The translations under genes and the position numbers were made by a program. Shown here in pieces: positions 1 through 64,000 of a DNA stretch of 64,000 nucleotides. Every line of letters starts with the position of its first letter. Within the stretch, counting starts at the first letter, position 1. The notes beneath the pieces were generated by a model that saw only the letters and a program-made list of their open reading frames with translations, was not told the origin of the DNA and did no database searches. The stretch is from Aequorivita aurantiaca (GTDB lineage: Bacteria; Bacteroidota; Bacteroidia; Flavobacteriales; Flavobacteriaceae): the NCBI RefSeq assembly GCF_030410135.1, contig NZ_JAUGQQ010000010.1, forward strand, positions 1-64,000. Reading direction: 5' to 3'.

Positions 1-250
1 GTCGGCCGGATCGTCAACTATGGGTGTAGCATTTATCGTAACAACAAAACTGGTCTCGGCCGAACAGTTCGGAACGGTGCCCGTTTCGGCGTAAACATAT
101 ATTGTTTGAGTAGTGTTGATAACGTTCCCCGCGAATAATGGTGTTCCTGTTCCTCCGCTGCCAGTGAAGTAGTTACCGTTGGTAAGTGCGGGAAGCGTAT
201 AGCTGTCACAGGCTGTTACGTCGGCCGGATCGTCCACGATGGGAGTAGCG
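1..250 (-). repeat. In-frame repeat, 219-bp (73-codon) period, at window edge
   Basis: A sequence of about 30 bases beginning gtcggccggatcgtc starts at position 1 and again at 220 with few mismatches. The spacing of 219 bp equals exactly 73 codons, so the protein frame is kept. One full module is visible and the array probably continues to the left of the window. Confidence 0.7.
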
Positions 251-1938
251 TTTATTAATATGTCCGCTGTATCGCTGTTTGAACAACCATTATTATTTGT
301 ATAGCTATAGGTAACAGTTATAGTTCCAGTAAGGCCTGAGGGATTAAAGTTAGCGGTTCCATTTCCATTATCGGTAACGCCTGTTCCGCTCCAATTTCCA
401 TTTGAGTTAGTTGGAGTTCCGGTTAAAAGTATGGGATTTGAATTGTTACAAAGGGGCCCGTAATTTCCGGCGTCGACATTTATTTGATTAGGTTGTGTAA
501 TAACAACAGTTTCCTGAGTGGTACAAGTGCCATCGCTAACGGTAACATTATAGGTTCCAGCTGTTAAACCTGTTTGATCCTGTGCTGTGGGATTTAGACC
601 ACTTCCATTATTTGTTGTCCATAAATATGTATATGTCGCTGAGCCTCCAGTAACGGTTAAATCGATAGACCCATTATTGCCCCCAAAACAAGTTACGTTC
701 TGTTTTGTATAACTCGAATCCAAATCTGTATTTGATAGTGTGAGTTTTCTAGAAGGTGAAGTACAACCTAAGGCTGGGTTATAATAAAATGCATACCACA
801 TGCCAGGAGTAGTAACCGTAGGATTATTAGGCAAATGGTCGCTTGTAACTGTTAAATCTGGATTAGTTGTCCATTTCAATACAGCTCCTGGAGGAGTTGT
901 TGAAGTTACAAATGAATTAAGCTGTACTTGCGTTGGTACACAATAAGTTTTTTCCGTCATGGATAATTCAGGTGAATTTGCATATCCCTCTACAGACAAT
1001 CTTAAACCGTCAACCAAAACCACAGATCTTCCAGGATTTCCCGTTTTGTAAAACACCTCTACTGAAGTAGCTGAGGGGCCCGCTTTAAAAGTAATACATC
1101 TATTTTCCCAATATGGATTAATTTCTGTCCACCCACCCGGGTTTTGATTGCCACCATTTCCACTAGTAGCAAAGGATAATCTAGTGGGAAAATCACTCAA
1201 CGGGTGTTGCACTAAATCATTATGTGTATAATTCAATGGATCTGAAATTTGCACGGCACCATTTCTTACGCCAAACTGTAGATTTGGCACATATTCTAGA
1301 ACATTACCACCTTGATTATTTCCATTAACTGTATTATATCTTGGTATAACAGCAATTTCAAAACACACTGTATAAATTGTGTTTGGTATAACCGTTAAGG
1401 TTTGGCTAATTGCTTCGTTTTGATATGAAAAAATTGCGAAACCTCCCCCATCATAGGTAGAAGGCTCAATTATACCTGGGTAAACAACATTGGAATTTGT
1501 GGTGGAATAGGAAATATATTGCCCTTCGGACCAATCCACAGTTCCATTATCATTCCAACAGGTATATTTGGCGTCTGCCTGGTATTGCCCATTGGTCCCA
1601 CCAACTGCAGTTCGAAACGTTCCTCCATTTACATCGGACTTTTCAAAGGAACCGCAGGTAATTAAATTACAAGCGCCAACAACATTTCCTTTTTGACCAT
1701 TGTTAAATGCTTCAGCTTTCGAAACTGAACGGAAAGTTGAATTATGTTGTGCTGCTTTTTTATCTAGGTCGGCGTTATATTGATCCAAATACTCACGAGT
1801 ATAAGGTAATATTACTTCTCCCCCATCCGTAGACTCCGTTACTTGAGAATACCCCTGACTACTCAAGCAAGCTATTAAAATGAGACCTATTAAAAACCTC
1901 TTATCAGAAGTAAATAATTTAGTAATTATTTTAAACAT
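1..1938 (-). CDS. Secreted SprB-repeat / Ig-like surface protein (3' end off window)
   Basis: The reverse strand reads openly from an ATG at 1938 to the left edge (646 codons, no stop seen), so the C-terminus is missing. The N-terminus has a basic, then hydrophobic stretch ending near ACLSSQGYSQ, a plausible Sec signal peptide. Residues of about 50-320 form a Cys-containing globular region typical of large adhesins. After it comes an SprB-type repeat (VTCFGGNNGSIDLTVTGGS, then AGTYNVTVSDG), then Thr/Asn/Gly-rich Ig-like modules. The phrase PIVDDPAD occurs twice, 73 residues apart. SprB repeats are known from gliding adhesins and other type IX secretion cargo in Bacteroidetes. I infer a cell-surface or secreted adhesin; whether it ends in a T9SS type B domain cannot be seen. 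Confidence 0.85.
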   Translation of the reverse strand, partial: MFKIITKLFTSDKRFLIGLILIACLSSQGYSQVTESTDGGEVILPYTREYLDQYNADLDKKAAQHNSTFRSVSKAEAFNNGQKGNVVGACNLITCGSFEKSDVNGGTFRTAVGGTNGQYQADAKYTCWNDNGTVDWSEGQYISYSTTNSNVVYPGIIEPSTYDGGGFAIFSYQNEAISQTLTVIPNTIYTVCFEIAVIPRYNTVNGNNQGGNVLEYVPNLQFGVRNGAVQISDPLNYTHNDLVQHPLSDFPTRLSFATSGNGGNQNPGGWTEINPYWENRCITFKAGPSATSVEVFYKTGNPGRSVVLVDGLRLSVEGYANSPELSMTEKTYCVPTQVQLNSFVTSTTPPGAVLKWTTNPDLTVTSDHLPNNPTVTTPGMWYAFYYNPALGCTSPSRKLTLSNTDLDSSYTKQNVTCFGGNNGSIDLTVTGGSATYTYLWTTNNGSGLNPTAQDQTGLTAGTYNVTVSDGTCTTQETVVITQPNQINVDAGNYGPLCNNSNPILLTGTPTNSNGNWSGTGVTDNGNGTANFNPSGLTGTITVTYSYTNNNGCSNSDTADILINATPIVDDPADVTACDSYTLPALTNGNYFTGSGGTGTPLFAGNVINTTQTIYVYAETGTVPNCSAETSFVVTINATPIVDDPAD

Positions 1939-2007
1939 AAGTTAGAATTTTATTAGTGACAATATTTTGATAATGCAGCAAGTGAAAATTTCACCTTAAT
2001 TATGGTT

Positions 2008-2015
2008 CAAATATA
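2008..2015 (-). promoter_or_regulatory. Bacteroidetes -7 box (TATATTTG)
   Basis: Perfect TAnnTTTG match on the minus strand about 70 bases before the ATG at 1938. A TTG lies 15 bases upstream (2031-2033), shorter than the 18-20 spacing of the better promoters in this window. Confidence 0.45.
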
Positions 2016-2388
2016 CTGTGTAATAAAGGGCAAGAAAATACCATTAAACAACTATTAGTTGAACTGTAAAAAATACTCGCCAAACGACCAAAATCAAATA
2101 AAAACAGTTGTTTTTTTGTAGGAAAAAGTCATACGTGTTAGTACGTATATTCTCTGAATATAAGGGTTTTGGAAAGGATACAGGTAAGAAAAAAATCTAT
2201 ATTGCTGTTTGTCTCCCAAAATTAAAATCTAGTTTACTTCATAAAATGCCGACAGAACTAAGAATGAAATAATCTAACGATCCACCACGAAATTCGCGTT
2301 GGTACCAAATCTCAAAATTACTGGGGAGCGCGCCAAAAATTAAACAATTTTATAGGCTGCATCGGCATAAAACTAATCGAACAAACTT

Positions 2389-2396
2389 TATCTTTG
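2389..2396 (+). promoter_or_regulatory. -7 box (TATCTTTG) of prfC
   Basis: Perfect TAnnTTTG match 21 bases before the ATG at 2418. It overlaps the in-frame TTG at 2394, so that TTG cannot be the translation start if this promoter is used. No clear -33 TTG at the usual distance. Confidence 0.55.
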
Positions 2397-2417
2397 CACG
2401 CAAATATTTATCAAAAA

Positions 2418-4016
2418 ATGTCCTTAACCAAAGAAATTAAACGCCGGAGAACTTTTGGAATAATCAGTCACCCTGATGCCGGAAAAACAACCTTAACGGA
2501 AAAACTTTTGCTATTCGGTGGCGCGATCCAGGAAGCGGGTGCCGTGAAAAGTAACAAAATTAAAAAAGGCGCAACCAGCGATTTTATGGAGATTGAGAGG
2601 CAACGAGGAATATCCGTAGCTACCTCGGTCCTCGCCTTTGAATATGAAGGCATTAAAATAAATATTCTGGATACACCGGGTCATAAGGATTTTGCCGAAG
2701 ACACCTTCCGAACGTTAACCGCCGTGGATAGCGTTATTGTGGTAGTAGACGTTGCTAAAGGAGTGGAGGAACAAACCGAAAAATTGGTTGAAGTTTGCCG
2801 CATGCGCAATATCCCGATGATTGTCTTCATAAATAAAATGGACCGCGAAGGTAAGGACGCCTTTGAATTGTTGGACGAAATAGAGCAAAAACTTAACCTG
2901 CGCGTCACGCCACTCAGCTTTCCCATTGGCATGGGCTATGATTTCAAAGGAATTTACAACATATGGGAAAAGAACGTAAACCTCTTTAGCGGCGATAGCA
3001 GAAAAAATATAGAAGAAACCATTAAAATTGAGGATGTAAGCAGCCCTGAACTCGAAAAGTTAATTGGTGAAAAAGCTTCAAAAACGCTTCGGGAGGAACT
3101 GGAACTGGTATATGAAGTTTACCCTGATTTTAACCGCGACGAATACTTGGAAGGAAAACTACAACCGGTATTTTTTGGTTCAGCCTTAAATAATTTTGGT
3201 GTTCGCGAGCTTTTGGACTGTTTCGTGGAAATAGCCCCTACTCCCCGACCCAAGGAAAGTAGTACCCGATTGGTAAATCCTGATGAAAAGGATTTTTCAG
3301 GTTTTGTATTCAAAATTCATGCGAACATGGATCCAAAGCACCGCGACAGATTGGCCTTCGTGAAAATAGTATCTGGAACTTTTGAAAGAAATTCACCATA
3401 CCTCCACGTTCGCCACGGAAAAAAATTGAAATTCAGTAGTCCCAATGCGTTTTTTGCCGAAAGGAAACAAATTGTGGATGTTTCCTATCCCGGCGATATT
3501 GTCGGGCTTCATGACACTGGCAATTTCAAGATTGGAGATACACTTACAGAGGGTGAAGAACTACACTATAAAGGAATACCCAGCTTTTCTCCGGAATTTT
3601 TTAAATACATTAATAATGCCGACCCTATGAAAAGCAAGCAGCTTGAAAAAGGAATTGACCAACTGATGGATGAAGGTGTGGCACAACTTTTTACGTTGGA
3701 ATTAAATAATAGGAAAGTTATCGGTACCGTGGGGGCGCTACAGTTTGAAGTAATACAATATAGGCTTGAACACGAATATGGAGCCAAGTGTAGCTATGAA
3801 AATCTAAATGTTCACAAAGCGTGCTGGGTGGAGGCGAAGGACCCAAAAAGTGAGGAATTTGCAGATTTCAAGCGTGTAAAGGCAAAATTTTTGGCAAAGG
3901 ATAAACGCGGCCAACTGGTGTTTTTTGCAGATTCGGCATTTACATTGCAGATGACGCAATCAAAATATCCTAATGTGAAGCTTCATTTTGTGAGTGAATT
4001 TGAAAAGGCGAAATGA
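2418..4016 (+). CDS. prfC: Peptide chain release factor 3
   Basis: Translational GTPase that recycles RF1/RF2 from the ribosome after stop-codon hydrolysis; cytosolic. The protein of 532 aa has the normal RF3 length. Near the N-terminus are G1 ([10 protein letters not shown]), the switch region ([12 protein letters not shown]), G3 (DTPGHKDF) and G4 (NKMDREG), followed by the EF-Tu-like domain II and the RF3-specific C-terminal domain. The reading frame extends upstream to a TTG at 2394, but that codon sits inside the promoter -7 box. The ATG at 2418 gives [18 protein letters not shown], which matches family N-termini. It is a single-gene unit that ends at a bidirectional hairpin facing the DUF3467 gene. 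Confidence 0.97.
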
Positions 4017-4022
4017 GGATTA

Positions 4023-4056
4023 TAGGTTTTAGGCTGTAGGCTATAGGCTATAGGCC
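4023..4056. repeat. Short tandem word repeat (TAGGCTA-type)
   Basis: Just after prfC the word taggcta(ta) is repeated about four times with drift. It belongs to a set of word-like intergenic repeats in this window, each locus using a different word. Confidence 0.5.
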
Positions 4057-4101
4057 TTTAGCGTAAAAAACTCATCACTCATTAATTATTACTTATTTTG
4101 A

Positions 4102-4135
4102 AAAAAAAATCCAGCTAAAATAGCTGGATTTTTTA
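4102..4135. terminator. Bidirectional terminator between prfC and DUF3467 gene
   Basis: The stem AATCCAGCTA / TAGCTGGATT has a 3-4 base loop and is flanked by an A-run on one side and a T-run on the other. It can serve as a Rho-independent terminator for the two convergent units. Confidence 0.85.
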
Positions 4136-4456
4136 TTATGCTTCACCTGTTGGGCCAAAGTTTAAAGGGATGGGCGGTTGCTCATAGTCTTTAATTTCAC
4201 CGTGGGCGTTTTCAAATCGCTTTACATTATCATTCAGTGCCTTCAGAAATCTCTTAGCATGTTGTGGCGTCAAGATTATCCTGGACTTCACTTTGCTCTT
4301 AGGGATTCCCGGCATAATGGTTACAAAATCCACAACAAATTCAGAAACTGAATGATTGATAATGGCCAGATTGCTGTAAATGCCCTGGGCCACACTTTCA
4401 TCCAATTCAATATTTATCTGTCCTGGTTTGGGCTGTTCTTTTTTTTGATCTGCCAT
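4136..4456 (-). CDS. DUF3467 family protein
   Basis: Small protein of 106 aa with a charged N-terminus (MADQKKEQPKPGQ) and the DUF3467 core (INIELDESVAQGIYSNLAIINHS, then a segment with SRIILTPQHAKRFL). The family is widespread and of unknown biochemical role; in Flavobacteria it is commonly found just after rpoC, as here. The 92-base gap to rpoC holds a terminator hairpin, so it may be expressed by read-through or from its own promoter. The position next to the polymerase genes hints at a link to transcription, which is inference only. Confidence 0.85.
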   Translation of the reverse strand: MADQKKEQPKPGQINIELDESVAQGIYSNLAIINHSVSEFVVDFVTIMPGIPKSKVKSRIILTPQHAKRFLKALNDNVKRFENAHGEIKDYEQPPIPLNFGPTGEA

Positions 4457-4506
4457 TTTTTAAATGTTAGATATTAGATTTTTAGACGTTGGATTCCAAG
4501 ATCTAA

Positions 4507-4545
4507 AAAAGAAAAGGTGCGTTTTTCTGAAACGCACCTTTTTCA
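4507..4545 (-). terminator. rpoC terminator
   Basis: Strong hairpin AAAGGTGCGTTT / AAACGCACCTTT directly after the rpoC stop, read on the minus strand, with T-rich flanks on both sides. Confidence 0.8.
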
Positions 4546-4548
4546 ATA

Positions 4549-7500
4549 TTAATTATAATTTACTTCCTGCTTTACGCGGTTCATTTCCTCAAGTTCTTGT
4601 TTCGAGCCTACAATTATAGTGTCATATCTTCGCATACCGGTTCCGGCTGGAATTTTATGTCCTACAATAACATTCTCTTTCAAGCCTTCCAATGTATCAA
4701 CTTTACCGGCAACTGCCGCCTCGTTCAATACTTTGGTGGTCTCCTGGAAGGAAGCCGCCGAGATGAAGGATTTAGTCTGCAATGAAGCTCTTGTAATACC
4801 TTGAAGAACGGGAACAGCCGTCGCGGGAACCACATCACGTGCCTCTGCTAAAACTTTATCGTTTCTTTTTAATAAAGAATTTTCATCACGTAGCGTACGT
4901 GGGGAAAGGATTTGGCCCTCCTTCAAATTTTCAGAATCACCGGCATTGGTAACTACCTTCATTCCAAAAATCTTATCGTTTTCTTCAATGAAATCATCTT
5001 TATGTGCCAACTGGTCTTCAAGGAAAGTAGTATCTCCCGGATCTTGGATTTGTACCTTGCGCATCATCTGGCGAACAACCACTTCAAAGTGTTTGTCGTT
5101 GATCTTCACCCCTTGCAAACGGTATACCTCCTGAACTTCGTTCACAAGATATTGTTGTACCGCTGATGGGCCTTTAATGCGAAGAATATCTTCCGGAGTA
5201 ATGGAACCGTCAGAAAGTGGCATACCCGCACGAACATAATCATTCTCCTGAACAAGAATTTGGTTACTCAATTTCACCAAATACTTTTTCACTTCGCCCA
5301 GTTTAGATTCAACGATAATCTCGCGGTTACCACGTTTAATTTTTCCAAAGGAAATAACGCCGTCAATCTCGCTAACTACCGCTGGGTTGGATGGGTTACG
5401 CGCTTCAAAAAGTTCGGTAACACGTGGAAGACCTCCCGTAATATCACCTGCTTTTGCAGATTTACGTGGAATCTTAACCAATACCTTACCAATCTTAATT
5501 TTATCGCCATCATCCACCATCAAGTGAGCTCCAACCGGAAGGTTATAGCTACGGATAACTTCGTCTTTCTTCCCTAAAATTTGAAGGGTCGGGATACGTT
5601 TTTTATCTCTTGATTCCGAAATTACTTTTTCTTGGAAACCGGTTTGTTCATCAATTTCAACTTGATAGGTCAAACCTTGCACAATATTTTCGTACTTAAT
5701 TTTCCCGGCAAATTCCGAAATAATAACCCCGTTATATGGATCCCAAGAACATACCACATCACCCGCATCAAGGCTATCGCCATCTTTCACAAACAGTGTT
5801 GAACCGTAGGGGATGTTATTGGTGCTGAGTGTAATTCCTGTTTTCTTGTCAACAAGCTTTAATTCGGAAGTACGGGAAATTACAATATCCACTGTTCTTC
5901 CTTGGCTGTCCTCACCTTTAACGGTTTTAAGATCTTCAATTTCTGCCTTTCCATCAAAGCGAACAATCAATTTGTTTTCTTCGGAAATGTTACCGGCAAT
6001 ACCCCCCACGTGGAAAGTACGAAGCGTTAGCTGTGTACCGGGTTCTCCAATGGATTGTGCGGCAACAACACCAACAGCTTCACCGCGTTGCACCATTTTA
6101 TTGGTTGCAAGATTACGGCCGTAGCACTGCGAACAAATTCCCTGTTTTGCCTCGCACGTTAGTGCAGAGCGAACTTCCACTCTTTCGATTGGCGACGCTG
6201 CAATGGCATCGGCAATTTCTTCTGAAATATGATCTCCGGAACCAACCAGTAATTCCTTCGTTAATGGGTTAACAACATCGTTTAGCGCGGTACGCCCAAC
6301 GATTCTATCTCTTAAAGATTCAACAATCTCTTCATTTTTCTTTAAAGCCGAAACTTCAATTCCACGAAGAGTGTAGCAATCTTCAATATTAATAATAACG
6401 TCTTGAGAAACATCCACCAAACGACGAGTTAAGTAACCCGCATCCGCCGTTTTAAGAGCGGTATCTGCAAGACCTTTACGCGCACCGTGGGTAGAGATAA
6501 AGTACTCAAGAATTGAAAGACCTTCCTTAAAGTTGGAAAGAATTGGGTTCTCGATAATCTCACCACCACCTGAGTTTGATTTTTTAGGCTTCGCCATCAA
6601 TCCACGCATACCTGTAAGCTGACGGATTTGTTCCTTAGAACCCCTCGCACCAGAGTCAAGCATCATATACACAGAGTTGAAACCTTGCTGATCCTCACGG
6701 ATTCGCTTCATAGAAAGCTCGGTAAGTTCAGCATTGGTTGCAGTCCAAATATCAATTACTTGGTTGTAACGTTCGTTGTTGGTAATAAGACCCATGTTGT
6801 AGCTGTTGATAATACCGTCAACTTGTTCGTTGGCGCTATCAATCATACTTTGTTTTTCGGCCGGGATAATAATATCACCCAAGCTAAAAGACAATCCACC
6901 TTCAAAAGCGAATTTATAACCAAGACCTTTAATTTCGTCAAGGAACGCAGATGTTACCGGAACCGAAGTTACCTTCAAGATTTTACCGATAATATCACGA
7001 AGCGATTTTTTAGTCAATACTTCGTTTATGAAACCAGCTTCTACGGGAACTTTTTCGTTAAAGATTACTCTTCCTAAGGTAGTAGTGATAATTTGGTTTA
7101 CCAATTCCCCTGCATCGTTGAAATCTTTTGTTCTTATTTTTATTTCGGCGTTCAAATCTACCTGCCCTTCATTGTAGGCAATGATAGCTTCCTCGGCTGA
7201 ATAAAAAGTAAGTCCTTCCCCTTTAACAACGGTATCGCCCATTGTCTTTTTAAGTTTGGTCATATAATATAGACCCAAAACCATATCCTGTGAAGGAACC
7301 GCAACCGGCGAGCCGTTTGCAGGGTTCAAAATGTTATGTGAAGCCAACATTAAAAGTTGACACTCCAAAATTGCCTCTGGCCCAAGTGGAAGGTGAACCG
7401 CCATCTGGTCACCATCGAAATCCGCGTTAAATGCGGTACATACCAATGGATGCAACTGGATTGCTTTTCCTTCAATCAACTTTGGCTGGAAAGCTTGAAT

Positions 7501-8850
7501 ACCAAGTCTGTGCAAAGTTGGGGCCCGGTTAAGCATAACTGGGTGACCTTTCAATACATTTTCAAGAATATCCCAAACTACGGGCTCTTTTTTATCAATA
7601 ATTTTCTTTGCAGATTTTACGGTTTTTACAATCCCGCGCTCAATCAATTTACGGATTACGAAAGGTTTGTAAAGTTCGGCAGCCATATCTTTTGGAAGAC
7701 CGCATTCGAACAATTTCAATTCTGGTCCAACGACGATTACCGAACGTGCCGAATAATCCACACGCTTACCAAGCAAGTTTTGACGGAAACGACCTTGTTT
7801 ACCTTTCAACGAATCTGAAAGGGATTTCAATGGACGGTTACTATCCGTTTTTACTGCGGAAGATTTACGTGTGTTGTCAAACAATGAATCTACCGATTCC
7901 TGAAGCATACGTTTTTCGTTACGAAGAATTACTTCTGGAGCTTTAATCTCCATCAATCGCTTCAAACGGTTGTTACGGATGATTACACGACGGTACAAAT
8001 CATTCAAATCTGACGTTGCGAAACGACCGCCATCAAGTGGCACCAATGGACGTAATTCCGGTGGAATTACCGGGATTACTTTCATAATCATCCATTCAGC
8101 TTTGTTCTCGCGGTTTTTGTTTGCATCACGAAGAGCCTCAACAACTTGAAGACGTTTCAACGCTTCAGTTTTACGTTGTTTTGAAGTTTCGTTATTTGCT
8201 TTATGGCGAAGGTTGTAAGACAAAGTGTCCAAATCGATTCTTTGTAAAAGATCGATCAAGCACTCCGCTCCCATTTTCGCGATAAATTTGTTTGGATCGC
8301 TTTCTTCCAAATATTGATTTTCCTGAGGAAGTGAGTCTAGAATGGCAAGATATTCTTCTTCAGTTAGGAAGTCCAATTTCTTTACATTTTCACCACCTTC
8401 ATATTTTGCAATACCTGGCTGAATTACTACGTAACGTTCGTAGTAAATGATCATATCCAATTTCTTGGAAGGTAATCCAAGAAGGTATCCAATTTTGTTC
8501 GGAAGGCTACGGAAGTACCAAATGTGCGCCACAGGAACAACCAAATTGATATGCCCCACGCGGTCACGACGTACTTTCTTCTCCGTTACTTCCACACCAC
8601 AACGGTCACAAACAATACCTTTGTAGCGAATTCTTTTATATTTACCACAGGCACATTCGTAATCCTTTACGGGACCGAAAATGCGCTCACAGAAAAGACC
8701 GTCACGCTCTGGCTTGTGCGTACGGTAGTTGATTGTTTCGGGCTTTAGAACTTCACCACGTGATTCCGCCAAAATGGATTCAGGGGAAGCCAAACCAATA
8801 GAAATCTTGTCGAATTTCTGTACTGTGTTTTCTTTATTTCTGTTCATCAT
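4549..8850 (-). CDS. rpoC: DNA-directed RNA polymerase beta' subunit
   Basis: Catalytic largest subunit of RNA polymerase, 1433 aa, full length for Bacteroidetes. The N-terminal zinc ribbon is visible ([20 protein letters not shown], residues about 65-90). The catalytic Mg-binding motif NADFDGDQM lies near residue 475, the rudder and bridge-helix region near '[18 protein letters not shown]', and a second zinc site ([11 protein letters not shown]) in the C-terminal half. The start is [11 protein letters not shown]; either of the two adjacent ATGs could be used. It is the last big gene of the tuf-rpoC block, 90 bases after rpoB, and is followed by a terminator. Confidence 0.99.
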
Positions 8851-8913
8851 AATTTAAATAAACTTTGTTGTTGTTATTGAAACCATTTATAATGATTTCG
8901 GAAAGAACTTTGA

Positions 8914-8935
8914 GATCCCCGCCTTCGCGGGGATT
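8914..8935. repeat. GC-rich hairpin in rpoB-rpoC spacer
   Basis: Perfect stem ATCCCCGC / GCGGGGAT with loop CTTC. There is no T-run, so it is unlikely to be a terminator. It stands out in an AT-rich spacer. Similar GC hairpins at 16031-16049 and 17329-17400 suggest REP-like elements. Confidence 0.6.
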
Positions 8936-8940
8936 CCATA

Positions 8941-11900
8941 TTATTCTTCTAATCTAATGTCAAGACCCAATCCTTTCAATTCGTGCATAAGTACGTTGAA
9001 AGATTCCGGTAATCCTGGTTCTGGCATGGTTTCACCTTTTACGATTGCTTCGTAGGTTTTAGCCCTTCCAATAACATCATCAGATTTAACAGTCAATATT
9101 TCTCTAAGTGTGCTGGATGCACCATATGCCTCAAGTGCCCAAACTTCCATCTCTCCAAAACGCTGACCACCAAATTGTGCTTTACCACCAAGAGGTTGTT
9201 GCGTAATAAGTGAGTACGGCCCGATGGAACGTGCGTGCATCTTATCATCTACCATGTGGCCCAGTTTCAGCATATAGATTATACCCACTGTTGCAGGTTG
9301 ATCAAAACGCTTACCAGTTCCACCGTCAAATAGATAGGTGTGTCCAAATCTTGGAATTCCAGCTTCATCAGTCAATTCATTGATTTGGTCAATTGTTGCA
9401 CCGTCAAAAATTGGGGTAGCATATTTGCGACCTAATTTTTGCCCAGCCCATCCAAGAACCGTTTCATAAATCTGCCCAATGTTCATACGCGATGGTACCC
9501 CAAGTGGGTTCAACACGATATCAACCGGAGTTCCGTCTTCAAGGAAAGGCATATCTTCCTCACGTACAATACGCGCAACAATACCTTTGTTTCCGTGACG
9601 TCCCGCCATCTTGTCCCCTACTTTCAGTTTACGCTTTTTAGCGATGTATACCTTTGCAAGTTTCAAAATTCCGGAAGGAAGCTCATCTCCAACAGAGATT
9701 GTAAACTTCTCACGACGCAAGTTACCTTGAAGGTCGTTTTCCTTGATTTTATAGTTGTGCATCAAATCTGCCACCATTACGTTGGTTTCATCATCAGTTG
9801 TCCATACTCCCCCAGTTAAGTGGGTATAATCATCAACGGCGTGAAGCATTTTTAATGTGAACTTTTTACCCTTCGGGAATACTACTTCTCCTAAGTCATT
9901 ATTTATTCCCTGTGCAGTTTTTCCTCCGACGATAGCGAACAATTTTTCAACCAAAATATCTTGAAGCCCAACAAATTTTGCTTCATATTTTGCCTCAAGT
10001 TCTGCTATGTCTTCTTTATCCTTTGCACGCTTGCGCTTATCTTTTACGGCACGGGCAAACAATTTCTTATCAATTACAACCCCGTTCAAAGAAGGCGAAG
10101 CTTTAAGCGAAGCATCCTTTACATCACCTGCTTTGTCACCAAAGATTGCGCGAAGCAGTTTTTCTTCTGGCGTTGGGTCGCTTTCTCCTTTTGGGGTAAT
10201 TTTTCCGATAAGGATATCGCCAGGTTTTACCTCGGCACCTATTCGAATCATACCGAATTCATCCAAATCTTTTGTAGCTTCTTCCGAAACGTTTGGAATA
10301 TCGTTCGTCAATTCCTCGTTACCCAATTTGGTATCCCGAACTTCCAAAGAATATTCATCTATATGTATAGATGTGAAAATATCTTCGCGAACTACTTTTT
10401 CAGAAATCACAATTGCATCCTCGAAGTTGTAACCTTTCCAAGGCATGAAAGCAACTTTCATGTTTCGCCCTAGTGCAAGTTCCCCTTTTTCGGTAGCGTA
10501 ACCTTGACAAAGTACCTGTCCTTTTTTCACTCTATCACCTTTGCGAACAATAGGCTTCAAGTTGATGGAAGTACTTTGGTTTGTTTTTCTGAATTTAATT
10601 AATTGATATGTTCTCGAATCGCTATCAAAACTTACCATACGTTCTTCTTCGGTACGGTCGTACTTAATAGTAATTTCATTTGCATCAACATATTCAACTA
10701 CACCATCTCCTTCAGCATTTATCAAAACACGACTATCAGAAGCAACTTGTCTTTCAAGACCTGTTCCAACGATTGGTGAATCTGCAATCAACAAAGGTAC
10801 CGCCTGGCGCATCATGTTTGAGCCCATCAGTGCACGGTTCGCATCATCGTGCTCCAAAAACGGAATCAACGATGCAGAAATAGATGCAATCTGGTTGGGT
10901 GCAACGTCTGCATAATTTACAACCGTTGGCTCTACAAGCGGGAAGTCGCCTTCCATACGTGCAATTACCTTATCACTTTCAATTTCACCTTTGTCAGACA
11001 AAGGAATGTTTGCCTGCGCGATGTGTTTTTCTTCCTCTTCTTCAGCAGAAAGATAAATAGGTGCGTGCTTGATGTCGATTTTTCCGTCAGTAACTTTACG
11101 GTACGGAGTTTCGATGAAACCAAGGTTGTTCACTTTCGCATAAACCGCAAGTGAAGAAATAAGACCAATGTTTGGTCCTTCCGGAGTTTCAATCGGACAA
11201 AGTCTTCCGTAGTGCGTATAGTGAACGTCACGAACCTCAAAACCTGCTCTCTCACGCGAAAGTCCCCCTGGCCCAAGTGCCGAAAGACGACGCTTGTGCG
11301 TAATCTCTGCCAATGGGTTGGTTTGGTCCATAAACTGTGAAAGCTGATTGGTACCAAAGAAAGAGTTGATTACTGAAGAAAGTGTTTTCGCATTAATCAA
11401 ATCAATAGGTGTAAACACCTCGTTATCACGAACGTTCATACGCTCGCGAATGGTACGTGCCATACGGGCAAGACCAACACCAAATTGTTGCGACAATTGC
11501 TCACCCACAGTACGTACACGACGGTTGCTAAGGTGGTCAATATCATCAATCTCAGCTTTACTGTTGATAAGCTCGATAAGATATTTAACGATGGTAATGA
11601 TATCTTCCTTGGTAAGTACTTGCTTATCCATTGGGATATCAAGACCCAGTTTTTTATTCATTCGGTAACGACCTACCTCTCCAAGATTATATCTTTGGTC
11701 ACTAAAGAAAAGTTTGTGGATAATACCACGAGCCGTTTCCTCATCGGGCGGTTCAGCATTACGAAGTTGTCTGTATATATGTTCTACCGCTTCTTTTTCA
11801 GAGTTGGTAGGATCTTTTTGCAACGTATTGTGAATAATGGCATAATCTGCCAAAAGATTATCTTCTTTGTGTAACAATATGGTTTTAGCACCAGAATCGA

Positions 11901-12753
11901 TTATTTCATCGATGTGTTCTTTTTCAACAACGGTATCACGGTCTAAAATAATCTCGTTACGCTCAATGGAAACAACTTCGCCAGTATCTTCATCTACGAA
12001 ATCCTCGTGCCAAGTCTTTAGCACACGGGCTGCAAGTTTACGGCCAATATACTTTTTAAGTCCTGTTTTTGAAGCTTTCACTTCTTCCGCAAGGTCAAAT
12101 ATTTCAAGAATATCCTTATCCCTTTCAAAACCAATTGCACGGAAAAGTGTAGTTACGGGTAACTTTTTCTTACGGTCAATGTACGCGTACATTACGCTGT
12201 TGATATCTGTGGCAAACTCTATCCATGAACCTTTGAAAGGAATTACACGGGCAGAGTAAAGTTTGGTTCCATTTGCGTGGAACGACTGGCCAAAGAATAC
12301 ACCAGGTGAACGGTGAAGCTGCGAAACAACAACACGCTCGGCCCCGTTGATGCAGAATGTTCCGCTTGGGGTCATGTATGGAATTGTACCTAAGTAAACA
12401 TCTTGCACGATGGTTTCAAAATCTTCGTGCTCTGCGTCTGTACAGTATAGTTTCAACCTCGCTTTTAAAGGCACGCTATAAGTAAGACCGCGCTCAATAC
12501 ATTCCTGGATGGAGTATCTTGGCGGATCTACGAAGTAGTCTAAAAACTCTAAAACGAATTGGTTGCGGGTATCGGTAATCGGGAAATTTTCCAAAAAGGT
12601 TTTGTACAATCCTTCTTGGCCTCTTTCTTCTGATTTGGTTTCCAACTGGAAAAAATCCTGAAAGGATTTAATCTGAATGTCCAAAAAGTCGGGATAGTCC
12701 GGCTTATTTTTTACAGAGGAAAAATTCAATCTTTCAGTTTGCGTTGCTGACAT
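8941..12753 (-). CDS. rpoB: DNA-directed RNA polymerase beta subunit
   Basis: Second-largest RNA polymerase subunit, 1270 aa, the normal Bacteroidetes size. The rifampicin-binding region reads [19 protein letters not shown] then [19 protein letters not shown], i.e. wild type at the usual resistance positions that I can compare by eye. The C-terminal part contains [14 protein letters not shown] and the WALEAYGA segment that contacts beta'. It starts [12 protein letters not shown] and follows rplL after a 135-base spacer carrying an attenuator-like hairpin. Confidence 0.99.
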
Positions 12754-12828
12754 CTATGGACGGAATTTTAATTAAAATGAAAATGAAAAAATCGTATAAA
12801 AAGGCATTAACCATTATATACGCAAAAT

Positions 12829-12865
12829 GGTTTAGGTCTTTCCGCCGAAACGGTAGACCTAAACC
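12829..12865 (-). promoter_or_regulatory. rplL-rpoB spacer hairpin (attenuator or processing site)
   Basis: An 11-bp perfect stem GGTTTAGGTCT / AGACCTAAACC with a 15-base GC-rich loop lies 24 bases after the rplL stop on the minus strand, and is followed by AT-rich sequence without a T-run. In E. coli a partial terminator sits in this same spacer and lowers rpoBC relative to ribosomal proteins. The position is conserved; the function here is inference. Confidence 0.6.
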
Positions 12866-12888
12866 TTAAGGTTTGGAACGTAAGGAGC

Positions 12889-13269
12889 TTACTTAAGCTC
12901 AACCTCAGCTCCAGCTTCTTCTAATTGAGCTTTTAAAGCTTCAGCTTCGTCTTTGGAAACGCCCTCTTTTATTGGAGAGGGAGCATTATCTACCAATTCC
13001 TTAGCTTCTTTTAGACCAGCACCAGTTAATTCCTTAACTAGTTTTACAACTGCAAGTTTAGAAGCACCAGCAGCTTTCAACATTACTGTGAATTCTGATT
13101 GCTCTTCAGCGGCTTCGCCACCTCCAGCAGCGCCACCACCAGCGGCAACAGCTACAGCTGCAGCAGCAGGCTCAATGCCATACTCGTCTTTTAATATTGT
13201 AGCTAACTCATTTACTTCTTTTACAGTAAGGTTAACCAATTGTTCTGCGAAATCTTTCAAATCTGCCAT
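12889..13269 (-). CDS. rplL: Large ribosomal subunit protein bL12 (L7/L12)
   Basis: Stalk protein of the 50S subunit that recruits translational GTPases. It has 126 aa, with an N-terminal dimerisation helix ([18 protein letters not shown]), an Ala/Gly-rich hinge (residues about 35-50) and the C-terminal domain with [10 protein letters not shown] and [10 protein letters not shown]. It is partner to L10, encoded 58 bases upstream. Confidence 0.98.
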
Positions 13270-13327
13270 TTCTATCGTTTTTAAAAAAAATTGTGTTTAT
13301 ATAAATTAATTAGTGCTTAATGAAATT

Positions 13328-13849
13328 TTATCCTTCTCTCTCGGATAAGGTTTTAACAAGTCCCGCAATTGTGCTACCACCACTCTTAAGTGCTGAAATA
13401 ACGTTTTTGGCAGGCGATTGCAACAACCCGATAATTTCTCCAACAAGTTCATCCTTAGATTTAAGGTTAACCAAGTTATCCAATTGATCATCACCAACGT
13501 AAATAGATTCTTGGATAAATGCTCCTTTCAATAGAGGCTTGTCAGATTTTCTTCTGAATTCCTTAATTACTTTGGCGGGTGCATTACCTGTTTCAGAGAA
13601 CATTAAAGAAGTGTTTCCTTTAAGTATTTCTGTTAGTTCACCAAAGTCTTTATCTGAACTTTCCATCGCTTTTTTAAGCAATGTGTTCTTAACAACCGCT
13701 AACTGTACTCCTGCTTTAAAACAAGCGCGGCGAAGGTTGGTCGTGTTCCCTGCGTCAAGACCCGAGATGTCTGCTAAATAGATATTGTTATTATCAGACA
13801 ACTGTGCAGTCAACGTTTCAATAACTTGTGATTTTTCTTCTCTTGTCAT
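13328..13849 (-). CDS. rplJ: Large ribosomal subunit protein uL10
   Basis: Base of the ribosomal stalk; binds 23S rRNA and bL12 dimers. 173 aa, starting MTREEKSQVIETLTAQL, with the typical core (DISGLDAGNTTNLRRACF) and a C-terminal helix for bL12 binding. It starts only 12 bases after the rplA stop, so the long L10 leader known in other phyla has no room here; any autoregulatory site must lie elsewhere in the operon. Confidence 0.97.
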   Translation of the reverse strand: MTREEKSQVIETLTAQLSDNNNIYLADISGLDAGNTTNLRRACFKAGVQLAVVKNTLLKKAMESSDKDFGELTEILKGNTSLMFSETGNAPAKVIKEFRRKSDKPLLKGAFIQESIYVGDDQLDNLVNLKSKDELVGEIIGLLQSPAKNVISALKSGGSTIAGLVKTLSEREG

Positions 13850-13861
13850 AATATCAAGTTT

Positions 13862-14560
13862 TTACTGCTCAGTAAACCTTTTTGTGTCAACTTGCACGCC
13901 TGGGCTCATAGTGCTTGACATGAAGATACTCTTAATGTAAACACCTTTTGCCGCCTGTGGCTTCAATTTAACGAGGGTTGTTAATAATTCTCTTGCGTTT
14001 CCTGCAATTTTTTCGGCATCAAAAGATGCTTTTCCGATTGCTGCGTGTACGATACCGGTTTTATCAACCTTGAAGTCAATTTTACCTGCTTTTACATCTG
14101 AAACTGCTTTAGCAACATCCATTGTTACTGTACCCGTTTTTGGGTTTGGCATAAGGCCACGGGGACCTAACACACGTCCTAAAGGACCTAATTTACCCAT
14201 TACGCTTGGCATAGTTACAATTACGTCAACATCTGTCCATCCTCCTTTAATTTTGTCGAGGTACTCATCAAGACCTACGTAGTCTGCTCCTGCTTCCTTG
14301 GCTTCGGCTTCCTTATCTGGAGTTACCAAGGCCAATACTTTCACGTCTTTACCTGTTCCGTGCGGAAGGGTAACAACGCCTCTAACCATTTGGTTCGCTT
14401 TTCGTGGATCCACGTTAAGACGTACCGCAATGTCTACAGAAGCATCAAACTTTACGCTGGTGATTTCTTTTATTAAAGCAGAAGCTTCAGCTACAGAGTA
14501 AGCCTTGTTTGGCTCTACTTTTGCGCGCGCTTCCTTTTGCTTTTTAGTTAATCGTGCCAT
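13862..14560 (-). CDS. rplA: Large ribosomal subunit protein uL1
   Basis: L1 stalk protein of the 50S subunit, 232 aa, full length. Diagnostic segment [19 protein letters not shown] is present near residues 125-145. It lies 21 bases after rplK in the usual rplK-rplA order. In E. coli L1 represses its own operon by binding the leader of rplK. Confidence 0.98.
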
Positions 14561-14581
14561 TTTATAGATTCTTTTTTCAGA

Positions 14582-15019
14582 TTAAAAAGGTGCATCACCT
14601 TTTACTTTTATTCCCATGGAACGTGCTGTACCGGCTACCATTTTCATAGCAGACTCTACGGTAAATGCATTAAGATCGGGCATCTTATCCTCCGCGATCG
14701 TTTTAATTTGATCCCATGAAATGGTGGCTACTTTTTTTGCGTGTGGCTCGCCGGAGCCTTTTTTTGATTTAGCAGCTTCAAGCAGTTGTACCGCAGCGGG
14801 TGGGGTTTTAATAACGAAATCGAAAGATTTGTCCTTATAAACCGTAATCGCTACTGGCAATACTTTTCCTTGCTTATCTTGTGTTCTGGCGTTGAATTGC
14901 TTACAGAACTCCATGATGTTAACACCGGCAGCACCAAGTGCGGGCCCAACCGGTGGTGATGGATTGGCAGCACCTCCGCGAACTTGCAACTTAACTACTT
15001 TACTGATTTCTTTTGCCAT
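14582..15019 (-). CDS. rplK: Large ribosomal subunit protein uL11
   Basis: Component of the GTPase-associated centre, 145 aa. N-terminal proline-rich segment ([20 protein letters not shown]) and the C-terminal rRNA-binding domain (GTARSMGI) are both present. The 65-base spacer from nusG contains an inverted repeat that could be an L1-type control site. Confidence 0.98.
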
Positions 15020-15036
15020 TTCTAAATTTTAAATGC

Positions 15037-15069
15037 GGTTTTTCAAAAGTGGAAGCCTGTGAAAAAACC
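15037..15069 (-). promoter_or_regulatory. Leader hairpin before rplK
   Basis: In the nusG-rplK spacer, GGTTTTT(T)CA pairs with TGAAAAACC around a 14-base loop. The position matches where L1 binds in other bacteria, but the sequence itself does not prove an L1 site. Confidence 0.3.
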
Positions 15070-15084
15070 TATTAAGCGTAACAA

Positions 15085-15639
15085 TTAAACTTTTTCTACT
15101 TGCATATAGCTCAATTCCAGTGGTGTTTTTCTTCCGAATATTTTCACCATTACCTCAAGCTTGCGCTTTTCTTCATTTATTTTTTCTACGGTACCGTTAA
15201 ATCCGTTGAACGGGCCGTCAATTACTTTTACGGTTTCGCCGATGGTATAAGGAATGTTTACGTTATCGTCTTTTACCGATAGCTCATCAACCTTACCTAA
15301 CATTCTGTTTACTTCTGACTGTCTAAGCGGCACGGGATCTCCGCCCTTGGTTTCGCCCAAAAAGCCGATTACCCCGTTAATTGATTTTATAATGTGTGGA
15401 ATCTCGCCACCCAAATTTGCCTGAATCATGATGTAACCGGGAAAGTAAACGCGTTCCTTGTTCACTTTTTTACCGTTACGTATTTGAATAACTTTTTCGG
15501 TTGGCACGAGTACTTGGTCAATATAATCCTCAAGTTCCAATCGTTTTATCTCAGTTTCGATATACGATTTGATCTTGTTTTCCTGGCCACTTACTGACCG
15601 GACTACATACCATCTTTTTGTTCCAGTTGTTTCGGTCAT
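15085..15639 (-). CDS. nusG: Transcription termination/antitermination factor NusG
   Basis: Transcription elongation factor linking RNA polymerase with Rho or the ribosome. 184 aa: NGN domain (RWYVVRSVSGQENKIKSYI near the N-terminus, FPGYIMIQ about residue 65) and C-terminal KOW domain (VIDGPFNGFNGTVEKINEEK). It starts 3 bases after secE, so the two are translationally close. Confidence 0.98.
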   Translation of the reverse strand: MTETTGTKRWYVVRSVSGQENKIKSYIETEIKRLELEDYIDQVLVPTEKVIQIRNGKKVNKERVYFPGYIMIQANLGGEIPHIIKSINGVIGFLGETKGGDPVPLRQSEVNRMLGKVDELSVKDDNVNIPYTIGETVKVIDGPFNGFNGTVEKINEEKRKLEVMVKIFGRKTPLELSYMQVEKV

Positions 15640-15642
15640 TGC

Positions 15643-15831
15643 TTACGACTTGATCCAATCAAAATACATTCCTACTATTTTACTGAAGACGGTATCTACA
15701 CCCCATACGGCCAAGGCCAAAAGCACTGAAAATACAGCCACAATAACCGTTAGCTTCTGGGCTTCTGCCCAAGTTGGCCAGGTAACGTGGTTTTTGAGTT
15801 CTTTATATGATTCTGAAATATAATTCATCAT
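15643..15831 (-). CDS. secE: Preprotein translocase subunit SecE
   Basis: Small single-span SecE of 62 aa (MMNYISESYKELKNHVTWPT, amphipathic helix, then one membrane helix KLTVIVAVFSVLLALAVWGV). Together with SecY and SecG it forms the inner-membrane Sec channel. Two adjacent ATGs at 15831 and 15828 are both possible starts. Confidence 0.96.
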   Translation of the reverse strand: MMNYISESYKELKNHVTWPTWAEAQKLTVIVAVFSVLLALAVWGVDTVFSKIVGMYFDWIKS

Positions 15832-15899
15832 GACGTCAGTGTTTATGTTTCTTGGAATAGATTCGAGGAAACTTATTCACTCGTATATTCCAATTTCTG

Positions 15900-15972
15900 C
15901 ACGGGTTGAGAGGCTCGAACTCCCGACACCTGGTTTTGGAGACCAGTGCTCTACCAACTGAGCTAAACCCGT
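15900..15972 (-). tRNA. tRNA-Trp (CCA)
   Basis: Cloverleaf on the minus strand: acceptor ACGGGTT / AACCCGT with discriminator G, D-arm AGCTCAGTTGGTAGAGC, anticodon loop CTCCAAA giving CCA, and T-arm with GTTCGAG. The 3' CCA is not encoded. It sits between tuf and secE, the usual place in Bacteroidetes, and is probably cut out of the operon transcript. Confidence 0.97.
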
Positions 15973-16023
15973 TTGTTAGGATTAGCACTTATATTTTACT
16001 TACGCTAAACCCGCTATAAAAGC

Positions 16024-16062
16024 CAAGGTATCCCGAAGTAGATTCGGGACACCCAGCGCTTT
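16024..16062 (-). terminator. Hairpin after tuf
   Basis: Stem TCCCGAA / TTCGGGA (16031-16049, loop of 5) within a wider pairing AAAAGC...GCTTTT just after the tuf stop. It has only a weak T-run on the minus strand, so it may be a partial terminator, a processing stem or a REP-like element. Confidence 0.45.
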
Positions 16063-16076
16063 TAATTATATTATAA

Positions 16077-17264
16077 TTAATCTAAAATTTCAGTTACCTG
16101 ACCTGCACCTACAGTACGTCCACCTTCGCGGATTGCGAAACGAAGACCTACGTTCATTGCGATAGGAGAAAGCAACTCAACATGGATTGTAAGGTTATCA
16201 CCTGGCATTACCATTTCAACACCATCTGGAAGCATAATTGTTCCGGTTACATCAGTTGTACGAACGTAGAACTGTGGACGGTAATTGTTATGGAATGGAG
16301 TGTGACGTCCACCTTCTTCTTTTTTAAGGATGTAAACCTCAGCCTTGAATTTAGCGTGTGGAGTTACAGAACCTTTTTTACAGATAACCATACCACGACG
16401 GATATCCGTTTTTTCGATACCTCTCAAAAGGATACCTACGTTATCTCCAGCTTCACCTCTATCAAGGATTTTACGGAACATCTCAACACCAGTGATTGTA
16501 GAAGTCAATTTCTCAGCACCCATACCAATGATATCAACAACATCACCTGTATTTGCTACACCTGTTTCGATACGTCCTGTTGCAACAGTACCACGACCGG
16601 TAATAGAGAATACGTCCTCGATTGGCATTAGGAAAGGCTTATCAACATCACGCATTGGAAGTTCGATCCAGCTATCAACAGCCTCCATCAACTGAAGAAC
16701 TGTGTCAACCCATTTTTGCTCACCGTTAAGCGCACCAAGTGCAGAACCAGCGATTACAGGACCATTGTCACCATCATACTCATAGAAGTTAAGAAGGTCA
16801 CGGATTTCCATTTCAACTAGCTCAAGTAATTCCTCATCATCAACCATATCCACTTTATTCATGAATACCACGATGCGTGGAATACCAACCTGACGACCAA
16901 GAAGGATGTGCTCACGAGTTTGTGGCATCGGTCCATCTGTAGCAGCAACAACAAGAATAGCACCGTCCATTTGGGCAGCACCAGTAACCATGTTTTTTAC
17001 GTAATCCGCGTGACCAGGACAGTCAACGTGCGCGTAGTGACGGTTAGCTGTTTGGTACTCTACGTGCGAAGAGTTAATTGTAATACCTCTTTCTTTCTCC
17101 TCAGGAGCGTTATCAATTTGGTCGAATGATCTGGCTTCCGAATAACCCGCATCGGCCATTACTTTGGTAATAGCTGCGGTTAACGTTGTTTTACCGTGAT
17201 CTACGTGTCCAATTGTACCAACATTTAAGTGTGGTTTTGACCGATCGAATGTTTCTTTTGCCAT
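16077..17264 (-). CDS. tuf: Elongation factor Tu
   Basis: GTPase that delivers aminoacyl-tRNA to the ribosome; 395 aa, full length. Motifs: [10 protein letters not shown] near residue 19, effector loop with [17 protein letters not shown] near 80, NKVDMVDD near 135, then domains II and III ending [11 protein letters not shown]. It lies downstream of four tRNA genes and upstream of tRNA-Trp and secE, with which it is probably cotranscribed. Confidence 0.99.
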
Positions 17265-17318
17265 TTTGTATTAATTTTAATCTTAGTTATATATTAGTGT
17301 TACTTGTATTCTAAATTT

Positions 17319-17417
17319 GAGCCAATGATAGATCCCTATACCTATCGGGATGAACTTTGTGACTTTTGAGCCGTTGATGGGTCCCGACACCTATGGGGAT
17401 GAACTTTGTGACTTTTG
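17319..17417. repeat. 49-bp tandem repeat derived from tRNA-Thr 3' end
   Basis: The sequence gagcc(aatgatrg) recurs at 17319, 17368 and 17417, exactly 49 bp apart; the third copy is the true 3' end of tRNA-Thr(GGT). Each extra unit also carries the shared segment gatgaactttgtgactttt and a REP-like hairpin (ATCCC...GGGAT type). It looks like repeated duplication of the tRNA 3' terminus plus a hairpin element. Confidence 0.75.
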
Positions 17418-17489
<72 letters not shown>

Positions 17490-17496
17490 TTTTCAT

Positions 17497-17556
17497 TTAC
17501 GATTGCCGATTTTAGATTTACGATTTGCATATCGTATATCGTAACTCGTAAATTTT
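17497..17556. repeat. AT-rich word repeat (CGATTT / TAGATTTACGATTT type)
   Basis: Spacer between tRNA-Gly and tRNA-Thr(GGT) made of near-repeats of cgattt, tagattt, atcgta. No gene seen. Confidence 0.4.
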
Positions 17557-17558
17557 TG

Positions 17559-17631
17559 AGCGGGAGACCGGGTTCGAACCGGCGACATTTAGCTTGGAAG
17601 GCTAATGCTCTACCAACTGAGCTACTCCCGC
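17559..17631 (-). tRNA. tRNA-Gly (TCC)
   Basis: Acceptor GCGGGAG / CTCCCGC, D-arm AGCTCAGTTGGTAGAGC, anticodon loop CTTCCAA giving TCC, T-loop GTTCGAA. No encoded CCA. Confidence 0.96.
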
Positions 17632-17639
17632 ATAATTAT

Positions 17640-17745
17640 TGAAATTCCAATAAAAAATTCCAAAATTCCAAAATTTCTAAGAACACTTCCAATCTTAAAG
17701 CCAAATCCTCTTGGAATTTGGTGCTCGAAAAATGGAATTTTCAAA
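17640..17745. repeat. AATTCCAA-word intergenic repeat
   Basis: The spacer between tRNA-Tyr and tRNA-Gly contains several copies of aattccaa and its complement ttggaattt, plus ggtgctcga. The same words occur in the spacer at 31233-31335 in a different order. Confidence 0.5.
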
Positions 17746-17748
17746 CTG

Positions 17749-17830
<82 letters not shown>

Positions 17831-17891
17831 GAGGTATTCGAAATTATGGGTTTGACCTTAACTTCGAATAGGCATTATCACTATTTTAAAG

Positions 17892-17965
17892 AGCCGATAG
17901 AGGGACTCGAACCCACGACCTGCTGATTACAAATCAGCTGCTCTAGCCAGCTGAGCTACATCGGC
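17892..17965 (-). tRNA. tRNA-Thr (TGT)
   Basis: Acceptor GCCGATG / TATCGGC, anticodon stem GCTGA / TCAGC with loop TTTGTAA giving TGT, T-loop GTTCGAG. First gene of the tRNA-tuf operon, about 60 bases downstream of a good promoter. Confidence 0.96.
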
Positions 17966-17998
17966 TTTTTGACTTCTTTTCACGGCGTTTTTTTAGCC

Positions 17999-18027
17999 AT
18001 AAAAAAGTCCGCTATTTCTAACGGACT
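17999..18027 (-). terminator. hpf terminator, overlapping the tRNA-tuf promoter start
   Basis: On the minus strand the stem AGTCCG / CGGACT with a 10-base loop is followed by six Ts. It lies after hpf. The upstream arm falls at about the predicted transcription start of the tRNA-tuf promoter. Confidence 0.75.
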
Positions 18028-18028
18028 G

Positions 18029-18058
18029 CAAATGTAGAGAAATTATTTTTTCTACAAA
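18029..18058 (-). promoter_or_regulatory. Promoter of the tRNA-tuf-rpoC block
   Basis: The cleanest promoter of the window: TTTG at 18055-18058, 18-base spacer, TACATTTG at 18029-18036 (minus strand). It sits between the hpf stop and the hpf terminator and points to tRNA-Thr(TGT). Confidence 0.8.
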
Positions 18059-18078
18059 ACTTTTTGCAAAAAATTCTA

Positions 18079-18381
18079 TTACAAATATGCTTTTTGTTTC
18101 TGTTTACGCTTCTTGAGTTGTCTTTCGAGGGCCCTTGCCACTTCATCCACCGCTTCTTCAAAAGTTTTAGCTTCCTTCTTTACCATTATATCATCACCCG
18201 GAATACTTAGCAATACCTCTACCGCCTTATTTTCCTTTTCGCTTGTTTTTTGCACTTTTAGATACACGTCTGCAAAAACGATTCTGTCATAAAATTGTTC
18301 TAGCTTCGTTAATTTTTTTTCAACAAAGGCCAATAATTCACTCTTGGCAGCAAAGTTTGGAGTTTGCACGTTCACTTTCAT
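18079..18381 (-). CDS. hpf: Ribosome hibernation promoting factor, short HPF/RaiA type
   Basis: 100-aa protein MKVNVQTPNFAAKSELLAFV with the beta-alpha-beta-beta-beta-alpha pattern of HPF/RaiA and a basic tail (ALERQLKKRKQKQKAYL). These proteins bind the decoding centre of the 30S subunit and stall ribosomes in stationary phase. It lacks the C-terminal dimerisation domain of long HPF. It follows xerC by 58 bases and ends in a terminator that overlaps the promoter of the translation operon. Confidence 0.92.
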   Translation of the reverse strand: MKVNVQTPNFAAKSELLAFVEKKLTKLEQFYDRIVFADVYLKVQKTSEKENKAVEVLLSIPGDDIMVKKEAKTFEEAVDEVARALERQLKKRKQKQKAYL

Positions 18382-18439
18382 ACTATATTATTTTAAGTTT
18401 AGTAATATGTATTTCTATGCCATAAGCGGTGGAAAAGTC

Positions 18440-19324
18440 TTAGTTGCGTGGATGGGAATTTTTATAAACTTCTTTCAATTTTGATATACTATTTTTGGTG
18501 TAAACCTGAGTGGAGGCAAGACTTGAATGCCCCAACAACTCCTTTACTGAATTAATATCCGCACCTTCATTCAAAAGATGCGTGGCGAAAGAATGCCTTA
18601 AAATATGAGGACTTTTCTTTACCTTCTCTGATGCTCTACTAAAATAGGAATTTACAATTCTATACACAAGAGTTTCGTAAATTTTAACCCCCTTATTCGT
18701 AAGAAATAGATATTCCTGGTCTTTAATATGTGGAAGCTGCTCTCGAAATTGCAGATATGTACTTATTGAATTGATTACCGAAGGAAGCAAGGGAATGATG
18801 CGCTCCTTATTTCTTTTTCCTATAACTTTTATGGTTTTCTGCGCGAATGAAACTCCGGTCAACTTTAGGCTGATAAGCTCCGCTCTTCGAATTCCAGTCG
18901 AATAAAACAGCTCTACCATTAATTTGTCACGCAATCCCTCAAACGTGTTTTCAGACTGCAAGGAGTCGATAACATTATCAATTTCCAATTCAGAAAATGG
19001 AACTTGAATTTTTTTGGAGGTCTTTAAAGCTTTGTGTTTTGCTAATGGATTTATTTTTATCTGACCTGTTTTGAGAAGGAATTTATAATAGGTTTTTAAT
19101 GAAGAAATCTTTCGGTTGACAGTCCTGTTTGAAATGCCCGAATCTACCAATGAAATAATCCAGCTCCGTATAATTGAATAATTAACATTAACGATTTCTG
19201 GATATTGCCCATCTTCCGAATTGAATGCTTGAAAACCTTCCAGATCCTTAAGATAAGCAGCAACGGTGTGGGGCGAATATTTTTTTTCTAGCTGAAGATA
19301 ATCGGAAAAAGCTTGAAACGACAT
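18440..19324 (-). CDS. xerC: Tyrosine recombinase, XerC/XerD family
   Basis: 294-aa site-specific recombinase, probably acting at dif to resolve chromosome dimers. N-terminal SAM-like core-binding domain (residues 1-90). The catalytic domain has Arg in STGIRRAELISL, a Lys hairpin (VIGKRNKERIIPL), the HxxR box SPHILRHSFATHLL, the second His in LLGHSSLASTQ and the nucleophile Tyr in VYTKN. It lies between rpsU and hpf, a conserved order in Flavobacteriaceae. Whether it is XerC or XerD cannot be decided without comparison to a second copy. Confidence 0.92.
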   Translation of the reverse strand: MSFQAFSDYLQLEKKYSPHTVAAYLKDLEGFQAFNSEDGQYPEIVNVNYSIIRSWIISLVDSGISNRTVNRKISSLKTYYKFLLKTGQIKINPLAKHKALKTSKKIQVPFSELEIDNVIDSLQSENTFEGLRDKLMVELFYSTGIRRAELISLKLTGVSFAQKTIKVIGKRNKERIIPLLPSVINSISTYLQFREQLPHIKDQEYLFLTNKGVKIYETLVYRIVNSYFSRASEKVKKSPHILRHSFATHLLNEGADINSVKELLGHSSLASTQVYTKNSISKLKEVYKNSHPRN

Positions 19325-19415
19325 TGTTTAAATATAATATAATATTTTGGATATGCTTAGTTCGAAAGCGAATTACAAAATAATCAATATGCGCTATAAA
19401 TCAGTACTTTTTCAC

Positions 19416-19448
19416 AAAAAAAATCCGCTGGAAAATGCCCAACGGATT
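19416..19448 (-). terminator. rpsU terminator
   Basis: Minus-strand stem AATCCG-TGG / CCA-CGGATT followed by eight Ts, 30 bases after the rpsU stop. Confidence 0.8.
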
Positions 19449-19478
19449 TATATTAAATAAGATTTCAAAAAAGAAGGA

Positions 19479-19673
19479 TTAAATATCTTCCTGATCTCTT
19501 AGGTTTTGAATATACTGAGCTTTTTGTATTTGTGCTCGTTTCTTAACAGAAGGCTTTGTGAAAGCTTGTCGGTTACGCAACTGGCGCATGGTTCCGGTTC
19601 TGTCAAATTTACGTTTAAAACGCTTTAGCGCTCTGTCGATATTTTCTCCGTCTTTAACTGGTATAATTAACAT
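19479..19673 (-). CDS. rpsU: Small ribosomal subunit protein bS21
   Basis: 64-aa basic protein (MLIIPVKDGENIDRALKRFK, then KKRAQIQKAQYIQNLRDQEDI). In Flavobacteriaceae bS21 helps hide the anti-Shine-Dalgarno end of 16S rRNA, which explains why most mRNAs lack Shine-Dalgarno sequences. The gene itself has an unusually strong one (19681-19691), as expected if ribosomes lacking bS21 preferentially make more of it. It forms its own transcription unit with a -7 box and a terminator. Confidence 0.97.
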   Translation of the reverse strand: MLIIPVKDGENIDRALKRFKRKFDRTGTMRQLRNRQAFTKPSVKKRAQIQKAQYIQNLRDQEDI

Positions 19674-19680
19674 AGTGTCA

Positions 19681-19691
19681 TCACCTCCTTT
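19681..19691 (-). promoter_or_regulatory. Extended Shine-Dalgarno of rpsU
   Basis: AAAGGAGGTGA on the minus strand, perfectly complementary to the 3' end of bacterial 16S rRNA, 10 bases between GGAGG and the ATG. It is the only such strong site I see before a gene in this window. Confidence 0.85.
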
Positions 19692-19702
19692 CTTTAGGGT
19701 GG

Positions 19703-19710
19703 CAAAAATA
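19703..19710 (-). promoter_or_regulatory. -7 box (TATTTTTG) of rpsU
   Basis: Perfect TAnnTTTG about 30 bases before the rpsU ATG; no clear -33 element. Confidence 0.5.
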
Positions 19711-19716
19711 GAAAAA

Positions 19717-19749
19717 AGTATTCAGTATTCAGTATTAAGTATTCAGTTT
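19717..19749. repeat. Tandem word repeat (GTATTCA)n
   Basis: agtattcagtattcagtatt and a further aagtattcag: about four copies of a 9-base word in the spacer before rpsU. Confidence 0.55.
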
Positions 19750-19760
19750 TTTAAAAAAAT

Positions 19761-21179
19761 TTATTGCTTGAAAAGTGTGGCGCGTTTGCTCAAATCTAAA
19801 ATGAGCTTTTCTTCTTCCTTGCTTTCCAGCAGTACGTTGTAATTTTTCCAAAAATCTTCGTTGTATAGTTTCGCTGAAAAAATATCGGCAGACCAATCGT
19901 TTTGTGCCAACTCCGCTGCAATTATCTCGGGATCGCTAATGATTTCAGTAAAAAGTATTTCCTGAATTGTGTAATAATATTGTTCACCCTTGTCGAAGCC
20001 CGGCTCCGCCTCTGTTTTAATTCGATCGGAAGACCGGTCACCTGTGTTGACCAATTTTGGCGTTTCATAGTACACATAACTGGGATACATTTTATCCTCA
20101 AATTCCATATAGGTCAAAATAAGTTTATGGATTGTTTGTGTATCAAAAAGACTCTTGCTCCGTTTTTTCTGCACATCGGATGCGGCAACCAATTCATATT
20201 CTACTTTTTTGATTGCGTAATTGTCATAATAAATATAAATCCAACCCTTGGGCTCAAAACCTTCATTATAAATACTTGGCGTGTTCAGTCCCACAAAATC
20301 GCCACCTTTTTCAATTTTTATTTTATAGATTTTTCTGCCGTTGTCAACCAAAATAGTGTCGAGTTGAAATTGTTGTTTTTCCAAAATATTCTTTCCGAAC
20401 AAAGCGCCGGTCACGTTCGAATTGCGAATCAAATTTAATTTTCCATTAAAAAGATTTTCCAATCCGTTTACCCGGCTATCGTTCCATTTTATAGCTTCAA
20501 CCAAATTGGAGGTTTTAACGCTACTCCGGTTAATATTTCCCGCTGATGAACCCATATTTTTCAAATAGGCAGAATAGGTAAAAAGGCTGTCGATATCCCG
20601 TAAATCGTAGCTTTTCCGAGTTTCGTCCACATTAAGTCTCAAGCCTTCCTTTGCCGCTGAAGCGAAACCCTCATCATATTTTGTAATTGCACTTTCAATA
20701 AGCCATTTGTATTCTTTTTTGTTGCGTTCCTTATGTCGTAAAAAACCTTTTTGCAGATAAGCCAATTGGGGAAGGTTAGAGGGCAATTTTTCAATTGCTT
20801 TCAACATAATCCCGTTTCCATCAGTGGGTCGGGGATCGGCCACAATCACTACTTCATCCAAAGAGGCAACATCTTCTTCCAAAAAAATCTCAGAACCATT
20901 TTCGAATTCGTTGATTACCACTTTAAAGCTTTTGTATCCAATGGAAGAGATCACCAAAGTGTCATTGCTGTTTTCCCGCGGTACTTTCAAAATAAAATTT
21001 CCATCCGCGTTACTGATAGAACCAATTGTGGTATTTTGAATATACACGCTGGCACTTTCAATGGGCTCGAAGGTTAAAAAATCGGCGACTTTACCTTTTA
21101 ATTCTGTTTGGGAAAAGGCGGTTGCGCTGATAAAAAATAGTAGGACTGGAAAGAAATGTTTGAAAGAGAAATTTTTCAT
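19761..21179 (-). CDS. Carboxypeptidase-regulatory-like domain protein, exported
   Basis: 472 aa with an N-terminal signal peptide (SFKHFFPVLLFFISATAFSQ) and a carboxypeptidase D regulatory-like domain at residues of about 25-105 (GKVADFLTFEPIESASVYIQ; ADGNFILKVP). This domain is common at the N-terminus of Bacteroidetes outer-membrane proteins. The rest (residues 110-472) has alternating beta-strand patterns but no TonB plug. Exact role unknown; probably at the cell envelope. It ends 87 bases before the rpsU start and is followed by a word repeat. Confidence 0.75.
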   Translation of the reverse strand: MKNFSFKHFFPVLLFFISATAFSQTELKGKVADFLTFEPIESASVYIQNTTIGSISNADGNFILKVPRENSNDTLVISSIGYKSFKVVINEFENGSEIFLEEDVASLDEVVIVADPRPTDGNGIMLKAIEKLPSNLPQLAYLQKGFLRHKERNKKEYKWLIESAITKYDEGFASAAKEGLRLNVDETRKSYDLRDIDSLFTYSAYLKNMGSSAGNINRSSVKTSNLVEAIKWNDSRVNGLENLFNGKLNLIRNSNVTGALFGKNILEKQQFQLDTILVDNGRKIYKIKIEKGGDFVGLNTPSIYNEGFEPKGWIYIYYDNYAIKKVEYELVAASDVQKKRSKSLFDTQTIHKLILTYMEFEDKMYPSYVYYETPKLVNTGDRSSDRIKTEAEPGFDKGEQYYYTIQEILFTEIISDPEIIAAELAQNDWSADIFSAKLYNEDFWKNYNVLLESKEEEKLILDLSKRATLFKQ

Positions 21180-21216
21180 TTTTATATTAACGTTGAAAAA
21201 TTAATTAGAAATTTAA

Positions 21217-21264
21217 TTAGGTAGCTGGCGTATATTCCTTCCCTTCAATTACCATCTTGGCATT
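21217..21264 (-). pseudogene. Remnant of a second acyl-CoA dehydrogenase C-terminus
   Basis: Downstream of the acyl-CoA dehydrogenase gene, minus-strand frame reads NAKMVIEGKEYTPAT-stop. The intact gene ends IAKIVIEGKEYKPAT-stop. Most third codon positions differ, so this is not a fresh duplication but what is left of a paralogous gene whose 5' part is gone. Upstream of this segment the similarity stops. Confidence 0.75.
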
Positions 21265-21302
21265 AAATAAAAAGAATTTTTGCCAAAACGGTCCAATGAA
21301 TT

Positions 21303-22469
21303 TTATGTTGCGGGTTTATACTCTTTTCCTTCTATGACGATTTTGGCAATAATCTCCCGAAGGATTTCCGAAGTGCCGCCACCAATTGGTCCAAGCCTGC
21401 TATCGCGAAGCAATCGCGCTAAAGGATAATCTTCCATATAGCCGTAACCGCCCAAGAATTGAAGGCATTCGGTCATCACCTCATCGGAAACTTTGGTGGA
21501 GATAAGTTTGCTCATTGTAGCTTCCTTCACCACATATTCCCCATCATTCAACCGTTTTGCAGTTACATAATTGAAAGTTTTGCAAACTTCAATTTCGCTG
21601 GCAATCTGTGCCACTCGATGGCGGAGTGCCTGAAATTTGGAAATGCTTTTTCCAAAAGCCGTGCGCTCCTTCATATATTGAATGGTATATTCCAAAGCAA
21701 ATTCGCTTCGGGCGTGGGCATTGATTCCCATAATCAAACGCTCCAATGCAAAATGCTGCATTATGTACGGAAAGCCTCTATTTTCCTCCCCCATCAAATT
21801 CTCGGCAGGAATTTCAACATTGTCAAAAGCTATTTCGCCGGTATCGCTCGCGCGCCAACCCAGTTTATCCAATTTGGTTGCGGAAACACCTTTTGTGTCG
21901 CGATCCACCACAAAAATACTGATGCCTTTATGGCCCAAATCGGGGGAAGTTTTGGCAGCAACAATTAAATAGTCGCTATAAATTCCATTTGTAATAAACG
22001 TTTTGGAGCCGTTCAAAATATAGTTGTCGCCATTCTTTACAGCTGTGGTCCGCATTCCAGAAACATCACTCCCTCCAAAAGGTTCGGTAATGCAGAGGCA
22101 ACCTATTTTTTCTCCCGTAATACTTGGGGCGAGATATTTTTCCTTTTGTTCGTGGTTTGCTTCCTTTTTAAGATGGGTCATGGCCAAATAAGCGTGTGCC
22201 CACATTGCGGCTGCAAATCCGCCGCTATTCACTTTTTGAAGTTCTTCCAAAAAAATTACGGTGTAAAAAAGGTCGAGATTTAAGCCGCCATATTCCTCTG
22301 GTTGATAAATTCCGAAATAGCCCATTTCACCGAACTTTTCCCAAATGAATCGTTCAATATGCCCAGTTTTTTCCCATTTTTCTATATGCGGCACTACTTC
22401 TTTTTGAAGAAAATCCTGAAAACTTTTTCTAAAAAACTCGTGTTCTTCCGTAAAATATAATTTATCCAT
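21303..22469 (-). CDS. Acyl-CoA dehydrogenase
   Basis: 388-aa FAD-dependent enzyme oxidising acyl-CoA to enoyl-CoA in fatty- or amino-acid breakdown. N-terminal helical domain (residues 1-115), beta domain with CLCITEPFGGSDVSGMRTTA, and C-terminal helical domain with GGYGYMEDYPLARLLRDSRL and GGGTSEILREI. The position used as catalytic Glu in medium-chain enzymes is Gly here (IGGGTSEI). A Glu is instead present in the HFALERL segment, the place used by isovaleryl- and long-chain-type enzymes. A remnant of a paralogue's C-terminus lies just downstream. Confidence 0.93.
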   Translation of the reverse strand: MDKLYFTEEHEFFRKSFQDFLQKEVVPHIEKWEKTGHIERFIWEKFGEMGYFGIYQPEEYGGLNLDLFYTVIFLEELQKVNSGGFAAAMWAHAYLAMTHLKKEANHEQKEKYLAPSITGEKIGCLCITEPFGGSDVSGMRTTAVKNGDNYILNGSKTFITNGIYSDYLIVAAKTSPDLGHKGISIFVVDRDTKGVSATKLDKLGWRASDTGEIAFDNVEIPAENLMGEENRGFPYIMQHFALERLIMGINAHARSEFALEYTIQYMKERTAFGKSISKFQALRHRVAQIASEIEVCKTFNYVTAKRLNDGEYVVKEATMSKLISTKVSDEVMTECLQFLGGYGYMEDYPLARLLRDSRLGPIGGGTSEILREIIAKIVIEGKEYKPAT

Positions 22470-22517
22470 ACTGCTCCAATCCTAATATTTATAAGCCTTT
22501 CGGCTAAATTTATTAAT

Positions 22518-23402
22518 TTACTCAATGGACAAATATAACTGAATTAGCTGTAATTTTCTTTCCGTCATTCCCTCAATTTTTTCGAGTTCCTGAAAGCTGG
22601 TTATTTTTTCTCGAAGCCTTCTAAACTCCCAAATTTTCTTGGCCATTTCAAAGGAAATCCCCGGAACTGTGGCAATATCGGAAGCTGAGGCTTTATTGAC
22701 ATTGATTTTGGTAATAGGCTTCGGAGTTTTTACGGTGAAAAGATTTAAAGTTCTCTGGACAACTTCCGGACTAAGGCCATACACTTCATACAATTGGATA
22801 TCATTGGAAAAACCCCCCGTTTTTTCCCGAAAGGAAACAATTCTTTTACTCAGTGCTTCCCCAATTCCGGTCACTTGCTGCAGTTCTTCTTCCGTGGCTT
22901 TGTTCAAATCAATTTTTTGTGCGAAGGATTTTTCCACGTAACCTTTTCCACTTTTATAATCCTTGAAAGTGGTTTTTGGTTTGGGATTGGTCACCCAATC
23001 TGGAAACTTAAAATTCGGGCTCAATTCCGCCAACAACGAATCGGAAACGCCGGTTACCTTTTTAAAATCTGCTACGGAATTAATCCATTTGCCTTCCTTT
23101 CTGTACTGCAGCAAACGGTCAATTTCCTCATTGGACATTCCGAGGGTATAGCCTTTATAATCTGTAATGAAATTGGGGTTGAAGGGATATTTTTTTGGTT
23201 TACGCCTCTCAAGTTCCGACAGTCTGAGTGAATCCAACTCCTTTTGTGCGGCAACTATTTCCGCGGAAGATGTATCAAAAGTATCTTCATCCGTAAAATC
23301 CACAAACCAATAAATTGACAGCAAGGTAATGATGAGCAGCAATAAAAGCAGAATCCCACTTCGCTGTTGCCTATTGAACGTGAAGTGGGATCTTAATTTC
23401 AT
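22518..23402 (-). CDS. Membrane-anchored helix-hairpin-helix protein (ComEA-like)
   Basis: 294 aa with one N-terminal membrane span (GILLLLLLIITLLSIYWFV) and at least three HhH units: SNEEIDRLLQYRKEGKWINS, then KIDLNKATEEELQQVTGIGE, then KINVNKASASDIATVPGISF. HhH units bind DNA without sequence preference, as in ComEA. Its location after the membrane span suggests a periplasm-facing DNA-binding protein, possibly in uptake; this is inference. It sits 12 bases after the AGCS symporter gene. Confidence 0.85.
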   Translation of the reverse strand: MKLRSHFTFNRQQRSGILLLLLLIITLLSIYWFVDFTDEDTFDTSSAEIVAAQKELDSLRLSELERRKPKKYPFNPNFITDYKGYTLGMSNEEIDRLLQYRKEGKWINSVADFKKVTGVSDSLLAELSPNFKFPDWVTNPKPKTTFKDYKSGKGYVEKSFAQKIDLNKATEEELQQVTGIGEALSKRIVSFREKTGGFSNDIQLYEVYGLSPEVVQRTLNLFTVKTPKPITKINVNKASASDIATVPGISFEMAKKIWEFRRLREKITSFQELEKIEGMTERKLQLIQLYLSIE

Positions 23403-23414
23403 TTTTTGTCAGTT

Positions 23415-25040
23415 TTACATGTGTTTCTTCATATCTTCCAAACCTTCATCAAGGCCATCATGTTTTGTGCGAATGGCTTTCATGTAACGGTTCAATTCCT
23501 TACGGATAACGGGGGTTAGAATAACTACTCCAATGATGTTTGGAACCACCATTGCGAAAATCATTGCGTCAGAGAAATTGATAACCGAACCAAGGCTAAT
23601 TACCGAACCAATCCAAATAAAGATACAAAATAACAGTTTATATATAAGTTCCGTAATTTTTCCTCTGCCAAAAAGATAAACCCAGCCTTGCATGCCGTAA
23701 TAGGACCAAGAAATCATCGTGGAAAATGCGAAAAGAATTACAGCTACGGTAAGCACAATTGAGAAATGCGGTATCACACTATCAAAAGCCGTGGCGGTGA
23801 GTTCCACACCTTCGTTTATTGGCACTCCATATTGGATAATGTTGTTATCGAAATTGGTAATCACAATTACCAGAGCCGTCATTGTACAAATAATAACCGT
23901 GTCAATAAAAGGTTCCAACAGCGCTACAATTCCCTCCGATGCGGGATATTTTGTGCGTACCGCAGAGTGGGCTATTGCAGCGGAACCAACACCCGCTTCG
24001 TTAGAAAATGCACCCCGACGAATACCCTGAATCATTACACCTACCAAGCCACCTGCTATTCCAAGACCGGAAAATGCTCCTTCAAAAATTAAAGCGAAAG
24101 CATCGCCAATGTGATGATAATTGGCAATTAAAATGATTACGGCACCCAGCACATATATACCCGCCATAAACGGCACCACTTTTTCGGTTACCTTGGCAAT
24201 TCGCTTTATACCGCCAATAATCACCACGGCAACTATTAGTGCCATTACAATTCCAAACCAGATTGAAGCAGTTGTGCCCTGCAAATCAAAAAGCTGGACA
24301 AATTGTGCAGCAGCCTGGTTTGCCTGAAACATATTCCCGCCGCCAAAGGAACCACCAATTACGAATATCGCAAAAAGAACCGCGAGCACCTTGCCGAATC
24401 CGGCCATACCTTTTTGTGCCAAACCTTTTTTGAGATAATACATGGGGCCGCCGTAAACGGTTCCATCTGGTCCAACATCACGGAATTTTACTCCAAGGGT
24501 ACATTCCGCAAATTTTGATGCCATACCTAGTATACCCGCCAGGATCATCCAAAATGTAGCTCCCGGCCCGCCAATGGACAGAGCCACTGCAACTCCCGCA
24601 ATATTACCTAAACCTACCGTAGCCGATAGAGCCGCCGTTAATGCTTGAAAATGGGAGACTTCCCCATCTGCACTGTCGTCGCGAATTGTTTCAATTAGGT
24701 TTTCCTGTTCATTTGGTGTTACGTCACCATAAAGCGTATCGGCACCGTGTTTTTCAATATCTTCATATTTTCCCCGAACTACTCTTAAAGCAACCGCAAA
24801 TCCTGTTATATTGATCAATTTAAAATAGATAGTAAAATATAATGCACCACCTATTAGGACTATAAGCACCCAAGGAATCTGAAAACTTTCTGAAAATGGT
24901 ATTTCATAAAAAATTAGATCAACAAACCAACCTGTGTATTTTTGAAAAATAGCATCAATATTTTCAGATGCGGTCGTTTCTTGTGCGAATGTGATCAAGG
25001 GTATTAAAAATGTGATTAGCGAAAGAAGAGATTTCTTCAT
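23415..25040 (-). CDS. Sodium:alanine (AGCS) family symporter
   Basis: 541-aa inner-membrane protein with about ten or more membrane spans and AGCS signatures (LTAALSATVGLGNIAGVAVA, GPGATFWMILAGILGMASKF, GVMIQGIRRGAFSNEAGVGS). It imports alanine or glycine with Na+. The first 20 residues resemble a signal peptide ending in FAQ, common in Bacteroidetes members. It ends with a charged tail (GLDEGLEDMKKHM). Confidence 0.93.
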   Translation of the reverse strand: MKKSLLSLITFLIPLITFAQETTASENIDAIFQKYTGWFVDLIFYEIPFSESFQIPWVLIVLIGGALYFTIYFKLINITGFAVALRVVRGKYEDIEKHGADTLYGDVTPNEQENLIETIRDDSADGEVSHFQALTAALSATVGLGNIAGVAVALSIGGPGATFWMILAGILGMASKFAECTLGVKFRDVGPDGTVYGGPMYYLKKGLAQKGMAGFGKVLAVLFAIFVIGGSFGGGNMFQANQAAAQFVQLFDLQGTTASIWFGIVMALIVAVVIIGGIKRIAKVTEKVVPFMAGIYVLGAVIILIANYHHIGDAFALIFEGAFSGLGIAGGLVGVMIQGIRRGAFSNEAGVGSAAIAHSAVRTKYPASEGIVALLEPFIDTVIICTMTALVIVITNFDNNIIQYGVPINEGVELTATAFDSVIPHFSIVLTVAVILFAFSTMISWSYYGMQGWVYLFGRGKITELIYKLLFCIFIWIGSVISLGSVINFSDAMIFAMVVPNIIGVVILTPVIRKELNRYMKAIRTKHDGLDEGLEDMKKHM

Positions 25041-25197
25041 AATGGAAATTTAAGATTTAGTGTTTTAGTAAATAAAACGCAGCAAGATGATTAAAAAATT
25101 TTACAATTTCAAAAAATCGCATTTAATTTTGTTAACGATTCCTTAATAATTATCAATTGAAAAGCACAGAAATTTTGCTTTTAAATTAAGGCGTAAG
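25041..25197. other. AT-rich spacer with no gene
   Basis: Spacer between the AGCS and PspC genes. No TAnnTTTG box, RNA gene or hairpin of note. Confidence 0.5.
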
Positions 25198-25428
25198 TTA
25201 TAAATCAAAAACAGATGTTCGTTTCGTATTCACCAAATCCTTCAATTTCAATAGAAATGCCATGGTGAGATAAATGGCAAAGCCAACTCCGAAGGTTGCA
25301 AAGGAAACATATATGAAAAAAAGCCGGACACTTTTAGCACGCATACCGAGTCTATCGGCCAAGCGGGAGGAGACATAAAAACCCCGTTTCTCTAAATAAT
25401 GGCGTAGTGAATATACGGCTTGTAGCAT
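25198..25428 (-). CDS. PspC-domain small membrane protein
   Basis: 76 aa from the ATG at 25428 (an in-frame GTG at 25443 is less likely). The sequence MLQAVYSLRHYLEKRGFYVS, then RLADRLGMRAKSVRLFFIYV and a hydrophobic segment, matches the PspC domain, which sits in the inner membrane and is linked to envelope stress in other bacteria. It lies next to a DUF2851 gene, as often seen in Flavobacteriaceae. Confidence 0.8.
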   Translation of the reverse strand: MLQAVYSLRHYLEKRGFYVSSRLADRLGMRAKSVRLFFIYVSFATFGVGFAIYLTMAFLLKLKDLVNTKRTSVFDL

Positions 25429-25483
25429 ACCCGAAAAGTACACTTTTTAATCAAAATACTAAAACGGTAAAGTAAAAAAACAG

Positions 25484-26773
25484 CTATTGTATTATTTTCA
25501 TTGAGGAACCGATGATTGAATTTCCGATGGCGCATTGCAAACAGTGGTTTTTATCGCAGTACTCACTTTTCAAATGAAGCAGTGCTTGGCTTTGGCTGGC
25601 ATTTTCGGCCACAATTTTTATGGAATTGAACTTTTTCACTATCACATTTTCCTCGGAAGAAATCCCTGCCGCCAGTTTCAATAGTTCCTCTGATATATCC
25701 CTGCCCTGTTGCACGGCATAACAAAATTTTAATGGAATGACGGTGTTGATAATCAACAAGTCCATAAAACTTTTGGTGATGCGCTTTTTTCTTTCCAAAG
25801 AACCAATTCCGAAATTATAGTGCGTGTCCCAATAGTCACTTCCGCACACGGAAAAGAGTGCGTAAAGCTCCGCCACGCTTTTTGCATCTATTATTTTTGA
25901 GAATAAATTTTCCTGCTCAAAATAAAGCATGGAAAACTGCGCAAGTCGAAGGGTGGGAAAGTTTGGCGGCCGAAGCCGAAAAAACTTGGGATGGATTACG
26001 TTTTCATTTTGCAGTTGAAATTTATGTTTTAAATATGAGTAATTGGCTTTCAATGTTTTAAAGTACCAATCCTCAACTTCGCCCTCCAACAATCCCGCCT
26101 GGCCAATTAACAATGCCTCCAAATCCTGTCGCTCATGGCAGCACTTTTTTATCACCGAAAAATCGATGGATTTTGCTATACTGAAAAAGGATTCTCCATT
26201 CACCTTCAGCCCAAAATTTTTACAAAGCAATCTGAAAAGCAAACTTTCCCAATGGTTTTGCGATTCCTTCAACTCCATCAGCAAAACTTTTTCCTTTTTC
26301 TGAAGCTTCTCGAAATATATTCTTTCCAGCCAATTCCTTAAGGTGAAGGAGTCAACCATATCAAAGTCATTTTCGCAGTTTATCCATTTGTTTTTTTTCG
26401 AAAACAAATTTTGATATTGCTGCAGTGTATTTTTTGGAATGTGATTTTTCAAAATAAATGTGGGCACAACAGATCCGTCCTTCCTATAAATTTCAGCATC
26501 ATGTTCCCACACTGCGTGTAGAATTACATTGTCATATGCGGGATCCGTCTCGTGATGATGGGCGTACCAATCTGAGGATTTTAGATGTATTTCAATATTG
26601 CCAACCCAAAGCTGATCACCCAGCTCAATTTGGGCATTAAAAAAGTCTGGCCCGGAATTTAGGTTGTGCGTTCCTTGGCTCTTAATGCGGAGATTTTCAT
26701 TGTTTGTGGTGAAGAAATTCCCCACATCAAACTTTTGAAATTTCCACACGTAGTGCAGAAAATCTTCTTTCAT
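25484..26773 (-). CDS. DUF2851 family protein
   Basis: 429 aa, soluble, no signal peptide. It begins MKEDFLHYVWKFQKFDVGNF and contains the conserved GPDFFNAQIELGDQLWVGNI and HHHETDPAYDNVILHAVWEH segments. The family is conserved across Bacteroidetes and has no established function. The His/Asp/Glu-rich segment and a C-terminal Cys-rich tail (YCDKNHCLQCAIGN) suggest metal binding; a nuclease-like role has been guessed for such folds but the sequence does not show it directly. Confidence 0.85.
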   Translation of the reverse strand: MKEDFLHYVWKFQKFDVGNFFTTNNENLRIKSQGTHNLNSGPDFFNAQIELGDQLWVGNIEIHLKSSDWYAHHHETDPAYDNVILHAVWEHDAEIYRKDGSVVPTFILKNHIPKNTLQQYQNLFSKKNKWINCENDFDMVDSFTLRNWLERIYFEKLQKKEKVLLMELKESQNHWESLLFRLLCKNFGLKVNGESFFSIAKSIDFSVIKKCCHERQDLEALLIGQAGLLEGEVEDWYFKTLKANYSYLKHKFQLQNENVIHPKFFRLRPPNFPTLRLAQFSMLYFEQENLFSKIIDAKSVAELYALFSVCGSDYWDTHYNFGIGSLERKKRITKSFMDLLIINTVIPLKFCYAVQQGRDISEELLKLAAGISSEENVIVKKFNSIKIVAENASQSQALLHLKSEYCDKNHCLQCAIGNSIIGSSMKIIQ

Positions 26774-26829
26774 CTGAAATTATTTATAGTGGGGAGTGTA
26801 AAACTGAGATATAAATATAGGAAATATTT

Positions 26830-27210
26830 CTAAGCCTCTGCTTCTTCCTTCAGCAATTTTTCCTGCGTATCAACCTGTTTTTGAACTTTTTCCGAAATGG
26901 TATCCACGAAAAGAATGCGGTTCCATTTATACAATCGTCGCGAAAGAAGTACGTATCTAAAAATACCAACAGCCAAAAAAAGTACGCAAACTACCAATGC
27001 CACATAGCCCAACCATTGAATGCGCGCAAAATCCTTTAGCTGTAAGATTCCAATTCCGCCAAGCAACAGATAGAGCGAGGATCGGATATAGGAAAGCAGG
27101 GTGCGTTCATTGGCCAATTTCGTTCGTTCCAATGCCAAAATTTCATTGGTATTTGCCGGAACTGGTTTAGTGCGAAGAAATCGGAATAATTTTTTTGCTT
27201 CGTTTTTCAT
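26830..27210 (-). CDS. DUF202 family membrane protein
   Basis: 126 aa with the family motif ALERTKLANERTLLSYIRSS followed by two membrane segments (LYLLLGGIGILQL and YVALVVCVLFLAVGIFRYVL). Function unknown. Single gene; an upstream terminator belongs to the CBS-domain gene. Confidence 0.85.
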   Translation of the reverse strand: MKNEAKKLFRFLRTKPVPANTNEILALERTKLANERTLLSYIRSSLYLLLGGIGILQLKDFARIQWLGYVALVVCVLFLAVGIFRYVLLSRRLYKWNRILFVDTISEKVQKQVDTQEKLLKEEAEA

Positions 27211-27227
27211 GGTAGCCTAAAATTAAC

Positions 27228-27260
27228 AAAAATCCCGCTCCATTAAAAGGGAAGCAGGAT
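27228..27260 (-). terminator. Terminator after the cysteine synthase gene
   Basis: Minus-strand stem ATCCTGCT / AGCGGGAT with one G-T pair and one bulge, followed by TTTTTG. Confidence 0.7.
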
Positions 27261-27282
27261 ATTAATTTTATTTGAGAGGCAA

Positions 27283-28641
27283 CTAAAGTGCGCGAATAAT
27301 ATCGTGCTTCGTGATTATATTATAATTGCCATCACCCAAATCTACCAAAACTGCATTGTTTTCCTTTTGGATCAGTTTTGAGATTTCCTCAATTGGGGTG
27401 CTCTTTTTCACTATAGGAAATGGCTTGTGCATTACATCTTTGATTGGAAGCTCGGCTATATTTTTATTTTCAAGATATTTCCGAAGCAAATCGGTTTCGT
27501 CCAAAGCCCCCACAAAACCAGTGGTATCCTCAACCGGAATCTGGCTGATGTGATATTTTTTCATCCGTTCAATGGCGTGGCCCACCAATTCTTCTGTTTT
27601 TACGGTAATTAGTGGTTTGTCTTCGTGCTCCTTTATCAAATCGGAAGCATTTTTCGCTTCATCCTCAACAAAACCGCGTTCCCGCATCCATTCCTCATTA
27701 TACATTTTACCCACATATCGGCTTCCGTGGTCGTGGAAAAGAACTACCACCACATCATCCTTAGTAAACTTATCCTTCAATTGAAGCAGGCCTTTTATCG
27801 CCGCGCCGGCTGAATTTCCCAAAAAGAAACCTTCCATTTTTGCAAGCTTTTGGGTGTAGATTGCGGCGTCTTTATCGGTTACTTTTACAAAACCATCAAT
27901 TACGTTAAAATCTACATTCTTCGGAAGAATATCTTCCCCGATTCCTTCGGTGATATAGGGATAGATTTCGTTTTCGTCAAAAACCCCCGTTTCGTGGTAT
28001 TTTTTAAAAACACTTCCGTAAGTGTCAACGCCCCAAATTTTTACATTCGGGTTTTTTTCCTTTAAATATCTGCCAACGCCACTAATTGTTCCGCCGGTAC
28101 CAACGCCCACAACAAAATGCGTTACTTTTCCATCTGTCTGTTTCCAGATTTCCGGGCCGGTGCTTTCGTAGTGTGCTTTTGTATTGCTTAAATTGTCATA
28201 TTGATTTACATACCAACTATTGGGCGTTTCCTCGGCCAATCTTTTGGAAGTGGAGTAATAACTGCGCGGATCATCGGGCGCAACGTTTGTGGGGCAAACA
28301 ATCACTTTGCTGCCCACGGCTTTTAAAATATCAATCTTTTCCTTGCTTTGCTTATCGCTAATTACGCAGACCATTTTATAGCCTTTTACGATTGCCGCAA
28401 GGGCTAATCCCATTCCCGTGTTGCCGGAGGTGCCTTCAATGATTGTTCCGCCGGGTTTTAATCTTCCGTCTGCTTCGGCGTCTTCAATCATTGTGAGCGC
28501 CATTCTGTCTTTAACCGAATTTCCTGGGTTGAACGTTTCGTATTTGGCGAGCACCAAAGCGGGAATGTCCCCAATAATTTTATTGATTTTTACCATTGGC
28601 GTGTTGCCGATGGTTCCCAATATATTTTCTGCGTATTCCAT
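27283..28641 (-). CDS. PLP-dependent cysteine/cystathionine synthase with CBS pair
   Basis: 452 aa. Residues 1-325 are a fold-type II PLP enzyme: Schiff-base Lys in NPGNSVKDR, phosphate loop GTSGNTGMGLA (about residue 70) and GVGTGGTISGVGRYLKEKNP (about 180). Residues 335-452 hold two CBS domains (LITVKTEELVGHAIERMKKY; PFPIVKKSTPIEEISKLIQK), a possible S-adenosylmethionine/adenosyl sensor. Family members make cysteine from O-acetylserine or cystathionine from serine and homocysteine; the CBS tail makes cystathionine beta-synthase activity likely but not proven. A TACCTTTG promoter box lies just upstream. Confidence 0.9.
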   Translation of the reverse strand: MEYAENILGTIGNTPMVKINKIIGDIPALVLAKYETFNPGNSVKDRMALTMIEDAEADGRLKPGGTIIEGTSGNTGMGLALAAIVKGYKMVCVISDKQSKEKIDILKAVGSKVIVCPTNVAPDDPRSYYSTSKRLAEETPNSWYVNQYDNLSNTKAHYESTGPEIWKQTDGKVTHFVVGVGTGGTISGVGRYLKEKNPNVKIWGVDTYGSVFKKYHETGVFDENEIYPYITEGIGEDILPKNVDFNVIDGFVKVTDKDAAIYTQKLAKMEGFFLGNSAGAAIKGLLQLKDKFTKDDVVVVLFHDHGSRYVGKMYNEEWMRERGFVEDEAKNASDLIKEHEDKPLITVKTEELVGHAIERMKKYHISQIPVEDTTGFVGALDETDLLRKYLENKNIAELPIKDVMHKPFPIVKKSTPIEEISKLIQKENNAVLVDLGDGNYNIITKHDIIRAL

Positions 28642-28658
28642 AACAAATTTTAGAAGTG

Positions 28659-28666
28659 CAAAGGTA
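28659..28666 (-). promoter_or_regulatory. -7 box (TACCTTTG) of the cysteine synthase gene
   Basis: Perfect TAnnTTTG, 18 bases before the ATG at 28641; no clear -33 element. An 18-bp palindrome starts 22 bases upstream. Confidence 0.55.
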
Positions 28667-28688
28667 ACATTCTCAAATCAGAATAAAT

Positions 28689-28706
28689 AATTCACAATTG
28701 TGAATT
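28689..28706. promoter_or_regulatory. 18-bp perfect palindrome upstream of cysteine synthase
   Basis: AATTCACAATTGTGAATT, placed at about -30 to -50 of the predicted start, where an operator would lie. It could equally be another of the word-like intergenic repeats of this genome (aattgtgaattgtag). Confidence 0.35.
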
Positions 28707-28733
28707 GTAGATTAAAGGAAGTTGATTCAATAG

Positions 28734-28755
28734 ATTGCTTCGCTTTGCTCGCAAT
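28734..28755. repeat. ATTGC...GCAAT hairpin element
   Basis: Short stem attgc / gcaat around ttcgctttgctc directly after the permease stop codon. Another member of the intergenic hairpin set; no T-run. Confidence 0.35.
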
Positions 28756-29991
28756 TTATTCAAACCGAATCGCCTTCACCGGAGAAATTTTCGCAATAAT
28801 AAATGAAGGTATCAAAAGCATTAAAAGGCAAAGTAGAAATGTGCCCGCATTCAAAATTAAAATATAGTCCAAACTCAAATAAACGGGCGCTTCGTTCACA
28901 TAATACGTGTCCGGATTTAATGGGAAAAATTTGCCATATTTTTGAATTAACAATAATCCAATCCCGATTAAATTTCCCCAAAAAAGCCCCACGCCAATTA
29001 AATACATCGCATTGTACAAAAATACTTTCCGAACGCTCCAATCGCTACTTCCCAAGGCTTTCAGAATTCCTATCATTTGAGTGCGTTCCAAAATCAACAC
29101 CAAAAGTGCGGTAATCATATTGATGCCGGCAACCAAAATCATAATGCCGATAATCATAATAATATTGAAGTCGAAAAGATCGAGCCATTCAAAAATTGAG
29201 GCATATTTGTCGCGTATGGTTTGCGTATCCAAAGTGCTGCCCGTTTCGTTGTACACCTTTTGGCCAATAGGTATTATTTCATCAAAATCATTTACAAAAA
29301 CCTCAAACGCACCGATTTGATTTTCTTCCCATTTATTCAATCGCTGAATATGGCGAATGTCAGTAATAATAAACCGTTCGTCAAACTGCTGAAACCCGCT
29401 GTTATAAATTCCCACAATATCGAAACCGCGACTTCGGGGCGTTTTGGAGACTTCGTCATTTAGAAAAAAAGTGGTCACTTTATCGCCCAATTTCAATTGG
29501 AGTCGGTTCGCCAAATATTCGGAAATGAGGATATCTTCATTCAAATCGCCTTTAAAATCGGGTAATTTTCCCTCGACCAAAAAATCTTTAAAGGCAGACC
29601 AATTATAATCATCCCCAACCCCCTTTACTACTACCCCTTCAAAATCGGTTTCGGTGCGGATTATGCCACCTTTTGAAGCCGTAACCTGTACGTGTTCTAT
29701 TCCATCAATATTTTTGAACTCCGGATAAAACGGCTGATTTTTGGAAATTGGATTTTGGGAATCGTTGGAAAAATTGGTGTCGAAATTTGTAATAATTATA
29801 TCGCCATTAAATGCCGAAACCTTTTCGCGTATCTTCTTTTGAAGCCCGACCCCCGTGGCGATTGAAACGAGCATCATAATAATCCCGATGGCGATCGCGG
29901 TAATTGCGATTTTTATAATCGGTGCCGAAATACTACTTTTATAGTCCTTGGAAGCAATGATGCGCCGGGCGATGAAAAATTCGAAATTCAC
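28756..29991 (-). CDS. ABC transporter permease, FtsX/LolCE family
   Basis: 411 aa with the MacB/LolE topology: one N-terminal membrane span (IIKIAITAIAIGIIMMLVSI), a periplasmic domain (residues 45-265) and three C-terminal spans (FNIIMIIGIMILVAGINMIT; VFLYNAMYLIGVGLFWGNLI; AGTFLLCLLMLLIPSFIIAK). Likely the lipoprotein-release permease or a relative; no ATPase is encoded next to it. It starts only 9 bases from the divergent namZ gene; its -7 box falls inside namZ. Confidence 0.88.
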   Translation of the reverse strand: MNFEFFIARRIIASKDYKSSISAPIIKIAITAIAIGIIMMLVSIATGVGLQKKIREKVSAFNGDIIITNFDTNFSNDSQNPISKNQPFYPEFKNIDGIEHVQVTASKGGIIRTETDFEGVVVKGVGDDYNWSAFKDFLVEGKLPDFKGDLNEDILISEYLANRLQLKLGDKVTTFFLNDEVSKTPRSRGFDIVGIYNSGFQQFDERFIITDIRHIQRLNKWEENQIGAFEVFVNDFDEIIPIGQKVYNETGSTLDTQTIRDKYASIFEWLDLFDFNIIMIIGIMILVAGINMITALLVLILERTQMIGILKALGSSDWSVRKVFLYNAMYLIGVGLFWGNLIGIGLLLIQKYGKFFPLNPDTYYVNEAPVYLSLDYILILNAGTFLLCLLMLLIPSFIIAKISPVKAIRFE

Positions 29992-30000
29992 TGAGATTTT

Positions 30001-31233
30001 ATGGGCTTAACTTTTTTCAAAAATACTGTTTTATTAGTTGCTTTGACCATTTTTTCCTGTGGAAGTTCGGTGGAGAAAAAGGAACAGAGTGAAGGGATAA
30101 AAGAGAATCAAGAATCGATAACTAACTATGAAATCGAAGAAATTATCGTCGGTGCGGAGCAGTTTCAACTATATTCTGATTTGTTGAAAGGTAAGAATGT
30201 GGGCGTGGTTGCAAACCAGACTTCATTTTTGGAAAGTGAAAAGCAACACCTCGTCGATTTTTTAATTTCGAATAGAATTGCAGTAAAAAAAGTTTTCGCG
30301 CCAGAACACGGGTTCCGGGGTACGGCAGATGCCGGCGAACATGTGAAGGATGGAGTTGATTCAAAAACGGGTGTTCCTTTGATTTCACTTTATGGAAGCA
30401 ATAAAAAACCTTCCCCGGCACAATTAAAGGGAATTGATGTGGTCGTTTTCGATATACAGGATGTGGGCGCACGTTTTTACACTTATATTTCAACGCTTCA
30501 TTATGTAATGGAGGCCTGCGCGGAAGCTGGAATTCCAGTAATTGTTCTCGATCGTCCAAACCCAAACGGACATTACATTGACGGGCCAATTTTAGAAAAA
30601 GAAAACCAAAGCTTTGTGGGAATGCATCCAATTCCCGTAGTTCATGGAATGACAATTGGCGAATATGCGCAGATGATAAATGGTGAAGGCTGGTTGAACA
30701 ATAATGTGAAATGTGCGCTAACTGTAATTAAAATGCAAAACTACGATCATCAAAAAGAATACTCGCTTCCCATAAAACCATCACCCAATTTACCAAATGA
30801 CCAAGCAATAAATCTTTACCCTAGCCTCTGCTTTTTTGAAGGAACATTTATAAACGCAGGTCGCGGAACGGAAATGCAATTTCAGGTTTTTGGAGCACCC
30901 AGTTTGCCTTCTTCCAAATACCCTTTTGAATACACACCCCAAGCCAATGAAGGGTCCAAGGAACCAAAATTCAAAAACCAACTCTGCCACGGAAAAGATC
31001 TTCGGAATGAGCCGCGTTTGATTAAAATTAACTTGGAATGGTTGATAGATGCCTATAACGTTAACGGAAAAAAGAAGGATTTCTTTAATACGTTTTTTGT
31101 GAAACTTGCAGGAACCGATAAATTACAAAAGCAGATTGAACAGGGATTATCTGAAGAAGAGATTCGGGATTCTTGGAAGGAAGGGCTTGATGGTTTTCAG
31201 AAGGTTCGGGCGAAATATTTGCTTTATCGTTAA
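30001..31233 (+). CDS. namZ: Exo-beta-N-acetylmuramidase NamZ-like lipoprotein (DUF1343)
   Basis: 410 aa. N-terminal lipoprotein signal (FFKNTVLLVALTIFSC, Cys at residue 20) and then the DUF1343 domain: VGVVANQTSF, VFAPEHGFRGTADAGEH, VVFDIQDVGARFYTYISTLH, VLDRPNPNGHYIDGPIL, INAGRGTEMQFQVFGAP. NamZ enzymes release MurNAc from the non-reducing ends of cell-wall fragments; the Glu in PEHGFRG is a good candidate catalytic residue. This one is probably anchored in the periplasm or outer membrane and works in wall recycling. The 9-base divergent gap to the permease gene means its promoter must lie inside that gene. Confidence 0.9.
   Translation: MGLTFFKNTVLLVALTIFSCGSSVEKKEQSEGIKENQESITNYEIEEIIVGAEQFQLYSDLLKGKNVGVVANQTSFLESEKQHLVDFLISNRIAVKKVFAPEHGFRGTADAGEHVKDGVDSKTGVPLISLYGSNKKPSPAQLKGIDVVVFDIQDVGARFYTYISTLHYVMEACAEAGIPVIVLDRPNPNGHYIDGPILEKENQSFVGMHPIPVVHGMTIGEYAQMINGEGWLNNNVKCALTVIKMQNYDHQKEYSLPIKPSPNLPNDQAINLYPSLCFFEGTFINAGRGTEMQFQVFGAPSLPSSKYPFEYTPQANEGSKEPKFKNQLCHGKDLRNEPRLIKINLEWLIDAYNVNGKKKDFFNTFFVKLAGTDKLQKQIEQGLSEEEIRDSWKEGLDGFQKVRAKYLLYR
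30018..30025 (-). promoter_or_regulatory. -7 box (TATTTTTG) of the permease gene, inside namZ
   Basis: Perfect TAnnTTTG on the minus strand 26 bases before the permease ATG, overlapping codons 6-9 of the divergent namZ. Confidence 0.45.
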
Positions 31234-31335
31234 AGCACCAAATCTCAAATTCCAAATTACAAAATCACAGGAATATTTTTTAAAACTTAGGTGCTTGAGA
31301 TTTAAAATTTCTTTGGAATTTGTTATTTGGAATTT
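31233..31335. repeat. Word-type inverted repeats between namZ and YkgJ gene
   Basis: Three words are followed by their complements in the same order rather than nested: AAGCACC (31233) with GGTGCTT (31290), AAATCTCAA (31240) with TTGAGATTT (31295), AAATTCCAAAT (31247) with ATTTGGAATTT (31325). The end overlaps the 3' end of the YkgJ gene. It may act as a bidirectional terminator. Confidence 0.55.
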
Positions 31336-31820
31336 ACCCTTCGTTTCATCTCCTCAACAATATTAAAAGCAGCGGGACAAATAGCTACATTTTTCATTGT
31401 TAAGTTTGAAATCTGTTGGAATTTCTTTCGGTCTGTATGTGGAAATTCACGACAGGCTTTCGGGCGCACATCGTAAATACTACAATAATTATCGGCTCCC
31501 AAAAAACTGCAGGGAACGCTTTGCAGTACGTAATCATTGTCTTCGTCTATCCGTAAATAGGTTTCAATAAACTGCTTCGGCTTCATCCGAAAATGTTTTG
31601 AAATCCGCTCAATATCTTTATCGGTGAATAGCGGGCCGGTGGTTTTGCAACAATTGGCACACTTCAAACAATCTGTTCTTTGGAATTCTTCCTCGTGCAA
31701 TTCCTGCATCAAACTATCGAGATGTTTGGTCGGCTTTTTTTTCAGCTTTGCGAAAAACTTTTTGTTTTCGGCCTCGGACTCCTTTGCCTTCTGCGGAAGT
31801 TGTTTTAGAATGTTTTCCAT
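31323..31820 (-). CDS. YkgJ-family cysteine cluster protein
   Basis: 165 aa with the metal-binding cluster CLKCANCCKTTGP, CSFLGADNYCSIYDVRPKAC and CPAAF. Members bind zinc or an iron-sulfur cluster; their biological role is not settled. The N-terminal 50 residues are highly charged (KAKESEAENKKFFAKLKKKP). It ends in the word repeat after namZ. Confidence 0.88.
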   Translation of the reverse strand: MENILKQLPQKAKESEAENKKFFAKLKKKPTKHLDSLMQELHEEEFQRTDCLKCANCCKTTGPLFTDKDIERISKHFRMKPKQFIETYLRIDEDNDYVLQSVPCSFLGADNYCSIYDVRPKACREFPHTDRKKFQQISNLTMKNVAICPAAFNIVEEMKRRVNSK

Positions 31821-31827
31821 TTAAGTA

Positions 31828-31882
31828 TTTCTTTGCGACTTTGCGGCTTTGCGAGAAATTTTTACGCAATGCGCAAAGAGGC
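31828..31882. repeat. CTTTGCG word repeat
   Basis: Between the YkgJ and amidohydrolase genes: ctttgcgactttgcggcttt then gcgag, followed by the inverse cgcaatgcgcaaag. Word-type intergenic repeat with hairpin potential. Confidence 0.5.
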
Positions 31883-31889
31883 AGAGATC

Positions 31890-33527
31890 TTATTTTGCTT
31901 CGTAAACCAATTCGCCATTAATAAAAGTTGCAACAATTTTAGTTTTTGGCAATTCGGCTTCGTCAACTTTCATAATATCTTTATCGAGAATTGTGAAATC
32001 TGCAAATTTTCCTACCTCAATACTTCCCTTTTCACCTTCCTCAAAATTTGCAAATGCAGCCCAAATGGTCATTCCACGTAAAGCCTCTTCCCGAGTTAAG
32101 GCATCTTTCATTTGGAAACCATTTTCAGGATAATTTTTTAAATCCTTTCGGGCAACGGCCGCGTAAAACGTGTACATTGGGTTTACATTTTCAACCGGAA
32201 AATCGGTGCCCAAAGCAATACTTCCGGCTTTGTTCAACAATTCTTTATACGCATAGGCGCCCTTTATGCGTTCCGTTCCCACTCTATCCTCGGCCCAATA
32301 CATATCGCTGGTTGCGTGCGTGGGTTGCACCGAGGGAAGTATATTATTTTTGTCACCAAAATAAGCAAAATCCTGTGTTGAAATAATCTGCGCATGCTCC
32401 ACGCGCCAGCGTCTATCGGTCTGTCCTTCCAAGGCTTTTTTATATGCCCGAAGCACTGCAATGTTTGCCGAATCGCCAATGGCGTGGGTATTCATCTGAA
32501 ATTCGGAAGCAGCAAGTTTCTCGGCTAAATAATCCAAACTATCCGACGGCGTAATCATCGCGCCAAAATGATGTGGCATATCGCTGTACGGCTCGCGCAT
32601 CGCAGCCCCGCGGGAGCCCAGAGCGCCATCGGCATATACTTTAAAGGAACGCACATTCAATCTATCGGTTTTATAAATGCCTTTGTTCAAATAATAGTCG
32701 CGGTTTTCGGGACTGTTACTTACCATCGCGTACATTCTCAATTTGAATTTTCCTTCTTTTTGAAGTGCGTCAATCAACTCGATAATATTTCGGTTTAAGC
32801 CTGCATCATCAACCGTTGTTAAACCGTATTGCAGGCATATTTTTTCGGCTTCCAAAAGAGCTTCGGTGGAAACTTCATTTGTGATTTCAGGAAAAGTTTT
32901 ATCGATTAAATCCATCGGGCTGTCAATCAGGATTCCCGTGGGTTCGCCGTTTTCCAAAACCACTTCGCCCCCGGCAATCTTGGTTTTTGAAGTAATTCCG
33001 GCAAGCTCCATTGCTTTTGAATTCACCAAATATGCGTGGCCATCAACCCTTTGCAGCGCAACTGGCGTTTCAGGAAAAAGTGAATCCAGCTCCTTTTTTG
33101 TAGGGAAATTTTTATCGTCCCAATCGTTTTGGTCCCAACCGCGACCGATTATGTATGGCAAGTTTTTCTGCTTCTGAAAGGTGGTAACTCGCATTAGCAT
33201 TTCATCGAGACTCATCGTGCCAATCAAATCCACATTTTGTAAACCGAGGCCAAGGCCGTATAAATGGGCGTGGGCATCAATCAATCCCGGAACAACTGTG
33301 TTACCTTTTGCATCGTAAGTTACCTTAATATCATACTTCAGTTCCAATTCAGGTTTTAGACCTATTTCAAGGATTCTCCCATTTTTTACCACTAATGCAC
33401 TTGCGCTACTAAAGTCTTTATCGACCGTATAGATTGTGGCGTTTTTAATTAATAAGTCTGCTGGAAGTTTATCAGGGGCACAGGATGCAATTGCTGTAGC
33501 CAATAATAGGAGTAGTAATTTTTTCAT
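31890..33527 (-). CDS. Exported amidohydrolase, YtcJ-like, lipoprotein
   Basis: 545 aa from the ATG at 33527, which gives the lipoprotein signal MKKLLLLLLATAIASC; an upstream in-frame start at 33569 would bury that signal and is rejected. Metal-dependent hydrolase of the amidohydrolase superfamily: GLIDAHAHLYGLG (about residue 80), GRGWDQNDW, DGALGSRGAAMREPY, MNTHAIGDSAN, VEHAQII and LGTDFPVENVNP carry the expected His/Asp ligands. The YtcJ-type family acts on N-acyl or cyclic amides; substrate unknown. Probably periplasmic. Confidence 0.9.
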   Translation of the reverse strand: MKKLLLLLLATAIASCAPDKLPADLLIKNATIYTVDKDFSSASALVVKNGRILEIGLKPELELKYDIKVTYDAKGNTVVPGLIDAHAHLYGLGLGLQNVDLIGTMSLDEMLMRVTTFQKQKNLPYIIGRGWDQNDWDDKNFPTKKELDSLFPETPVALQRVDGHAYLVNSKAMELAGITSKTKIAGGEVVLENGEPTGILIDSPMDLIDKTFPEITNEVSTEALLEAEKICLQYGLTTVDDAGLNRNIIELIDALQKEGKFKLRMYAMVSNSPENRDYYLNKGIYKTDRLNVRSFKVYADGALGSRGAAMREPYSDMPHHFGAMITPSDSLDYLAEKLAASEFQMNTHAIGDSANIAVLRAYKKALEGQTDRRWRVEHAQIISTQDFAYFGDKNNILPSVQPTHATSDMYWAEDRVGTERIKGAYAYKELLNKAGSIALGTDFPVENVNPMYTFYAAVARKDLKNYPENGFQMKDALTREEALRGMTIWAAFANFEEGEKGSIEVGKFADFTILDKDIMKVDEAELPKTKIVATFINGELVYEAK

Positions 33528-33546
33528 GATTGATTTTATTGAGGTG

Positions 33547-33554
33547 CAAAAATA
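33547..33554 (-). promoter_or_regulatory. -7 box (TATTTTTG) of the amidohydrolase gene
   Basis: Perfect TAnnTTTG, 19 bases before the ATG at 33527. This placement also argues against the start at 33569. Confidence 0.5.
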
Positions 33555-33580
33555 GAAAACCTCCGCCAAACACGGATGTT

Positions 33581-33880
33581 TTAATATATTTTTCGCTTTG
33601 ACAGATCGCGGGAAGAATGATGGACCGTCAGAATATCGATACGTTTTTTGGAAACTATCCTGTATATAATTCTATAATTTCCTTCAACCAATTCCCTAAT
33701 TTCTTCAATATTGAATTCGGGAACCATTTTTCCGGAATGGGAATACGAATATAAGATTTTCACCTTATTTCTAATTCTGATAATCTGAAACTTGACTTAT
33801 TTTACAGAATCCTTGGAAATATAAACAAGAATGTCCTTTAATTCATCCATGGATTGTTTCGTCCAATTTATTTGAACCAT
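33581..33880 (-). pseudogene. RelE/ParE-type toxin broken by an in-frame stop
   Basis: From the ATG at 33880 the frame reads MVQINWTKQSMDELKDILVY then ISKDSVK and meets TAA at 33797-33799 (codon 28). The same frame then continues as VKFQIIRIRNKVKILYSYSH and SGKMVPEFNIEEIRELVEGN and ends RRIDILTVHHSSRDLS-like (as written: KKRIDILTVHHSSRDLSKRK) at 33581. The whole, 99 aa, matches a complete ParE toxin in length and motifs (ELVEGNYRIIYRI; VHHSSR). One base change (TAA for TAT or CAA) explains the break. The start overlaps the antitoxin gene by 13 bases, as in functional operons. Translation restart at the GTG at 33763 could still give a 60-aa fragment, probably inactive. Confidence 0.85.
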
Positions 33881-34050
33881 TTTTCCAGTTCCTTATCCAA
33901 TTGGGCGTCCGAAATTACTTCGTTATTATCCGACTGTAAAATTCCTGTTTCAATTTTCTCAATAAGAATAAGTCTCTCCACTAAATCATCAATGGAAAAT
34001 TCGTCAGGTAATTTAGATAAATGTGATTGTACTATCTTTTTAGTCAACAT
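33868..34050 (-). CDS. Antitoxin of a ParE-type toxin-antitoxin pair
   Basis: 60-aa acidic protein (MLTKKIVQSHLSKLPDEFSI, then DDLVERLILIEKIETGILQS, ending DKELEKWFK), typical of the small partners of RelE/ParE toxins in Bacteroidetes. No DNA-binding domain can be recognised with confidence. The gene is intact although the toxin behind it is not. Confidence 0.75.
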   Translation of the reverse strand: MLTKKIVQSHLSKLPDEFSIDDLVERLILIEKIETGILQSDNNEVISDAQLDKELEKWFK

Positions 34051-34098
34051 ATTGCAAATATTTGGAACGAAGATACAATTGAAAATACAAATAAAAAA

Positions 34099-35835
34099 CT
34101 ACCAATCAAACTTATAAGTAACCCCGGCCAATCCCTGAATTCCCTGCACGGGATAATTCATCCACTTTTCATAATTATCGCCAAACAGATTGCTTCCTTT
34201 TACAAAAACGGAAAGTCTGTCAGTAAATCTGTACCCAAAATTTATATTGGCATCCACATATCCATCCAATGAAACTTCCTGAGCAAATGAAGTGCCGACG
34301 GGATTATAATCATAAGCCAAATCTTTCCGCTCGCCCACGTAAAACAAGGAAGCGCCGCCGTATAATTTTTCGGTTATGTTGAAATTTGAAAACACGGATG
34401 CCTTCAACTCTGGCAAGTTCCACGCTTCATTCTGCGCATCTGTGCTGTAATTGGCATAGGTTCCATTTATTCCCAATGAAAATGTATTGGAAACTTTAAC
34501 TTTCAGCTCCGCGAAAAAGGCAAGCGTATTTACGTCGTCATAAACCACATTGAAGGAATTTCCATATTCATATCCTTCAAAATTTGCATTGTAAATTTTT
34601 AATGGATTCATTTGAAATAGGGCGCGGTTTTCATCCTTTCCATAGGAAGCACGCACGTTGTAAGCGACGGAATTTGATATTTTCCCCTTAATTCCCCCAA
34701 AACCTTCGTATAACTTTTTAGTTGGTGCAATATATAAAGTTGGAGAAACAAAAGGGTTTTCTTCCTTAAAATTGTAATAGGTATTTTGTTGTAAACCCCC
34801 CTCGGCGCCGGCATAGGCAATTACCGTTTCGTCAAGCAATCGGTACGAGGCGTTTAATCTTGGGTAAAGTGAAAAATCGGTATCACTATTCTCGGAATCC
34901 AAACTAATATAACCCGCAACACCCAATGAAACCGACAGGTCGTCATTTACAAAAGCGATGGACGGCGCCAAGCCTGCGTTTAAATAACTGTATTTTATAT
35001 CGGAAGTGTTGGTGTAATTTCTATCAAAACTTCCACTTAAATAATCAATATCACCGTCAATTTTGAAAGTCAGATTTTCCAATGGAAACGAAAATTCTGG
35101 TTTTAATCTAGCGTTGAATTCCGAAGAAGAAAATGCATCGCCCAAATAGCGAATATTTACGGAGGCTTTTTCAAAAAACGAATCGTCCATCGCAATGCTT
35201 CCACCCGCGTAGCCGCTGAAATACATCTGCAATGGATCAATCTCGGCAATCACATTTTCAGGGTAGGTAACAAAATCTTCGGATAAACCGTACCAATTAT
35301 AAATTTGATGCTCCACACCCGCATCCAGCCTATAGGTTGCATCCTTTTGGCGACTCGTATAATTGGCATCCAAGCCGGTGTCGTAATATTTATTGTCCAA
35401 TTTCACATCCTTTATATCGCCCTGAGAGGAATTGTGCCGAAAGAAAAATCCAGCATTATCGGTACGGCTTATTTCAAAATTACTGTAAAATTCACCCAAT
35501 ACCGAAGTATAATTGCCGAAGCCCAATGTTGCGTAATTATCGTATAATTTTATGGGTTTTGCCTTTTCAACCGTCGTTGCCTTTCCTTTTGAAGGCGTAA
35601 AAGTGGAAGCCACCGGAACAGAGAAAATGCTGTATTTCACTTCCTTTTTTGCGGTTGAAATGGAATCGTTAAGCGATGGAGTTTCCTTCACTTTAAAGGC
35701 ATCCGAAATGGTTGGCGTGTAGGGTTTCACAATATTCACAACCTCGGGATCGAGTTCTTTCTCCTGTGAAAAAATGGAAAAATTGAACAAAAAAATTGCT
35801 GCGATTGAAAATAATACTATGCGTTTCTTTGACAT
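34099..35835 (-). CDS. TonB-receptor-like outer-membrane beta-barrel without plug
   Basis: 578 aa. Signal peptide (RIVLFSIAAIFLFNFSIFSQ) and then a conserved leader (DPEVVNIVKPYTPTISDAFK) before many amphipathic beta-strands; it ends in VTYKFDW, with a terminal aromatic residue as in outer-membrane barrels. It lacks the plug domain and TonB box of real TonB receptors. It follows a 1005-aa TPR protein by 84 bases on the same strand, a pairing I infer to be functional. Substrate unknown. Confidence 0.8.
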   Translation of the reverse strand: MSKKRIVLFSIAAIFLFNFSIFSQEKELDPEVVNIVKPYTPTISDAFKVKETPSLNDSISTAKKEVKYSIFSVPVASTFTPSKGKATTVEKAKPIKLYDNYATLGFGNYTSVLGEFYSNFEISRTDNAGFFFRHNSSQGDIKDVKLDNKYYDTGLDANYTSRQKDATYRLDAGVEHQIYNWYGLSEDFVTYPENVIAEIDPLQMYFSGYAGGSIAMDDSFFEKASVNIRYLGDAFSSSEFNARLKPEFSFPLENLTFKIDGDIDYLSGSFDRNYTNTSDIKYSYLNAGLAPSIAFVNDDLSVSLGVAGYISLDSENSDTDFSLYPRLNASYRLLDETVIAYAGAEGGLQQNTYYNFKEENPFVSPTLYIAPTKKLYEGFGGIKGKISNSVAYNVRASYGKDENRALFQMNPLKIYNANFEGYEYGNSFNVVYDDVNTLAFFAELKVKVSNTFSLGINGTYANYSTDAQNEAWNLPELKASVFSNFNITEKLYGGASLFYVGERKDLAYDYNPVGTSFAQEVSLDGYVDANINFGYRFTDRLSVFVKGSNLFGDNYEKWMNYPVQGIQGLAGVTYKFDW

Positions 35836-35874
35836 ATTATCAATTGATTTTTTCGACTTTTTATTAGTTTTAAA

Positions 35875-35901
35875 CCTACAAGGTTTTGAAAACCTTGCAG
35901 G
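35875..35901. repeat. Hairpin element CCTnCAAGGTTTT / AAAACCTTGnAGG
   Basis: Nearly perfect 13-bp inverted repeat with a 1-base centre in the spacer between the TPR and barrel genes. It has the look of a dispersed Bacteroidetes intergenic palindrome; no T-run. Confidence 0.55.
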
Positions 35902-35919
35902 AAGAATTGGTTGAAATGC

Positions 35920-38900
35920 TTAATTTCCGCTAGTTTCCACCGAAGAATTGGTTTTGGCCTCGGCGTTTTTGATTACTGCCAGCTCCGCTTTTGCCTCTTC
36001 CACCACTTCGGGGTAATCGGTGAAATTTTTGGTCACACTTTCTAAAATATAGGTTGCTTGGTAGGCATCATTCAAAGCGTAAAAATTCTTCGCCATCAGC
36101 ACCAAACCTTTTGCACCGAATAATTTGTAGGCGGAATAATCCTTCGCCAATTTCTGGATTGAAGCGTTTGAACCTTCAAAATTGCCTTCCTTATTTTTGA
36201 AATAAGCATCGTAATATAGTGCTTCGGCCGCCAATTTACCGGTTGCTATTTTCTGAACTTCAGCGTAAGCGCTTTTCGCTTTTGCTTCGTTATTTGTTTT
36301 CATCGCCGAACGGGCAATAATTAACTGCGCGTCACTTTTTATGGAATTGTCAATTTTTGAATTTTGAAGCACTTTTTCGGCGTAATTTACCGCTTCGGCA
36401 TATTGTTTCAGTTCATATGAAGCCTTCATACTATTGGTCTGCGCGAAGACAATATTCTGCGGAAAATCTGCTTCGGTCTCCAAGCGTGTTAAATATTTTA
36501 AGGCATTTTGATAATCCTTTTTGCTTAAATACAATTCCGAAACCCGAGCCAAAGCCTGTTCGGTAAATTCGCTTCGCTCGCGATTTACAACATATTCAAA
36601 ATGGGGAATGGCTGCTTCGTTTTTTCCATCGGCGAAGTAAATCTGGCCTAAGTAAAAATGTGCATTCAATGCATGTTGGCCATTTGGAAATTGCTGCAAA
36701 TAATCCTCAAATCGGCTTTTGGCCTGACTTTGGTTGTTTTCCAAATAGGGTTGCTCGGCCGCCAAATACGCGGCATCATCAAGCTCGGTATCGCCCACTT
36801 GTACGTAATCCAAAGTTTTTACCCAACGCGCATATTCATCCACATTGCCTTGGTCTATATAAATAATCTTTGCGGAGGCAACGGCCTGCAAGGCTTCGGG
36901 CGTAGATGGAAAATCCTTCGCAACTCTTTTGAAGATGGCCAATGCGTCATTACTTTTTCCAGTATTTTCATAAATCAAGGCCTTTTTCAGCAACGCTTTT
37001 GGCACAAAACTGCTGTTTGGAATGTCGCGGACCAATTGATCGTAAGCCGAAATGGCTTCGTCATTTCTATTTTGGGCCACGTAAGTATTACCCAATTCAT
37101 ACAAAGCATCGTCACGGTAAACCGATTTCGGATATTTTTTTATGAAAGTAATAAGCTCCTCGATTTTCTTTTCGCTGCGGTCCACAAAACCGTAGCTTAT
37201 TGCTTTTTGAAAATCGGCATAATCATTATCGCCACCCAATTCAATTGCGGCGTTGTAATTTTCCATCGCTGGCCAATATTGGCTGGTCACAAAATAGCTG
37301 TCGCCCAAACGCAGCAACGCATCCTTTTTGCGAACGGTTTCTGCCGAGGCCGAACCCACATAACTCTTAAAATTAGAAATAGCTTCAGAATAATTCTTTA
37401 GTTTGAAATGGTTGTAAGCCAAATTGTATTTCAGGTTTTTAAACTCCCCCGTTTGTTGGGCGCCGGCCATCTGCTGAAATTTATTATAACCCGCCAATGA
37501 CTTTTCAAAATTCGAAAGTTGGTATTCGCTTTCGGCTATCCAATAGGTAGCGCGGGCGGCAAAATTTGCATCCTCGGGGTACTTTAGGCTTTTAACGAAA
37601 AATGCAATCGCCTCGTTGTAATCTGCTTCGTTGTACAATTCAATTCCACGGTAAAAGGCTACTTTTTGATACGCGGCTTTGTCTGCGAAATTTTTGTTGT
37701 TTTCGAGCAAATTCAGCGCTTCTTTGTAATTCTTTGAAGTGATGTAACTATCAATAAGCAGTTTTTTCAACTCGTCGTTATTCGGATTTTCGGGATATTT
37801 TTCAATAAAGGAAAGCAAAACCTGTGGCGTACTTTTATAGCTATTTCCTATTTCATAGCTCAATTTAGCATAATTCAAATACGCATCTTCCTGAATTTCG
37901 GCGCTGAAATCCATTTCCGAAGCGTTTTTGAAAGCATTCAGCGCTTCCTGTTTTTTGTCGAGTTTCAGATAGCTCTCCGCCAAATGATAATAAGCGTTTT
38001 GGGCCACGGCATTCTTTCCGTCAATGATTTTATTAAACTCGCCAATGGCGCTTTCGTAATCGCCCTGTTTGTAATAGGCGTAGCCCAGTTGGTAGTAATC
38101 CGTATTGTTCCACTTGCCGCGCATTCCTTTGTATTCCTTCAAATACGGAATTGCTTCGGCATATTGACCAAGGTTGAAAAAGCTCTCGCCAATTATTTTT
38201 GAAAGCTGGCTTTTTTCCTGTGGGCTGGATTTGTCAAACTGCTCCTTCCCCATTGCAATGGCCTTTTCAAAATTGCCGAGTTTGAAATTCATATCGGCTT
38301 GGTAGTAACTGAGATCTTCGGAATAGCGCTCCTCTCCTTTTACCTCTTCAAACATTTCATTGGCTTCCTCATAATCATCGCCTTCGTAGGCGATAAACCC
38401 TAAATAATACTTGGCTTGCGAGCCGTATTCCTGAGAATTTGAAACTTTGTTGAAATAACTTTTCGCTTCATCAAAACGTTTGGCTTTAAACTGGACATAC
38501 CCATTATTAAAATTGAAACGCTCCTGCTCGCTCCGGCTCAAACTGCCCGCATCCACTTTGTCGTACCATTTTTGTGCGTGCGAATATTTTCCGTTTTCGA
38601 AATAATAATTGGCAACATCTATAAACGCCGAATTGCGCTTTATACTGGTGGGATATTCTTCCACAAATTCCTCCATTAACTGGTCGGCGTTTTGCTGGTT
38701 CAATCGCACCGCCGTGTTCGCAATATAATAGGCACAATCGCTTTTTACGGTTTCGTCATTGGTGTTGTTTTTTATTTTGTCGAAAATGCTTTGGGCGGCC
38801 AAAAACTGCTCGTTGTTATAAAGTTCCAGCGCTTGGTTGAAGTCGGCCAGATCATTTGTAAATGCCGCTGTTTGCTGCGAAAACGATGAAAATGAAAGGA

Positions 38901-38937
38901 ATAGAAAAAGCGAAAAGACAAGAAATTTCTTAATCAT
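35920..38937 (-). CDS. Large exported tetratricopeptide-repeat protein
   Basis: 1005 aa with a signal peptide (KKFLVFSLFLFLSFSSFSQ) and roughly twenty TPR-like units along the whole length (e.g. AVAQNAYYHLAESYLKLDKK, DDALYELGNTYVAQNRNDEA). TPR arrays are protein-binding scaffolds. Being exported and placed directly before a barrel protein, it may form a periplasmic or outer-membrane assembly with it; this is inference. It begins at ATG 38937 with a weak -7-like TATCTTTA box upstream (38958-38965). Confidence 0.85.
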   Translation of the reverse strand: MIKKFLVFSLFLFLSFSSFSQQTAAFTNDLADFNQALELYNNEQFLAAQSIFDKIKNNTNDETVKSDCAYYIANTAVRLNQQNADQLMEEFVEEYPTSIKRNSAFIDVANYYFENGKYSHAQKWYDKVDAGSLSRSEQERFNFNNGYVQFKAKRFDEAKSYFNKVSNSQEYGSQAKYYLGFIAYEGDDYEEANEMFEEVKGEERYSEDLSYYQADMNFKLGNFEKAIAMGKEQFDKSSPQEKSQLSKIIGESFFNLGQYAEAIPYLKEYKGMRGKWNNTDYYQLGYAYYKQGDYESAIGEFNKIIDGKNAVAQNAYYHLAESYLKLDKKQEALNAFKNASEMDFSAEIQEDAYLNYAKLSYEIGNSYKSTPQVLLSFIEKYPENPNNDELKKLLIDSYITSKNYKEALNLLENNKNFADKAAYQKVAFYRGIELYNEADYNEAIAFFVKSLKYPEDANFAARATYWIAESEYQLSNFEKSLAGYNKFQQMAGAQQTGEFKNLKYNLAYNHFKLKNYSEAISNFKSYVGSASAETVRKKDALLRLGDSYFVTSQYWPAMENYNAAIELGGDNDYADFQKAISYGFVDRSEKKIEELITFIKKYPKSVYRDDALYELGNTYVAQNRNDEAISAYDQLVRDIPNSSFVPKALLKKALIYENTGKSNDALAIFKRVAKDFPSTPEALQAVASAKIIYIDQGNVDEYARWVKTLDYVQVGDTELDDAAYLAAEQPYLENNQSQAKSRFEDYLQQFPNGQHALNAHFYLGQIYFADGKNEAAIPHFEYVVNRERSEFTEQALARVSELYLSKKDYQNALKYLTRLETEADFPQNIVFAQTNSMKASYELKQYAEAVNYAEKVLQNSKIDNSIKSDAQLIIARSAMKTNNEAKAKSAYAEVQKIATGKLAAEALYYDAYFKNKEGNFEGSNASIQKLAKDYSAYKLFGAKGLVLMAKNFYALNDAYQATYILESVTKNFTDYPEVVEEAKAELAVIKNAEAKTNSSVETSGN

Positions 38938-39167
38938 TATTTACAGTTTTTGTGGCGTAAAGATATTTAACTTTAAAAGTAGCTTTCGGCGATACTGTAA
39001 ATATTTAAGGTTTAATTAACGATTGATTTTTTGGTGAATTTTCTTTGCATTATAACGCTTCAAAAGTGGAATAAGTATGTAGTTCCACAACAGAATTTAA
39101 CAGGGTTTGAAACGTTCATGAAAAATACCGTAATTTTAAAAATTCCAAATTTCTAAATTAATTCGCT
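38938..39167. other. Divergent spacer between TPR gene and 39168 gene
   Basis: 230 bases. Only a TATCTTTA near-match for the minus gene (38958-38965) is seen; no clear plus-strand promoter and no RNA gene. Confidence 0.4.
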
Positions 39168-39626
39168 ATGAATAGATTACTGATTTTCTCCCTTATATTG
39201 TTTTCAATTTCTGCCACCGCCCAGCGCAGCCCTTTTAAAAATCTTTCAGAAAAGGACGGTAAAATTGGCATTGGAACTTCCAATCCCGACGAACTTTTGA
39301 CCGTAAAGGGGAAAATTCACACCCAGGAGGTTTTGGTAGATTTGGATGGAGCAGTTGCCCCGGATTATGTTTTTGAAAAATATTTTAATGGCTTTTCTGA
39401 AAGGATGCCGGATTATACACTGATTTCCTTGGAGGAATTGGAAGCATTTTTGAAGGAAAATAATCATTTGCCCAATGTCCCTTCCGCCGAAACAATGCAA
39501 AATGAAGGCATTTCATTGAAAGAAATGAATTTGATTTTGCTTCAGAAAATTGAGGAACTTACGTTGTACACACTTCAGCAGCAAAAGGAAATTGATAAAT
39601 TGAAAAAAGAAATTTACAAAGATTAA
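39168..39626 (+). CDS. Small secreted protein, tail-fibre-like C-terminus
   Basis: 152 aa with a signal peptide (MNRLLIFSLILFSISATAQ), then GKIGIGTSNPDELLTVKGKI, then PDYVFEKYF...YTLISLEELEAFLKENNHLPNVPSAE and a C-terminal coiled coil (LQKIEELTLYTLQQQKEIDK). The same sequence block ends many large Bacteroidetes proteins with tail-fibre or S74-chaperone-like ends; here it stands alone as a mini version. Role unknown, probably at the cell surface. Confidence 0.8.
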   Translation: MNRLLIFSLILFSISATAQRSPFKNLSEKDGKIGIGTSNPDELLTVKGKIHTQEVLVDLDGAVAPDYVFEKYFNGFSERMPDYTLISLEELEAFLKENNHLPNVPSAETMQNEGISLKEMNLILLQKIEELTLYTLQQQKEIDKLKKEIYKD

Positions 39627-39675
39627 ATATGTGGCCGTAATCAGTTGCAGTTTGCAGTAATTCAAATTACTTTTG

Positions 39676-39726
39676 AAATCGAAATCGAAATCGAAAACGA
39701 AATCCAAAATCGTAAATCTTAAATCC
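39676..39726. repeat. CGAAAT word repeat before ftsE
   Basis: gaaatcgaaatcgaaatcg and further drifted copies (gaaaacgaaatccaaaatcg), about seven units of a 6-base word directly before the ftsE ATG. Confidence 0.55.
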
Positions 39727-39728
39727 CT

Positions 39729-40412
39729 ATGTCCGATACCGTATTATTTTTAAAAGACGCCTCCATTTTTCAGGGTGAAAATTTGGTTCTATCCGATGTT
39801 TCGGTTTCCGTGGAAAAAGGAGAATTTGTGTATTTAATTGGAAAAACGGGTACCGGAAAAAGTAGTTTTATGAAGACACTTTACGGCGATCTTCCGCTGC
39901 AAAAAGGCGAAGGGGAAATAGTGGGATACGATTTGGCAACATTGAAGGAAAATGACATTCCATTTTTACGAAGAAAATTGGGAGTGGTTTTTCAGGATTT
40001 TAAACTTTTGAACGACCGTACAGTTCACGACAATCTCAACTTTGTACTTACCGCAACCGGCTGGAAGGACAAACCTGCCATTGAGAGCAAGATAAATGAG
40101 GTATTGGCAAAGGTTGGTATGAAAACAAAATCTTTTAAATATCCGTACCAACTTTCTGGCGGCGAACAGCAACGGGTAGCCATTGCCCGCGCACTTCTAA
40201 ATGACCCCGAACTTATTTTGGCCGACGAGCCTACCGGAAACCTCGACCCTCAAACGAGTGTGGAAGTAATGGAAGTTTTGCGGGAAATAAACAAAAATGG
40301 CAACACTATTTTAATGGCTACCCACGATTACGCGCTTCTTTTGAAATATCCATCAAAAACATTGAAGTGTGATGAAAACCAGATTTTTGAAGTGGTTCAA
40401 AAAACGGTTTAG
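39729..40412 (+). CDS. ftsE: Cell division ATP-binding protein FtsE
   Basis: 227-aa ABC ATPase: Walker [10 protein letters not shown] (about residue 37), Q-loop VVFQDFKLL, signature LSGGEQQR, Walker B LILADEP, switch His in MATHDYAL. The sequence fits FtsE, which with FtsX couples septum wall hydrolysis to division. No ftsX is adjacent, as is common in Bacteroidetes. A related lipoprotein-type ATPase (LolD) is the main alternative. Confidence 0.88.
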
Positions 40413-40447
40413 CGCTATTAAACTATAAAAACAAATATTTGGAATAT

Positions 40448-42046
40448 ATGCAAAATGGGATTCTAAATAAAATTTCTCCTTTCCAACTTCTCTTTTTTGC
40501 ACTCTGTGTTTTTTACATCATTTTTTATATGCCGTATGGTTTTGAAGGAACCGATACGGGTTATATTTTCGGGTCTTCGTGGAATATCTATAATGGACAA
40601 TTTCCGCATCGCGATTTCATTTATACGCGTCCCGCCGTTCCTGCTTATTTCCATACCATTTTCCTTTTTATTTCTGAAACCTATGGCTATTTGCTTGACA
40701 GGGCGTTTTTTTATATACAGGTTTTCATATATAGTTTTCTAGGAGCAAAAATGTTGGTTGAAAATTTTTCGATAACCTCGAAAGATTTCACCTACTTCAT
40801 CGCAATTTTGGGAGCGTTAGTTTCGATACACAATTATCCCCCGATGGGTTGGAATACCATAGACGGCGTATTTTTTTGTGTGCTTGGCATTTATTTTATC
40901 GCAAGAAAGGAAACCACAAATTGGCAATGGTTCTTAGGTTGCTTCTTTTTGGTAATGGGAGTTTTTTCAAAGCAAAGTTTCTATTTTACGCCAATTTTCC
41001 TGGGAGGATATTTGTTGCTTTTAAAACAATATAAAAAACTAATCTACTTTTCAGGATTCGCCCTTTTTTGGGTATTCGTATATTTTGTTTTAAAATTTGC
41101 AACGGGCAGTTTTTTTCCATTTTTTGAACAAACTTTTCAACGCACCGGCAGTGGGGCATTGGTTAGCGTGGGTATAAAAACATATTATTTGGCATTAAAA
41201 TTTAATATTATTTATAGTCTTGCGGGGGTTTTTCTTTTTTGGGTTTGCTATAAATTTCTTCCAAAGAAGATAACATACCTTCTTTTAAATGTTGCCATCG
41301 CAACAATTTTCGTATTACAGTTTTACTACTTTGGCGAATGGCACACCATAAAATATATTATGCAATTATTGTTTATTGCAACGGCTGGTTTTTGCGTGCT
41401 GAAGGCGTTTCGTGACAAGCGATATTTTTTGCTCCTTTTACTTTTAGGGGTAAGCTGGAGCGCTTCAATAAGCAATGGCTACCAAACGCCAATCCATTTT
41501 TCCTTGCCTATTTTTTTCAGTCTGTACCTATTGGTTTTTTCGAAAGGAAAATTTATTAAACCTGAACTAAAAATGCCAATTATTTATGCCTTCATTCTTT
41601 CGGTTTTCTTGGGAACATTTTATTATGGTTATCAAGTCCTTTATCGCGATTCGGACAGAAGCGAATTAAAATTTGATATGGGCAGCGTATTCCCACAATT
41701 GAAGGGCATAAAAAGTGATAAAGATACTTACGGAAAATACCATGAATTGAAACAACTTGCGCCTGAATATCCAAATTTCACTGTGCTTCCCTCAATCACC
41801 CTTGCGCATTATCTGACAACAACCGTTAATCCATTAGGCACCGATTGGCCACTGGATGTTGAAATTAACAATGAAGGAGAAAAATTGATTTCAGAATTGG
41901 AAGGTTCAAAAACTATTGTATTTCTTGAAAATTCAGAATTTACGGAAGAGCAATTGGAAGGTTATATTATGGATGATATCATAAAAAATTCGTGGACACT
42001 CATTGAAAAGACCGACTATTTTGATATTTACTCCCCTCCACAGTAA
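40448..42046 (+). CDS. Polytopic membrane protein, GT-C glycosyltransferase-like
   Basis: 532 aa from the ATG at 40448 (the TTG at 40439 is less likely). About ten membrane helices in residues 1-400 and a C-terminal soluble part. The first periplasmic loop carries FEGTDTGYIFG and HRDFIYTRPAVPAY, the place where GT-C enzymes carry their acidic metal-binding motif. I infer a lipid-linked sugar transferase for surface glycan or protein glycosylation. No exact family name recognised. Confidence 0.65.
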   Translation: MQNGILNKISPFQLLFFALCVFYIIFYMPYGFEGTDTGYIFGSSWNIYNGQFPHRDFIYTRPAVPAYFHTIFLFISETYGYLLDRAFFYIQVFIYSFLGAKMLVENFSITSKDFTYFIAILGALVSIHNYPPMGWNTIDGVFFCVLGIYFIARKETTNWQWFLGCFFLVMGVFSKQSFYFTPIFLGGYLLLLKQYKKLIYFSGFALFWVFVYFVLKFATGSFFPFFEQTFQRTGSGALVSVGIKTYYLALKFNIIYSLAGVFLFWVCYKFLPKKITYLLLNVAIATIFVLQFYYFGEWHTIKYIMQLLFIATAGFCVLKAFRDKRYFLLLLLLGVSWSASISNGYQTPIHFSLPIFFSLYLLVFSKGKFIKPELKMPIIYAFILSVFLGTFYYGYQVLYRDSDRSELKFDMGSVFPQLKGIKSDKDTYGKYHELKQLAPEYPNFTVLPSITLAHYLTTTVNPLGTDWPLDVEINNEGEKLISELEGSKTIVFLENSEFTEEQLEGYIMDDIIKNSWTLIEKTDYFDIYSPPQ

Positions 42047-42053
42047 TTGAAAA

Positions 42054-43673
42054 TCATTTGTTTTTTCGGGTACGCAAATTACACTCGTTTTCTAAATCCG
42101 GGTTAATCCGTAATTTAATTTTTCCATTTTGGTTTGGTTTTAAAACCGTATTTGTACCTATCCGTATCCGGTTTTTTGACTCAATGTCCAGGTTCGCATT
42201 TTCCTGAAAAACTTGATTGCGAACCACTATTTCTTTTGAAACCCCTACAGCCGTAAAATCCCATCTATTAAAATTTTGATTTTCAATATAGGCAGTTTCA
42301 TTTTCGTTTTTAAGATCGTGCAATAATTTTATGGCCTTTCCGGTCTGTAATAATCCGGCACCATAAAGCCCCGCAAACTTTTTGTTACCGGGAACATCAT
42401 CAATATTTAACGCCGTAATCTTCAATATTGGTTCTACCTCTTCGGCAGTTAAGCAAGGATATAAGGAAAACATTAGCCCAATGGTTCCAGATACCAATGG
42501 CGTTGCGCCCGATGTGGTTTCAAACTGGTGGTGTGCAACTTCACCTTTATTTATAAATTCTTGAAACATTATAAGCTCGCTGGTAGGAGCTAAAATATCT
42601 ACCTCAGTATTAAGTATAGCAGTTGAAACCTCATAAACAAATGGAGTTTGCAAAGTATCGTTCTTTGGAAAACCCATGGTCCTTCCCACTGAACCGCGCA
42701 AATTGCTTGTATAATATGTTCCATCTTCCAATTGCAAAATATTGTCCAAAGGTTTTTCATGCCGATACATTCCCGATGAAACCGAAATAACGTGGCGATA
42801 GGAAGCTGGATAGGAATATACTTTTCCCTTAGTTTTGCTAAAATCGCGATTCCCAGCCGCAGCAACAACTATAACACCTTCGTTGAACAAACTATCCATC
42901 ACCTTTTGGCCGTTTTCAATATATCTTGTAGAAACCCAGCTACAGTTTATTACCCGGGCACCCGCCTTGGCAAGACCCACGACTTCTGAATAATTATAGA
43001 ATTGCCCATAACTTGTCCCATAAATAGAGCAGTCAAAACAAACACCCGTAAAACCGACACCGTTGTCGCCTTGTGCGGCGGCATTTGCAGCAATGTTAAC
43101 ACCGTGACCGCCGGCATAATGGGATCTATTGAATAGAGTGGTTTTTCCCTGAAAATCAATATCATTGGGATTTACCTGCCCATCGGAAATACCTATTGGT
43201 ACATCGCGCGACCCTGTTGTATAATACCAAGCCTCCGGCAAACCTAGCACATCAAGATAATCGAGGTTGGCCTGCATGCCAATATTCTCGCCAATGGTAC
43301 TGGTTAACCCATAATCGTTGGGTTCATAAATTTTTTTATCCTCCCCTAAAATAGGCTCTCCTGAAATAAATATATTTGGCGTATCCTTTAATAGCTTGGT
43401 GTGCAAATTTGCATTATTCGCAACCACAAAATAGGTCCGGTTTAAATCCCTAATTTTTGCTTTTCGTAGCGTTTTTTTAAAGGTTTTAATCTTTTCCTTC
43501 GCCAAGGTTTCCTTTAGAATTTTGTCTTCGCCCACATATTTCAGCAAATCGCCCTCTACTTTAAAATTTAAAGTAGCTGTATCTTTTGTGCGTAAATAGA
43601 ACCAATATTCATCCTGTGCAAATCCACATAAAGTGCTCAATATAAAAACTATAAAAAATAGATGGCGCATCAT
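42054..43673 (-). CDS. Exported S8 (subtilisin-like) serine protease
   Basis: 539 aa with a signal peptide (LFFIVFILSTLCGFAQ). Catalytic triad visible: Asp in PIGISDGQVNPNDIDF (about residue 160), His in HYAGGHGVNIAANAAA (about 188), Ser in TSGATPLVSGTIGLMF (about 390). Oxyanion-hole Asn in VVVAAAGNRDF. The C-terminal 80 residues are a beta-rich domain without a T9SS signature, so the export route is likely Sec with retention in the envelope. It ends 7 bases from the convergent GT-C-like gene. Confidence 0.92.
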   Translation of the reverse strand: MMRHLFFIVFILSTLCGFAQDEYWFYLRTKDTATLNFKVEGDLLKYVGEDKILKETLAKEKIKTFKKTLRKAKIRDLNRTYFVVANNANLHTKLLKDTPNIFISGEPILGEDKKIYEPNDYGLTSTIGENIGMQANLDYLDVLGLPEAWYYTTGSRDVPIGISDGQVNPNDIDFQGKTTLFNRSHYAGGHGVNIAANAAAQGDNGVGFTGVCFDCSIYGTSYGQFYNYSEVVGLAKAGARVINCSWVSTRYIENGQKVMDSLFNEGVIVVAAAGNRDFSKTKGKVYSYPASYRHVISVSSGMYRHEKPLDNILQLEDGTYYTSNLRGSVGRTMGFPKNDTLQTPFVYEVSTAILNTEVDILAPTSELIMFQEFINKGEVAHHQFETTSGATPLVSGTIGLMFSLYPCLTAEEVEPILKITALNIDDVPGNKKFAGLYGAGLLQTGKAIKLLHDLKNENETAYIENQNFNRWDFTAVGVSKEIVVRNQVFQENANLDIESKNRIRIGTNTVLKPNQNGKIKLRINPDLENECNLRTRKNK

Positions 43674-43791
43674 TAAATTTTTATTAATATATGAATTTTG
43701 AATATATCTTCAGCACTTTACAACTCACATATATGTATCAAAATAATTATCCATTTATGAACGGACAAAAAGAATACTGTATTTTAGCCGG

Positions 43792-44520
43792 ATGTACCAA
43801 ATGCTGAAAAAAATAGCAATTTCCATAATTCCAAAAACAATCCTTTTTAAAAATGAGGTGCTTATCCGTTCCATATTCGCATTTCATTTGCACGGAAAAA
43901 ACCATCAATGCACCGTCTGCGGCAATGGCCTGAAAAAATTTATCGAAATTCCCGATGGTGATTTGCTTTGCCCCTTCTGCGGAAGCCGATCGCGAACCCG
44001 CCGGCTTTATTCCTTTCTAAATGAAAACAAATTAATCCATGGAAATGTGCTACATTTTTCGCCTTCTCGAAGTGTTTATAGATTGCTGAATAAAAAACAG
44101 GAAATCACCTATTTCAGTACCGATTATGAAGATGAATTTCTTGCAGATTATAAATATGATATCACAAAAATTCCCTTGGAAAATGATTATTTCAACCTAA
44201 TAATCTGCTATCATATTTTGGAACATATAGAAGATGACAAAAGCGCAATGGGAGAACTGCACCGCGTATTAAAACCCTCCGGCACCTGTATTATTCAAAC
44301 GCCATTTAAAGAAGGAAATATTTACGAAGATTTTTCAATAACCACCGCCAAAGAGCGTTTGGAAGCATTTGGACAGGAAGATCACGTTCGCATTTATTCG
44401 GTGGAAGGTTTGCAGCGAAGATTGAAGGTAAATGGTTTTCAAACCGTGGAAATCAAAACTTTTCCGGCAAATGAACGTTTTGGGTTTATGGAAGAAACCG
44501 TATTGATTGCCGAAAAATGA
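43792..44520 (+). CDS. Zinc-ribbon SAM-dependent methyltransferase
   Basis: 242 aa. An N-terminal CxxC pair (CTVCGNG) and a second (CPFCGSRSR) form a zinc ribbon (residues 40-70). The class I methyltransferase part follows, with YDITKIPLENDYFNLIICYH (motif around residue 120-140) and HILEHIEDDKSAMGELHRVL. It opens a three-gene run and overlaps the next gene by 4 bases. The methylated substrate is unknown, perhaps a sugar. Confidence 0.85.
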   Translation: MYQMLKKIAISIIPKTILFKNEVLIRSIFAFHLHGKNHQCTVCGNGLKKFIEIPDGDLLCPFCGSRSRTRRLYSFLNENKLIHGNVLHFSPSRSVYRLLNKKQEITYFSTDYEDEFLADYKYDITKIPLENDYFNLIICYHILEHIEDDKSAMGELHRVLKPSGTCIIQTPFKEGNIYEDFSITTAKERLEAFGQEDHVRIYSVEGLQRRLKVNGFQTVEIKTFPANERFGFMEETVLIAEK

Positions 44521-45413
44521 TTTCAATCCTCATCCCTACATACAATTTCAATGTTTTGCCATTGGTAGAAAATCTGCAAAAACAATGCGAAAGCGAGAAT
44601 ATCGTTTATGAAATTTTGGTGTTGGATGACGCCTCCAGCGATGCAAAAACGGTGAATGAAAATTCTAAAATCAATTTAGTGAAAAACTGCAATTATCAGA
44701 TTTTGGAAGAAAATATTGGCAGAAGCAAAATCCGAAATCTTTTGGCAGAAAGCGCAAATTATAACTGGTTGCTTTTTTTGGACGCGGACACTTTTCCTTC
44801 GACTTCAGCATTTATCAAAAATTATTTAGATACATTTTCCAACGAAATCTCCGTAATTTTCGGAGGTATTACTTATCCTAAAAATAACTCTGAAAACTTA
44901 AGTTTAAGACACACATATGGCTCGGTGCGCGAAAGTTTGCCACTTGGCGCACGAATAAAAAATCCGTACCGAAGTTTTATAACGATGGGTTTTGCAATTA
45001 GAAAAGAGGTCTTTCACAACATAAAATTCAATGAAAATCTAGCGGGTTATGGCTACGAAGATGCCGTTTTTGGATATGAGCTTCAACAAAATAAAATTCC
45101 CTTGCTTCATATCGACAATCCCGTGGTCCACTTAAATTTAGAAACCAACCACGTTTTTATAAAGAAGTCGGAATTGGCACTTCAAAATTTATTGGATTTT
45201 CATCACTCGAAGGTTGTTGATGGGGAATCGGTAAAAATCTTAAAAACTTATTTGAAACTAAAAGAATGGAACCTATTGTTTTTGGTTCGGGGATTTTTCA
45301 ATGTTTGTAGAAAACCCATATTGAAAAATCTCCAATCATCAAAACCTTCGCTTTTCCTTTTTGATTTGTACCGCTTGGGGTATCTTAGTTCACTAAAATC
45401 AAAAGATGCCTAA
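44517..45413 (+). CDS. Family 2 glycosyltransferase
   Basis: 298 aa, GT-A fold: MISILIPTYNFNVLPLVENL at the N-terminus, EILVLDDASSD near residue 35, and a DAD metal site in WLLFLDADTFP near 90. C-terminal acceptor region HIDNPVVHLNLETNHV. ATG overlaps the methyltransferase stop, so translation is coupled. Confidence 0.9.
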   Translation: MISILIPTYNFNVLPLVENLQKQCESENIVYEILVLDDASSDAKTVNENSKINLVKNCNYQILEENIGRSKIRNLLAESANYNWLLFLDADTFPSTSAFIKNYLDTFSNEISVIFGGITYPKNNSENLSLRHTYGSVRESLPLGARIKNPYRSFITMGFAIRKEVFHNIKFNENLAGYGYEDAVFGYELQQNKIPLLHIDNPVVHLNLETNHVFIKKSELALQNLLDFHHSKVVDGESVKILKTYLKLKEWNLLFLVRGFFNVCRKPILKNLQSSKPSLFLFDLYRLGYLSSLKSKDA

Positions 45414-46335
45414 ATTTTCAGTAGTCATTTCGGTCTTTAATAAAGAGAAATATATTGCCGATACGTTGAAGAGTGTCTTGGCGCAGACTTTTACTGATTT
45501 TGAAGTTGTGATTTTGAATGACGGTTCCACCGACCATAGCGAGGCAGAAATTTTAAAATTCAACGATCCGCGAATTCGATATTTTTCCAACGAAAACAAG
45601 GGCGCATCTGCCGCCAGGAACTTTACGATCCAGCAAGCGAAAGCCGAATATATCGCTTTAATGGATGCCGATGATTATTGGTATCCTTTCTATTTGGTAG
45701 AGCAGGACAGGCTGATAAAGGAATTTCCCCAGGAATCTGTTTTTGCCACCGCCACAGAAATTAGGCGGAATGGAAAGATTTTTAAAAACAGTTATTCAAT
45801 TCCAACCATTGCTAAAGATGCCGTTGTTGTAGATTATTTTGAAGCGAGTCAACTGGATTCCGTACTGCTGAGCATTTCCACCGTTATAAAAAAAGATGTT
45901 TTTGAGAATGTGGGCTGGTATAATCCAAAAATAAAAAGTGGCGAAGACACTGATCTTTACGTGCGAATTGGCTTAAAATATAAAGTAGTTTTCAGCCCCA
46001 AAGTATGCGCCACCTATTTGGTTCGGAAAAATAGTTTGTTCCAGAATGTAAAAAATTTGGAAGAAAAAGCAAGTTTTGAAGCTTATGAAACTTTTGAAAA
46101 AGACAATCCCGCACTGAAAAAATTTTTGGATCTAAACAGATATTCTCTCTGTATTTTGGCCAAAATGGAAGGAAACAAAGAAGCTTTTCAGAAAAATTTC
46201 AAGAAGATAACACTGGAAAATTTGAGTAAAAAACAACAGTTTCTGCTTCGCCAGAACAAAACCATTTTGAAGTATCTTTCAAAAACCAAGAACAATTTGG
46301 AAAAGCTCGGGCTACGTTTAGGAACTTTTAAATAG
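45406..46335 (+). CDS. Family 2 glycosyltransferase
   Basis: 309 aa, GT-A fold: FSVVISVFNKEKYIADTLKS, FEVVILNDGSTDHS and the metal site ALMDADDYWYP near residue 88; KSGEDTDLYVRIGL gives the usual ED motif. It overlaps the preceding gene by 8 bases and the convergent ketoisomerase gene by 18 bases at their 3' ends. Confidence 0.92.
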   Translation: MPKFSVVISVFNKEKYIADTLKSVLAQTFTDFEVVILNDGSTDHSEAEILKFNDPRIRYFSNENKGASAARNFTIQQAKAEYIALMDADDYWYPFYLVEQDRLIKEFPQESVFATATEIRRNGKIFKNSYSIPTIAKDAVVVDYFEASQLDSVLLSISTVIKKDVFENVGWYNPKIKSGEDTDLYVRIGLKYKVVFSPKVCATYLVRKNSLFQNVKNLEEKASFEAYETFEKDNPALKKFLDLNRYSLCILAKMEGNKEAFQKNFKKITLENLSKKQQFLLRQNKTILKYLSKTKNNLEKLGLRLGTFK

Positions 46336-46737
46336 CATAAATTCCTCGTATTCGCGGATGTAATCATCTTCGTTGTATTCCTCGCTGACCAACGACAGAC
46401 AAACGGCTCCGGAAGAAAAATCTTCCAATTCCCGCCAAACGCCGTTCGGAATCAGTAAACCCTTATCGGGTTTGTTTAAGGTAATGGTCCTTCGCGATTT
46501 GCCGTTATCCAAAACCACATCAAAACTGCCGCTAAGTGCAATCAAAAACTGTTGTAATTCCTTATGGGCGTGGCCTCCGCGGGTGGACGAACTGGGAACA
46601 TCGTATAGATAATATACTCGTTTTATCGTGAAGGGTAAAAAATCCCTTTCAACCACCGAAAGGTTTCCGCGACCGTCCGGATCACTGATTTTCGGGATGT
46701 CCTTTAATTCTATTTTATCCAAATCAACGTAGTGCAT
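46318..46737 (-). CDS. Sugar 3,4-ketoisomerase, FdtA/WxcM cupin
   Basis: 139 aa from the ATG at 46737 (MHYVDLDKIELKDIPKISDP), the start that fits the family; a longer frame to 46791 overlaps the upstream glycosyltransferase by 68 bases. Cupin residues: VPSSSTRGGHAHKELQQFLI and the DNGKSRRTITLNKP strand. FdtA-type enzymes convert dTDP-4-keto-6-deoxyglucose to the 3-keto sugar, the precursor for 3-amino sugars. The matching aminotransferase is at 51426-52526. Confidence 0.88.
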   Translation of the reverse strand: MHYVDLDKIELKDIPKISDPDGRGNLSVVERDFLPFTIKRVYYLYDVPSSSTRGGHAHKELQQFLIALSGSFDVVLDNGKSRRTITLNKPDKGLLIPNGVWRELEDFSSGAVCLSLVSEEYNEDDYIREYEEFMLFKSS

Positions 46738-47833
46738 GCTGTAAAGTTTGGTTCCATTTTTCAGAAATGGTTTGCATTGAAAATTTTTCAACGGAAGGTT
46801 TTGTATTGGCTTTTAATTTTTGATAAAATCCATCGGCAAAGCAGATGTTTTGTAAAGCTTCCGAAAATAAAGGTAAACTTCTTTCGGCAATGAGCAAACC
46901 GTTTTTTTGATGCTGCACAATTTCCGAAGGACCCGAAGGTATATCTAAAGAAACCACGGGCGTTCCCAAGGAAAGTGATTCAACCAACACCATCGGGAAA
47001 CCTTCATATTTGCTAGTTAGCGTTACACAATGTGCATTTTTAATAATCTCGAAAGGACTGTTGGTGAAGGGTAGAAAAATAATTTGCCGAGCGCATCCTT
47101 TTGTTATTGCCAATTTCTGAAGCATTTCTTTATCCTTTCCATCGCCCAAAATAACGAGATGATAATCCCTTTCCCAGACTTTTGATCGTGAAAAAGCTTC
47201 CATCAAAAATTTGAAATCCTTTATGGAATCGTCCAATCGGCCATAGGAAAGTATATATTTTTTATTTTGAAGTACTTCCGGAAGCCCAATGCCCTCCCCT
47301 TCCCACGCCGGATTAAAAGCATTATGGATAGTCAGGGTATTGGCAATACCTTCCTTTTTCAAAATTTCATTTTCAATGTATTCCGAGACCGCGACGTTCA
47401 ATATATTTTTGTTACAGATTTTAGAAAATAACGCGGGATTCTCCGTAAGATATTCCGTTTTTTTGGAACTGTGCACCACATAAATTTTGTTCAATTCCCT
47501 ATAAATAAACTTCGAATAGAATAATTCCCGCTCTAATTTATTTTTTGGTCGATGGTCGATTATAACATCAAAATTTACCTTTTTCAAATAATTTCGAAAC
47601 TTTCGAAAACGAAGCAGGCGTTTAACCACTGAATCGTTATCGGATTTCAATTTTCCCAAATTCAGCATTTTGCCACTGAACGGGTAATCCACTTCATCAT
47701 TCAAAATCACCAAATGCACATCGTGGCCTTTCCCTTCCAACATTTGCGACAGCATTGCGCAGGACCGCTCCAATCCTCCCTTTGCGAGTGAAATTGAAAC
47801 CAGGCACACTTTAAATTTCTTTTCAGCGGCCAT
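46724..47833 (-). CDS. Family 4 glycosyltransferase
   Basis: 369 aa, GT-B fold. N-terminal Gly-rich turn (LAKGGLERSCAMLSQML), C-terminal Rossmann half with ILSYGRLDDSIKDFKFLMEA, and the E-x7-E motif in SKYEGFPMVLVESLSLGTPV. It is transcribed away from the GT gene at 47881 from a shared 47-base spacer. Confidence 0.92.
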   Translation of the reverse strand: MAAEKKFKVCLVSISLAKGGLERSCAMLSQMLEGKGHDVHLVILNDEVDYPFSGKMLNLGKLKSDNDSVVKRLLRFRKFRNYLKKVNFDVIIDHRPKNKLERELFYSKFIYRELNKIYVVHSSKKTEYLTENPALFSKICNKNILNVAVSEYIENEILKKEGIANTLTIHNAFNPAWEGEGIGLPEVLQNKKYILSYGRLDDSIKDFKFLMEAFSRSKVWERDYHLVILGDGKDKEMLQKLAITKGCARQIIFLPFTNSPFEIIKNAHCVTLTSKYEGFPMVLVESLSLGTPVVSLDIPSGPSEIVQHQKNGLLIAERSLPLFSEALQNICFADGFYQKLKANTKPSVEKFSMQTISEKWNQTLQHALR

Positions 47834-47847
47834 CGTTATTTATTATG

Positions 47848-47874
47848 TATTTTTGGTTGCACAAGGCAAATATA
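47848..47874. promoter_or_regulatory. Two facing -7 boxes for divergent glycosyltransferase genes
   Basis: Plus strand TATTTTTG at 47848-47855 and minus strand TATATTTG at 47867-47874. Both predicted starts fall near 47861, so the two polymerases would compete. No clear -33 elements on either side. Confidence 0.45.
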
Positions 47875-47880
47875 AGTTTT

Positions 47881-49020
47881 ATGCGAATACTTTTGGTGGG
47901 CGAATACAGTAGGCTGCACAATTCATTAAAAGAAGGATTAACAGCGCTGGGCCACGAAGTAAGGCTTGTTTCCACGGGTGATGAGTTTAAAAATTTCCCT
48001 TCGGACATTCTTTTAAAACGGAAGTACAATACCGGAATTTCAAAAAAAATAAAGGTTGGATTGTTTCAGCTTTTTGGTATTGATATTTCTTCCATATCCT
48101 TAAAAAATCAATTTCTTCAACAGAAAGAAAAATTCAAAGGTTTTGATGTTGTGCAATTGATAAACGAAAGTCCGCTCGGAATTTTGCCCAAATATGAAAA
48201 AGAAATCATTTCCTTTTTAAAGAAAAACAACGAAAAAATCTTCCTGCTTTCCTGCGGCACGGATTATACCAGCGTGAAATTTGCGTATGAAAAAAAGTTC
48301 CGCTATTCCATTTTCACTCCTCTTTTTGAAGGGAAAATTTCTGAAAAGGAATTTTTCCCCGCTTTAAAATATTTAAACTCGGAATATAAGGATTTACACA
48401 ATTTTGTATTTGAAAATGTGGATGGAATTATTGCTTCCGACTTGGATTATGACATTCCGCTGCTTGGAAATAAAAAGTATTTAGGACTTATTCCAAACCC
48501 CGTAAATACTAACAAACTCCAATATTCTGCTTTTACTTCCGAAGATAAAATTGTTATTTTTCACGGAATAAATCGGGCGAATTATTACAAAAAAGGAAAT
48601 GATTACTTTGAAGCTGCGCTATCAAAAATTAAGCAAAATTATCCTTCAAAAGTAGAAGTGATTACTGTTGAAAATATTCCTTATTCCGAATATATTGAAA
48701 AGTACAATTCTGCCCATATCCTCTTGGACCAAGTATTTGCTTACGATCAAGGATACAATGCGCTGGAAGCGATGGCGAAAGGAAAAGTAGTTTTTACCGG
48801 CGCCGAAACGGAGTTTTTGGAACGCTATAATTTAGAGGAAGATGAGGTGTGCATAAATGCGCTTCCAAATGTGGGTAATATATTCGAAAAGCTGGAAATA
48901 CTGATTTTAAATCGGGAAAAATTGCAGGAAATTTCAAGGAATGCGATTGCATTTATTGAGCGCGCACACAATTATATTTCCATCGCAAAAAAATATTTGG
49001 ATGCCTGGGAAAATAGTTAA
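47881..49020 (+). CDS. Glycosyltransferase, GT-B type
   Basis: 379 aa from the ATG at 47881 (MRILLVGEYSRLHNSLKEGL), which fits the usual N-terminus; the frame extends upstream to 47845, but that would start inside the promoter. C-terminal half has VIFHGINRANYYKKGNDYFE and ALEAMAKGKVVFTGAETEFL, as in GT4-like enzymes. It overlaps the convergent gene at 49017 by 4 bases. Confidence 0.85.
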   Translation: MRILLVGEYSRLHNSLKEGLTALGHEVRLVSTGDEFKNFPSDILLKRKYNTGISKKIKVGLFQLFGIDISSISLKNQFLQQKEKFKGFDVVQLINESPLGILPKYEKEIISFLKKNNEKIFLLSCGTDYTSVKFAYEKKFRYSIFTPLFEGKISEKEFFPALKYLNSEYKDLHNFVFENVDGIIASDLDYDIPLLGNKKYLGLIPNPVNTNKLQYSAFTSEDKIVIFHGINRANYYKKGNDYFEAALSKIKQNYPSKVEVITVENIPYSEYIEKYNSAHILLDQVFAYDQGYNALEAMAKGKVVFTGAETEFLERYNLEEDEVCINALPNVGNIFEKLEILILNREKLQEISRNAIAFIERAHNYISIAKKYLDAWENS

Positions 49021-50000
49021 TATGGCAAATCAATTGCTTCAGGGTTAATAAAATCCTTCGAATATGGATTTTCAAGAAAACTTAACATAGGCCTTTGAAA
49101 CCTAAGGATATCTTCTCTTTCTATACCATACACGCTCCAATAATTGGCTAATAATTGGGCAAAAATATCTTCATCCCAAAAGCCGAAAATCGGTTTGCTT
49201 CCCTTTTTTTCAATAGGAATGGCTTCAATGGTAATTCCGCTTTCACAATTTTCAATTTTGTATTCCGGTTTGTATTGCAAAATATAGTCTGAATAATGGA
49301 AACGTGCGTACAATTCCTCAAATTGAACTGGGTGTAAAGTGTGGCCCTTCATTTTATCAAGCAGCTCTTTTTGCTTCTCGCCGATGATGCCATTATCCTG
49401 CAAACAGGCAATAAAGCCGAAACCATTCACCCCAAATGAGAACATTAAATTAATAGCATCATCGCGATAGCTAAAAATATCAGCGGAATATTTTAGAGGG
49501 AAAACCACGATGCTCCAAGGTTTTTTTCCCACGAAGGAAATGGGTTCAATTATGGATTGGAGCATTAAGTGGAAGTGGCCAAAACGTTCCCTAAGCGCGG
49601 CTGACAGCGCAAACTCTTCACCCAGCCGAAGCAACCGGTTTCGTTCGTATTGCATTTCATAGTAAAGAAGGCCGTAAACCATTCGGCCGGTCCATTGGAA
49701 AAGCAACAGTTCATCAAGAGAAGCCATTCCTTCATAACCGAGTTTATAGGCTTTCTGAACTTTCTCGTCCAAAATGGCAAAAGCATTTTTTACCTTGGGG
49801 GAACAGGGAAGTGTCAAATCGGAATAATGATAGGTTTTGGATTTGTCCATCATTTCAATTCGTTCCTCGCCAAACTTAAAATGGTCCATTAACCATTGGG
49901 GAAAAACTGGTATGTTTTCAGTGGTCAAAACGCCGGAAAGAAAGCAAAAATGCTCGTCAAAAATTAGTTCTTCAAAAGGGTTAAAAAAGCTTTGGGACAT
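49017..50000 (-). CDS. Hypothetical protein, surface-polysaccharide cluster
   Basis: 327 aa, soluble-looking, no signal peptide or membrane span. Aromatic-rich (QWTGRMVYGLLYYEMQYERN; HFHLMLQSIIEPISFVGKKP). I recognise no domain. It lies at the end of the flippase operon, 129 bases after the flippase gene on the same strand, so may be cotranscribed. No function is proposed. Confidence 0.7.
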   Translation of the reverse strand: MSQSFFNPFEELIFDEHFCFLSGVLTTENIPVFPQWLMDHFKFGEERIEMMDKSKTYHYSDLTLPCSPKVKNAFAILDEKVQKAYKLGYEGMASLDELLLFQWTGRMVYGLLYYEMQYERNRLLRLGEEFALSAALRERFGHFHLMLQSIIEPISFVGKKPWSIVVFPLKYSADIFSYRDDAINLMFSFGVNGFGFIACLQDNGIIGEKQKELLDKMKGHTLHPVQFEELYARFHYSDYILQYKPEYKIENCESGITIEAIPIEKKGSKPIFGFWDEDIFAQLLANYWSVYGIEREDILRFQRPMLSFLENPYSKDFINPEAIDLPY

Positions 50001-50129
50001 ATAATTTCAGATAAATTTTACTGCTGAATTTTATTTGCAAAGATAGCCATTTGCAATGGGTTGAACTTCCCGTGTAATAATTGAATATTCTGAAATTAGG
50101 AAATAATGGAAAGGATAAAAAATATGTTT

Positions 50130-51425
50130 TTAAGAATTATCGACGGTATTTTTCTTCTTTCTGAAATAACGAAAAACAAGATAAAATACCACTAGAAAAT
50201 AAACAACATATCGTAGAAAATGAGCCATCACAACACCCTCAACTCCATAAATACCTGCGAAATAATAGGAAAAACCATAGAATAAAGCAAGCGACAATAC
50301 TTCGGAAAAAATAAAATTGCGAACCATTTTTTTCGCCAAGAACTGATAGCCCAAAACGATTGCCGCCAACCGCACAAAATCGCCGAGAAGTTGCCATTTA
50401 AAAAGAGGCTCCATCCCATAAAAATCTGGATATATTATCTGGATTACATAATCCCGCAAAAAATAGATCAATAACATTCCCACTCCAAAAAGCGGCAAAA
50501 GCGTTTTATAGATATTGAAAAGTTCCGCCTTAAAATCAGTTTTTGAATGAATTCCAGCAAACTTAGGCAGCACGTACAACGTAAAAATTGCGCTCGAAAA
50601 AACCATATAGTTTTTGGAAATATTGGTCATCGCCGTCCAGATTCCCGCATCTGCCATAGTAATGCGATTTTGGATCATTACACGAATGTCAATTTCAACA
50701 TAATTCAATAAAACCGTAGAGAAAAATGACATCAGTGAAAACGCCAACAGCCCCTTGGCCATTGGAATTTTGAAGCTGAGTTTTGAAAATTGTAAATACT
50801 CCCGAAGTACTTTCAAAAAGATAAAAAGAAGCACAAAAAACTGAAGTGCCGGAGTAATGGCAATTGCAATCAGCGCGCCGTCAATATTATTGCTGAGGAG
50901 CAAAACAACTGTTAGAATAGAACTTAAAACGTAGCTAATAAGATCAATTCCAGCCAGTTTTTTGTACAGCGAAAGTCCATTTACAACAGCGCTGAAAACG
51001 CGATACATACATATAAATGGCACCATTACGGCCAATAATTTTATGAGATAAATATATTCGGCGGAATCGAAAATTTGTGTGCTCAAAAAAGAGGCGCCAA
51101 AAAATAAAATTATTGAAACACCAATGGTTCCCAAAACCGTAAAAACATAGGTTGTGGAGAACAATTTTTGCAATTGTTGCTTGTCATCTTTATACTCAGC
51201 GACATATTTTACCACGCCACTAAAAATGCCGACTGACGCAAAAGCGCTCAGGATTTCCATTAAATTTCGAAGCGAACCTATTTTCGCGATTCCCGCCTCG
51301 CCCACCATTAACGCCAGCATGCGCTGGATAAAAAATGAAATTACCAACCTAACACCAATAACCCCGGCATTTAAGGATGTCATCTTCAAAAGCAGATTGC
51401 CGCGTATGAATTGTGGGATTTTCAA
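50130..51425 (-). CDS. Polysaccharide flippase, Wzx/MATE-like
   Basis: 431-aa integral membrane protein with about 12-14 spans and the MOP-superfamily N-terminus (TSLNAGVIGVRLVISFFIQR, then GIAKIGSLRNLMEILSAFAS). It would move lipid-linked repeat units across the inner membrane. It ends a tightly packed seven-gene series starting at 58050; the aminotransferase stop is directly before its ATG. Confidence 0.9.
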   Translation of the reverse strand: MKIPQFIRGNLLLKMTSLNAGVIGVRLVISFFIQRMLALMVGEAGIAKIGSLRNLMEILSAFASVGIFSGVVKYVAEYKDDKQQLQKLFSTTYVFTVLGTIGVSIILFFGASFLSTQIFDSAEYIYLIKLLAVMVPFICMYRVFSAVVNGLSLYKKLAGIDLISYVLSSILTVVLLLSNNIDGALIAIAITPALQFFVLLFIFLKVLREYLQFSKLSFKIPMAKGLLAFSLMSFFSTVLLNYVEIDIRVMIQNRITMADAGIWTAMTNISKNYMVFSSAIFTLYVLPKFAGIHSKTDFKAELFNIYKTLLPLFGVGMLLIYFLRDYVIQIIYPDFYGMEPLFKWQLLGDFVRLAAIVLGYQFLAKKMVRNFIFSEVLSLALFYGFSYYFAGIYGVEGVVMAHFLRYVVYFLVVFYLVFRYFRKKKNTVDNS

Positions 51426-52526
51426 TTAATAATTATTTAAAACCGAAATTACGTTTTGCACTTCTTCCCGAGTCATTATTGGACTCATTGGAATGCTTAT
51501 AATCTGGTTGTGGATTTTCTCGGCAATTGGAAAAGCTAATTGCGAAAACTCTGAAAGTGCTTGTTGTTTGTGCGGAGGAATTGGGTAATGTATTAAATGT
51601 CCGATTCCGTTTCGGTTTAAGAAATCTATGAAATCATTTCTATTTTCAACGCGAACCGCAAAAAGATGAAAAACGTGATTTTCACTTCCGTCATAATTCG
51701 GAAAGATTATTTTATCATTTTTAATTCCTGAAATATACTTTTTGGCAATCGCCCTTCTAATTTCATTGTCGGCATCCAATGTGGGCAATTTTACATTGAG
51801 GAATGTGGCTTGCAATTCATCGAGCCGGGAATTGAATCCTAAAAGTTCGTTTACATATTTTGTGGAGGTACCATAGTTTCGCAATTTTTTAATTACTTCT
51901 GCCAAGGCATCATCATTAGTGGTTATTGCGCCGGCATCACCCAAAGCGCCGAGGTTTTTCGTAGGATAAAAACTGAAACCCGCGGCATCGCCCAAATTTC
52001 CTGCAAGTTTTCCTTCATTATTTTTTGCGCCATGGGCTTGGGCGGCATCTTCTATAACTAGCAGATTATTTTCCTTTGAAATCTTGAAAATTTCTTCCAT
52101 TGGTGAAAGCTGTCCGTAAAGATGTACGGGCATTATTGCTTTTGTTCTTTCGGAAATATTTTTTTTGAGGGAAGCGAGGTGGAAATTATAATTCTCTAAA
52201 TCTGCCTCAACCAAAACCGGTTTTAATCCCGCTTGCTTTATTGCCAAAATGGTTGCAATGTAGGTGTTGGAAGCCACCAAAACCTCATCATTTTCTTCTA
52301 ATTTTCCTAGTATTTTGTAACCTTCCAAAATCAACCGAAGCGCATCCAAGCCATTGCCAACGCCAACGCAATGGGTAGTTCCGCAATAGCGTGCGAAATT
52401 TGCCTCAAACAATTTTACTTGGTTTCCCAAAATATAATATCCCGAATCCAAAAATTGCCGAAAGCTGTCTTGAATTTCTGCATCAAAACGTTGGTTGATT
52501 GCTTTTAAATCGAGAAAGGAAATCAT
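51426..52526 (-). CDS. Sugar aminotransferase, DegT/DnrJ/EryC1/StrS family (FdtB-like)
   Basis: 366-aa PLP enzyme: [40 protein letters not shown] and the PLP Lys in [20 protein letters not shown] (about residue 185). With the FdtA-like ketoisomerase it should make a dTDP-3-amino-3,6-dideoxyhexose. It overlaps the upstream acyltransferase-like gene by 4 bases (ATGA). Confidence 0.92.
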
Positions 52527-53491
52527 AAAATATTCAATTTAAAATGATCCATATTTACGGCGAAGGCGCCAAACTCTTCTTTATAGCGGGTTAGGCCGCT
52601 ATTGTATTGCCTTCCTTCATTCGTGTTGGTAATTCCCATATCAAAATAGCGAAATCCTTCGGTTTGGTATTTCATTAATAGCTTGACATATAAAAATTCC
52701 AATGCACGAAAGGATTTTCCAGTTTCCGTGGACCCCACGTATTGCGATTTTACAACGCCATTGTCCACAAAAAGCAACATTCCGGCAATTTTGGCATTGT
52801 TGGCATAAACGTAATATTGCAAAATATTCTTCGGAAACCTTTCCTTTAAAAGTTGGATTTCCTCCAAAGAATGTACGGGTTTCACCCCGTGCGTACTCGC
52901 CAAACCTGGAACAAGCATTTCATCCCAAAAGGTTTTTAAATCGTCGCTAACTCCTATTTCTAGTAAATTTGCTGTTTCAGAATTTGGTTTTATTCTTTTT
53001 GAATTGCTTAATTTCAGTTTTTTTGAGAGATCAATAATAAAATTCATATCGCGCCTTACCAGATCAGCACCTTTTTGGAACATAAAATATTCCTGCGCGC
53101 TGTGATAATCAATTTGCAGAAATTGCGGCATAATTTTTAACTGTACTGCCACAAAAGCATGTTGCCGCAAAAAGTAAATTACGGCATTCAAAATATCTTC
53201 TATAGTGCCCGCATTGGCACTTTTTGAAATTAAACCCCCATAAGTAAGGCCTTGATGGGAATATAAAATATTGTCGCAATGGTTGGCCGGAAGCACTGCA
53301 AATAAACTATCCTTTTTATAAATCATTAATGAAAAATCAGAAAACCTATGGCTATGATAGTCCATAAAATTTCTCTTAAAAAGAAATGTGGCATTTTTTG
53401 CGGAATCTATAAACTGATCCCATTCACCCATAGCACTAGCCTCATACTTTTTTACTGAAAAATTATTAGTTATCACTTCAGAATTTTCCAT
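52523..53491 (-). CDS. FemAB/GNAT-like acyltransferase
   Basis: 322 aa with the double-GNAT organisation of FemAB-type proteins: N-terminal half with [21 protein letters not shown]-terminal half with [20 protein letters not shown] and [20 protein letters not shown]. Such proteins transfer an acyl or aminoacyl group to an amine. Translationally coupled to the 3-aminotransferase, it may acylate the amino sugar; this is inference from position. Confidence 0.8.
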
Positions 53492-53492
53492 C

Positions 53493-54992
53493 TTACTTGA
53501 TTTCGATTTTTTTTATATTGACATTTCCATTACCATCCACATATTGATACACCCCAGGGTCTTCGCCGGATTTTAATACAAAATAACTTTCATCCCCTTG
53601 TAGATGCTGCAAATATTTTTGGTTGCCTGATACATAGGAAAACAAAATCCTAAAAACATTAATGCTGCTTTTTAGATATTGTGATTCCGCAGGCACCTCA
53701 TCATTCGGCCAACGAATGGAGAGCATTGCCCCGAAAGCGCTATAAACTATATTGCTGCCGAAAGTTTTATGGTTAAACTCATCGGTGTATTCCAGCCCCA
53801 CAAAACCTCCGTGATCGGCCATTATTATAATTAGGGCAGATGGATCCTGTGCTATAATAATATTTATAATTTTCTCAAGCTTCGCATTTGCTATTTCCCT
53901 TTTTTCCAGCCATTGCTCCCTTTCCTTTTCCTTTCCTTTGGAGGCAGATTTTACGCTGGAAATATGACCGGGCTCAAAAATTTCTACAAAAAAGAAATTC
54001 CCATCGTCACTTTTGGAAGCCATTGCCGTCTCAAGCTCGAAGGAAACATCCTTTGCAACGTTGAATCCTGTTGTAATATAGGGAATCTCATTATACTCAA
54101 AATTGGCATAATCAAACCCTAGCTTGGGTCGATTCACTAATAAATAAGGGTGTTCCGATATGAAATGGGTTTTGTATCCATTGTTTTTAAAAATAGAAAG
54201 TACGGCATTTTCAGAGACAATGTTTTCCCGGGTGTTCGGCATTTTTGTGTAATCGGTATTTCCGTTATAGTAATGATGCTTCATCATAAACGTAGCGCTG
54301 TTGGAAGTCAAGGTGGAAACATAATTACTCCGGAAATTGTGATAGTTTTCGAAATTCCTTTCTTCCAAAAAAGATTTGAAACCGGAATTATCAATATTAT
54401 ATTCCGCCTTTTCCAATTCAGAAAAGTTGACATATCCGTCCGGTTGGATATAATAGATATTCGGTCTTTTTTCAAAAACTACTTCCTCAATATCATCGGG
54501 CTGCTGCGTCCATTTTGTGGAATAATTTATATAGCTAAAAATGGTGGGCAGTAAACCAATAAAACCGATAAGCGCCAACACAAGCTGTACGGTCAGCCAC
54601 TTTTTGAAATGTTTGTGAAGAAAATAGGCACATAAAACAGATACAATAAAAATTCCCAGGATTATTTTTCTCTCGGCATCAGTGTATAAAATAATTTTAA
54701 TGAAGTAGAAAAAAATAAAAAGATTGAAAAAAGGAAGGATGGATTTTCGCCATTTTCCTAAAATAGAAAACTTGGAAATCTTTTTTAAGACGAAGAATAC
54801 AATGATTGGAAAAAACAAAAACAGGACCACAAAGAATGCCAATTGTTCCCACGAGTTACTCATGCCAAAATTCCGTGAATAATAGAAAACCAAAGGATAC
54901 AAACCTGTGGCAATGCCTAATATTATAGGATTATCGGTTATTCTGCCAAGATGCCCGGCAATTGTTTTTGGGGATCTTTTTGTTTTCATCAC
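53493..54992 (-). CDS. Membrane-anchored sulfatase-fold enzyme, copy 1
   Basis: 499 aa. About five N-terminal membrane spans (residues 20-165) and an alkaline-phosphatase/sulfatase-fold domain facing the periplasm: PNIYYIQPDGYVNFSEL with the metal-binding Asp, TSNSATFMMKHHYYNG with a candidate Ser/Thr nucleophile, and MADHGGFVG near the end. This layout is that of LTA-synthase-like or phosphoethanolamine transferases. It overlaps its paralogue at 54989 by 4 bases. Confidence 0.85.
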   Translation of the reverse strand: MMKTKRSPKTIAGHLGRITDNPIILGIATGLYPLVFYYSRNFGMSNSWEQLAFFVVLFLFFPIIVFFVLKKISKFSILGKWRKSILPFFNLFIFFYFIKIILYTDAERKIILGIFIVSVLCAYFLHKHFKKWLTVQLVLALIGFIGLLPTIFSYINYSTKWTQQPDDIEEVVFEKRPNIYYIQPDGYVNFSELEKAEYNIDNSGFKSFLEERNFENYHNFRSNYVSTLTSNSATFMMKHHYYNGNTDYTKMPNTRENIVSENAVLSIFKNNGYKTHFISEHPYLLVNRPKLGFDYANFEYNEIPYITTGFNVAKDVSFELETAMASKSDDGNFFFVEIFEPGHISSVKSASKGKEKEREQWLEKREIANAKLEKIINIIIAQDPSALIIIMADHGGFVGLEYTDEFNHKTFGSNIVYSAFGAMLSIRWPNDEVPAESQYLKSSINVFRILFSYVSGNQKYLQHLQGDESYFVLKSGEDPGVYQYVDGNGNVNIKKIEIK

Positions 54993-56476
54993 TTTTTATT
55001 AAAAACCATATTCCCCGAATCATCAATCAGTTCATAAACGCCTCGGGGGGCGCCGGAATTGATAATAAGATAACTTTCATCCGGCTGTAAATTCGCAAGA
55101 TACGAATCATTCTCGCTTAAATAGGAGGTCAAAATTCTAAACAAATTTACCGAGGATTTAAGCTTTTCATCAAATTGGGGAATATCGCCCTTCGGCCAAT
55201 GGATGGAAAGAATGGTACTAAAAATAGAATTCACAAAATTCCTCTCCGTATTCTTTTTATATGATTCGCCAGTGTCCGTCATTCCCACAAAACCGCCGTG
55301 ATCGGCCATAATTACTATTAGCGCTTCGGGATCCTTTTGAAGAATTGCCTTTGTTAATTGTTTCAACTTTTTATTGGATTCCCGCAAGCTTTCAATATAA
55401 TGCTCCCGCTCGCCATCTATCCCTTTCGAGTCTTCAATTGTATTGGTTATGTGCCCCGGATTGAAAATTTCGATAAAGAAAAAGTTGGGGCCCTGAGCAT
55501 ATTCTTCCAAATAATTCTTAAAAGGCTCGATTAAATCGCGTGGTTCGCCGATTCCCGTGGTTACAAAGCTAATCTCTTCAGTAGAAAAGTTGCAATAATC
55601 ATAGCCCAACTTTGGTTTATTCGTTAAAAAATAAGGCTGCTCAGTCAGAAAAAACGTGCGATACCCGTTGTTTTTCAAAATACGAAGCACACTGTTGTCA
55701 GTAATAATAACGTTGCGCGCATCAATTGTTTCTGTAAAATCCGATCCGCTGTTGTAATAATGATGCTTCATCATAAACAAAGCGCTGTTGGTAGGCAATG
55801 TCGCGGCATAATTGCTCCGGAAGTTGGGGTAGTTTTTAAAGTTGCTTTCGCTCAAATAATTTTCAAATTCAGCATTATCGATATTGTAAAATCCCTTCCT
55901 CAATTCCGAAAAATTTGCGTATCCATCGGGCTGTATATAATAGATGTTGGGTTTCTTTTTAAAAACGGCAGCTTCAATGTTATCGGGCTGGAGCATCCAT
56001 TCTTCTGAATATTTCAATTGGTCAATCACTACGGGCACCAAAGTAAAAACACCAATTACCGCCAATAATAATTGAAAACCGATTATTTTAAACATAAACT
56101 TTTGTAACAACAGTGCCAGCAATGCCGCTAAAACCACAATTCCAAAAATTTGAATCCAATTGACTCCCGCCATTAGGGCGACATACAAATAAGAAAGAAA
56201 AAAGAAAAAATTTAAAAACGGAATAACCTTTGGCTGCCATTTGTGCGGCAAAACCTTCAAAGAAATTTTATGGGCAATAAAAAATACTACGATTGGCGCC
56301 AGAATAAATAAACATAAAAAAAATCCGAGGTGGCCCCAGGAATTTATCATTACGTAATTGTTGGTATAATAGAACAAAAGCGGATATAGCCCTGCAGAAA
56401 CTCCCGCTACTATTGGAAATCTATTTTCACGCTTTAAAAAAAAGGCCCTAATCCATTGTTTTGATTTAGGCTCCAT
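54989..56476 (-). CDS. Membrane-anchored sulfatase-fold enzyme, copy 2
   Basis: 495 aa, paralogue of the next gene with the same architecture (membrane spans, PNIYYIQPDGYANFSELRKG, TNSALFMMKHHYYNSG, MADHGGFVGMTD). The two differ in many places, so the duplication is old and the substrates may differ. The start ATG overlaps the stop of the methyltransferase gene by 11 bases. Confidence 0.85.
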   Translation of the reverse strand: MEPKSKQWIRAFFLKRENRFPIVAGVSAGLYPLLFYYTNNYVMINSWGHLGFFLCLFILAPIVVFFIAHKISLKVLPHKWQPKVIPFLNFFFFLSYLYVALMAGVNWIQIFGIVVLAALLALLLQKFMFKIIGFQLLLAVIGVFTLVPVVIDQLKYSEEWMLQPDNIEAAVFKKKPNIYYIQPDGYANFSELRKGFYNIDNAEFENYLSESNFKNYPNFRSNYAATLPTNSALFMMKHHYYNSGSDFTETIDARNVIITDNSVLRILKNNGYRTFFLTEQPYFLTNKPKLGYDYCNFSTEEISFVTTGIGEPRDLIEPFKNYLEEYAQGPNFFFIEIFNPGHITNTIEDSKGIDGEREHYIESLRESNKKLKQLTKAILQKDPEALIVIMADHGGFVGMTDTGESYKKNTERNFVNSIFSTILSIHWPKGDIPQFDEKLKSSVNLFRILTSYLSENDSYLANLQPDESYLIINSGAPRGVYELIDDSGNMVFNKK

Positions 56477-57860
56477 AATTTTTATTTTTCAGAAGATACA
56501 GCAGTCGCTTGGTGCCTTTTACCGTTTCTTTCTTTTCAATATTGAAGTATTTTAGATAGCCGGTTTCAAATTCGGTTTCATTGTAAAAATCAAAATGGTT
56601 TATGAATTCGCGCTTGCGAATCAGCAATGACTGGGCCCAAGAATCCTCCCGGGTAGGAAATTCAATAATCAGGTTTTTGGAAAATGACGCAAAAAACGAA
56701 GCGGATTTCTCAAAAGGCACATTTCCCGAAAGCGTGATATGGTGAATTAAAGCCAAGGCCATGGTAATATCGGGTGCATATGCCACCAACCGTTCAATTA
56801 GCGAATTGCGCTCGGTATTGTTAAAACCTATGCCCGGCGCGGGCTGTAGCACATCACACACAAAGGGAAGCATATTGTTTTCCTTATTTTTCTGAAGCTG
56901 TTTGTAATTATAATCCACAGCATTACTATCAATATCCGTCACCATAATATGCGGAACAGAATCAATCACCGTTCGCGCGAACGTGCCGTCATTGCCGCCC
57001 ACGTCAATTAATCGTTGCGGTTCTAATGGTTTTATCCATTCTTTTATGAGCGTTTTTTTCGCTTCAAAAGCTGCTTCGTCGTAATTGGTTTTGTTGTAAT
57101 AATCGCCCCATTCACTGGTTTCCTTCAAGGTTAGGCCTTTGATATAATCATAGAGGCTTTCCAAAATATTTTCCTGTGCCTTCTTTGAAAGCGTTGTTAT
57201 TTTTGTTTCCGCTTTATAATCTTCACTGTGTTTCCGCTCCATTTTGGCAAGCAAATGGATATTTGGATAGATTACCGAACTCAACTTACTGCGCTTTGGA
57301 AGCATTGAAGAAATCAATTTCACTGGAATGCCGTCAATGTGCGTTTGCATCATTTTGAAGACTTCAGTTCCATGATATTTCGCCAAAACTAAGGGTCCGA
57401 AAAAATGTGTTATAAATTGTTTATAGGCTCTCCATGGAGTCCCTTCATCATAAAAATCAAAAGAAAGGGTATCTATAAAAACAGGTTTTCCCTTATGGAA
57501 AGTTACGTTGTAGGCAGAGGCGTCTTTCAAAATAAATCCTTTTGAAAGGGCGTATTTCTGAATTTTCAGAGTGTGCAGGGCTGCGTGTTTGTACTGTTCG
57601 AAGCTCCATTCATAGGGGTTTGTAATGAATGGAATTTTTTCTGGGGTAATGACTATTTCTTCCGAAGAAACCGAAGTTTCCTCATGCGGAATCAACAGGC
57701 CGTTTGAAATCAAGTTCTTAAAGAAACCACTGTCTCTCAATTTATAATATTGCGGGAAGTAGATAGGATTTACGGCCCTTCGCAGGGTTGTTCCATCGTA
57801 AAAAATATATCCCGAAGGATCGCGGAATGAGGCTTGGTGAGCGTTATTTTTTTGTGTCAT
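56466..57860 (-). CDS. NoeA-like methyltransferase with kinase-like N-terminal half
   Basis: 464 aa from the ATG at 57860 (a longer frame reaches 57884). N-terminal half: FRDPSGYIFYDGTTLRRAVN, YEWSFEQYKHAALHTLKIQK and then LKDASAYNVTFHKGKPVFID, which follows the D-x4-N ... D pattern of kinase/aminoglycoside-phosphotransferase active sites. C-terminal half: class I methyltransferase with RLIDVGGNDGTFARTVI and VTDIDSNAVDYNYK. The family is related to the nodulation protein NoeA. Activity unknown; context suggests modification of the surface glycan. Confidence 0.82.
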   Translation of the reverse strand: MTQKNNAHQASFRDPSGYIFYDGTTLRRAVNPIYFPQYYKLRDSGFFKNLISNGLLIPHEETSVSSEEIVITPEKIPFITNPYEWSFEQYKHAALHTLKIQKYALSKGFILKDASAYNVTFHKGKPVFIDTLSFDFYDEGTPWRAYKQFITHFFGPLVLAKYHGTEVFKMMQTHIDGIPVKLISSMLPKRSKLSSVIYPNIHLLAKMERKHSEDYKAETKITTLSKKAQENILESLYDYIKGLTLKETSEWGDYYNKTNYDEAAFEAKKTLIKEWIKPLEPQRLIDVGGNDGTFARTVIDSVPHIMVTDIDSNAVDYNYKQLQKNKENNMLPFVCDVLQPAPGIGFNNTERNSLIERLVAYAPDITMALALIHHITLSGNVPFEKSASFFASFSKNLIIEFPTREDSWAQSLLIRKREFINHFDFYNETEFETGYLKYFNIEKKETVKGTKRLLYLLKNKNYGA

Positions 57861-58050
57861 CGGTATCGGTGTCTTCCTCTTCAACGTCTATTGAATCGTA
57901 AGTATCTTCTTCTTCTTTTTTAAATCCGAAAAAAGATTTCACCTTATACATCACTAATTTTGAAAAGAGCAAAACGCCAGCAATTGCAGCTACTGCCACC
58001 TGTGCTATCATAGCTCCTATGCCTGGATCGAAATAAAGAAAAAAATTCAT
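57844..58050 (-). CDS. Small FDPG membrane protein with acidic tail
   Basis: 68 aa: MNFFLYFDPGIGAMIAQVAV, one membrane helix (AAIAGVLLFSKLVMY), then a basic patch and a very acidic tail (DVEEEDTDTDDTKK). Similar small proteins with FDPG at the N-terminus occur in many bacteria beside NoeA-like methyltransferases and sulfatase-fold enzymes, as here. Function unknown; it opens the seven-gene series and overlaps the methyltransferase start by 17 bases. Confidence 0.8.
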   Translation of the reverse strand: MNFFLYFDPGIGAMIAQVAVAAIAGVLLFSKLVMYKVKSFFGFKKEEEDTYDSIDVEEEDTDTDDTKK

Positions 58051-58141
58051 ACTTAATTTTTTAAACTTGCCTGCCTTTCGGCGTGAACAAATTAACTAAA
58101 AAACGCCGAGTTTATTTAATTGCTCGGCGATTTTCTTTTTT

Positions 58142-59935
58142 TTACATTTTATTTCGCTTTCGATCTACTTCCTTCAAATAGATCTTTCGAAGTCGCAGAT
58201 GGTTTGGAGTAACCTCCACATATTCATCTTTTTGAATGTATTCCAACGCTTCTTCCAAAGAAAATTTTATTGCGGGAATAATTCGCGCCTTATCGTCAGC
58301 ACCAGAGGAACGTACGTTTGAAAGCTTTTTGGTTTTAGTGATGTTTACCGCCATATCATCCTGACGGCTGTTTTCACCTATTACCTGACCTTCGTAAATA
58401 TCCTCATTTGGATGCACAAAGAAACGTCCGCGATCCTGCAGTTTATCGATAGAATATGGAATGGCCTGCCCAGTTTCCATTGAGACCAAACTTCCGTTCT
58501 GTCTTTCTGGAATGCCACCTTTCAACGGTTGGTATTCCAAGAAACGATGTGTCATGATTGCCTCTCCGGCAGTGGCGGTTAGCAATTGGTTACGAAGACC
58601 AATGATACCACGCGACGGAATGATGAATTTACAAACCATTCTATCACCCTTTCCTTCCATACTCAACATTTCTCCCTTTCGGATTGTTACCATATTAATG
58701 GCCGTTCCGCTTACTGTTTCGGGCAAATCGATGGTCATTTCCTCAACGGGTTCACATTTTACGCCGTCAATTTCTTTTATAATAACTTGTGGTTGACCAA
58801 TTTGAAGTTCGTACCCTTCGCGGCGCATGGTTTCAATCAAAACCGAAAGGTGCAAAACCCCACGACCGAAAACCATAAATTTATCGGCGCTATCGGTTAG
58901 TTGCATTCGCAAGGCAAGATTTTTTTCAAGTTCCTTTTCAAGACGTTCCTTAATGTGTCGAGAAGTAACAAATTTTCCGTCTTTCCCGAAAAAAGGCGAA
59001 TCGTTTATGGTGAAAAGCATACTCATTGTAGGCTCGTCAATAGCGATGGTTTTTAGTGCTTCGGGGTTTTCGGCATCGGCAACGGTGTCGCCAATCTCAA
59101 AACCTTCCAAGCCAACCAATGCACAAATATCACCAACTTGCACCTCACTAACTTTTTTACGGCCCAAACCTTCAAAGGTATGAAGCTCCTTTATTTTAGA
59201 TTTCACTTTGGATCCATCACGCTTCACCAAAGCAATCTGCATTCCTTCTTTTAAGATTCCTCTTTGCAAACGACCAATGGCTATACGCCCGGTAAAAGAT
59301 GAAAAGTCCAAAGAAGTAATTAACATTTGTAGGGTTCCCTCCTCAAAAACTGGAGTGGGAACGTGTTCCAAAACCATATCCAACAATGGTTCGATAGAAG
59401 TTGTTGGTTTTCTCCAATCATCGCTCATCCAGTTATGTTTCGCAGAGCCGTACACAGTTGGGAAATCAAGTTGCCATTCCTCGGCACCCAATTCAAACAT
59501 CAAATCAAAAACCGCCTCGTGCACTTCTTCCGGGGTACAGTTTTCCTTATCCACTTTATTGATGACCACACAGGGTTTCAGGCCTAGGGATATTGCTTTT
59601 TGCAGCACGAAACGAGTTTGTGGCATTGGTCCTTCAAAGGCATCAACAAGCAAACAAACCCCATCGGCCATATTTAATACCCGCTCTACTTCCCCGCCAA
59701 AATCGGCGTGACCAGGGGTATCTATAATATTGATTTTTGTATCCTTATATATAACTGATACGTTTTTTGAAGTAATTGTAATACCGCGTTCGCGCTCCAA
59801 ATCGTTGTTATCCAGGATGAGTTCTCCCGTATTTTCGTTCTCACGGAAGATACTACAGTGGTGCATAATTTTATCAACCAGTGTGGTTTTACCGTGGTCA
59901 ACGTGGGCAATAATGGCGATGTTTTTGACTTTCAT
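58142..59935 (-). CDS. typA: Ribosome-associated GTPase TypA/BipA
   Basis: 597-aa translational GTPase: [14 protein letters not shown] at residue 9, DTPGHADFGGEVERVL, NKVDKEN, and the TypA-type C-terminal domain (FIIPSRGIIGLRNQLLTATA). It acts in ribosome assembly and stress. Single-gene unit with its own -7 box upstream. Confidence 0.97.
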   Translation of the reverse strand: MKVKNIAIIAHVDHGKTTLVDKIMHHCSIFRENENTGELILDNNDLERERGITITSKNVSVIYKDTKINIIDTPGHADFGGEVERVLNMADGVCLLVDAFEGPMPQTRFVLQKAISLGLKPCVVINKVDKENCTPEEVHEAVFDLMFELGAEEWQLDFPTVYGSAKHNWMSDDWRKPTTSIEPLLDMVLEHVPTPVFEEGTLQMLITSLDFSSFTGRIAIGRLQRGILKEGMQIALVKRDGSKVKSKIKELHTFEGLGRKKVSEVQVGDICALVGLEGFEIGDTVADAENPEALKTIAIDEPTMSMLFTINDSPFFGKDGKFVTSRHIKERLEKELEKNLALRMQLTDSADKFMVFGRGVLHLSVLIETMRREGYELQIGQPQVIIKEIDGVKCEPVEEMTIDLPETVSGTAINMVTIRKGEMLSMEGKGDRMVCKFIIPSRGIIGLRNQLLTATAGEAIMTHRFLEYQPLKGGIPERQNGSLVSMETGQAIPYSIDKLQDRGRFFVHPNEDIYEGQVIGENSRQDDMAVNITKTKKLSNVRSSGADDKARIIPAIKFSLEEALEYIQKDEYVEVTPNHLRLRKIYLKEVDRKRNKM

Positions 59936-59964
59936 ACAGTTGTTCCTATTTTTTTGGAGGGTGC

Positions 59965-59972
59965 AAAAGTAG
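59965..59972 (-). promoter_or_regulatory. -7 box (TACTTTTG) of typA
   Basis: Perfect TAnnTTTG on the minus strand, 30 bases before the typA ATG; no clear -33 element. Confidence 0.5.
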
Positions 59973-60076
59973 TGTTTCTAAGTGGATTAGAATTAAAAGT
60001 TGGGGATTTATTTTGACAGAAAATTATCATTCCATAAAATATAAAAGAAGTATATTTATGTTAATTTTTTTAAGAT

Positions 60077-61465
60077 ATGATGAAAAAACTACTACTTACC
60101 TTATCAATATTTTGGGCAGTTTCGGGATTTTCGCAATTTGGCGAGCAGCAAATAATTTCTACTTCTACATTGAAACCCTATTTATCAATTCCTTTTGATA
60201 TAGACAATGATGGGTTTATGGATGTTTTAACCGCATCTGGCGAAACATATGAACTCAGTTGGTATAGAAATCTTGATGGTGCGGGAAATTTCGGAAGTGA
60301 GAATGTGATTGAGGGAACCAGTGCCTTATATCTATCAGTGGAATTTATTGATTTTGACAATGATGGAGATAAGGATATTCTTTATTTAAGAAATAATCCG
60401 CGTCAAGTGGTTTGGGTCGAAAATATAGATGGAGCAGGTAATTTTGGGGTCACCCATATATTAATTGAGGTGGATTTCATAGGTAATATACTTTCAATTG
60501 ATATGGACAATGATGGGGATATGGATTTATTGGCGGACATAACGGATACATTTACGGGATGGATTGTTTGGTATGAAAACCTAGATGGACAGGGAACTTT
60601 TGGAGAAGAGAATATTTTAATTCAAAACGACTATGCATATGTAAAATTAGCACTAGAAGATATTGACAACGATGGTTTGTTGGATATTTTGGCGACAGAA
60701 TTTGTATATAGTCAAGGTAAAATTTTTTGGTATAAAAATATGGGTAATGCTACATTTGGCCCAATGCAGATTATTTATCAATTTCTTTGGGTTCAATCTG
60801 GCGGAACCAACATTGTTGAATTTCAATATGCAGATATAAACACAGATGGAAAAAAAGATGTAATAATGACTTCTATAGATGATAATTCCGTTGCAAGCAC
60901 ACATTGGCTTGAAAACTTAAATAATCAAGGAAATTTTGGCGATATTCAGTTTATAATGGATACTGATGATCAATATCATTTTTATGATTTGGACAATGAT
61001 GCAGACAATGACATCTTACTATGGAATAGATTTACTGACAAGATTTCTTGGAAAGAAAACGAAGACGGCCAAGGAGAATTCGGAACACCAAGAACAATTA
61101 CTACCTCTGTTGATTTTCCAAGAGACGCTAAAGCTGCAGATTTTGATGGAGATGGCTGGTTAGATGTAGCTTCAGCATCTAGCGGTGACAATAAATTAGC
61201 TTGGTACAAAAATGACAGATTGGGTATTTCAGAAAATGAAGTTAATAACTACCTTGTTTTCCCGAACCCAACAAATGGAATTCTTCATATAAAATCAAAG
61301 CTACCCATTTCGCAAATTTCTGTTTTTAATCTTTTGGGGCAACTAATTGAAGAAAAGCAAAACATTGCTCAAATTGATCTATCCAAAGTAGAAGCTGGAG
61401 TTTATCTTTTAAAGATTGAAGACGAAAACGGAAATTCACAAACCCATAAAATTGTAAAAGAATAA
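60077..61465 (+). CDS. Type IX secretion cargo protein with FG-GAP/VCBS repeats
   Basis: 462 aa. Signal peptide (LLLTLSIFWAVSGFSQ), about seven FG-GAP-type calcium-binding repeats with DxDxDG loops (DIDNDGFMDVLTAS, DFDNDGDKDILYLR, DMDNDGDMDLLADI, DFDGDGWLDVASAS) and a T9SS type A sorting domain (NYLVFPNPTNGILHIKS; GVYLLKIEDENGNSQTHKIV). Secreted or surface-bound beta-propeller; ligand unknown. Two adjacent ATGs at 60077/60080. Confidence 0.92.
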   Translation: MMKKLLLTLSIFWAVSGFSQFGEQQIISTSTLKPYLSIPFDIDNDGFMDVLTASGETYELSWYRNLDGAGNFGSENVIEGTSALYLSVEFIDFDNDGDKDILYLRNNPRQVVWVENIDGAGNFGVTHILIEVDFIGNILSIDMDNDGDMDLLADITDTFTGWIVWYENLDGQGTFGEENILIQNDYAYVKLALEDIDNDGLLDILATEFVYSQGKIFWYKNMGNATFGPMQIIYQFLWVQSGGTNIVEFQYADINTDGKKDVIMTSIDDNSVASTHWLENLNNQGNFGDIQFIMDTDDQYHFYDLDNDADNDILLWNRFTDKISWKENEDGQGEFGTPRTITTSVDFPRDAKAADFDGDGWLDVASASSGDNKLAWYKNDRLGISENEVNNYLVFPNPTNGILHIKSKLPISQISVFNLLGQLIEEKQNIAQIDLSKVEAGVYLLKIEDENGNSQTHKIVKE

Positions 61466-61496
61466 ATCTTGCCAAACTTCCATTAAACTTTCAAAG

Positions 61497-61526
61497 TTGA
61501 GCAAAAGAAGCTTTTAACTACCTTTG
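61497..61526 (+). promoter_or_regulatory. Promoter of kdsA
   Basis: TTG at 61497-61499, 19-base spacer, TACCTTTG at 61519-61526. An AAGGAG-like site (61537-61542) precedes the ATG. Confidence 0.75.
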
Positions 61527-61547
61527 TTTTAAAATTAAGGAGAAACA

Positions 61548-62366
61548 ATGCAACTGAATAAAATCCCGAAAATAAAACACACAACTGCCAACAATTTCTT
61601 CCTTCTTGCTGGCCCATGCGCTATTGAAGGCGAGGAAATGGCAATGCAGATTGCTGAAAAGATTGTAAAAATTACCGACAAGCTCGAAATTCCATACATA
61701 TTTAAAGGAAGTTTTAAAAAAGCGAACCGAAGCCGAATTGATAGTTTTACGGGAATTGGCGATGAAAAAGCATTAAAAATACTTCGAAAAGTTTCAGAAA
61801 CTTTTGGTGTTCCAACCGTTACCGATATTCACGAAATAAGTGATGCAGCAATGGCCGCAGAATATGTGGATGTTTTACAAATACCAGCTTTTTTAGTACG
61901 TCAAACAGATTTGGTGGTTGCTGCCGCTGAAACTGGAAAAGTGGTAAACTTGAAAAAAGGTCAATTTATGAGTCCGGAAAGTATGAAACACGCCGTGACC
62001 AAAGTTACCGATTGCAACAATCAGCAAGTATTAATTACAGATCGCGGAACTATGTTTGGATATCAAGATATGATTGTTGATTTCCGCGGTATACCAACTA
62101 TGAAACAATTTGCTCCGGTGATTCTTGACGTAACCCATAGTTTACAACAGCCCAATCAAACCGTGGGTGTAACAGGCGGAAGACCGGAAATGATTTCAAC
62201 AATTGCACGTGCGGGAATTGCGACCGGCGCCGATGGAATTTTTATTGAGACCCACTTTGATCCCGCAAATGCAAAGAGCGATGGGGCGAATATGCTAAAT
62301 TTAAGTTTGCTTGAAAAACTATTGACAGACCTTGTTGCCATCCGGAAAACGGTCAATATCCTATAA
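61548..62366 (+). CDS. kdsA: 3-deoxy-8-phosphooctulonate synthase
   Basis: 272-aa enzyme condensing arabinose-5-phosphate with phosphoenolpyruvate to KDO-8-phosphate for lipid A-core. Signatures: AGPCAIEGEEMAMQIA, IFKGSFKKANRSRIDSFTGI, TDIHE, QIPAFLVRQTDL-type segment (LQIPAFLVRQTDLVVAAAET), KKGQFMSPESM and TEHFDPANAKSDG-like metal site (as written: IETHFDPANAKSDGANMLNL). The Asn-rather-than-Cys choice of metal-independent forms appears near KLEG-type N-terminus; Cys in AGPCAIE suggests nothing decisive. Confidence 0.95.
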   Translation: MQLNKIPKIKHTTANNFFLLAGPCAIEGEEMAMQIAEKIVKITDKLEIPYIFKGSFKKANRSRIDSFTGIGDEKALKILRKVSETFGVPTVTDIHEISDAAMAAEYVDVLQIPAFLVRQTDLVVAAAETGKVVNLKKGQFMSPESMKHAVTKVTDCNNQQVLITDRGTMFGYQDMIVDFRGIPTMKQFAPVILDVTHSLQQPNQTVGVTGGRPEMISTIARAGIATGADGIFIETHFDPANAKSDGANMLNLSLLEKLLTDLVAIRKTVNIL

Positions 62367-62383
62367 ATGTTACTAAAATAATT

Positions 62384-62419
62384 GAAGAGCCCTGCCAGTT
62401 AACGTTGGCAGGGCTCTTC
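62384..62419 (+). terminator. Strong hairpin after kdsA
   Basis: 14-bp perfect stem GAAGAGCCCTGCCA / TGGCAGGGCTCTTC with loop gttaacgt, 17 bases after the kdsA stop. There is no downstream T-run, so it may be a transcript-end stabiliser rather than a classical terminator. Confidence 0.6.
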
Positions 62420-62474
62420 GGCTAAAAAAAATAATTATAACAAATAAGCTTGTTGAAATTCAATTATTTACAAA

Positions 62475-62547
62475 ATGAAAAAGCTGTTCCACAAAATGGA
62501 ACAGCTTTGTCAAAGAATGGCACCTTAACTCCCCAATTAATTTGCTT
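62475..62547 (-). ncRNA. Candidate small RNA 1 (GGGG-loop hairpin + terminator)
   Basis: Predicted 5' end about 62547, from a promoter with TTGAC at 62577-62581, a 20-base spacer and CATCTTTA at 62551-62558. The RNA has a hairpin TTAATT-GGGG-AGTTAA (closed further by GCA/TGC), a short linker and a terminator stem AAAGCTGTTCC / GGAACAGCTTT (62480-62508) followed by five Ts. It shares the 18-base block AATTAATTGGGGAGTTAA with candidate 2. No convincing ORF. Confidence 0.6.
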
Positions 62548-62550
62548 CTG

Positions 62551-62581
62551 TAAAGATGCGAAGAACTTTTTTACCAGTCAA
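62551..62581 (-). promoter_or_regulatory. Promoter of candidate sRNA 1
   Basis: TTGAC (62577-62581) and CATCTTTA (62551-62558) with 20 bases between TTG-side and -7 box counted from the TTG end; identical spacing to the sRNA 2 promoter. Confidence 0.5.
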
Positions 62582-62582
62582 G

Positions 62583-62618
62583 AGGAAAAACCCTGTTTTT
62601 ATATGGGGGATTTCCCCC
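62583..62618. promoter_or_regulatory. Twin palindrome upstream of sRNA 1
   Basis: AGGAAAAACCCTGT (62583-62596), 8-base spacer, GGGGGATTTCCCCC (62605-62618). Relative to the predicted minus-strand start these are centred near -43 and -66. The same pair occurs inverted at 62758-62793. Confidence 0.65.
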
Positions 62619-62649
62619 TTTTTTGGGTGCTGAAAATATCGATATATGG

Positions 62650-62723
62650 CAAAAAAAAAGGTTGTCTGAAACAGACAACCTTCCCAAACCACTATTTATT
62701 AACTCCCCAATTAATTCTTAGTG
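62650..62723 (-). ncRNA. Candidate small RNA 2 (GGGG-loop hairpin + terminator)
   Basis: Predicted 5' end about 62721-62723, from TTGAC at 62753-62757, 20-base spacer and CATCTTTG at 62727-62734. Structure: CACTA / TAGTG closing stem, ATTAATT-GGGG-AGTTAAT hairpin, linker gtttggg, terminator AAGGTTGTCTG / CAGACAACCTT (62658-62682) with a run of nine Ts. Same conserved 18-base block as candidate 1, different terminator sequence. Confidence 0.65.
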
Positions 62724-62726
62724 ATA

Positions 62727-62757
62727 CAAAGATGCGGTATAAACAAATACTGGTCAA
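62727..62757 (-). promoter_or_regulatory. Promoter of candidate sRNA 2
   Basis: TTGAC at 62753-62757 and CATCTTTG at 62727-62734, spacer 20. One mismatch to TAnnTTTG. Confidence 0.55.
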
Positions 62758-62793
62758 GGGGGAAATCCCCCTTTTTTTTACAGGGTTTTTCCT
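62758..62793. promoter_or_regulatory. Twin palindrome upstream of sRNA 2
   Basis: GGGGGAAATCCCCC (62758-62771), 8 Ts, ACAGGGTTTTTCCT (62780-62793; full palindrome to 62795). Exact reverse complement of the element at 62583-62618 except for the spacer. Confidence 0.65.
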
Positions 62794-62846
62794 GTTTTTG
62801 AGGATTGACGGGCACTGAAGGCATAAATCAATTTTGAAAAAAAATG

Positions 62847-62889
62847 TTGTAGAATATCTTTTTTTACATTTACTTTGTTTTTCAAAGTA
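62847..62889 (+). promoter_or_regulatory. Promoter and inverted-repeat operator of the membrane-protein/wHTH operon
   Basis: TTG at 62847-62849, 20-base spacer, TTACTTTG at 62870-62877 (one mismatch). The inverted repeat TACTTTG-ttttt-CAAAGTA (62871-62889) covers the -7 box and the predicted start, a repressor-like position. The same repeat is at 63823-63839. Confidence 0.6.
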
Positions 62890-62896
62890 CTTTAAT

Positions 62897-63505
62897 ATGG
62901 ATAAAAACAATTATCTCAACGATATAAAGGACATTAAGGATTTAATGGACCGCTCTTCCAGATTTATTTCCCTAAGTGGCCTATCTGGCATATTGGCTGG
63001 AATCTATGCTCTCTTGGGCGCATTCATTGCATATGTATTTATTTTTCCAAAGTCCGGTGAATATCTTACCCTTCACAGTTGGAACTTTAAACTCACGTTG
63101 AGTCTTTTAGCCGCGGTTCTCATTCTTAGTGTATTAACCGCCTATCTTTTAACCTCGCGAAGGGCAAAAAAAAACAAAGAAAATATTTGGGACTCCACCA
63201 CCCGAAGACTTTTACTCAATTTTTTGATTCCTTTAGTAACAGGTGGAATTTATATAGTCATAAAATTGAATAGCCAACATTACGGACTCACCGCTTCATT
63301 AATGCTCATTTTTTATGGCCTTGCCGTGGTGAACGCCTCTAAATATACAATTGGTAACGTAAAATATTTAGGCTATGCCGAAATAATAATTGGGCTAATC
63401 TGTGCTGCATTCCCCGTTTATGGTTTCTGGTTTTGGCTTTTGGGCTTTGGGTTGTTCCATATTATTTACGGCAGTTTTATGTATATAAAAGAGCGAAAAA
63501 ACTGA
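62897..63505 (+). CDS. Polytopic membrane protein next to wHTH regulator
   Basis: 202 aa from the ATG at 62897 (MDKNNYLNDIKDIKDLMDRS); the frame extends to a TTG at 62834, upstream of the predicted promoter, so it is not used. A charged cytoplasmic N-terminus is followed by about six membrane spans (e.g. GILAGIYALLGAFIAYVFIF; LTLSLLAAVLILSVLTAYLL). No family function is known to me. It is followed 2 bases later by the winged-helix gene, a pairing that suggests membrane-state signalling. Confidence 0.8.
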   Translation: MDKNNYLNDIKDIKDLMDRSSRFISLSGLSGILAGIYALLGAFIAYVFIFPKSGEYLTLHSWNFKLTLSLLAAVLILSVLTAYLLTSRRAKKNKENIWDSTTRRLLLNFLIPLVTGGIYIVIKLNSQHYGLTASLMLIFYGLAVVNASKYTIGNVKYLGYAEIIIGLICAAFPVYGFWFWLLGFGLFHIIYGSFMYIKERKN

Positions 63506-63507
63506 GC

Positions 63508-63804
63508 GTGGGTATCATAGACAACATAAACAAACTTTTTGACCACCGTATACGATTGGGAATTATGAGCATTCTTATTGTGAATGAGGATGCGGACTTT
63601 AACCGGTTGAAGGAACTGCTGGCGGTTACCGATGGTAATTTGGCCAGCCATATTAAGGCATTGGAACAGGCCGAATACATTCTAGTAGAGAAAAGTTTCG
63701 TTGGCAGAAAACCAAATACTTCCTATTCAGCTACCAATTTAGGTCGCATCGAATTTAAAAAACACATTGAAGCACTCGAAAAATTAATACAAAAACCTAA
63801 TTAA
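63508..63804 (+). CDS. Winged-helix transcriptional regulator (HTH_34/MarR-like)
   Basis: 98 aa starting at GTG 63508 (VGIIDNINKLFDHRIRLGIM), right after the membrane-protein stop. wHTH: LGIMSILIVNEDADFNRLKE, LLAVTDGNLASHIKALEQAE (recognition helix) and the wing VEKSFVGRKPNTSYSATNLG. Members are small repressors that often control a membrane protein in the same operon. The inverted repeats at 62872 and 63823 are candidate targets. The upstream-extended frame to 63433 overlaps the previous gene and is rejected. Confidence 0.88.
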   Translation: MGIIDNINKLFDHRIRLGIMSILIVNEDADFNRLKELLAVTDGNLASHIKALEQAEYILVEKSFVGRKPNTSYSATNLGRIEFKKHIEALEKLIQKPN

Positions 63805-63822
63805 ACCTTTTTTTATCTAACA

Positions 63823-63839
63823 ACTTTGAAAAACAAAGT
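63823..63839. promoter_or_regulatory. Second copy of the ACTTTG-N5-CAAAGT operator
   Basis: ACTTTG-aaaaa-CAAAGT, same 5-base spacing and same following bases (ACTTTTAAT) as at 62872. It overlaps a CAACTTTG -7-like box (63821-63828), 25 bases before the ATG at 63864. Confidence 0.6.
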
Positions 63840-63863
63840 ACTTTTAATCTCTAAAATAGAAAC

Positions 63864-64000
63864 CATGCAAACACACAAAAACAATTTCGCGACAGATAAA
63901 AATAAAAGGCTCCTTGGCATATTGTCCGCGGTAATAATTTTATTATTAATTCCTTTAATAGCTATGCAGTTTACGGATGAGGTAAATTGGGATTTATTCG
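63864..64000 (+). CDS. Small membrane protein, 3' end off window
   Basis: Open from ATG 63864 to the edge (45 codons): MQTHKNNFATDKNKRLLGIL, then a membrane helix (SAVIILLLIPLIAMQF) and TDEVNWDLF. Same strand and same upstream repeat as the wHTH operon, so probably coregulated. Function unknown. Confidence 0.75.

Follow-up and report, generated by a model that had tools for sequence, protein, structure and literature searches.

To our knowledge, few small RNAs of the Bacteroidota have been characterized outside Bacteroides and Flavobacterium. The closest known system in the phylum is FopS of Bacteroides, a set of paralogous RNAs of about 65–70 nt; the available parts of its report describe an R1' seed near the 5' end, canonical sigma-ABfr promoters, and repression of susC translation (PMC11697453). 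Rfp18 of Flavobacterium psychrophilum, a conserved flavobacterial regulatory RNA, is described in the available portion of its source as pairing through its third stem-loop (PMC9723704). The closest working analogue that we found belongs to another phylum: LhrC1-5 of Listeria, for which the accessible sections of the source give multiple copies whose expression requires LisRK, a two-component system, along with promoter elements that are conserved upstream, and UCCC seeds at three sites that pair with a G-rich start region (PMC4132741).

Here, we describe a locus of Aequorivita aurantiaca with two putative small RNA genes in tandem. We use "the window" for the whole stretch of 64,000 nucleotides that was analyzed, and labels beginning with G, C, and L for genomes, contigs, and loci, respectively. 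The locus resembles the LhrC genes in its multicopy, tandem RNAs, in its conserved elements upstream of the promoter, and in the seed that we propose for the loop; the two-component control that we predict would be a further likeness. LhrC RNAs carry CU-rich UCCC seeds in loops, whereas each RNA here has a single loop reading GGGG, GAGG, or GGGA, so these RNAs do not belong to LhrC, and we claim no sequence relationship between them. As described in the available parts of the two reports, FopS differs in acting through its R1' seed, with no mention of a GGGG-loop hairpin, and Rfp18 differs in pairing through its third stem-loop.

RsmY and RsmZ titrate CsrA under the control of the LuxR-type regulator GacA. 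That system has several features in common with our locus: redundant small RNAs whose hairpin loops contain GGA, a regulator of the LuxR type (a candidate here), and an upstream palindrome. Our RNAs differ in that each has a single loop GGA and the boxes are different.

At the gathering threshold, Rfam release 15 found only five tRNAs in the whole window. A permissive scan of positions 62380–62900 gave a best match of 29.8 bits (the threshold is 60), and we rejected the sub-threshold matches in this region as chance. In the open-access literature that we searched, we found no report of these RNAs, and neither AATTGGGGAGTT nor its RNA form was printed there.

Two units with the same layout lie beside kdsA

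The features of the locus are as follows. The RNA start sites are predicted from the -10 elements. The covariance scores reflect a match that is partly by construction, as the letters of both units are in the model.

61548–62366, plus strand: convergent flanking gene (Pfam DAHP_synth_1), which we take to be kdsA from synteny and family knowledge
62476–62546, minus strand: unit B, predicted small RNA of about 70 nt (covariance model, 54.7 bits)
62480–62508, minus strand: unit B, intrinsic terminator stem-loop and T-run
62514–62549, minus strand: unit B, 5' hairpin with the GGGG loop at 62534–62531
62551–62581, minus strand: unit B, promoter (TTGAC at 62581–62577, 18 bp, CATCTTTA)
62583–62596, minus strand: unit B, putative proximal regulator box ACAGGGTTTTTCCT
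62605–62618, minus strand: unit B, putative distal regulator box GGGGGAAATCCCCC
62651–62722, minus strand: unit A, predicted small RNA of about 72 nt (covariance model, 69.5 bits)
62655–62685, minus strand: unit A, intrinsic terminator stem-loop, with a T-run as far as 62651
62688–62725, minus strand: unit A, 5' hairpin with the GGGG loop at 62708–62705
62727–62757, minus strand: unit A, promoter (TTGAC at 62757–62753, 18 bp, CATCTTTG at 62734–62727)
62758–62771, minus strand: unit A, putative proximal regulator box GGGGGATTTCCCCC, whose end adjoins the -35
62780–62795, minus strand: unit A, putative distal regulator box ACAGGAAAAACCCTGT (letters checked)
62897–63505, plus strand: divergent flanking gene, without a Pfam match, for a protein that looks by eye like a membrane protein
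63508–63804, plus strand: divergent gene for a winged-helix regulator (HTH_34)

A preliminary description of this DNA had reported two minus-strand units in 62475–62757, each with a promoter, a GGGG-loop hairpin, and a terminator, and both were present when we re-read and folded the sequence. The layout is identical: TTGAC, a spacer, CATCTTT(G/A), the 5' hairpin with its GGGG loop, a linker, and the terminator. The spacing had been given as 20 bases, which holds if the count begins after TTG; after TTGAC, both units have 18. The block AATTAATTGGGGAGTTAA occurs exactly at 62525–62542 and 62699–62716 on the minus strand, and even with up to three mismatches these are its only two sites in the window (0.27 sites are expected, and 2 of 100 shuffles yield as many as two sites). 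A third near-match of the core in this genome (AATTGGGGAATTAA, contig C22) appears by eye to be coding, and it is not surrounded by such a unit; we rejected it.

The predicted RNAs fold into the GGGG-loop hairpin and the terminator with energies of -26.5 kcal/mol for unit A (z = -5.6) and -28.5 kcal/mol for unit B (z = -4.8), and none of 200 shuffles equaled either value. At the level of sequence, then, each unit has what is generally expected of a small RNA gene: a promoter of its own, a structured body, and an intrinsic terminator, along with a conserved structure that shows compensatory changes (see below).

The product of the window's kdsA shares up to 96% identity with its Aequorivita homologs. 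The position next to kdsA is fixed. Among 54 loci from named species (described below), a convergent kdsA lies within 2.5 kb downstream of the unit in 48, and in the other six the sequence available downstream is shorter than 2.5 kb. The divergent membrane protein gene is present at 35 of these 54 loci, and the HTH_34 gene lies divergently within 5 kb upstream at 33; 10 loci are undecided for the HTH_34 gene, and it is absent from 11 that have at least 4 kb of flank. The palindrome ACTTTG-N5-CAAAGT stands before the membrane-protein/winged-helix pair (62872–62888) and again before the next gene (63823–63839), and is perhaps the winged-helix regulator's own site. Adjoining kdsA on its other side, 60077–61465 encodes a protein that has FG-GAP repeats and, at its C terminus, a Por secretion-system domain.

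The units belong to a family in the Flavobacteriaceae

Of 199 family genomes, 16 contain the exact core TTAATTGGGGAGTTAA and none contains its reversed pattern, which is more than chance would give. The window has two units; elsewhere in the family, up to four exact-core copies lie in a row. A scan of the genomes of named species with ATTAATTGGGGAGTTAAT returned 79 stretches, of which we set aside 25 by eye as chance matches (these include Microcystis, Weissella, and some Bacteroidota contigs, such as Flavobacterium frigidarium and Crocinitomicaceae) and kept 54. The kept stretches include Aequorivita, Altibacter, Ulvibacter, Marixanthomonas, Planktosalinus, Cochleicola, Aureisphaera, and Luteirhabdus. 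Together with the window's own units, they yield 73 distinct units, 71 of which have a computed terminator (as counted after the removal by eye).

We built a covariance model from 42 of the 71 units, leaving out mainly long-leader and near-identical ones, and carried out the search across the Flavobacteriaceae that the preliminary description had proposed. Of 397 family genomes, 75 scored at E = 0.01 or better, and the loop was confirmed in 34 of these, from many genera: 30 strong matches and 4 of the 45 weak ones (G118, G313, G073, and G386). We rejected the other 41 (15 and 26 in two rounds of inspection), which resemble ordinary terminators and have no loop; in the second round, the loop pattern did occur three times, but at some distance from the model match. 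A thirty-fifth genome, G284, has a divergent copy adjoining kdsA that the model missed, so loop-confirmed copies occur in 35 of 397 Flavobacteriaceae genomes. At E = 5e-4, 2 of 296 genomes in a sample of the order and 1 of 296 in a sample of the phylum matched, and every one of these is a member of the family. We also viewed 18 kdsA loci, including 14 whose genomes have no model match; 13 of the 18 had no loop motif downstream on the RNA strand.

These results describe a family rather than a local duplication, with one to several units per locus, often as tandem paralogs. In some genera (L162, L168, and L112), we also saw a long-leader form of the RNA, with 53–73 nt from the -10 to the loop and an extended outer stem.

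The loop is nearly invariant and the stems covary

One result that would speak against the preliminary description, by its own account, was homologs that lose the GGGG loop or the promoter without covariation; we did not find this. Among 141 matches representing 108 distinct units, the tetraloop is GGGG in 100, GAGG in 6, and GGGA in 2, so loop variants are rare (8 of 108), in a collection that exact-pattern searches bias toward an invariant loop and inner stem. All of the loop forms seen (GGGGAG, GAGGAG, and GGGAAA) retain GGA.

The two terminator stems of the window had been called unrelated. They are not: both read AA-R-G-Y-TGT-Y-Y, and across relatives the stem varies with compensatory changes. 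In the alignment of 42 units, there are 103 double-change cells, compared with 37 in shuffles, and 85 of them fall in the terminator helix. Double changes occur in 13 of the 22 pairs, which is not unusual (shuffle mean 11.5; 86 of 500 shuffles were as high), and the number of further pair types is not unusual either (73 of 500 shuffles).

We also aligned 68 distinct loop hairpins. There, 96% of the cells pair, four of the seven pairs have double changes, and none of 500 shuffles attained any of five covariation measures. Sliding the partners by +2 or +3 gave 9 and 8 double-change cells, compared with 10 in the real register, and just 19% and 49% of the cells paired. The hairpin of G284 has three of its seven inner pairs altered on both sides and retains the loop. 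Compensatory changes support both hairpins, and the loop appears to be what selection keeps. The inner stem shows much less change (10 double-change cells of 476, subject to the same search bias) than the stem of the terminator does, so the sequence of the inner stem probably matters as well.

With the fixed position at kdsA, the promoter, the terminator, the covariation, and the almost invariant loop, the proposal of two paralogous small RNA genes under selection is supported, and the RNA gene family is well supported.

The main rival to pairing with mRNAs is that the RNA is a decoy whose loop is bound by a protein, with arrays of stable GGA-loop hairpins titrating an RNA-binding protein. This would account for the GGA in every loop variant seen and for stem pairs that can vary while the loop is retained, and it would fit the tandem copies and the operon with like boxes and a LuxR-type regulator (see below). 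Nevertheless, we regard the decoy as unlikely: CsrA is not known from the Bacteroidota, each RNA offers a single loop GGA where Rsm/Csr RNAs have many, and the inner stem is more constrained, relative to the terminator stem, than a protein that binds only the loop would need.

Paired palindromic boxes precede the promoters

A loose -35/-10 pattern was found upstream of 99 of 112 family units (shuffle mean 15), and the strict pattern TTG-N20/21-CAYCTTT upstream of 66 of 112 (shuffle mean 0.18). The flavobacterial sigma-A -10 element is TAnnTTTG, according to the available part of its source (PMC9723704), and the commonest -10 of the RNA units differs from it at the first base. This departure might fit a promoter that depends on an activator.

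The preliminary description listed the promoter, the loop, and the terminator as the conserved parts. These hold up, but the list was too narrow: it overlooked two palindromic boxes, similar to AGGAAAAACCCT and usually 22–24 bp apart, that precede each -35 and end at it. By a strict pattern, 52 of the 86 short-leader units have the pair (the shuffles average 0.07 and never exceed 1 over 100 rounds), and at least one box is present in 79 (shuffle mean 13.7); no box was found with the strict pattern in the remaining 7. Another 26 units fell outside our crude rule for short leaders, and several of these have a box further upstream.

Double boxes also stand before a small-protein gene in three Aequorivita-type genomes (L138:1-130 on the minus strand, L204:1500-2087, and L193:919-1512; 162 and 164 amino acids where complete, with no Pfam match). 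In the window's genome, this boxed gene runs off the ends of two contigs (C5 and C50), and therefore it is probably multicopy.

A two-component operon carries like boxes and co-occurs with the RNAs

In the window's genome, a box pair on contig C33 precedes an operon whose products are a protein of 116 amino acids, a second protein that looks by eye like a membrane protein, a histidine kinase (HisKA_3), and a response regulator of the LuxR type. The 116-amino-acid gene was present in all 16 of the RNA-bearing genomes that we chose, with the membrane protein and the kinase adjoining, and in 14 of 14 further genomes the response regulator, 59–75% identical, comes next in the operon. At E = 1e-18, the 116-amino-acid gene was found in 36 genomes, and we examined 33 loci for boxes. 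A box lies at -170 to -60 in 29 of them, clustered near -110 and -88 (the shuffle mean is 4.7, and 45 of 330 other upstream windows have a box); the loci of G042, G073, G188, and G257 have no box in this range.

Across the 397 genomes, 31 have both the RNA and the operon, 4 have only the RNA, 5 have only the operon, and 357 have neither, as counted without regard to kinship. A hand tally by genus gave 18 with both, 2 with only the RNA, 4 with only the operon, and 213 with neither. Shared ancestry explains part of this co-occurrence. As for the exceptions, we saw no box at the RNA promoters of two RNA-only genomes (G089 and G287), and boxes are present there in the other two (G359 and G386). 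In the five operon-only genomes, four kdsA loci could be viewed, and none has the loop motif downstream.

From the like boxes and the co-occurrence, the response regulator of this operon is most likely the activator of the RNA genes, and we consider the two-component link to be probable. The small RNAs might instead be real and the boxes belong to another transcription factor, with the kinase/regulator operon a mere co-target. Like boxes and co-occurrence are all that tie the RNAs to the operon, and double boxes also stand before the small-protein gene described above. Set against this, the co-occurrence and the boxless promoters of G089 and G287, which have the RNA without the operon, are what one would expect if this operon's regulator were responsible, and two-component operons are often autoregulated; we consider a mere co-target quite unlikely.

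In five genomes (L237-L241), a second operon, distant from the first, encodes relatives of the 116-amino-acid protein (open frames of 165–176 amino acids) and of the kinase. A GGnWWWnCC box lies about 237–264 bp upstream of the matched part, and the membrane protein is present in four of the five.

How the RNAs might act

The best explanation, which we hold to be rather probable, is that these are multicopy regulatory RNAs controlled by a two-component system and acting through the GGGG loop. Each unit would be an independent gene for a short (about 70–75 nt), non-coding, intrinsically terminated RNA. An activator would bind the pair of palindromes directly upstream of the -35, which lie roughly two turns of the helix apart, and the copies would fire together, with several copies providing dosage. 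The activator would most likely be the LuxR-type response regulator of the operon, which itself has like boxes upstream. The RNA would then act in trans via its GGGG loop, which is exposed and would most likely pair with C-rich sites in mRNAs; we propose action in trans from the conservation of the loop.

The preliminary description had suggested C-rich ribosome-binding or start regions as targets of the loop. To look for targets, we searched five genomes for AACTCCCCAA. It has 56 sites, 13 of which are the RNA genes themselves; this leaves 43 sites, and the reversed pattern has 26. Start regions in the sense orientation hold 8 of the 43 sites and 3 of the 26 control sites, by a rule that was fixed after the first sites had been seen. 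We also noticed a perfect 14-nt complement of the loop region in G027 (L263:1500-1540), 39 nt before an ATG and downstream of a gene that resembles secA by eye; this match may be due to chance.

Two further readings can be weighed against pairing with mRNAs. The loop could mimic a Shine-Dalgarno sequence and modulate ribosomes by pairing with the 3' end of the 16S rRNA; the GGGG and GAGG forms do contain GGAG, but the GGGAAA form does not, and we think this very improbable. That the units are not RNA genes at all, but repetitive DNA elements or intergenic repeats that arose by chance, would suit their shortness and the fact that no transcript has been seen, but we think this very improbable as well, given two helices with compensatory changes, the ordered promoter, hairpin, and terminator, and the fixed position at kdsA.

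Implications

Regulatory RNAs under two-component control remain our preferred reading. A bolder analogy would make the locus a Bacteroidota counterpart of the Gac/Rsm cascade, in which a LuxR-type response regulator would drive an array of tiny hairpin RNAs whose GGA loop, nearly invariant, would titrate an RNA-binding protein. We think this decidedly unlikely, but if true, it would be a layer of control in a phylum from which CsrA is not known.

The anatomy of the family is sharp and testable: the loop is almost invariant, the putative regulator sites are phased, and a specific two-component system can be named as the candidate. This makes the family a convenient entry to regulation at the RNA level in marine flavobacteria, and it offers a test of whether G-rich loops serve as seeds or as protein sites where mRNAs lack Shine-Dalgarno sequences.
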